Source: Bacillota bacterium
GTDB taxonomy: Bacteria > Bacillota > Sulfobacillia > Sulfobacillales > JAIMBI01
Length of the DNA stretch: 36,936 nt
Assembly: GCA_021797815.1 (NCBI GenBank)
Contig: JAJZYZ010000024.1
Location: 1-36,936, forward strand
Reading direction: 5' to 3'
The translations under genes were made by a program, and so were the position numbers. Under the pieces are notes generated by a model. It ran no database searches, had not been told where the DNA came from, and was given only the letters and a program-made list of their open reading frames with translations. Positions 1 to 36,936 of the stretch are shown piece after piece; the stretch's first letter is position 1, and the number at the start of each line of letters is the position of its first letter.

Positions 1-300
1 TCCCACGCCTTCCGCCGCCCGCTGGGCTCCCCGGTTCCAGACCAGGCGGCGATTCAGCATGGTCATCTGTTCGTCGCTCGCGACCGGGGTCAGCACCACC
101 GAGACGGTCAGCGCCTCATTGGCCAGGATGAGAGGCAGCGCCCAGCCCGGACTCACCTCTCTGGGCCAGGCCCTCACGGTGAGACCGCGGAGAAGCTCGA
201 CATCGGAGGCAACGTGGTCCGCGCGCACCTCCACCGCATCGGGCCACAGACCCTCGAGCCGTCGCGTCATTTCTACTTCAGCAGCAGGCTCGAATCCCAC
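1..300 (-). CDS. VirB4-like conjugation ATPase, N-terminal part (runs off left edge)
   Basis: Only the first 100 codons are in the window. The likely start is GTG at 300, seven bases after the ribosome site AGGGGGTGA, inside the end of the upstream TraC-like gene. The visible part contains a 'TVRAWPREVSPGWALPL' stretch, then a beta-rich piece ending 'MLNRRLVWNRGAQ'. This matches the N-terminal pattern of VirB4/TraE-type ATPases in Gram-positive conjugation systems, which energise pilus and channel assembly at the membrane. The Walker motifs would lie beyond the window, so the ATPase call rests on this N-terminal pattern and on the virB2-virB6-virB3-like order upstream. The frame stays open for some distance upstream of 300, so fusion with the preceding gene by a frameshift is possible. 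Confidence 0.62.
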   Translation of the reverse strand, partial: MGFEPAAEVEMTRRLEGLWPDAVEVRADHVASDVELLRGLTVRAWPREVSPGWALPLILANEALTVSVVLTPVASDEQMTMLNRRLVWNRGAQRAAEGVG

Positions 301-878
301 GACCAGCTCACCCCCTGTTCCGCCTCGCGCCCGTTCAAACAGGCGAAGATGAACCGATACAGCTCCTCCGTGCCCTGCCGCCGCACCTTGACGCCAAGTG
401 GGCGCAAGCCCTGGTCGACCACCACTATCCTCCGGGCGAGCTCCCGCTCGGCCTCCTCCCACAACCCCTCTCCCCGTCGTATGGGACGCGAGCGGGTGTC
501 CGTCCCGAGCCAGGACAGCACGATGTAGAACCGCCGCCGCAGCAAGTGCTCCAGGTGCTGGGACTCGTTGAGAAAACGGAGATAGTCGCCGAGCGCTGGC
601 CGCAGGTGCGCCTCCAGATCCGCCTCCCGCGCCTTCATCTCCGCAAGATAATCGTCAAGCCGTACGACATCGGTCTTGATGAGGAGCTGCACCGGGAACG
701 TGAGGCCGTTTAGAAACCGGGCAAAGCCAAGGACGAGGGCCCTGCGCTCTCGCTCATCCTTGAGGGCGAAACCGACCGGAGACGCTTCGAGGACCGCCAG
801 GTAGCGATCCCGGTCCATGAGACACAGATCTCCACCGATAGCGCGGATCGGAAACAGCCTTTGCATGGAACGGGCCAA
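273..878 (-). CDS. TraC-like conjugation protein (VirB4 N-terminal-domain type)
   Basis: A 201-residue cytoplasmic protein. It opens with 'LFPIRAIGGDLCLM', followed by 'YLAVLEASPVGFAL' and a helical stretch ending 'RRRFYIVLSWLG'. These elements recur in TraC-type proteins of Gram-positive conjugative elements, which resemble the N-terminal domain of VirB4 without its ATPase part. The start chosen is TTG at 878, because AGAGGTGA lies six to seven bases upstream; ATG at 866 is the alternative but sits too far from that site. The ribosome site overlaps the stop codon of the PrgI-like gene. The C-terminal end overlaps the next gene by about 28 bases in another frame. Role in the secretion complex is inferred from family and context. 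Confidence 0.7.
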   Translation of the reverse strand: MARSMQRLFPIRAIGGDLCLMDRDRYLAVLEASPVGFALKDERERRALVLGFARFLNGLTFPVQLLIKTDVVRLDDYLAEMKAREADLEAHLRPALGDYLRFLNESQHLEHLLRRRFYIVLSWLGTDTRSRPIRRGEGLWEEAERELARRIVVVDQGLRPLGVKVRRQGTEELYRFIFACLNGREAEQGVSWSWDSSLLLK

Positions 879-884
879 CCCGTA

Positions 885-1274
885 TCACCTCTTCTTCCAT
901 TGGTTTTGTTTCAGGCGTGTCTCGCTTTGGCCGTAGACTCCCCGGGCAGCCCGTCTCGGCCATGCCCCCCTCAGCCTGGCGGGTCTGTGGGTCTCACCGC
1001 CTTCGGGTGGGCACACGTAGATCTGGGGTGTCGCCATGAACCGGATCAGAAGGCCCGCCCACACGTACACCGGCACCTCATCTAGCCGCACGTTGGCACT
1101 GATAGTCGCGGCGACGACCACTCCGAGCATCAGCCATCGGTGGGTCCCGCCATGGAGAACCGCCAAGGCCCCGACAAACGCCCCAGTCAGCACCACCGCC
1201 ACGGTAGCGGCCGGTATGCCGAACAGCACATTCAACTCGTCCGCCAGGGGCAGCGGGATACGGCGCGTCACCAC
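885..1274 (-). CDS. PrgI/VirB3-like conjugation membrane protein
   Basis: A 129-residue protein with the arrangement of PrgI-family proteins: a short 'RRIPLPLADELNVLFG' lead, two closely spaced hydrophobic segments (about residues 22-43 and 47-61) and a cytoplasmic remainder with 'VYVWAGLLIRFM'. PrgI/VirB3 proteins are small inner components of conjugative type IV secretion and usually precede VirB4-type genes, as here. The last 40 residues are rich in Arg and Lys and are less typical. The start is GTG at 1274 or GTG at 1271; both fall within the stop region of the VirB6-like gene, the second giving a four-base GTGA overlap. The stop codon is part of the ribosome site of the next gene. Confidence 0.72.
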   Translation of the reverse strand: MVTRRIPLPLADELNVLFGIPAATVAVVLTGAFVGALAVLHGGTHRWLMLGVVVAATISANVRLDEVPVYVWAGLLIRFMATPQIYVCPPEGGETHRPARLRGAWPRRAARGVYGQSETRLKQNQWKKR

Positions 1275-2044
1275 ATCACCAGTCTTGGACGGACTGGGGA
1301 GCCAAGTCCCACCAGGCGTCGGAACTCACCGGGCACCATGACCATGAACCAGAGCGATCCGGCCGCAAACAGGAGCCCCGACAGGCTGCCCGCGGCCCCC
1401 ATGTACTGAAGAGCCAGCCACCAGGCCGTGGCCTGGAGCGCCTGCGTAAGTGTGAGGGCCGCGAGCTCCCGCATCTGAACTCCAAGGCGCACGTCGTCGC
1501 CGCTCACGAGCCACCAAAGTAGAAACCATGGGATGAGGCCCGCGAGCCATATGATGTGGATGAGGCGCGTGACGTAGAGGAGAGAGAGATAGAGCACGAC
1601 GATGACCACGATGACCAAGAGCGCCAGGAGCCACAGGGGAGAGGATGCCATCATCCCGGGCGAGAACGTTCCGGACGCCACTTTCATGGGGGAGACGAAC
1701 GCGATCACCATGCGGTTGTTCACGTAGAACAGGATCCGCAGCGCGGCCGGCTCGATCGCCATCAAGCCGGCCGCGACGAAAGCCCGTACCACGACGCCGC
1801 TCGTAAATTCGGCGCGACCGAATCCGACCAGATCGGGCCATACGGCCCTCAAGGCGGCCAGGATCACGGCTGCCCCCACCCCCGCCAGTGCCACATTGCG
1901 CGACACGTCCATGAAGGCGGCCGCGGCTGGCAGCAACGTCAGCGGTCGGAACACCACCAGCTGCAGGAGCATGGTCGCGCCCCGCAGCACCAGACGCAAC
2001 ATGATGCCCACGACCAGGTTCAGAACACTCAGGACCGGGTTCAT
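1268..2044 (-). CDS. VirB6/TrbL-like polytopic membrane protein
   Basis: A 258-residue protein dominated by hydrophobic segments: N-terminal helices around residues 5-45, a long pair near 45-90, a strongly hydrophobic run 'LLALLVIVVIVVLYLSLLYV' in the middle, then 'IIWLAGLIPWFLLWWLV' and a C-terminal pair. This is the size and topology of VirB6/TrbL-type channel proteins in Gram-positive conjugation systems. The start ATG at 2044 overlaps the virB2 stop by four bases (ATGA), so translation is probably coupled. The call relies on topology and gene order, since this family has few invariant residues. Confidence 0.68.
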   Translation of the reverse strand: MNPVLSVLNLVVGIMLRLVLRGATMLLQLVVFRPLTLLPAAAAFMDVSRNVALAGVGAAVILAALRAVWPDLVGFGRAEFTSGVVVRAFVAAGLMAIEPAALRILFYVNNRMVIAFVSPMKVASGTFSPGMMASSPLWLLALLVIVVIVVLYLSLLYVTRLIHIIWLAGLIPWFLLWWLVSGDDVRLGVQMRELAALTLTQALQATAWWLALQYMGAAGSLSGLLFAAGSLWFMVMVPGEFRRLVGLGSPVRPRLVMW

Positions 2045-2274
2045 GAGGCGATGAACTGGAGGAGCCCGCGGATGACGCCCACCATGAGCACCAGGAGCAG
2101 TCCGACCGCCGCCCGCATCATCACACTTTTGGCTGCCTCGACACTCCGCGGCGAACTCGCGATCATATAGCGTACGCCTCCATAGACCATCACCAGGGTG
2201 AAGAGTCCTCCGGAAACGGTCACCAAGAGCGTCGTCAGTCGGGAAATGACGGCCACCATCTGGGTATCCGGCAT
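2041..2274 (-). CDS. VirB2/TrbC-like pilin subunit
   Basis: A 77-residue protein with two hydrophobic helices joined by a short basic/polar loop. The segment 'VYGGVRYMIASSPRSVEAAK' is the typical loop of Gram-positive VirB2-like proteins, which form the pilus or pilus-like channel lining. The start is ATG at 2274, preceded by AGAGGAGGACCC. The frame is open further upstream to a TTG at 2346, which would add a basic-hydrophobic leader; the excellent ribosome site at 2274 argues against it. It is the first gene of the operon. The region before it can fold so that the ribosome site is paired (see the leader hairpin), and that region plus the first six codons recur in a diverged copy near 5.0-5.2 kb. 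Confidence 0.7.
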   Translation of the reverse strand: MPDTQMVAVISRLTTLLVTVSGGLFTLVMVYGGVRYMIASSPRSVEAAKSVMMRAAVGLLLVLMVGVIRGLLQFIAS

Positions 2275-2277
2275 GGG

Positions 2278-2324
2278 TCCTCCTCTGCGTATGCATCTAC
2301 GCAACGCTTGCATGATAAGGAGGA
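2278..2324 (-). promoter_or_regulatory. virB2 leader able to mask the ribosome site
   Basis: On the minus strand, TCCTCCT (2324-2318) is the exact complement of AGGAGGA (2284-2278), the ribosome site of virB2. Between them TGCGTA (2303-2298) and TACGCA (2291-2286) form a second perfect stem with a six-base loop. The two stems would stack and bury the ribosome site. The pairing is seen directly; control of translation is inference and needs transcription to begin upstream of 2324. Confidence 0.4.
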
Positions 2325-2363
2325 GAAGAGCAATTTTTCGTGTCAAACTTGGCTAGTCGTCTT

Positions 2364-2387
2364 GCGCCTTGCCATATGGCAAGGCGC
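2364..2387. repeat. Perfect 24-bp palindrome in the virB2 upstream region
   Basis: GCGCCTTGCCAT is followed at once by its exact reverse complement ATGGCAAGGCGC. It lies 90-113 bases upstream of the virB2 start codon. A two-fold symmetric site of this length may be a repressor operator for the conjugation operon. The equivalent place in copy B keeps the right half (GGCAGGGCGC) but has lost most of the symmetry. Confidence 0.6.
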
Positions 2388-3582
2388 TTGGGAACGCCAA
2401 GGGAGCAAGGATTCGACACGATTCGATAGTTTTACCCAGATTGCGAGCGCAAGAGAATCCTCGTTTAGAAGCAGGCTTCGGCTAACGCGACAGCGTGTGG
2501 CGGCCCCGTTTTTCGCCGACCCCAAAGCCGGGCACCTCGTCCAGGAGGGGGAAGCCGTCCCCAAACCCGCAAACCGCTGCGGGCACGACCCATCGTGACG
2601 ACGGTCCGGAGCACGCGGCCTCGACCCGGACAGAACTTGGACGCCCCGCCACCTGGCAGGGTCCCGGCGACAGGCCGTAACATCCGTTCCTGTGATGTGG
2701 GAGACCTCTCAAGTGGCTCGCGTCCGGGAGCATCAACGGCCCTCTGTCCTGGCCACGTGCAGACGGGGCCCGGGTGTCCGGGCCTGCTCTCACCAGAGGC
2801 TCGCGACAGCCAGGTTCTGTCTTTGCCAGCGGGTTCGATGGCGAGAGCCTCTCGTCTCCCGTCGGTGGGTGAGGCCGTACGCCAGGACCCCCTCTTGTGT
2901 CTGACGGTGGCGCCAGCAGCCGTCCGTACCAGACGGAGGCTCATCGAGAGCCCCCGGCCGCGTCACAGGGAAAGCCGGGGAAGTTGACGCTGGCTAACGG
3001 CAGGCCTCGGCGCGGGCTTGGAACACGGCGTTCTGCGGGCATTGACCCGCACAGGTGGCCAGGAATGGCAGTCGCGTCGGGCTCGGCCCCCGGGGGAGCC
3101 AGCAGGCGGCCGCGGGCGCGATCGGCCGCACCGTGGGACCCAGCCGGTGGTCGGCCGGGGCCTTCATCTGAATCTGGTGCGGCGGTCGGGCGGCAGAGCA
3201 TGCGAACAGGAGTCTGACCGTCCGGTCCGCGGTGAAGCGCCAGACGGCGTCGACGTCGTGAAAGCTCCTCGGCCCCGAACGGTTTCCGGGACGGGCCCAC
3301 CCCTTCTGCCCGCAGGAGTGAGCCCCACCTTCGAGGGGCATCGTGTCGGCAGGGGGAGCCGGGTGCGGAATAAACGTGGTGCCCCGACATCCATATCTGA
3401 GGGATGGGTTCCGCTGCTCGCAGGTCATGGGTGCTGGAGGCTCACACATGGACGGCAGGTGACATTCACGGACGGACCCTTCTGGCATTAAAGACTCGCG
3501 AGCGTGGCCGCGCTCCGGGGTCGAGGCGAGCACGGCCGCCTACGGCGATTTCTACCGGCGCACTCCCGTCCGTGGAGCGTGG

Positions 3583-3630
3583 GACCCTTCGTTCCGAGGT
3601 CCGATGCCCTGGCGCATCGGTCCGAAGGTC
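3583..3630. repeat. Extended imperfect hairpin
   Basis: An inner stem CCGATGC (3601-3607) with GCATCGG (3614-3620) sits inside an outer stem CCTTCG (3586-3591) with CGAAGG (3623-3628). There are short internal loops and no T-run on either side, so it is not a classic terminator. Function unknown. Confidence 0.4.
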
Positions 3631-3674
3631 TGACCGTCGTTGAGCGTCCCTGTGCCGGCCTGAGGAGGGCCATA

Positions 3675-4019
3675 ATGGCGTGGACTGGCCAAATGGTGTT
3701 CGGGGGAGATCTTGGCCCAGGCGAGTCTGTTGGAGTGGCGGGATCACGTCGGAAGAAGCACCAAACCCCACCAAAGTGGGAATACGATCGTTTGGCCGGG
3801 GCCGTCCATAAGTCGCGGAGACTTCGGCATCATCGGCCAGACCATCCTGTCGATCCTGTTTTCGCCGTCGTCGGGCGGGTCCGGTACGAAGAGTCGAACC
3901 GCTGCCAGGACCACTCGGGTACTTTCGATAGGTCGGCGGCTACGGCCGGGAGACACGACAGATGCTGTGACGTTACTCCGTCGGACGGCGGCAGGGTATC
4001 GTGTGTCACGCTCGATTAG
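3675..4019 (+). CDS. Possible small protein upstream of the mutarotase gene (doubtful)
   Basis: A 114-codon frame begins at ATG 3675, six bases after a clean AGGAGG, and ends at TAG 4019 just before the mutarotase ribosome site. The product starts 'MAWTGQMVFGGDLGPGE' and is rich in Arg, His, Asp and Cys. I recognise no family, and a competing open frame overlaps it. The ribosome site and the close spacing to the next gene are the only support, so a chance frame in GC-rich DNA is more likely than a gene. Confidence 0.2.
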   Translation: MAWTGQMVFGGDLGPGESVGVAGSRRKKHQTPPKWEYDRLAGAVHKSRRLRHHRPDHPVDPVFAVVGRVRYEESNRCQDHSGTFDRSAATAGRHDRCCDVTPSDGGRVSCVTLD

Positions 4020-4039
4020 GAGGTTAGGAGGCGAGGCGC

Positions 4040-4342
4040 GTGTCGCGAGCGGTGTTTCGTATGCGGGTCAAGGCAGGTCAAGAGGCGCTCTATCAGGAGC
4101 GTCACAAGGCGGTGTGGCCCGACGTCGAGGAGGCGTGTCGGCGCGCCGGCATGGCGCGCTACACCATTTTCATGGCGGGGCGGGAACTGATTGCCTATTT
4201 TGAGGCCGACGACCCGCCGGCGACCCTGGATCGCTTGCAGAAGGATGTCGTCATGCATCGTTGGTGGGCGTTCATGGAACCGGTCATGGACGAAGACCCG
4301 CAAGACGCCCGGGCGTACGACGAGGTGTTCCATCTGGACTAA
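4040..4342 (+). CDS. L-rhamnose mutarotase-like protein (RhaM/YiiL family)
   Basis: A 100-residue dimeric alpha/beta-barrel-type protein. Family members interconvert the alpha and beta anomers of L-rhamnose in the cytosol. The residues known as catalytic or sugar-binding in E. coli RhaM are present at matching places: Tyr18, His22, Tyr41, and the Trp75-Trp76 pair in 'HRWWAF'; length is also right. The start is GTG at 4040, after AGGAGG and TAGGAGG copies at 4018-4032. No other rhamnose gene is in the window. It is the only clear gene between the conjugation operon and the thioesterase operon and lies on the opposite strand to both. The substrate could be another sugar, so no gene symbol is assigned. 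Confidence 0.85.
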   Translation: MSRAVFRMRVKAGQEALYQERHKAVWPDVEEACRRAGMARYTIFMAGRELIAYFEADDPPATLDRLQKDVVMHRWWAFMEPVMDEDPQDARAYDEVFHLD

Positions 4343-5018
4343 GCCGCACGAACGGCCGTACCGGGGCCGATGGCCGATTGGATCGGGCAGCCGAGGCGTC
4401 GGGTGTAATCGGTTTCGGGACTGGCGTCGTGATTTTTGGGCGGGACTGGCGGCGCCGCCCCGAGGCCCGGCGGCCGTGCATCGGAACCATGGTCGGGGCC
4501 GGGACGGATCGCCCGGCGCACGTGAGTTCCCGGTGCCATTCCCCCGTGGGACGCCGTGAGATCCTGCAACCGGCGACCGCATAAAAACCTGGACGTCGCC
4601 CGCGAACGTCGTCCCCGTCCTTTTTGGCCGCGCCGCGCGTGCTGCCTGCAAGATGGGTCTGTGGCCTCGCCCGCCGCAGCGGGAGCCAGCGAGTGGATCG
4701 GCGAAAACGGGTGTCACAGACGGGTCTTGCCGAAGCGCCCGGGTGGACGCAGGCCGAGGTGATGAGGGGGCGCGCGGGGGTCCGTCTTCCAAGACTGTAT
4801 GATGCCCCCGACACGCCCCGCCCACCGCGAGCGATAAGAAGAAGTCCGGCGGGTCTTTCCCACCAGGAACGCGATGGCCTCTGAGATAAAGCGGCTGCTC
4901 GTCGCCCACCATCATGAGGCTTCCCCCGGCGCTTCCTCTACGAGCGGCGCCCGAACGGGACGCCTCGCCAGCGCCGGCCTTTGCCGCCTGGATGGGCTCC
5001 CGCCGGGCACGGATTTCT
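4343..5018. other. Gene-poor stretch, 0.7 kb
   Basis: I see no gene, RNA or clear terminator after the mutarotase gene. Frames are open but give Arg/Pro-rich products without family patterns. The right end adjoins repeat copy B. A frame that begins at the ATG of copy B (5036) reads MPDACM, parallel to virB2 MPDTQM, then becomes Pro/Gly/Arg-rich and stops at 4938; it looks like the stub of a lost gene. Confidence 0.5.
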
Positions 5019-5216
5019 CATGCAGGCATCCGGCATGGCCTTCCCCACTCGCGCGCATCGACGAAACGCCCGCGGAATAAGGCGGTTAGGGCCGATCTTC
5101 GTGTTAAAAGCGCCAGCACTGCCTGCACCCGGCCATTCGGCAGGGCGCGCAGCGACTTCCAAGGCGCCAGGATTCGACAGGGTTCAACCGTTTTACCAAG
5201 ACTGCAGTCGCGGCAA
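5019..5216 (-). repeat. Direct repeat copy B, decayed virB2-type leader
   Basis: This is the partner of copy A (2257-2455). It keeps an ATG CCG GAT start (ATG at 5036) with a GGGGAAGG ribosome-like site, a TTAACA box where copy A has TTGACA, and the GGATTCGACA and GTTTTACC blocks. It ends at the stop codon of the thioesterase gene (5223-5225). The reading frame after its ATG shares only the first six codons with virB2 and then fails, so this copy is a remnant. The leader hairpin and the 24-bp palindrome are not preserved. Confidence 0.7.
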
Positions 5217-5222
5217 ACCCGG

Positions 5223-5699
5223 TTAAGGAGATCGCCGTGGCCGCCGCGACAGCCTTTCACGCCGGCGCTCTTCCGCGGCCTCATAGCGGACCTGCTCCTC
5301 CGCAGTACTCAATATCAGCGGGGGAATCTCGACGGGACGGCCGGCATCGTCAATCGCGACGAAGGTGAGGTAGGCGGTACTGGTCTTGGTCAAGGTGCCT
5401 TGCAGCAGGTCGTCGCAAAACACATTCACCTCCACTTCCATGGACGTGCGGCCGACCCAGTTCAGATGGGCCTCGAGGCGGACGACCTGACCCACCCGGA
5501 TAGGGTGGCGGAAGTCGACACTGTCCATCGACGCGGTGACGGCGACCCGGCCCGCATGGCGGGCTGAGGTGATAGCGCCGGCAAGGTCGATGAGGTGCAT
5601 GACCCGCCCGCCCAAGATGTGTCCGAGCATGTTGGAGTCGTTCGGCAAAACGAGTTCGGTCATCTCAGTCCGGCTCTCAGCGACCGTCTTTCCGATCAG
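5223..5699 (-). CDS. Acyl-CoA thioesterase, hotdog fold (YciA/BFIT type)
   Basis: A cytosolic thioesterase of about 158 residues that would hydrolyse acyl-CoA to free acid and CoA. The hotdog core is visible: 'MTELVLPNDSNMLGHILGG' then 'RVMHLIDLAGA', 'VTASMDSVDF' and 'RVGQVVRLEAHLN', with the Asn-Asp and Gly-Gly features of this family. The start is uncertain. No ATG, GTG or TTG exists at the expected N-terminus. A CTG at 5699 overlaps the preceding stop as CTGA and yields the family-like lead 'GKTVAESRTEM'; the first ATG is at 5663 and would remove that lead. It is the last gene of the gatC-gatA-gatB-rlmD operon. The stop adjoins repeat copy B. Confidence 0.85.
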   Translation of the reverse strand: MIGKTVAESRTEMTELVLPNDSNMLGHILGGRVMHLIDLAGAITSARHAGRVAVTASMDSVDFRHPIRVGQVVRLEAHLNWVGRTSMEVEVNVFCDDLLQGTLTKTSTAYLTFVAIDDAGRPVEIPPLILSTAEEQVRYEAAEERRRERLSRRPRRSP

Positions 5700-5854
5700 C
5701 GCGCCCGTGGCGACCTCTCCCCTTCCGAAGACTCTCGCCCGATTTCCTGGCCGCGCTCCTCGCGCTCCATCTGGTATCCCTTTTGAATCAGCCAGAACGT
5801 GAGGAACAAACCCAAAACACCAATCACCACGATGAACCACAGGAAAAGGCTCAT
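5696..5854 (-). CDS. Small single-pass membrane protein, 52 residues
   Basis: The product has one N-terminal hydrophobic helix (about residues 3-23, 'LFLWFIVVIGVLGLFLTFW') and a charged tail rich in Glu and Arg. Its ATG at 5854 overlaps the rlmD stop by four bases (ATGA), and its TGA at 5696 overlaps the CTG start proposed for the thioesterase. This tight packing on both sides supports a real gene although it is short. I recognise no family; the role is unknown. A membrane-anchored helper or regulator is only a guess. Confidence 0.6.
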   Translation of the reverse strand: MSLFLWFIVVIGVLGLFLTFWLIQKGYQMEREERGQEIGRESSEGERSPRAR

Positions 5855-7224
5855 GTTCCCCGGTTCCCCTCCAGTGCCTCCAGCACCAGTACCGTCTCCA
5901 CATGGTCTGTACGCGGGAAGAGGTCCACGGGGGTGACGTGCGTCACCCGGTAGCCGGAAAGCCTCGCCACATCCCGGGCCAGAGTCTCCGGATCACAGCT
6001 GACGTAAATGATCTTCGTCGGTGACGCCGCGAGAAGCGCCGCGGCAACCTCCGGTTTGATGCCACGCCTTGGGGGATCCAGCACCACCACATCCGGACGG
6101 TAGTCGTGCTCCACCAGAGCGGGAAAGACGACTTCCACCGCACCCGGGCGGAACTCGATGCCGGATCCGTTCTGAAGGGCGCTTCGCCTCCCGTCCGAAA
6201 CCGCTGACCGTGACGCTTCCACCGCCAGCACGCGATATCCCTTGTGGGCCAGAAGACTCCCCATCACGCCGACCCCGGCATAGAGATCGGCGGCGTGCAT
6301 TCCGGGTCCCGGCCCGATCTCCTTCGCCACAACCTCTAGCAGCACATCGGTCTGGGCCGGATTCACCTGGAAGAACACATCGGCCCCCAGAACAAAGGAC
6401 ATACCGGCCAGACGTTCGTGCAGCTCGGGGTCTCCTGTCAGAGTAGTGGCCGGGCCGCCGAGAATGCGATTCGTACGGTCGGAATTAATGCTGAGCGCGA
6501 CACCCTTCAGGTGCGGAACCCGACGCATCAGCTCGCGCCCCCACTCCATGAAGCGCGGGTCGCGCCGGCTCGCCACCAACAGCGCTACGCTGCGCGCCTC
6601 GGCGGTGCTCACGCGCGCGACCAGGTGCCGGAGGAGTCCGCGGCCTTCCCCCTCCTGGAATGGCTCCAGGCGGAACTGATTGGCCGCTTCCACCGCCCCT
6701 TTCAGCACCTCATCCAGAAGCGGGTCCTGAACGAGACACTGGTCGGTGTTCACGACCTCATGGGTTCCGCGCCGGAACAGGCCGAGCCGGGCCGAACCGG
6801 GCCCTCCTGTCCATACGAACGAGGCCTTGGAGCGATAGCGATACGGATAGGACGGTGCCCGGACCGGATCCACCTGAACATCGGCGAGACCGCCGATGCG
6901 CCTCAGCGCATCTTCTACCCTTTGCCGCTTGTACGCGCTCTCTGCTTCGTAACTCCAGTGCTGGAGGGTGCAGCCGCCGCATTCGCGATAGATGGGACAC
7001 GGTGCGAGCCGCCGCTCGGGGGCGTGCGACTCAAGGCCGGTCAACACGGCGCGGGCGTAGCGCTGGTGCTCTTCCACCACCGCGGCATGGACGCTCTCCC
7101 CGGGGAGGCCACCGGCTACGAAGACAACGCGGCCGTCCGGCAGGGTCGCCACGCCTTCCCCGTCGCGTCCCATGCGCTCAATGTGGAGGGTGAGATGGTC
7201 AGTGGACGAAGACGCTTCGCTCAT
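5851..7224 (-). CDS. rlmD: 23S rRNA (uracil-5-)-methyltransferase, RlmD/RlmCD (RumA) type
   Basis: A 457-residue SAM-dependent enzyme that methylates C5 of a uridine in 23S rRNA (or, in related members, tRNA). In order it shows an N-terminal TRAM-like RNA-binding domain (about 8-62), iron-sulfur ligands Cys76, Cys82, Cys85 and probably Cys163, 'FFQVNPAQ' (284-291), the SAM-binding 'DLYAGVGVMG' (313-322), 'DPPRRG' (383-388) and the catalytic Cys410 in 'VSCDPETLARD'. All key residues are present. The ATG at 7224 overlaps the gatB stop by four bases. Which uridine is modified cannot be told from sequence; Firmicute members often modify two sites in 23S rRNA or U54 of tRNA. Confidence 0.88.
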   Translation of the reverse strand: MSEASSSTDHLTLHIERMGRDGEGVATLPDGRVVFVAGGLPGESVHAAVVEEHQRYARAVLTGLESHAPERRLAPCPIYRECGGCTLQHWSYEAESAYKRQRVEDALRRIGGLADVQVDPVRAPSYPYRYRSKASFVWTGGPGSARLGLFRRGTHEVVNTDQCLVQDPLLDEVLKGAVEAANQFRLEPFQEGEGRGLLRHLVARVSTAEARSVALLVASRRDPRFMEWGRELMRRVPHLKGVALSINSDRTNRILGGPATTLTGDPELHERLAGMSFVLGADVFFQVNPAQTDVLLEVVAKEIGPGPGMHAADLYAGVGVMGSLLAHKGYRVLAVEASRSAVSDGRRSALQNGSGIEFRPGAVEVVFPALVEHDYRPDVVVLDPPRRGIKPEVAAALLAASPTKIIYVSCDPETLARDVARLSGYRVTHVTPVDLFPRTDHVETVLVLEALEGNRGT

Positions 7225-8687
7225 AACGGATTTCCTCCCAGCAGCCGCTCGCGCAGCAAACGGTTGACGACGGCCGGCTCCGCCTGTCCCCGCGTCGCCT
7301 TCATCACCTGTCCGACCAGAAAAGCGAGAGCCTTGTCTTTGCCGGCACGGAAGTCTTCCGCCACCTTGCCATTGGCGTCTATTACGGTCCCCACGATAAT
7401 GGTGAGCGCGTCGATGTCGGACACCTGCCGAAGGCCACGGGCGGCCACGATGGCATCCGGGTCCTCATCATCGTCATAGATGGCCTCCAGGACCTCTTTG
7501 GCCATGCGCCCCGACAGGGTGCCATCCCCTATCAGTGCCATCAGCCGGGCGAGCCGCTCGGCGCAGAGGGGTCCCTCGCCATAGGGGAGGTGATGCGCGT
7601 TCTGCAGGCGCGCCACATCTCCCAGAATCCAGCTCACGACATCAGGAAAAGGAGCGCCGGCCGCATGCGTCGCTTCGGCGAAGCGGACGAGCCCCGGATC
7701 GGACACCAGTACCTCCGCGTCCTGGCCCCGTACCCCGTAGCCCATCATCTTGGCGGCCCACGCCTCTGGCAGCATGGGCAGTGCCTGCCGCACTTCGTCC
7801 ACCCACGCCGCCTCGAGGCGCAGCGGAAGAAGGTCTGGCTCCGGAAAGTACCGGTAGTCATTGGCCGCTTCCTTACTCCGCTGGGAGAGCGTGGTGCCGC
7901 TTGCATCATCAAATCCCCGGGTTTCTCGCGCGACCGTGCCTCCGACGTCCAGGAGGGCGGCCTGCCGAGCAATCTCGTACTCGAGGCCCCGCACAACGTT
8001 CCTAATCGAGTTGACGTTCTTGAGCTCCACGCGGGGAAGGTCCTCCAGATCGCCCTCATACCCCGCCGGCTTCAGCGAGATATTGGCGTCACAGCGCAAG
8101 GAGCCTTCCTCCATCCGCAGATCCGATACATCCAGGTAGGAAAGGGTACGGATGAGGCTGTGCAGATAGAGACGCCCATCTTCGGGCGAACGCATGTCCG
8201 GTTCACTCACAATCTCGATAAGGGGAATACCGGCCCGATTGAAGTCAACGAGCGAGCTGTCGGCCGTCCACAGACTCTCTCCTTCGTGATTGAGCTTGCC
8301 GGCCTCTTCCTCCATGTGGATGCGCCGGATGCGGACCTTCCGGTCCGTACCCAGAAGCGCCACGGACCCCGACTCGGCCAGGGGGCGATCAAACTGCGAG
8401 ATCTGGTACCCCTTGGGCAGGTCTGCATAGAAATAATTCTTGCGGTCGAAGCGCGACACCAGATTGATCCGGCACCCGAGCGCCACCGCCGCCCGGACCG
8501 CCAGTGCCACCGCCTCTTGGTTCAGGGCCGGCAACACCCCTGGGTGCCCCAGGCACACCGGGCACACAGACGTATTGGGGGCGGCGCCGAACGCAGTGGC
8601 GCAGGGACAGAACAGCTTGGTCGCGGTGTTCAGCTCGAGATGCACCTCGAATCCAATGATCACCTCGGCCCCATTGTCCAGAGTCAT
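7221..8687 (-). CDS. gatB: Aspartyl/glutamyl-tRNA amidotransferase subunit B
   Basis: A 488-residue subunit of the GatCAB transamidase, which converts Glu-tRNA(Gln) and Asp-tRNA(Asn) to the Gln and Asn forms. The family opening 'VIIGFEVHLELNT', the zinc-ligand Cys in 'LFCPCATAFG' and 'CPVCLGHPGVLP', and 'FDRKNYFYADLPKGYQISQ' are all present. The C-terminal tail domain ends near 'ATRGQAEPAVVNRLLRERL', as usual. It acts as the kinase that activates the tRNA-bound carboxylate with ATP. The ATG at 8687 overlaps the gatA stop by four bases, and its own stop overlaps rlmD. Presence of GatCAB implies that Gln-tRNA and/or Asn-tRNA are made indirectly. Confidence 0.96.
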   Translation of the reverse strand: MTLDNGAEVIIGFEVHLELNTATKLFCPCATAFGAAPNTSVCPVCLGHPGVLPALNQEAVALAVRAAVALGCRINLVSRFDRKNYFYADLPKGYQISQFDRPLAESGSVALLGTDRKVRIRRIHMEEEAGKLNHEGESLWTADSSLVDFNRAGIPLIEIVSEPDMRSPEDGRLYLHSLIRTLSYLDVSDLRMEEGSLRCDANISLKPAGYEGDLEDLPRVELKNVNSIRNVVRGLEYEIARQAALLDVGGTVARETRGFDDASGTTLSQRSKEAANDYRYFPEPDLLPLRLEAAWVDEVRQALPMLPEAWAAKMMGYGVRGQDAEVLVSDPGLVRFAEATHAAGAPFPDVVSWILGDVARLQNAHHLPYGEGPLCAERLARLMALIGDGTLSGRMAKEVLEAIYDDDEDPDAIVAARGLRQVSDIDALTIIVGTVIDANGKVAEDFRAGKDKALAFLVGQVMKATRGQAEPAVVNRLLRERLLGGNPL

Positions 8688-10147
8688 GCCGCCCCCCCTT
8701 CCTTCAGGTCCGGGGCCGGCATCGGCGGCGCCACACTCTCGATGGCGCGCCCGATCCGGAACAGGAGAGTTTCCGACAGGCGCGGCCCGGCCACCTGCAC
8801 GGCCGTCGGGAGCCCCGAGTGAAGCCCGGTGGGCACCGACAGGGCCGGCAGACCCGCCAGGTTGAACGACACCGTATAAAGGTCGGACAGATACATCCTC
8901 CAGGGGTCTGCCAGCCGCTCACCAAGCCGGAACGGGAGATCGGGCGTGGTCGGGCACAAAAGGGCGTCGACCTGGCCGAAGATCCGATCATAGCCTTCGG
9001 CAATGGTCTTTCGCACCGCCATGGCGCGCCCGTAGTAGGCATCGTAATAGCCAGCTGACAGGGCGAACGTACCCAGCATGACGCGGTTCTTCACCTCAGT
9101 CCCGAATCCGGCCGCACGGGTTTCGTCGTACAACGCGTAAAGCCCTTCCGCATCCTTCCTGAGTCCATAGCGCACCCCGTCGTAACGGGAAAGATTGGAC
9201 GATGCCTCCGCGGGTGCGATGACATAGTAGGCGGCCAGGGCACGGGTCGGCTCCGGAAGCTCAACCGGCACGAGGTGCGCGCCAGCATCTTGCAGCGCGC
9301 GCATCGTCTGCTCAAGAGCCGCCCGCACGACCGGGTCCATGCCGTCTGGATAGGACGACAGCACACCGAGGCGGAGTCCCTTGACCGAAGCTTCGGGAAA
9401 AACGGCAGGCGGGGGCTCATGCAGGGACGTCTGATCACGAGGGTCGAACCCCGCGATGACGGCCAGCAGCGCCGCCGCGTCGTCAACGGTGCGGGTAATC
9501 GGGCCCACCTGGTCGAGCGAAGAGGCAAACGCGATAAGGCCGTACCGCGACACGCGCCCGTAAGTGGGAAGGAGCCCCACGACCCCGCAGTAGGCCGCCG
9601 GCTGACGAATGGACCCGCCAGTGTCCGAACCGAGAGCGGCAAGACCGAGACGTGCCGCCACGGCCGCCGCCGATCCGCCGCTCGAACCCCCGGGCACCCG
9701 TGCCGGATCCCACGGGTTCAGGGTGGGCCCATACGCGGAGTGTTCCGTCGAGGATCCCATGGCAAACTCATCAAGATTGGCTTTCCCCAGCACGACGGCC
9801 CCCGCCCGCTCCAGACGCTCGACCACCGTCGCGGCATAAGGAGCGTGGTAGCCTTCTAGAATGCGCGAACCGGCCGTCGTTGATCCCCGGTCAAGAACCA
9901 GGTTGTCCTTGATCGCTATCGGCGCCCCGTACAGGGGAAGCGCCTCGCGCTCCTCGGCGGACAGTTGCTCCAGCTCCCGGGCCCGTCGCGTGGCCGACTC
10001 CTCCAGCACATCCAAAAACACATGATAGGTGTCGTTCCATCGGGCGATGCGGGCCAGGTACGCACGCACCAGCTCACTCGTGGAAATGCCGCCGCTCTTC
10101 GTGGCGCCGACAGCCTCGGTCAGTGACAGGTCGAGTGGTCCGCTCAT
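8684..10147 (-). CDS. gatA: Aspartyl/glutamyl-tRNA amidotransferase subunit A
   Basis: A 487-residue amidase-signature protein that releases ammonia from glutamine for the GatB reaction. The catalytic triad is complete: Lys80 in 'PIAIKDN', the cis-Ser at 155 in 'VPGGSSGGSA', and the nucleophile Ser179 in 'SDTGGSIR'. Length and motif spacing match known GatA. The ATG at 10147 overlaps the gatC stop by four bases, and the stop overlaps the gatB start in the same way, so the three subunits are likely made in step. Confidence 0.96.
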   Translation of the reverse strand: MSGPLDLSLTEAVGATKSGGISTSELVRAYLARIARWNDTYHVFLDVLEESATRRARELEQLSAEEREALPLYGAPIAIKDNLVLDRGSTTAGSRILEGYHAPYAATVVERLERAGAVVLGKANLDEFAMGSSTEHSAYGPTLNPWDPARVPGGSSGGSAAAVAARLGLAALGSDTGGSIRQPAAYCGVVGLLPTYGRVSRYGLIAFASSLDQVGPITRTVDDAAALLAVIAGFDPRDQTSLHEPPPAVFPEASVKGLRLGVLSSYPDGMDPVVRAALEQTMRALQDAGAHLVPVELPEPTRALAAYYVIAPAEASSNLSRYDGVRYGLRKDAEGLYALYDETRAAGFGTEVKNRVMLGTFALSAGYYDAYYGRAMAVRKTIAEGYDRIFGQVDALLCPTTPDLPFRLGERLADPWRMYLSDLYTVSFNLAGLPALSVPTGLHSGLPTAVQVAGPRLSETLLFRIGRAIESVAPPMPAPDLKEGGAA

Positions 10148-10437
10148 GCGTCCTGCACGATACGGGGCACGGAAAACTGCCCGGCGCGCGTGTTGGGCCC
10201 AAGCGCCAGCAGACGCTCGGGGGCTTCCGTCCGGGAGGGCCGATCCTCCCGCAGTCCAGAAAACGCGTTCACCCGGTCAGTCGAGAGCGGGCGCTCCGAA
10301 GAAACGCCGTCGCCGAGAACTTCCATGTGCGCCAACACCGAAGAGAGCACCTCCACCATCCGCTCGCGTTCCTGCGGGGTGAGGCGCAGCCGCGCCAACC
10401 GAGCCACGTGCTCCACATCCTGGTGGCTTAACCGCAT
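10144..10437 (-). CDS. gatC: Aspartyl/glutamyl-tRNA amidotransferase subunit C
   Basis: A 97-residue protein that wraps around GatA and GatB and stabilises the complex. It shows 'VEHVARLARLRLTPQE' near the start, a central helix, and the acidic/Arg-rich link 'GLREDRPSRTEAPE' typical of GatC. The ATG at 10437 follows AAGGA closely, with a further GGGGAG about a dozen bases upstream. This is the first gene of the operon; the opp terminator lies just upstream, so a promoter must fall in the short space 10438-10481 or transcription must pass the terminator. Confidence 0.92.
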   Translation of the reverse strand: MRLSHQDVEHVARLARLRLTPQERERMVEVLSSVLAHMEVLGDGVSSERPLSTDRVNAFSGLREDRPSRTEAPERLLALGPNTRAGQFSVPRIVQDA

Positions 10438-10481
10438 TCCTTGTCCACTCCCCGAGCTTTCACGTTACACCAACCGGGGGC

Positions 10482-10523
10482 GGCAGAAAAACAGCAAAAA
10501 CGGGCGGGATATGATCCCGCCCG
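10482..10523 (-). terminator. Rho-independent terminator after oppF
   Basis: On the minus strand CGGGCGGGAT and ATCCCGCCCG form a 10-bp stem with a 3-base loop (10501-10523), followed by TTTTTGCTGTTTTT (10500-10487). This is the clearest intrinsic terminator of the window and separates the opp genes from gatC. Confidence 0.9.
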
Positions 10524-10534
10524 CTTCCGGTCGC

Positions 10535-11530
10535 TTAACGGAAGTGGCAGGCCACCATATGTCCGTCGCCGGCCGCGTGCAGGAGCGGCACTTCCTGCCG
10601 GCATACATCCTGGGCAATCGGGCAGCGGGTGTGGAAGCGGCACCCGGACGGGGGGTTCACCGGGCTCGGAACATCCCCGGACAGGATGATGCGCTCGCGC
10701 CGCATGGCCGGGTTCGGAATCGGGATGGCGGAGAACAGCGCTTCCGTGTACGGGTGCAACGGCTTCTTGTACAACTCGGGCGCCGGAGCCGTCTCCACCA
10801 TGACTCCCAGATACATGACGCCGACCCGGTCGGAGATGTGGCGGATGACGTTTAGGCCGTGGGCGATGAAGAGATAGGTGAGGTGGAACTCCTTCTGCAG
10901 CTGTCCCATCAGGTTCAGGATCTGCGACTGAATAGACACGTCCAGAGCGGAGACCGGCTCGTCGGCCACGATAAGCTTCGGATTCAACGCCAGCGCCCGC
11001 GCAATCCCAATGCGCTGCCGCTGGCCCCCGGAAAACTCGTGCGGGAAGCGTCGGGCATGGTAGGACGCCAGTCCCACCACCTCAAGCAGATCCCGGACCC
11101 GCTTCTCGCGCTCCTGGCGGCTTCCCATTCGGTGGATGGCAAGCGGCTCCATGATAATCTCGCCCACAGACATCCGCGGATTCAGGGAACCGAACGGGTC
11201 CTGAAAGATAATCTGCATCTCGCGCCGCATGCCGCGCATCTGCTCGCGATTCAGCCGGAGCAGATCCTGACCTTCAAACTCCACCTTCCCGGCCGTGGGC
11301 TCGACAAGCCGCAGCACGGCCCGGCCGGTTGTCGTCTTGCCGCAGCCCGACTCACCCACGAGACCCATCGTCTCTCCGGGGAGAATGTCGAAGCTCACGC
11401 CATCGACGGCATGCACGTAACCGACGGTTCTCGACAACAGGCCGCCGCGGATGGGGAAGTGAACCTTCATGTCCGTGACCCGCAGAAGCGGCTCGCCCGG
11501 ACCCGGCACGGTTTGTTCGACGGCACTCAT
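10535..11530 (-). CDS. oppF: Oligopeptide/dipeptide ABC transporter ATPase, OppF/DppF type
   Basis: A 331-residue cytoplasmic ATPase that powers peptide import. It has Walker A 'GESGCGKT' (59-66), the '[15 protein letters not shown]' Q-loop region, the signature '[15 protein letters not shown]', Walker B '[12 protein letters not shown]' and the C-terminal '[15 protein letters not shown]' extension typical of OppF/DppF. The start is ATG at 11530, giving an ATGA overlap with oppD; an upstream extension of the frame is only overlap with oppD. No permease or binding protein is nearby, so these two ATPases must serve membrane parts encoded elsewhere. Exact substrate (dipeptide, oligopeptide or nickel) cannot be told. 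Confidence 0.9.
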
Positions 11531-12516
11531 GACACGGCCTCCTGTCCCTCGGCGTGCAGCCAGCAGCTGACCTTGCGGCCCTCGCCGATCTCCGACAGCA
11601 CGGGTTCTTTCTGACGACAAACGTCCATCGCGTGCGGGCAGCGCGGGGCAAAGCTGCAGCCGACCGGTAGATGCAGGAGGTTCGGCACCACACCCTCGAT
11701 GACGTGCAGCTGGCTGTGGGCTTCCTGATCAAGCCGTGGAATCGACGCGAGCAGTCCCTGGGTGTACGGGTGCAGCGGCTCGCGGAACAGATCCAGGGTC
11801 TTGGCCTCTTCCACCACCTTGCCGGCGTACATCACGATCACGCGGTCCGTCATCTCGGCTACGACCCCGAGGTCGTGGGTAATGAGCATGATGGCCGTAT
11901 GAAACTCGCGCTTCAAGTCCTTCATAAGTTCCAGGATCTGCGCCTGGATCGTGACATCAAGCGCCGTCGTGGGCTCGTCCGCAATCAAAAGTTTGGGGTT
12001 GCAGGACAGCGCCATGGCAATCATCACGCGCTGCCGCATGCCGCCTGACAACTGGTGGGGATACTCTTTGACGCGACGTTCCGGAGCCGGGATACCCACC
12101 AGCCGGAGCATCTCCACGGCGCGCTGGACAGCCTCCCGGCGATCCATCTTCTGGTGCAGCTGGACTGCCTCGCTTATCTGATCGCCGATGGTGTAGACCG
12201 GGTTCAATGAGGTCATAGGCTCCTGGAAGATCATCGCCATGCGGTTGCCGCGAATCTTGCGCATCTCGTCGGCGTTCTTTCCGAGAAGGCTCTCGCCTTC
12301 CAGCGTGATCTCACCCGAGACGATCTTGCCTGGGGGGGACGGCACCAGCCGCATCACCGACAGTGAGGTGACGCTCTTGCCGCAGCCCGACTCCCCGACG
12401 ATGCCCAGGGTTTCTTCCTCGTCCACGTAAAAACTCACATTGTCGACGGCTCGGAGGACACCGTCGTCTGTGGTGAACTGAGTGACGAGCCCCTTCACTT
12501 CTAGTACTCGAGCCAC
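11527..12516 (-). CDS. oppD: Oligopeptide/dipeptide ABC transporter ATPase, OppD/DppD type
   Basis: A 329-residue partner of OppF. It has Walker A 'GESGCGKS' (41-48), '[16 protein letters not shown]', the signature '[15 protein letters not shown]', Walker B '[12 protein letters not shown]' and the C-terminal '[15 protein letters not shown]' domain. The start chosen is GTG at 12516, eight bases after AAGGAG; a TTG at 12522 is only two bases from that site and is less likely. A consensus-like promoter lies about 90 bases upstream and a strong terminator follows oppF, so oppDF form a two-gene unit. Confidence 0.9.
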
Positions 12517-12604
12517 CAGCAACGCTCCTTTCGGCGTATGGCCCTAAAATGAATCGAAAAAGACGGTGTACGGCCATCCGCCCCTGCCCCGCACGATTTG
12601 GTTC

Positions 12605-12633
12605 ATTATAGGTTCACCATTTACCCCATACAA
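12605..12633 (-). promoter_or_regulatory. Sigma-A-type promoter of oppDF
   Basis: On the minus strand a perfect TATAAT (12610-12605) lies 17 bases after TTGTAT (12633-12628). The -35 box matches the consensus at three of six places. It is in the right place to drive oppDF. Confidence 0.6.
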
Positions 12634-12664
12634 TGGTCTTCCAAGGTCGAGCGCACGGCTAAAT

Positions 12665-16785
<4,121 letters not shown>

Positions 16786-16805
16786 CGAATCCCCCCGCTG
16801 GATCC

Positions 16806-16811
16806 ATTATA
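16806..16811 (-). promoter_or_regulatory. Possible -10 box of pcrA
   Basis: A perfect TATAAT stands on the minus strand 21 bases before the pcrA start codon. No convincing -35 box is found 16-18 bases further upstream, so this is tentative. Confidence 0.35.
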
Positions 16812-17205
16812 GCAGGGGGTCGCCCGGAACCCCGGCGCGTGGCTCAACTCACCCATTGTGCGATGGAAACCTGAAGCCCACGCCGTCGTGGACCGGTCCC
16901 GGCCCGAGAGTCGCCCTCCCGCACCGAACGGCAGGCGCCTCGACCGAGAAGGCGGGCCGCGAGGCAAGCACCCCCATCGGCAGGGCGGGAAGGGTACGAA
17001 TTCTGCACAGAGCCGTACCATGCTCCCCGGTGGGCTCCACGACTATTTCGACTCCGCGTCCGACCCGAGGGTCCGTACCCCACGGCCCGGAGCGAGCATT
17101 AGGCCCGGCGGCCGAGAGTCGGCGGCCGTCCCCGCCACCGCCAGGGCGAAGTAGTCACCGGTGCCCCGCCCGGGCCCACGCCTGAGCGGCGGTGCGCTCA
17201 GCCCG
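16812..17205. other. Gene-free stretch between pcrA and purB
   Basis: About 400 bases upstream of pcrA and downstream of purB, without a recognisable gene, RNA or strong terminator. Open frames here give Arg/Pro/Gly-rich chance products. Confidence 0.5.
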
Positions 17206-18531
17206 TCAGTCGAGAGCCGGCGGTGCGCTCTCGTCCAGGCCGAGACGCGCGAAGATGGTGCTGGCATGGCGCACGAAAGGGTGAACGTCAAACAGCGATG
17301 CCCACTCCTGTGTGTCAAACCGGCCTAGAACCGCGGGATCCTGGCCAACGCGGTCACGGAAATTGTCTGTCTGACCATCCAGCACCTCGTGCGCCGCCCG
17401 CTGTACCACGGCATACGCCTGATCGCGGTCCATCCCGCGCTCGACGAGCGCCAGCAGCACCTTGCCGGAAAAGGCGACACCGCCGCCCCGCTCCAGGTTC
17501 GCGCGCATGCGGGCCGGATACACCTCGAGGCCGGCCGCGATGCGGGCCATCTGGTCAAGCATGTAGTCGGCCAGAATCGTCACGTCGGGCAGCATGATAC
17601 GCTCCACCGAGGAATGGGAAATGTCGCGCTCATGCCAGAGCACCACATCTTCGAGAGCCGGGATCACGTAACCGCGCAGGATGCGCGCCTGCCCCGACAA
17701 CTGTTCGCACGAGACCGGGTTCCGCTTGTGCGGCATAGCCGAGGAACCCCGCTGACCGGCGAAAAACGGTTCTGCCGCCTCTCCCACCTCGGTGCGCTGC
17801 AGGTGGCGCACCTCGGTTGCCCACTTGTCGATGCTGGTGGCGATGAGGGCCAGAGTTGTGACGAGTTCCGCATGGCGGTCCCGCTGGATGACCTGATTGG
17901 AGATGGGATCAACACTGAGGCCGAGGGCTTTCGCCACATGCGCCTCCACATCGGGCGGCACGTTGGCGTATGTACCCACGGGCCCCGAAATCTTCGCCAC
18001 CGCGATGGCGGACCGCGCCCGCACGAGCCGCTCACGATGGCGCGTGAACTCGGCCCAGTAAAGCGCCATTTTCAGGCCAAACGTCGTGGGCTCCGCATGG
18101 ATGCCGTGGGAGCGACCCATGATGGGTGTGTCTCGGTAGCGCGTCGCCAGCGACGCGAGCGCCTCGCGAACCCGCTCGAGATCCTCCAGCAACAGGTCCA
18201 CGGCGTCTCTCAGGATCGTAGCCTGCGCCGTATCCACCACGTCGGTCGATGTCAGTCCGAAGTGAACCGTACGAGCGTCTTCCGGGGCTAATTTCTCGCT
18301 CATGGCGGTGAGAAAGGCGATAAGGTCGTGTCGATAAATCTGCTCAAGCTCCCCAACCCGCTCCGGTGTCACCCGGGCCGCGGCGCGGATGCGCTCCGCC
18401 GTTCCAATCGGGAAGACGCCCAGCGCCTCATACGCGCGGACCGCCTCGATCTCCACGGTCATCCAGCGGTCAAACCGTTCCTGATCCGTCCATAGACGCT
18501 TCATAGCCTCCCGGCTGTACCGCTCAATCAC
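17206..18531 (-). CDS. purB: Adenylosuccinate lyase
   Basis: A 441-residue enzyme of purine synthesis that cleaves fumarate from SAICAR and from adenylosuccinate. The fumarase-superfamily signature 'SSAMPHKRNP' (263-272) with its mobile-loop serine is intact, as are 'GRSHGIHAEPT' with the proton-transfer His (about 142-145) and 'LTSTDVVDT'. The start is GTG at 18531, with GGAGGGGAGG a little over ten bases upstream. It lies 29 bases after guaA and is the last gene of the regulator-hpt-guaA-purB group. Confidence 0.95.
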   Translation of the reverse strand: MIERYSREAMKRLWTDQERFDRWMTVEIEAVRAYEALGVFPIGTAERIRAAARVTPERVGELEQIYRHDLIAFLTAMSEKLAPEDARTVHFGLTSTDVVDTAQATILRDAVDLLLEDLERVREALASLATRYRDTPIMGRSHGIHAEPTTFGLKMALYWAEFTRHRERLVRARSAIAVAKISGPVGTYANVPPDVEAHVAKALGLSVDPISNQVIQRDRHAELVTTLALIATSIDKWATEVRHLQRTEVGEAAEPFFAGQRGSSAMPHKRNPVSCEQLSGQARILRGYVIPALEDVVLWHERDISHSSVERIMLPDVTILADYMLDQMARIAAGLEVYPARMRANLERGGGVAFSGKVLLALVERGMDRDQAYAVVQRAAHEVLDGQTDNFRDRVGQDPAVLGRFDTQEWASLFDVHPFVRHASTIFARLGLDESAPPALD

Positions 18532-18560
18532 GACCCGTCAAGCCTCCCCTCCGCCATAGC

Positions 18561-20087
18561 TCATTCCCACTCAATGGTGCCGGGGGGTTTCGAGGTCACG
18601 TCGTAGACGACCCGATTCACACCCGGGACAGCACCGATGATGCGCGCCTGAATGCGGTCGAGGACCGTGCGGTCGAGCGCCGCCCAGTCGGCCGTCATCC
18701 CGTCCCGACTCTCCACGGCCCGCACCACGATGGGGTGGCCGTATGTTCTCTCGTCGCCCATCACGCCGACGGCCCGCACGTCCAGCAGGACGGCAAACGC
18801 CTGCCAGATGCTCCGCTCGAGCCCGGCGCGCCGGATCTCCTCGCGGACGATGCTGTCTGCCGTCCGTACCATGGCCAGCTTGTCCTCCGTTACCTCGCCG
18901 ATGATACGGATGGCAAGGCCGGGACCTGGAAACGGCTGTCGCCACACCAGAGCCTCAGGAAGCCCCAACGCCGATCCGAGCTCGCGCACCTCATCCTTGA
19001 ACAGCCAGCGCAAGGGCTCCACCAGACGGAATTTCACATCATCCGGCAGACCGCCCACGTTGTGATGCGACTTAATGGTGCGGCCGTCCCGCCCGCCCGA
19101 TTCAATCACGTCGGGATATACCGTGCCCTGAACCAGCACCTGCGCCCGAGGAAACAGTGTGAGTGCCCGCTCGAAGGCGCGAATAAACTCGCGGCCGATA
19201 ATCTTGCGTTTCGTCTCCGGGTCGGTGACGCCCGCCAGCGCGGCCAGGAAGACCGGTGCCTCTTCCAGCACCGTGAGGTCCAGGTGTGTGAAGGCCCGTC
19301 GCACCTCCTCCACCTCGCCTGCCCGCATCAACCCGTGATCAACCAGGATGGCGTGCAGGCGGCCGCCAAGCGCGCGCGCCGCCAGCGCGGCCGCTACCGC
19401 CGAGTCAACGCCGCCCGAAAGGGCAATGATCGCCTCATCATCCCCGACCGCGTCTCGAATCTCGACCGTCCGCGCATCGATGTCTGCGACCGGATTCCAG
19501 TCGGGCTTGATGCCGGCAAGACGCTCCAGGAAATTGCTAAACACGCGCTGGCCGCTTGGGGTGTGCACGACTTCGGGATGAAACTGCACGCCGTAAAGCC
19601 GGCGTTCATCGTCACACGCCGCCGCGACCGGGCAGTCCTCAGTCTCGGCCACGATCCGAAAGCCCGCCGGTGCGCCGTTAACACGGTCCCCGTGAGACAT
19701 CCAGACCTGATCGCCATCGGGCACCCCGTCCAGAAGGTCCGACGGTTCCCGGACATGCAGCTGCCGCTTGCCATACTCGCGCAGCGGCGCTCGCTCGACC
19801 GGCGCGTGAAGCGCGAGCGCCATGGCCTGAAAGCCATAGCATATGCCGAGCACAGGCACCCCGAGCTCCAGAATCGCGGGATCGAGCCGGGGTGCCCCGG
19901 GCAGGTACACGCTGTCAGGGCCCCCCGAGAGCACCAGGGCCGAGGGCGCACGCGCGCGGATAACCGCCGGGGAGGTGTCGTAGGGAATCACTTCACAAAA
20001 AACATGGGCCTCACGGACGCGTCGGGCAATGAGCTGATTGTACTGGGCTCCAAAGTCCAGGACGAGGACGGGATGCTCGGTGGTCAT
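18561..20087 (-). CDS. guaA: GMP synthase (glutamine-hydrolysing)
   Basis: A 508-residue two-domain enzyme that converts XMP to GMP. The N-terminal class I glutaminase shows Cys83 in 'GICYGFQ' with His170 and Glu172 in 'QFHPEVVHT'. The ATP-pyrophosphatase loop 'SGGVDS' is at 224-229, and the C-terminal dimerisation domain ends '[17 protein letters not shown]', the usual terminus. The ATG at 20087 overlaps the hpt stop by four bases. Together with guaB at 30.5-32.0 kb it completes IMP to GMP conversion. Confidence 0.97.
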
Positions 20088-20629
20088 TCCGCGTCCCGGT
20101 GCAGCACGGCCACGTACGGCAGATTGCGATACCGCTCGGCAAAGTCAAGGCCGTAGCCCACGACGAACTCGTTCGGAATCTCAAAGCCTTTATAGTGGAC
20201 GGGCACGGCCACCATCCGCCGGTCTGGCTTATCAAGGAGCGCGCAGATGCGGACGCTCGCCGGACCCCGAGCCTTCAAGTGCCCGAACAGATAGTTAAGG
20301 GTGAGCCCCGTGTCCACGATGTCCTCTACGATGAGAACATGCTGGCCCTCAATCGAATCATTGAGGTCGTTCTGGATACGGACTACCCCGGAGGTGCGGG
20401 ACGAGGGCCCGTAGGAGGAGAGAGCCATGAAGTCGACGTGCAGGGGAAGATCAATATAGCGGATAAGGTCGGCCGCAAACACGTAGGCACCCTTCAGAAT
20501 GACGACCAGGACCAGCGGCCTGTCTTTATAATCGAGCGTGATGCGGTGCGCCAGCTGCTGCACCTTGTGGGTAATCTGGTCGGCTGAAACCAAGACCTCG
20601 GTGTGCTCGCCCGGGTACGTTACTGCCAT
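20084..20629 (-). CDS. hpt: Hypoxanthine(-guanine) phosphoribosyltransferase
   Basis: A 181-residue salvage enzyme that joins hypoxanthine or guanine to PRPP. The PRPP-binding signature '[13 protein letters not shown]' (98-110) is perfect, and '[11 protein letters not shown]' and the base-binding '[15 protein letters not shown]' region are present. The ATG at 20629 lies ten bases after the regulator gene. The group hpt-guaA-purB covers salvage and late purine steps. Its neighbour in many Firmicutes is tilS-ftsH, which is not the case here. Confidence 0.95.
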
Positions 20630-20638
20630 CGTGAACCC

Positions 20639-21028
20639 TCACTCCCGCGAAGTGTCGTCATCCGGCTTGAGCCTCCGGCCCAAATCCGGGCGCTCGGTAA
20701 GCTCGTAGAGAGCGGGGTCGGTGTGTCCGGAACGGACCCAACTCTGACCTCGGAAGTAGGACGCCGCGTCGCTGTCTTCATCTTCGGACGGCGCCGGGTC
20801 ACGGACGAGCCACTCGTGGATGGTCTTCAGCGCCACCCCGGCCCCCATCCACTCCTTGATCTGGCGCAGGCGCTCCACATCGGCCGGCGTGTACAGACGC
20901 TGACGGCCCTCGGACCGACCGGGATTCACGAGCCCGAGAGACTCGTAATAGCGAATCTGCCGCTCGGAAAGACCGGTCTTGCGGCGCACCTCGGCCATGG
21001 ACGCGTGTGAGGCAGAGCGGGTCGCCAT
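20639..21028 (-). CDS. MerR-family regulator, GlnR-like
   Basis: A 129-residue protein with an N-terminal winged-helix domain: 'KTGLSERQIRYYESLGLVNP' is followed by 'EGRQRLYTPADVERLRQI' and 'GAGVALKTIHEWL'. This resembles GlnR/TnrA of Bacillus more than metal-sensing MerR proteins: there are no metal-binding cysteines, and the protein ends in a short polar tail. GlnR proteins govern nitrogen assimilation, but glnA is not adjacent. The ATG at 21028 follows GGGGAGGA. It opens the purine gene group, so it may regulate these genes; that is inference. I found no clear GlnR box (TGTnA-N7-TnACA) in front of it. Confidence 0.75.
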   Translation of the reverse strand: MATRSASHASMAEVRRKTGLSERQIRYYESLGLVNPGRSEGRQRLYTPADVERLRQIKEWMGAGVALKTIHEWLVRDPAPSEDEDSDAASYFRGQSWVRSGHTDPALYELTERPDLGRRLKPDDDTSRE

Positions 21029-21846
21029 AGGTTCCTCCCCTGCGGCCGCCGCGGCGCTCCCGAGACAGCCGCTGCCTCTTTAGTGTACCGAAGTCACGGG
21101 GCAAGTGAAACCAGCGCCGGCATATCGGAGCTACGGCCCCTGGGGGCGCACAGGCCCGAGAATTGCCCCCACCCCAACCATCCGAGTGACGGTCACCACC
21201 TCGACGACCTGCAGCGGCCGTGTTGGTTCAGCCGGTGTCGGGTCATTGCCGGATGGTCTCTTTGGGCGCAAGCACCCTGACAGCTCCGCCGCTCGCGTCA
21301 ATCGGCAGTCCGCCATCCGGCGCCGGCCGGACGGCATGGCACGCCAGGTTTTCGACGAGACGCTGCCCACCGACCCTGGCTTTCCCTTACGTGAGGAGGC
21401 GTCCCCGGTGGTCATCATCGACTCCCAGATCCTCGTGTGCGCGCGGTCGACGGCCGCTCCGCGCCGTGTCTCTTGCCCGGGTGCCGCTCTGTCCTGGATC
21501 CCGTCTTAAGCGCCCCGCTTCGCTCACTCCTCCCGCTCGCATGGCTGAGCTGGCCGCGGCTCTTCCGGACCGCGTCCCGAAGACGAGACGGAGCGCCCGG
21601 CAATCGTCAGACAATCGGCGTCAATCGCGTGGGCATCGGTTTCCGAGAGGGGAGCTCGCGTCGCTCCATCTCCCGCCTCATGCCGTCTTGCGGCTCCGGC
21701 CCCTCGGGATTTCCCGTAAGCCGCCTTCTGGCGGGCTGCCGGTGGGTCGGCATCTCCCACCGCTCCCGGTCTCTTCGGAAATCCTGGGACCATGGGAATG
21801 CGCCTGTATGTCCCCTGCTTGTGGCCCAGAAACGCTCTGGCGTAGC
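21029..21846. other. Gene-free stretch between groEL and the GlnR-like regulator
   Basis: About 820 bases. Frames are open on both strands but the products are Arg/Ser/Pro-rich with no family pattern. It must hold the promoter of the regulator operon near its left end, but I see no consensus pair. Confidence 0.5.
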
Positions 21847-21880
21847 AAGAGACCCGCGGGACCAGGCCCGCGGGTCTCTT
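21847..21880 (-). terminator. Hairpin terminator after groEL
   Basis: AAGAGACCCGCGGG (21847-21860) pairs perfectly with CCCGCGGGTCTCTT (21867-21880) across a six-base loop, 19 bases after the groEL stop. There is no long T-run, so termination is inferred from position and the 14-bp stem. Confidence 0.75.
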
Positions 21881-21898
21881 AGAAACTGACGGATCTCG

Positions 21899-23578
<1,680 letters not shown>

Positions 23579-23881
23579 CTACACGGACACCGGCTGGGTC
23601 GCGAGAACGGCCACAATGTCCCGTTCCGCTAACACCAAAAGTTGGCGGTCCTCTATCTTGATGCGTGTTCCGGCGCCGGGGTCAAACAGGACCATGTCCC
23701 CCACGGCCACCTCGACCGGGACCCGCTGCCCGTTATCGAGCCAGCGTCCGGGGCCGAAAGCCACGACCCGCGCTCGCTGGGGCTTGTCCTTGGCCACGTC
23801 CGGCAGGACGATGCCCGACGCAGTCTTCTCCTCCTCGATAACTTCCACCACGACCTTGTCCCCAAGTGGGCGGATGTCCAT
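23579..23881 (-). CDS. groES: Co-chaperonin GroES
   Basis: A 100-residue lid of the GroEL chamber. Features are 'IRPLGDKVVVEVIEEEKTASGIVLPD' in pieces (N-terminal strand and mobile loop) and 'VGDMVLFDPGAGTRIK' near the roof. It is slightly longer than the usual 94-97 residues because of the C-terminal 'ATQPVSV'. ATG at 23881 follows GAGAAGGAGGG. A CIRCE operator and a sigma-A promoter precede it. Confidence 0.97.
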   Translation of the reverse strand: MDIRPLGDKVVVEVIEEEKTASGIVLPDVAKDKPQRARVVAFGPGRWLDNGQRVPVEVAVGDMVLFDPGAGTRIKIEDRQLLVLAERDIVAVLATQPVSV

Positions 23882-23911
23882 CTAGCGTCCCTCCTTCTCA
23901 CGAGGTTCACG

Positions 23912-23938
23912 TTAGCACTCTTCCGTCGAGAGTGCTAA
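23912..23938 (-). promoter_or_regulatory. CIRCE operator (HrcA binding site)
   Basis: TTAGCACTC, nine bases, GAGTGCTAA: a perfect match to the CIRCE consensus, placed between the groES promoter and the start codon. It implies repression of groESL by HrcA and release on heat shock. No hrcA gene is in the window. Confidence 0.97.
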
Positions 23939-23952
23939 CCGTTCCATCGGTT

Positions 23953-23981
23953 ACTATACCGGCCCAGTACGTGGGAATCAA
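23953..23981 (-). promoter_or_regulatory. Sigma-A-type promoter of groES-groEL
   Basis: On the minus strand TTGATT (23981-23976) and TATAGT (23958-23953) are spaced by 17 bases. The matches are four and five of six. Transcription would start near 23946, so CIRCE lies at the very beginning of the transcript. Confidence 0.8.
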
Positions 23982-24076
23982 ATATCACTCACGGGCTCTG
24001 AGAAGCCCTAACGGGTCGATGCTGGGCGCTGACCGCGGCTTAGCTGGGACTAACCGGCGGTTTGTGTGGATTTTCT

Positions 24077-24106
24077 CCCGGATACGGGTCGAACCGTATG
24101 TCCGGG
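24077..24106 (-). terminator. Hairpin after mogA, possible terminator
   Basis: CCCGG (24077-24081) with CCGGG (24102-24106) and ATACGG (24082-24087) with CCGTAT (24094-24099) form an 11-bp stem with a two-base bulge and a six-base loop, 26 bases after the mogA stop. It is followed by A residues, not T, on the minus strand, so its role as terminator is uncertain. Confidence 0.45.
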
Positions 24107-24131
24107 CCAACCGACATGACGGCCCAGAACG

Positions 24132-24632
24132 TCAGACGAGGCCCGGCGCGGGCGGTGCCCCGTGATCCGTGTGCCCTGCCAGAAGCTCGAGGGCGTGCGG
24201 AACGGCCGGCGCTATCGCCCGCCACCCCTCCTCGACTGCCCGGGGTGATCCCGGGAGGGCCACAATGAGGGTGGTGCCGCATGCGCCCACCACCTGGCGC
24301 GACAACATGGCGTGGGGTGCCTGCCCGATTAACGGTACCCGCATGGCCTCAGCCATGCCCGGCACCTCCCGTGTGATCACCGCGCGCACCGCCTCCGGGG
24401 TCACATCTCGCGGGCCGAGACCGGTTCCGCCCGTGGTCACCACCAGCCGCGCCCGGTTCAGCCAGGCTCTCAACGCCGCCTCTATCCGGTCGCGCTCATC
24501 CGGCACCACAGAGCGCCAGCGCACCGAAAACGCGGGTCCAAGTCCCTCTGCGAGCCAATCGCCGCTTCGATCGGCGCGCGTCCCGTGGAAGACGCCGTCG
24601 CTCACCGTGAGTACGGCTGCCGCGTAGGTCAC
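24132..24632 (-). CDS. mogA: Molybdopterin adenylyltransferase-like protein, MogA/MoaB family
   Basis: A 166-residue protein of the last steps of molybdenum cofactor synthesis, which adenylates molybdopterin. The core 'VTTGGTGLGPRDVTPEA' is diagnostic for the MogA/MoaB fold, preceded by 'AAVLTVSDGVFHGTRADRSG'. The start is GTG at 24632, overlapping the moaC stop as GTGA; this gives the family-like N-terminus MTYAAAVLTVSD. An ATG at 24650 would add six residues. MogA and MoaB cannot be told apart with certainty by eye. Confidence 0.87.
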   Translation of the reverse strand: MTYAAAVLTVSDGVFHGTRADRSGDWLAEGLGPAFSVRWRSVVPDERDRIEAALRAWLNRARLVVTTGGTGLGPRDVTPEAVRAVITREVPGMAEAMRVPLIGQAPHAMLSRQVVGACGTTLIVALPGSPRAVEEGWRAIAPAVPHALELLAGHTDHGAPPAPGLV

Positions 24633-25120
24633 GACGATGCCCGCCGCCATCGGCCGGAGCGTCCGCCCGACTTCTCGAGCAGTTTCACCTCTTCCAGCAC
24701 CATGCCTCTCTCGACGGCCTTTAACATGTCGTAGACGGTGAGCAGGCCGGCCGAAACGGCCGTCAACGCCTCCATCTCCGCACCGGTGGACCCAGTCGTC
24801 CGCACCGTCACGGTCATTTCCACCGCGTCCTCTTGGAGTTCCACCGACACCTCGACGCCTGACAGCAGCAAAGGGTGGCAAAGGGGTATCCACTCCGGCG
24901 TGCGCTTGGCCGCCATGATGGCGGCCACGCGGGCCACGGCCAGCGCGTCGCCCTTGGCGGCGGTCCCATCGCGCATGGCCGCCGCCGCGACGGCACCGGT
25001 GCGAAGCCGCCCCCAAGCCACGGCCTCGCGATGGCTTTCCCCCTTGCCGCCGACGTCCACCATGCGCACGGCACCGGTCGCGTCTAGATGTGTAATCGCT
25101 TTAGGATGGTCTTCCGCCAT
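24629..25120 (-). CDS. moaC: Cyclic pyranopterin monophosphate synthase MoaC
   Basis: A 163-residue enzyme that, after MoaA, forms cyclic pyranopterin monophosphate. Motifs are 'MVDVGGK' (about 20-26), 'WIPLCHPLLLSGVEV' and 'GAEMEALTAVSAGLLTVYDM', all highly conserved in MoaC. The start is ATG at 25120 after GGGAGGGGCGG. The gene overlaps the membrane-protein gene upstream by 20 bases and mogA by four. The usual partner moaA is not in the window. Confidence 0.95.
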   Translation of the reverse strand: MAEDHPKAITHLDATGAVRMVDVGGKGESHREAVAWGRLRTGAVAAAAMRDGTAAKGDALAVARVAAIMAAKRTPEWIPLCHPLLLSGVEVSVELQEDAVEMTVTVRTTGSTGAEMEALTAVSAGLLTVYDMLKAVERGMVLEEVKLLEKSGGRSGRWRRASS

Positions 25121-25493
25121 CGTACCGCCCCTCCCTTGCCGGTATCCGCGGCCGCGCGGCGGCCGCCCTGGCCGCGTCCAGCAAAGCGCGCGGCAGGATC
25201 GCAATCACGCACACCGCAGCTCCAATCGCGGCGCCTCGCATGACTCCGGTAGCCGGCCAGGCCAGGACGCCAAGCCCAAGCACGGTTGCCGCCATGCCCA
25301 GCACCACCAGTCCTGACCGTGCAGCGCGCCCCAGACCGAGCGCCAGCATGCCCAAAAAGACAAGGGCCAGTCCCAGAATCAACAGGCCTCGCAAGTGGTG
25401 ACCGGACGGCAAGGGCAGGCGCAACCACAGACCCACCGCGATCACCAAGGCAAAGCCGCCGGTTGTATAGATGGCTGTCCGTCGCTCCCGCAC
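25101..25493 (-). CDS. Four-helix membrane protein upstream of moaC
   Basis: A 130-residue protein with four hydrophobic segments (about residues 8-25, 34-53, 58-78 and 83-100), a basic loop and an Arg/Ala-rich tail. The start is GTG at 25493, five bases after GGGGAGGA. I recognise no family. It overlaps moaC by 20 bases, so it is in the molybdenum cofactor operon, but nothing in the sequence shows a direct role in that pathway. Confidence 0.65.
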   Translation of the reverse strand: MRERRTAIYTTGGFALVIAVGLWLRLPLPSGHHLRGLLILGLALVFLGMLALGLGRAARSGLVVLGMAATVLGLGVLAWPATGVMRGAAIGAAVCVIAILPRALLDAARAAAARPRIPAREGRYDGGRPS

Positions 25494-26412
25494 GTGTCCT
25501 CCCCGTGTCTCTGGTCCCCGCTTCATGCTCTCCGGCCGTCGGGCGGAGCCTCTCGCCGGTAAACGGGCCCGCCGCGTCAGCGGCCACCCGTGCCTGCCGT
25601 TCTGAGTGGACCCGGATGCCCACATCCATCTCCGGAGTGCTTTCCTGCGTCGCGCCGCTCGCGATCGTGCTGTCGGCATCCCTCTTGGCAGAGCTCCCGC
25701 ACGCCGCGCTCCTCTCATGGCGCCCAAACCGCCCACGAACGTCTGGTCGCTGTCCCCTTCGACGACGGACTCCGGAACCCCTACACGTCTCGGATGCTGA
25801 CCCTTTCGGCGCTCTATCCGGCCCACGCGCCTTTCTGGTGGCGGCAACCGGCGGGCCGAAGCCCCGGATCCGCTCTTGCCTGCAGCCGGGACCAGCGCGG
25901 AGGTGGCTCTCCACGGCACGACCCACCGGAACCTGCGGGCGATCGGGAGCACCGGCGCGGCGAGTCAGGCTGGCCGCTTCCGTGCATAACGGGTCACGCG
26001 CGTGCCACACGCGGGGATCGGCGCCTATCGCCCGCACTAGGGGGGCACCAGTCCGGTTCTCGCACGACTCCCTTGGCCCGCGCACCCAGAACTTAGAACG
26101 GGGAGCGTCAGCGCGCGCGGTCGAAGGGTCCGGATTTCCGGTCGCTGTGGATCGCGGGCGCGCCCCGGTGTCTTTCCGGGTCGGGTCGCATCATCACTGT
26201 GCCAACAGCGCCGACCAACCGCCGACAGTCGGTCCTGGCCATGAGAGGCCTCTTGCAGTGGTTTCACACCCACGCCCGACCTGTCGTCATCACGGTTTTC
26301 TTAAACCGGACCGGCCCGTGCCTCTTAAATACGCGTGCTACAATCGTCGGCGAAGGCGCGAGGCCGCCCGGCGCGCGCCGGATGAAACGGCATGGCGGGG
26401 GAGGTGGGTCTC
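25494..26412. other. Gene-free stretch between divergent genes, 0.9 kb
   Basis: It lies between the minus-strand moaC operon and the plus-strand small membrane protein, so it should hold two promoters. A TACAAT box (26339-26344) is a possible -10 for the plus-strand genes, without a good -35. Long open frames (over 300 codons) exist on both strands but overlap real genes and have chance composition. Confidence 0.5.
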
Positions 26413-26697
26413 GTGTGGGTGCGGGCAATCCTCCTGGGTCTCGTGGCCATCGTGCTCGTAACCGTGCTGGTGCATGTCGTGATATGGGCGCTCATGGTGG
26501 GTCTCGGCGTGATCGTGCTGCTCGAGGCCTGGGCACTCTCCCATCGACATCCCTTTGCTGCGGTGGCGCTCGGCATCGTGGGCGTCCTCATCCTTTTCCG
26601 CTTCGGCGGACTCTGGTTCTGGTTCATGCCGGTCCTGGTGGTGCTGGCCCTGGCCGTCGCCGCCTACGAGTTCGTAAGGGGACGCCGGCGCGCCTGA
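26413..26697 (+). CDS. Small hydrophobic membrane protein, 94 residues
   Basis: The product has three or four hydrophobic segments ('AILLGLVAIVLVTVLVHVV', then 'ALMVGLGVIVLLEAW', a 'FAAVALGIVGVLILF' stretch and a final one) and ends in a basic 'VRGRRRA'. The start is GTG at 26413, six bases after GGGGGAGGTG; an ATG at 26392 has no ribosome site. I recognise no family. It lies 48 bases before the lipoprotein gene and may share its transcript. Confidence 0.6.
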   Translation: MWVRAILLGLVAIVLVTVLVHVVIWALMVGLGVIVLLEAWALSHRHPFAAVALGIVGVLILFRFGGLWFWFMPVLVVLALAVAAYEFVRGRRRA

Positions 26698-26745
26698 ACC
26701 TCTGACGCTAACAGCTCGGGATAAAAAGAAGGAGGATGGTTCCGC

Positions 26746-27921
26746 GTGCATGGTCCCCGTATGAGCACCGCCCGACGCATGGCCGGATTGGGATGTCTTC
26801 TGGGAGCCAGCGTAGCCCTGGCCGCCTGTGGGGCGCAGGGAGCTGCACCCGCCGCGGCGTCGCGGACGCGGGCGTCCGTGAAGGTCTCCAAGAAGGTGCC
26901 GCCCCGTCCCTGGAAGAGCACCGGCACCAATCCCTACCTGCCCGGTGACGTCCTCATCGCCGACTCCCACAACAACCGGATCCTCCTGGTCACCCCTCAA
27001 AAGAAGATCGTGTGGCAATTCCCCCCGGCGGGACAGCCCTCCCCGCTGATAGACGATGACGACGTCTTTTTTGGACCCCATTTCGACTCCATCATCACGA
27101 ACGAGGAGGGCAATGACGTCCTCGCCATCGTGAATTTCAAGCAGGACAAGGTGGTCTGGCAGTACGGGCATCCCGGTGTTCCGGGAAGTGCTCCCGGGTA
27201 TCTCAATACCCCGGACGACGCCTTCTTGTACGACCGCGGGGGCCAGGATCTCATCACGGTGGCCGACATCAGAAACCAGCGCATCCTATTTATCAATCGG
27301 GCCACCAAACAGATTATCAAGCAGTATGGGCAGACCGGCGTGGCCGCCATAAACCCGCCCCTCACGTACTCGGCACCCAATGGAGATTTCCCGGCCCCCA
27401 ACCAGGGAACCCTCGTCACGCAGATAAACGGCGACGACGTCATCCTGCTCAACCGTAACAACCAGGTGGTCTGGACCCTTCATCTGCCCACCCAGAGTCA
27501 GCTTCCCGGTCTCACCTCGTTCCCCTATCCGTCCGACGCCAACTTCACTCCCGGCGGCAATGTCATCGTGGCCTTCTACAACAACCCCGGCTATATCGTG
27601 AAGATGAATCCGCACACCGGCCAGGTGCTATGGGAATACGCGGTGACCCAGGGACCGGGCCGCCTCAATCAGCCCTCTCTCGCCGTCGAGTTGAAGAACG
27701 GCATGGTGCTCTTGAACGACGACCACAATGACCGCGTGATTCTCATCGACCCGAAAACCAACAAGATTGTCTGGCAGTACGGGCACACCGGCGTACCCGG
27801 CAGCGCCCCTGGCTATCTCAACGTTCCGGATGGTGTCGACTTCCTGCCGGCCGGCATCGTACCGGGCGGCAAGAACCCCATTGGCCATCACCTGTGGAGC
27901 TATCCCGGCAACGGACTTTGA
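26746..27921 (+). CDS. Secreted lipoprotein with beta-propeller-type repeats
   Basis: A 391-residue exported protein. The signal peptide has basic residues, a hydrophobic core and the lipobox LAAC, so Cys28 would carry the lipid. The body is built of repeated blades with 'D-NNRILLV', 'KKIVWQF' and 'VVWQYG' strands. Two blades are nearly the same: 'WQYGHPGVPGSAPGYLN' and 'WQYGHTGVPGSAPGYLN'. Such repeats occur in PQQ-like and arylsulfotransferase-like propellers; enzymatic residues could not be assigned. The start is GTG at 26746 after AAGGAGG; ATG at 26761 is an alternative. It ends at a strong hairpin. Composition (many Asn, Asp, Gln) fits an extracellular protein. Confidence 0.75.
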   Translation: MHGPRMSTARRMAGLGCLLGASVALAACGAQGAAPAAASRTRASVKVSKKVPPRPWKSTGTNPYLPGDVLIADSHNNRILLVTPQKKIVWQFPPAGQPSPLIDDDDVFFGPHFDSIITNEEGNDVLAIVNFKQDKVVWQYGHPGVPGSAPGYLNTPDDAFLYDRGGQDLITVADIRNQRILFINRATKQIIKQYGQTGVAAINPPLTYSAPNGDFPAPNQGTLVTQINGDDVILLNRNNQVVWTLHLPTQSQLPGLTSFPYPSDANFTPGGNVIVAFYNNPGYIVKMNPHTGQVLWEYAVTQGPGRLNQPSLAVELKNGMVLLNDDHNDRVILIDPKTNKIVWQYGHTGVPGSAPGYLNVPDGVDFLPAGIVPGGKNPIGHHLWSYPGNGL

Positions 27922-27938
27922 TTGAGGGCTGGGAGATC

Positions 27939-27971
27939 ATGAAGGGCGGCGCCGCTGGCGCCGCCCTTCAT
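27939..27971. terminator. Bidirectional hairpin between convergent genes
   Basis: ATGAAGGGCGGCGCC (27939-27953) pairs perfectly with the right arm at 27957-27971 across a three-base loop. It lies 18 bases after the lipoprotein stop and 24 bases after the thiolase stop on the other strand. A 15-bp stem without T-run; placement makes a shared terminator likely. Confidence 0.8.
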
Positions 27972-27994
27972 CATGTGCTGCCAGACGGCCGCCT

Positions 27995-29176
27995 TCAGTC
28001 CACCCGCACCACCGTCGCCTCTCCCTGCCCGCCGCCGCTGCAGATAGCCGCGAGGCCATAGCCCCCGCCTCGGTGCCGCAGTTCCTGGATGAGCGTCATC
28101 AGGATGCGGCCCCCGGAGGCTCCGATGGGATGACCCAGGGCAACGGCGCCGCCGTTTACGTTGACAATCTCCGGACCGAGTCCCGCAATCTTCATGCTGA
28201 CCAGCGTGACGGCGGCAAACGCCTCGTTGATCTCCGCCAGCGCCACGTCCTTGATGGTGAGCCCGGCCCGGGAGAGAGCCTTCATGCCTGCATGCGCCGG
28301 AACGGTGTGCAGGTACTTCGGCGCCTCCGACACCTGCGCCTGGCTCACGATAGCCGCGAGGATGGGAAGCCCGCGGCGCACCGCTTCTTCCTTCTCCATC
28401 AGCACCAGCGCCGACGCCCCGTCGTTCAGGCCCGGGGCGTTGCCGGCCGTCACGGTTCCGTCCTCGTCAAATACCGGCCGGAGCGCCGCCAGTCGCTCGC
28501 GCGACGTATCGCGGCGGGGCGCCTCGTCTTGCTCCACCCGCGTCACCCGGCCACGCCGGTCTTGCACTTCGACCGGAACAATCTCCTCGGCCATCCGTCC
28601 GGAATCGATAGCCGCGATCGCGCGTTCATGGCTTCTAAAAGCCCAGGCGTCCTGCTCCTCCCGCGAGACGTCAAACTCGCGGGCCACTATGCTCCCATAC
28701 ACTCCCATGTGGCAGTTCCCGAAGGAGCACCAGAGTCCGTCGTGCACGACGCTGTCAATCAGGGTGGTGTCACCCATCCGAAGACCGAATCGTGCGCCTT
28801 CCACGAGATAGGGCGCGCGGGACATGCTTTCCATGCCGCCCGCCGCCACGATGCTCTGCACGCCGAGGCGGATGCCCATATCGGCCAGATTGACCGCCCG
28901 AAGGCTGGACGCGCACACCTTGTTGATGGTGTCGGAAGGCACGCTGTCGGGCAAACCCGCTCCCATGCTGGCCTGTCGCGACGGAATCTGGCCGGCTCCG
29001 GCCTGCACCACCTGACCCATGTACACGTAGTCGACGTCCGTGCCCGCCACGCCTGCTCTCGCCAGGGCCGCGCGAATAACGTGAGCGCCGAGCCCGGTGG
29101 CCGGAACCTCCCTAAGCCCTCCCCCCAGCGTGCCAAACGGCGTCCGCGCGAACCCTACCACCACGGTTTCAGCCAT
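27995..29176 (-). CDS. Acetyl-CoA C-acetyltransferase (thiolase)
   Basis: A 393-residue thiolase that condenses or cleaves acyl-CoA units. The nucleophile is Cys88 in 'NKVCASSLRAVN', with His349 in 'ALGHPIGASG' and Cys379 in 'AICSGGGQG'. All three catalytic residues are in place and length is typical for biosynthetic or degradative thiolases. The start is ATG at 29176 (MAETVVVGF), five bases after GGGAGG; an adjacent ATG at 29179 is too close. It follows murA by 28 bases. Whether it serves fatty-acid breakdown, polyhydroxybutyrate or another path is not shown here. Confidence 0.93.
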   Translation of the reverse strand: MAETVVVGFARTPFGTLGGGLREVPATGLGAHVIRAALARAGVAGTDVDYVYMGQVVQAGAGQIPSRQASMGAGLPDSVPSDTINKVCASSLRAVNLADMGIRLGVQSIVAAGGMESMSRAPYLVEGARFGLRMGDTTLIDSVVHDGLWCSFGNCHMGVYGSIVAREFDVSREEQDAWAFRSHERAIAAIDSGRMAEEIVPVEVQDRRGRVTRVEQDEAPRRDTSRERLAALRPVFDEDGTVTAGNAPGLNDGASALVLMEKEEAVRRGLPILAAIVSQAQVSEAPKYLHTVPAHAGMKALSRAGLTIKDVALAEINEAFAAVTLVSMKIAGLGPEIVNVNGGAVALGHPIGASGGRILMTLIQELRHRGGGYGLAAICSGGGQGEATVVRVD

Positions 29177-29204
29177 CATGTCCTCCCTGCCAGCGAGCCA
29201 GCCG

Positions 29205-30464
29205 CTACTCGACCCGCCGTACGCGCGCTCCCAGCGCCTGAAGCTTCGGTGCCAGCCCCACGTAGCCCCGATCCACATGCTCGATGCCCTGTACCTCAGT
29301 TTCGGATTCGGCGCCGAGCCCTGCCAGTACCAGGGCAATGCCGCCACGCAGATCCTGCGCCTCCACCGGCGAGCCCGACAGACGGTCGACGCCGCGGATG
29401 ATGGCGGTATCACGCTCCACCTTGATATTGGCGCCCATCCGCGCCAGCTCGTGGGTGTAGGAGAACCGGCTCTCAAACACGGTCTCCTGGATCACGCCCA
29501 CTCCCTCGGCGCTTGCCAGCACCGCCACCATCGGCGGGTGCAGGTCGGTCGGGAAGCCCGGGTGCGGCAGCGTCTCCACGTCCACGGCCCGGGGTCGGGC
29601 GTCGTAGCTCACGCGTACCCGATCCGTGCCCTCCTCAACCCGCGCTCCCGTCTGTTCCAATTTAAGGAGCACCGTGCGGAAGTGCTCGGGAATCACGCGC
29701 TCCACTTCGACAGAGCCCCGGGACACGGCTGCTCCCATGATGTAGGTCGCGGCTTCGATGCGGTCCGGAATCACCTCGTGCCGGATACCCCGAAGCTTCT
29801 TAACCCCGTCGACCCGCACCAGATTGGTGCCGGCGCCGCGGACACGGCCTCCCATGGCATTTAGAAAGTTGGCCAGGTCTACGATCTCCGGTTCCATGGC
29901 CGCATTTTCCAGAAGCGTCGTGCCCTCGGCCAGCGACGCGCCGATCATGAGATTGACGGTGGTGCCGACCGACGCCCGTTCGATATAGATGCGGGTGCCG
30001 CGCAGGCGGCCGGACACCTGTCCATGAATAGATCCGTGGTCGAGCGACATCTCGGCCCCGAGAGCCTGGAAGCCGCGGATGTGATAGTCAACCGGGCGCG
30101 AGCCTATCTGGCATCCGCCGGGAAACGCCACCTCCGCCTTGCCCAGGCGCGCCAGAAGCGCTCCTACCACATAATAGGAGGCGCGAAATTTTCGGGCCAG
30201 CCGGTAGGGCGCCGCATGCTGTGAAATGGGTGCGGACCAGATCTCAAGCGTCGTGGCGTCTTCCCAGCGCACATCGCCGCCTAGGGAGGACACGATCTCG
30301 CACAGATCGTGAACGTCGCGTCCGGGGGCAACATTCTCCAGAATCACCCGGCCTTCCTCCGCCAGCATGGAGGCCGAAATCAGGGCCAGCGCGCTGTTTT
30401 TGGAACCGCCGATGGGGACCGTCCCCCGGAGCGGGATCCCTCCCTCGATGATTAGTTTCGCCAG
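29205..30464 (-). CDS. murA: UDP-N-acetylglucosamine 1-carboxyvinyltransferase MurA (CTG start)
   Basis: A 419-residue enzyme of the first committed step of peptidoglycan synthesis, which adds enolpyruvate from PEP to UDP-GlcNAc. The loop cysteine is Cys118 in 'PGGCQIGSRPVDYH'. The catalytic Lys22-Asn23 pair is in 'IGGSKNSAL'. The first ATG in frame is at 30368, after this pair, so it cannot be the start. No ATG, GTG or TTG lies between it and the guaB stop at 30483. A CTG at 30464, five bases after AAGGGG, gives MAKLIIEGG, as in other MurA proteins, and puts Lys and Asn exactly at 22 and 23. The gene begins 18 bases after guaB. Confidence 0.92.
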   Translation of the reverse strand: MAKLIIEGGIPLRGTVPIGGSKNSALALISASMLAEEGRVILENVAPGRDVHDLCEIVSSLGGDVRWEDATTLEIWSAPISQHAAPYRLARKFRASYYVVGALLARLGKAEVAFPGGCQIGSRPVDYHIRGFQALGAEMSLDHGSIHGQVSGRLRGTRIYIERASVGTTVNLMIGASLAEGTTLLENAAMEPEIVDLANFLNAMGGRVRGAGTNLVRVDGVKKLRGIRHEVIPDRIEAATYIMGAAVSRGSVEVERVIPEHFRTVLLKLEQTGARVEEGTDRVRVSYDARPRAVDVETLPHPGFPTDLHPPMVAVLASAEGVGVIQETVFESRFSYTHELARMGANIKVERDTAIIRGVDRLSGSPVEAQDLRGGIALVLAGLGAESETEVQGIEHVDRGYVGLAPKLQALGARVRRVE

Positions 30465-30482
30465 TCGGACCCCTTCTCCCGA

Positions 30483-31976
<1,494 letters not shown>

Positions 31977-32031
31977 TCAAAGAATAGCACAGGGGAACCC
32001 TCCACCATTTGCCTGCAAGGCGCATCACGCC

Positions 32032-33141
32032 TTAGTCGGACGACTCCGGCAGATTCTGTAGAAATCGTTGGAGATGCGCCAGGATCGCGTCCGGCGAGCG
32101 GTCGCCGTCACCTTCCTTCAAGTAGCGGCGCTGTTCGCGGAGGACCTGGCCGAGGATTGGTCCTGCCCCGATCTGAAGCTGTCCCATCACCCGTTCCGGA
32201 CGCAGGAGGCGCGCCGGATCGGCTTCCCCCAGCCAGTGGGCCAGCTGCTGCGCCGCAACGCCGTCAGACCCGGCGACCGGGTCGACCCCGGCCAGGATGC
32301 GCGCAATCCCACGGGCCCGTGCCCGCAGCGCGTGCGGCCACTCGATGGACCCCAGGGCCTCGAGCTCATAGGCATGGGACAACGCGAGAAGCCGCGCTCC
32401 TGGATCGTCGAGGCCGTCGAGGCCCTGGCCAGGCAGGCGGGAGGGTGCCCAAAGCCCGAGCCGCGCACCTTCTATAAGTGCGCGGTCGGGCGTGGCATGG
32501 GATAACATCGCGCCGAATTCGGATCCGAGGCGGGCCGCCGAAAGCTTCTTTAACACCTCCCGACGGGCCGCCACCTCGCGCGCGAGCGCGGGGTCAAGGC
32601 GCATGGGACCCAGCGGATAGGCCAGGAAACGGATGGCCCGCAAGACACGCAAGTGATCTTCGTCAAGCCGTCGCGCCGGATCGCCCACCGCGCGGATGAC
32701 GGCCTCCTGGAGGTCGTGCAGGCCGCCCGTGGGATCAACGAGGCGGCCGGCGGCGGTGAGGGCCATCGCATTCATGGTGAAATCGCGTCGCCGGAGATCC
32801 TGGACGCCATCCCCCGTGAACCGGACCATTTCCGGGTGCCGGCCGTCAAGATACGCGGCTTCCTCCCGAAACGTAGTGACATCGACCAGACCATGCGCGG
32901 TCACCACCCCGATGCGCCCGAAGGCTTCGCCCGCCCGCACTACCGAGAGGCCTTCAGTCTGCGCGATCGCACGCACTTCGCCGGGCCGCAGAGCGGTTGC
33001 GAGATCGACGTCGTGGGGCTCCAGCCCGGCGGCCAGATCTCGCACCGCCCCGCCCACCAGCCAGGTGGTCCCCCTCGCATCAAGAAGGGTCCATAGGCTG
33101 CGGGCGGCGGGAGAGAGCCTCTCTAACCGGAAGGCCGGCAC
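32032..33141 (-). CDS. cca: tRNA nucleotidyltransferase (CCA-adding) / poly(A) polymerase family
   Basis: A 369-residue class II nucleotidyltransferase. It shows 'WLVGGAVRDLAAG' with the metal-binding 'HDVDLAT' (Asp-x-Asp), 'FGRIGVV', 'RRDFTMNAMAL', 'DPTGGLHDLQ' and 'EDHLRVLRAIRFLA'. In bacteria such proteins add CCA to tRNA 3' ends, or act as poly(A) polymerase, or add only CC or A; sequence alone does not decide. The GTG start at 33141 lies within the last codons of murC (19-base overlap). A 6-bp hairpin (32017-32033) abuts the stop. Confidence 0.85.
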   Translation of the reverse strand: MPAFRLERLSPAARSLWTLLDARGTTWLVGGAVRDLAAGLEPHDVDLATALRPGEVRAIAQTEGLSVVRAGEAFGRIGVVTAHGLVDVTTFREEAAYLDGRHPEMVRFTGDGVQDLRRRDFTMNAMALTAAGRLVDPTGGLHDLQEAVIRAVGDPARRLDEDHLRVLRAIRFLAYPLGPMRLDPALAREVAARREVLKKLSAARLGSEFGAMLSHATPDRALIEGARLGLWAPSRLPGQGLDGLDDPGARLLALSHAYELEALGSIEWPHALRARARGIARILAGVDPVAGSDGVAAQQLAHWLGEADPARLLRPERVMGQLQIGAGPILGQVLREQRRYLKEGDGDRSPDAILAHLQRFLQNLPESSD

Positions 33142-34547
33142 CCGAGCACCCGCTCTCCGAGCGTGCTGGCAAGCCGCGAGACATCCCCGGCCCCCAGTGC
33201 CAGCACCGTATCCCCGGCGCGTATTTCATGAAGGAGGCGCGCGATGCTGGCGTCGACAGATCCGCTGTATTCAATATGGGCACCCGGGCGCCGCGCGCGG
33301 CCGGCGTCAGCCAGGCGGCGGGCGAGTCCGTCGGCACCGTCGGCGGGCGCCGCCGTGCCAGGCGGAATGTAGACATCGGTAACGAAGGTGAGATCGGCCT
33401 CGGCCAGCACATCCTGGAACTCGGGCCAGAGGTTCTGCACCCGCTCGGTGCGATGCGGCTGCACCACCGCCAGCACGCGGCCGGACGTCAGCTGGCGTGC
33501 GGCCTGAATGGTTGCCCGAATTTCAGTCGGATGCACAGCGTAGTCGTCGACGATCCGAATGCCGTCTTTCAGGGCCACTGTTTCGAACCGCCGCCGGGCA
33601 CCCAAGAAATTCTGCAGCGCCCGCGCCGCCACTTCGGTTTCGACCCCCACGTGACGGGCCACCGCCAGGGCCGCGAGGGCGTTGTCCACGTTATGCCGGC
33701 CGGGAAGTCTCAAGTGAAAGGTGGCCAGCGGATCGCCGCGCCAGGCCACATCAAAAGTAGAGCCGTCGGGCGCCAGGCTGACGCGCTCCGCGGTGACGTC
33801 GCCCAGAGCCCCGAATGTCAGTACCGGCGTGGCGGCCCGCGCGACGACTCCCGCCAGCACCGGATCCTCCGCTGACATCACCGCCACCCCTCCGGGCACC
33901 ACCTGGGCCACGAAGCGGTCGACGGCCTCCACCACCGCGCTGAAGCGGCCGCCGTAATGTTCCAGGTGTTCGGGCTCGAGATTCATGACCACGGCGACGT
34001 CCGGCTTATAGCGGAGAAACGAGCCGTCGCTCTCGTCGGCCTCCGCCACCGCCCACCCACCCTTGCCGAGGTGCACGTTCTGGCCACCGAAGTCGGCCAC
34101 GTCCGCCCCCACCAACACCAGGGGATCCCATCCCGCCTCCATCAGGATGGCGCCCACCATGCTGGTGGTGGTGGTCTTACCGTGAGTGCCGGTGACGCAC
34201 ACCGCGCGGCGGGGCCCGATAAGCCGCGCCAGCATCTCCGAGCGATGGCGGATGCTGAGTCCTCTCTCCCGCGCGGCTGCCAGCTCCGGGTTGTCCGGAG
34301 GCACGTCGGTGCTGAAAACGACCTCCGTGGCGTTACCGATGTTGGCCGCGTCATGGCCATAGCTCACGCGGATGCCGGCCGCCTCGCAGCGGAGAGTCCG
34401 CTCCGACCGGCGATGGTCGGAGCCGGACACCACGGCGCCCTGAGCTCGAAATGCCAGCGCAAGCCCGCTCATGGAGTAGCCGCCGATGCCGATGAAATGG
34501 ATGCGGGACGGGCCCTTGGGGTCCGCTTCCGCCTGCGCTCCCGTCAC
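33123..34547 (-). CDS. murC: UDP-N-acetylmuramate-L-alanine ligase MurC
   Basis: A 474-residue Mur ligase that adds the first amino acid of the peptidoglycan stem peptide. 'FIGIGGYSMSGLA' (18-30) binds the nucleotide sugar, 'TGTHGKTTTT' (119-128) is the P-loop, and 'EADESDGSFLRY' and 'MNLEPEHLEHYGG' are typical. The late motif reads DDYAVHPTE where most MurC have DDYGHHPTE or DDYAHHPTE. The start is GTG at 34547, which overlaps the preceding stop as GTGA; an ATG at 34595 would overlap the upstream gene by 50 bases. murB, ftsQ and other division genes are not adjacent. Confidence 0.94.
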   Translation of the reverse strand: MTGAQAEADPKGPSRIHFIGIGGYSMSGLALAFRAQGAVVSGSDHRRSERTLRCEAAGIRVSYGHDAANIGNATEVVFSTDVPPDNPELAAARERGLSIRHRSEMLARLIGPRRAVCVTGTHGKTTTTSMVGAILMEAGWDPLVLVGADVADFGGQNVHLGKGGWAVAEADESDGSFLRYKPDVAVVMNLEPEHLEHYGGRFSAVVEAVDRFVAQVVPGGVAVMSAEDPVLAGVVARAATPVLTFGALGDVTAERVSLAPDGSTFDVAWRGDPLATFHLRLPGRHNVDNALAALAVARHVGVETEVAARALQNFLGARRRFETVALKDGIRIVDDYAVHPTEIRATIQAARQLTSGRVLAVVQPHRTERVQNLWPEFQDVLAEADLTFVTDVYIPPGTAAPADGADGLARRLADAGRARRPGAHIEYSGSVDASIARLLHEIRAGDTVLALGAGDVSRLASTLGERVLGCRPSG

Positions 34548-35050
34548 ACCCACGCTCCGTTCTTCCACAACATTCGATAATGCTCGGCCGACCATCGTAT
34601 GAAGTCAAACTCGGAATCTGTGACGGTCCGCACCACCCGTCCGGGCGCCCCCATCACCATGCTGCGCGGCGGGATGACGGCCCGGCTCGTGACCAGTGTC
34701 CCAGCAGCCAGGATGGACCCTTCCCCCACCACCGCCCCGGTCAGGACGATGGCGCCCATGCCCACCAGCACGGTGTCGCCAATCCGACACCCATGAACCA
34801 CCGCATTGTGGCCCACGGTAACGTCACGGCCGATGTCGCACGGCATTCCCGGATCCGTGTGCACCACCACTCCGTCCTGGAGGTTTGTCCGGAACCCCAC
34901 CCGGATCTCGTCCTCATCGCCCCGCAAGACCGCGTTGAACCACACCGAGGCTTCCGCCTCCAGATGCACATGGCCGATGAGATGAGAGCCCGGCGCCAGA
35001 AACACCGGATCCTCCACGGTGGGCTCAAACTCTCCGTAACGCAGCAGCAT
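34544..35050 (-). CDS. Gamma-carbonic anhydrase-like hexapeptide-repeat protein
   Basis: A 168-residue left-handed beta-helix protein. The three metal-ligand histidines of the gamma-class family are His64, His81 and His86 in 'VVVHTD' and 'VGHNAVVHGC'. 'VWFNAVLRGDEDEI' and 'NLQDGVVVHTD' match the YrdA/PaaY/CaiE-like group, in which only some members have carbonic anhydrase activity. The ATG at 35050 has weak GGGGTG upstream. It lies between tsaD and murC; there is no functional link that I know of. Confidence 0.9.
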   Translation of the reverse strand: MLLRYGEFEPTVEDPVFLAPGSHLIGHVHLEAEASVWFNAVLRGDEDEIRVGFRTNLQDGVVVHTDPGMPCDIGRDVTVGHNAVVHGCRIGDTVLVGMGAIVLTGAVVGEGSILAAGTLVTSRAVIPPRSMVMGAPGRVVRTVTDSEFDFIRWSAEHYRMLWKNGAWV

Positions 35051-35065
35051 CCGTCACACCCCTTT

Positions 35066-36097
35066 CTAAAGCCGCTCCGTGCCGAGCGGCCACGGCGTCC
35101 GCGGACCTTGCTCGAGCGACAGGCGGGCGCCGGCCAGAAATCCGTGTCGTGCGGCCAGGGCCACCATCACCCCGTTGTCGGTGCAGTAGCGGGGCTCCGG
35201 GACGAAAGCCTCAATATGATGGGCACGGGCGATAGCGGTCAGCCTTGCCTGCAGCACGCGGTTGGCCGCCACTCCCCCGGCCGCGTACACGGCCCCCACC
35301 TGGAAAGCGTCCAGCGCCCGATCGACGCGCTCCGCCAAGGCCTGTACCACCGCTTCCTGCAGGGAACGGGCGTACCGGGCGGCATTGACGGCCGGGTCTC
35401 GTTCCACGGTTTGCCGCAGGGCCGTCTTCAACCCGCTGAAGCTCATATCGTACGGACTCCCACCCCGGATGTGCCCGATAGGCAGGCGTGGTCCCGGTCC
35501 CTCAGCGGTGGCTGCCAGCCGCTCGATGGCAGGCCCCCCAGGATAACCGAGCCCGAGCAGGCGCGCACCTTTGTCGAGCGCTTCACCGGCAGCGTCGTCC
35601 TGCGTCTCACCGATCCGCACTAGGTCCCCGTGACCGCGCCACAGCCACAGACCGGTATGACCGCCGCTGACCAGGAGTGCCAGACTCGGAAACATGATCG
35701 GGCCCGAGAGGGCATTAGCGTACAGGTGTGCCTCCAGGTGATGCACGGCTACAAGCGGCCGCCCCCAGGCCACGGCCAGTGCCTTGGCGGCCGTCATGCC
35801 GACTAACAGCGCGCCAAAAAGACCGGGCCCGGCCGTCACACCAATGGCCGTGATCTCCTGCGGCTGCCGGTGGGCCTGCTGCAAGACGGCGGCGACGAGC
35901 CCGGGCAGCACGGCCACATGCTCGCGCGCCGCCACCTCCGGCACGATTCCACCGTACCGATCCTGCTTGCCGGCGGAAGACGCGACGGCTTCGCCTTCCA
36001 CCCCCTGTCCGGCGTGGACGAGCCCCACGGCCGTCTCGTCGCAGGAGGTTTCGATGCCAAGAAAGAGTTCCCCGGCGCCGTCCGCCCCCTCGTCCAC
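35066..36097 (-). CDS. tsaD: tRNA threonylcarbamoyladenosine transferase subunit TsaD
   Basis: A 343-residue protein that transfers threonylcarbamoyl to A37 of ANN-decoding tRNAs, with TsaB and TsaE. It begins 'LFLGIETSCDETAVGL'. The metal-binding histidines are His120 and His124 in 'VHHLEAHLYAN', and the Asp ligand is in 'CTDNGVMVA'. 'LLVSGGHTGLW' and 'SFSGLKTAL' are also typical. The start is GTG at 36097, seven bases after AAAGAGG. rimI lies upstream beyond a 500-base gap; tsaB and tsaE may lie beyond the right edge. Confidence 0.96.
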   Translation of the reverse strand: MDEGADGAGELFLGIETSCDETAVGLVHAGQGVEGEAVASSAGKQDRYGGIVPEVAAREHVAVLPGLVAAVLQQAHRQPQEITAIGVTAGPGLFGALLVGMTAAKALAVAWGRPLVAVHHLEAHLYANALSGPIMFPSLALLVSGGHTGLWLWRGHGDLVRIGETQDDAAGEALDKGARLLGLGYPGGPAIERLAATAEGPGPRLPIGHIRGGSPYDMSFSGLKTALRQTVERDPAVNAARYARSLQEAVVQALAERVDRALDAFQVGAVYAAGGVAANRVLQARLTAIARAHHIEAFVPEPRYCTDNGVMVALAARHGFLAGARLSLEQGPRTPWPLGTERL

Positions 36098-36599
36098 ATC
36101 ATCGCCTCTTTCCGAGACACCCTAGAGATTCGCGGCCGCACTACACGTCTTGACCGCAGAAAATGTGCATGGCTTATCTTCTGACCTCGCCGCGCGCCCG
36201 CCGAGGGCCTTTGGCGACCCGGCGCGGGCTGTCCTCGGGGCTATGATCGCATGAATTCGGCGCATTGGGTCCTGTTGCTCCTGCCCCGGCCGCGATGCTG
36301 TGCATCGCCCGCTGCCCAGGCCGCGCGGTTCGGATGGGGACGGCGGGGCCGGTGGCGCCCTTTACCGCCGTACGGCTCGGGGGGCTGTCATCTCCGAGGG
36401 CCGGCAGACGGCTCCGCGTGGTTCAGTGCAGCGGGCGCGAGACGTATTCGTCTGCGGCGGGCCGCATGACGCACCGGCACCCTCTCGCCCACGCGGCCTG
36501 GGGCGGCGTTTTCGCTCTCGGAATCTCCGACGCGGCGCGTCTTCCTAAACAGTGGCGCCATCGCCCGCCCGACTGTCGTCCGAGATCCGCCCCTGGCTC
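36098..36599. other. Gene-free stretch between rimI and tsaD
   Basis: About 500 bases without recognisable gene or RNA. It is unusual because rimI and tsaD are often adjacent. The promoter of tsaD should lie near 36110-36180, where the DNA is locally AT-richer, but no good consensus pair is seen. Confidence 0.5.
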
Positions 36600-36936
36600 C
36601 TACAGCGGGTCCTTCCACATGATAAAGGCGTCCTCATGGGTATCGGTGTAGTATCCCTTCCGGACGCCGAGCTGTACAAACCCCAATTTCTGGTACAGGT
36701 TCTGCGCCACCAGGTTCGACCGCCGGACCTCTAGCGTCATCCGATGACAGCCCTGGCTGCGGGCGCGCTCGATGAGACCGTTCATCATGGCCTCGCCAAA
36801 TCCGTGCCCCCGGAAGAGGGGGTCAATGGCGACATTGGTCACATGTGCCTCGTCAAGAATGAGCCACATCCCCCCGTAGCCGGTGATGCGTCCGTGCAGT
36901 TCCAGCACCAGATATACGGCAAAGGTGTTGTCGACG
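36600..36936 (-). CDS. rimI: Ribosomal-protein-alanine N-acetyltransferase RimI, C-terminal part (runs off right edge)
   Basis: The last 112 codons of a GNAT-family acetyltransferase. The acetyl-CoA binding motif 'PLFRGHGFGEAMM' (R-x-x-G-x-G) is present, preceded by 'AHVTNVAIDP' and followed by 'LEVRRSNLVAQNLYQKLGF', which is highly typical of RimI. RimI acetylates the N-terminus of ribosomal protein S18 and sometimes other proteins. The frame is open to the right edge, so the true start lies outside the window. Its place next to tsaD supports the call. Confidence 0.9.
   Translation of the reverse strand, partial: VDNTFAVYLVLELHGRITGYGGMWLILDEAHVTNVAIDPLFRGHGFGEAMMNGLIERARSQGCHRMTLEVRRSNLVAQNLYQKLGFVQLGVRKGYYTDTHEDAFIMWKDPL

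Follow-up and report, generated by a model that had tools for sequence, protein, structure and literature searches.

The window analysed here, a stretch of 36,936 nucleotides from a bacterium of the order Sulfobacillales, is contig C9 of a 2.9-Mb assembly in 142 contigs. It contains a virB2-like pilin gene of a type IV secretion system (T4SS) and an acyl-CoA thioesterase gene, and the region 5' of virB2, its leader, is present in two direct copies. Copy A adjoins virB2 and copy B is joined to the thioesterase gene. Between the two lies a DNA segment, here called the insert, which contains a gene for an L-rhamnose mutarotase, rhaM (Table 1).

Table 1. Features of the virB2-thioesterase locus, in coordinates of the window
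Feature	Position	Strand	Remarks
virB2-like T4SS pilin gene, 77 aa	2041..2274	-	PF18895 T4SS_pilin, 38.1 bits (cut-off 26.6)
Copy A	2262..2514	-	start of virB2, leader/promoter and, at about 2456-2514, what remains of the thioesterase 3' end
-10-like TATCAT	2312..2317	-	TTGACA-N23-TATCAT
-35-like TTGACA	2341..2346	-	TTGACA-N23-TATCAT
Perfect 24-bp palindrome GCGCCTTGCCATATGGCAAGGCGC, operator-like	2364..2387	.	18-bp core kept in the sister species, lost in B
Tandem Spo0A-box-like pair TATCGAA-TCG-TGTCGAA (coding strand)	2412..2428	-	exact box conserved in relatives
Insert	2515..5017	.	~2.5 kb missing from the sister species; noncoding apart from rhaM
rhaM, L-rhamnose mutarotase	4040..4342	+	PF05336, 80.5 bits, E 1.2e-22
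Copy B	5024..5273	-	decayed leader duplicate joined to the intact thioesterase 3' end
Acyl-CoA thioesterase (hotdog fold)	5223..5687	-	PF03061, 70.7 bits; adjoins virB2 upstream in the sister species and order-wide

The original prediction was that the virB2 leader region exists twice, and that this would fail if the two blocks aligned no better than shuffled sequences. Alignment of 2201-2520 with 4961-5290 gave one colinear local alignment of A with B with a score of 61, against a mean of 10.7 and a maximum of 21 for 1000 shuffled pairs of preserved dinucleotide composition, and the duplication is therefore confirmed. When the 37-kb window was compared with A, unrelated stretches scored at most 24, and windows overlapping or adjoining A itself about 24-30. 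The same register was recovered by a repeat finder, with a spacing of 2761-2762. This is also the offset of the alignment at its left end, as predicted; at the right end it is 2759. The homology extends somewhat farther than the predicted blocks of 2257-2455 and 5019-5216. Its left edge is at about 2262 and 5024, the adjoining bases being at chance (p = 0.50), and on the right the last 60 nt, which in B form the thioesterase 3' end, exceed shuffled sequences on their own, weakly but with p = 0.0055. Outside both the left and the right edge the similarity drops to chance. The repeated block thus begins with the first codons of virB2, spans the entire intergenic region and ends inside the thioesterase gene, whose final ~50 nt it includes. 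The virB2 start, ATG-CCG-GAT, is common to both copies, and the predicted failure of the frame after these codons in B is borne out; B reads MPDACMRNPC... and stays open for about 35 codons that are unrelated to VirB2. Two direct homologous copies beyond chance, as in a segmental duplication, therefore flank the insert.

The sister species, represented by one genome of the same genus (G001, YP2.bin78, contig JAKATP010000006.1), has a different arrangement. It is 79% identical to the window over 2-2445 and 80% identical over 5025-8588. The two alignments are contiguous and overlap on the sister contig, so the sister species has one leader, without the insert. Its virB2 and thioesterase genes are directly adjacent, and the single leader lies between them. 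A close relative accordingly has a single copy, free of the insert, at the orthologous site, as for a segmental duplication. Neither a trace of the insert nor a match to rhaM was found in this genome, and rhaM was likewise without a match in genome G002. A chimeric contig was considered as an explanation for the window, but both flanks are equally close to the sister species, which argues against it.

Among the named relatives, which are Bacillota metagenome-assembled genomes and include Sulfobacillus acidophilus and S. benefaciens, the gene order GatA-GatB-RumA-thioesterase-virB2 recurs across the order. The gap between the thioesterase gene and virB2 is about 205-275 nt in eight loci (L069, L074, L076, L078, L081, L082, L083 and L087) and 1.0-4.2 kb in seven others (L071, L073, L075, L077, L084, L086 and L089). 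By reading of the open frames, the genes within these seven longer gaps are unrelated, for example an amidohydrolase, a DNA methyltransferase and an ABC solute-binding protein. The unrelated inserts suggest that the site between the thioesterase gene and virB2 is often invaded or rearranged, and that it is a recurrent insertion site. None of the seven has a duplicated leader, and among the loci compared the leader duplication is seen in the window only. The single copy in the sister species, together with the order-wide adjacency of the thioesterase gene and virB2, shows that it is the lineage of the window that carries a 2.5-kb insert flanked by a duplication of ~255 nt. In the single-contig genome G007 the thioesterase-virB2 locus is present twice, about 12.8 kb apart (L035 and L036; C1 1599500-1604500 and 1612000-1617500), and in the first of these (L035) the matches to virB2 and to the gene of a 201-aa product are split across frames.

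As predicted, the mutarotase gene is the only gene between the copies; rhaM is the sole stretch within 2520-5020 with coding statistics or, among the open reading frames tested, a Pfam match. Related copies are present in genus g3, with 59-64% amino acid identity to rhaM of the window and at other places in the genomes; in one of these (G003) rhaM adjoins SDR, ADH and enolase-like genes. No remnants of these neighbours were found in the insert, their nucleotide scores being within the range of shuffled sequences, and a strong tblastn match to ADH in the insert was dismissed as an out-of-frame overlap with rhaM. The rhaM homologues on plasmids are all less than 60% identical. No donor of the insert was found above chance in 10 relatives, and no mobile-element gene or terminal repeat was found at the insert. 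A transposon target-site duplication would likewise leave an insert flanked by direct repeats. It was rejected as an explanation, since the repeat is ~255 nt and not the few bases (2-14 bp) of such duplications, and neither matching ends or terminal inverted repeats nor, among the open reading frames tested, a transposase were found.

The left copy was predicted to drive a conjugation gene, which is correct only in part. What follows A is a gene for a T4SS pilin, in a chromosomal operon that is kept across the order, and the same chromosomal neighbours throughout speak for a fixed locus. VirB2 of the window is 92% identical to that of the sister species and 51-70% identical to those of the remaining named relatives in the order. 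Downstream in the operon of the sister species there are VirB4-like and TadA/VirB11-like ATPases, both below the NCBIfam equivalog cut-offs. The gene thus has the features of a VirB2-like pilin gene, its T4SS pilin domain scoring above the curated threshold and its operon including T4SS ATPases. A 201-aa product encoded at 273-878 of the window has a weak match to the SCO6880 family (20.8 bits against a cut-off of 60). With 95.5% identity to its counterpart in the sister species, it is better conserved than any other small protein of the T4SS operon that was compared.

The leader contains sequence motifs that are shared well beyond this genus. TGTCGAA is the core of the Spo0A box (PMC3485338). 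Upstream of virB2 the exact heptamer is present in 21 of 24 named loci as well as in the window, always in the coding orientation, and many of these exact boxes have a second near-box 3 nt away. Exact boxes occur at 4.09 per kb upstream of virB2 and at 0.087 per kb in the remainder of these loci, a 47-fold enrichment. A pair of -35-like and -10-like hexamers spaced by 23 nt is found in 15 of 25 virB2 upstream regions, compared with 0-5 for the other spacings tested. Spo0A itself is encoded in the genome of the window (PF08769, 152.5 bits). Two of the marks of a Spo0A-regulated promoter, a conserved TGTCGAA upstream and a spo0A gene in the genome, are therefore present. The other tandem-box site genome-wide, at C80:62645, was considered as a further Spo0A target; it sits within an open frame, so the tandem-box scan yields no further target. 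The sequence ATTCGACA, shared by A and B, recalls the 5' end of tmRNA, but neither ARAGORN nor Rfam had a match at A or B, and a tmRNA or other RNA was discarded as an explanation.

Over 2262-2445, A is identical to the sister species at 156 of 183 positions (85%), whereas in four neighbouring genes pooled only 161 of 300 fourfold-degenerate sites (~54%) are identical between the window and the sister species. A is therefore under purifying selection. Is B also maintained? Or has it been left to decay? B is identical to the sister species at 118 and to A at 117 of the same 183 positions (64% to both), and at the 27 positions at which A and the sister species differ it agrees with A at 9 and with the sister species at 10. 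This even split suggests that the duplication occurred near or before the split of the species. By hand arithmetic with the Jukes-Cantor correction, the branch leading to B is ~0.41 substitutions per site, and neutral sites have accumulated ~0.36 along a single species lineage, which suggests that B has been drifting for roughly the time of one species lineage. The losses in B are mostly changes from AT to GC, its GC content having shifted from 52% to 62%, and they are not clustered (p 0.31-0.87). Gone from B are the palindrome, the virB2 frame, the second Spo0A box and the -10 hexamer, whose place is taken by TATTCC. What is retained is one exact Spo0A box at 5173-5179 and the -35-like TTAACA; the second box reads TTCAACC. 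Retention of the Spo0A box by selection was tested and was not significant. The even spread of the losses and the equal 64% identity are as expected of neutral decay since about the time of the species split. B is an ordinary scar of insertion and duplication, and a clean case of one. The original prediction of a scar of an inserted or duplicated element is thus well founded, the sister species having the empty site with a single copy and B behaving as a remnant.

We consider it probable that the present arrangement arose through insertion of the rhaM segment with duplication of the gap, after which A was kept as a promoter and B decayed. In the ancestral state the thioesterase gene would have lain directly upstream of virB2, and the intergenic region of ~200 nt would have been the promoter of the T4SS operon. 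At about the time of the split from the sister species some 2.5 kb with rhaM would have been placed in this gap and the gap duplicated, with thioesterase-B-insert-A-virB2 as the result. A, which adjoins virB2, would have retained the promoter and remained under purifying selection, and B, separated from virB2, would have been freed from selection and begun to decay. The likely route would be recombination in which the intergenic region served as the homologous stretch. Either a circle carrying that region would have entered by a single crossover, or one end would have been joined through homology and the other illegitimately. Recombination through the leader would be the simplest way from one leader to leader-insert-leader; it counts against this route that no mobile-element gene, terminal repeat or donor was found. 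Insertions flanked by long direct repeats, which arise by single-crossover (Campbell-type) integration or by homology-facilitated illegitimate recombination, likewise have a foreign-looking segment between two direct copies of a sequence that occurs only once where the insert is missing. The window differs in that one of the copies has decayed to about 64% identity and that no donor has been found.

The insertion and duplication may instead have taken place in the ancestor of the genus, with the insert and one copy later lost from the sister species by recombination between the direct repeats. This is a variant of the same explanation, altering the timing and not the nature of A and B, and we regard it as possible but rather doubtful. 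The equal distance of B from A and from the sister species is compatible with a duplication no later than the split, but the same counts would also allow one shortly after it (by hand calculation from 10 versus 9, the 95% interval for its age is about 0.6 of the split time and upwards), and an additional loss would be needed, with neither the insert nor rhaM traceable in the sister species. That equal distance would also be seen if B were a foreign allele that had come together with the insert in a single transfer from an unsampled relative, one end being joined by homologous recombination in the leader. For such a process homology-facilitated illegitimate recombination, known from naturally competent bacteria and from E. 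coli, offers a documented precedent (PMC3240628). Such an origin is unlikely, as no closer relative of B is present in any family genome searched, and B is without the -10, palindrome and virB2 frame expected of a working foreign allele.

The surviving exact box and -35-like hexamer of B could be taken as a sign that it still functions, as a second promoter or Spo0A-binding site that would serve the rhaM region or, from a distance, the operon. With the -10 lost, the second box altered, the spread of the retained bases no better than random and B oriented against the reading direction of rhaM, we think this quite improbable. The original prediction had also proposed a family of mobile leader sequences of which A and B would be two members. 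The presence of two copies within one window is what recommends it, but there is no third copy in the genome, and the proposal is consequently not supported. The sister species has a single copy, nucleotide searches of five other family genomes recovered no recognisable second copy, the seven relatives with inserts at the same site have none, and the leader motifs stay with virB2 across the order. That A and B are members of a mobile family is thus barely credible.

The scar itself is ordinary genome evolution, and what matters more is the conserved promoter that the comparison exposes. With a conserved copy, a decayed copy and an empty site to compare, selection on a promoter can be measured directly in an uncultured lineage. 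From its motifs, the leader in A is best read as the Spo0A-controlled promoter of a chromosomal T4SS operon, from which we infer that phosphorylated Spo0A (Spo0A~P) would activate virB2. The operon is apparently under Spo0A control throughout the order. We see an even chance that the spore-forming Sulfobacillales as a whole have a chromosomal T4SS operon that is switched on by Spo0A, such that translocation of protein or DNA would be part of entry into sporulation or stationary phase, and B would then be an instance of this promoter design broken in nature. A leader that is kept by selection and has an order-wide signature of Spo0A control would link the T4SS operon to the sporulation regulator. 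In full-text searching, from whose coverage subscription journals are mostly absent, a single paper matched all three topics of this link (PMC9040811).

The proposed promoter resembles the σA promoters of Bacillus that are activated by Spo0A~P, such as spoIIG, in having an exact TGTCGAA upstream of -35-like and -10-like hexamers with unusually long spacing, here 23 nt. The spacing in spoIIG is 22 bp. The promoter in the window differs in that what lies downstream is a T4SS operon and not a sporulation gene. In addition, the boxes in the family of the window are ~65 nt upstream of the -35-like hexamer. The palindrome of A, with a core common to the sister species only, may be an operator of a dimeric regulator.
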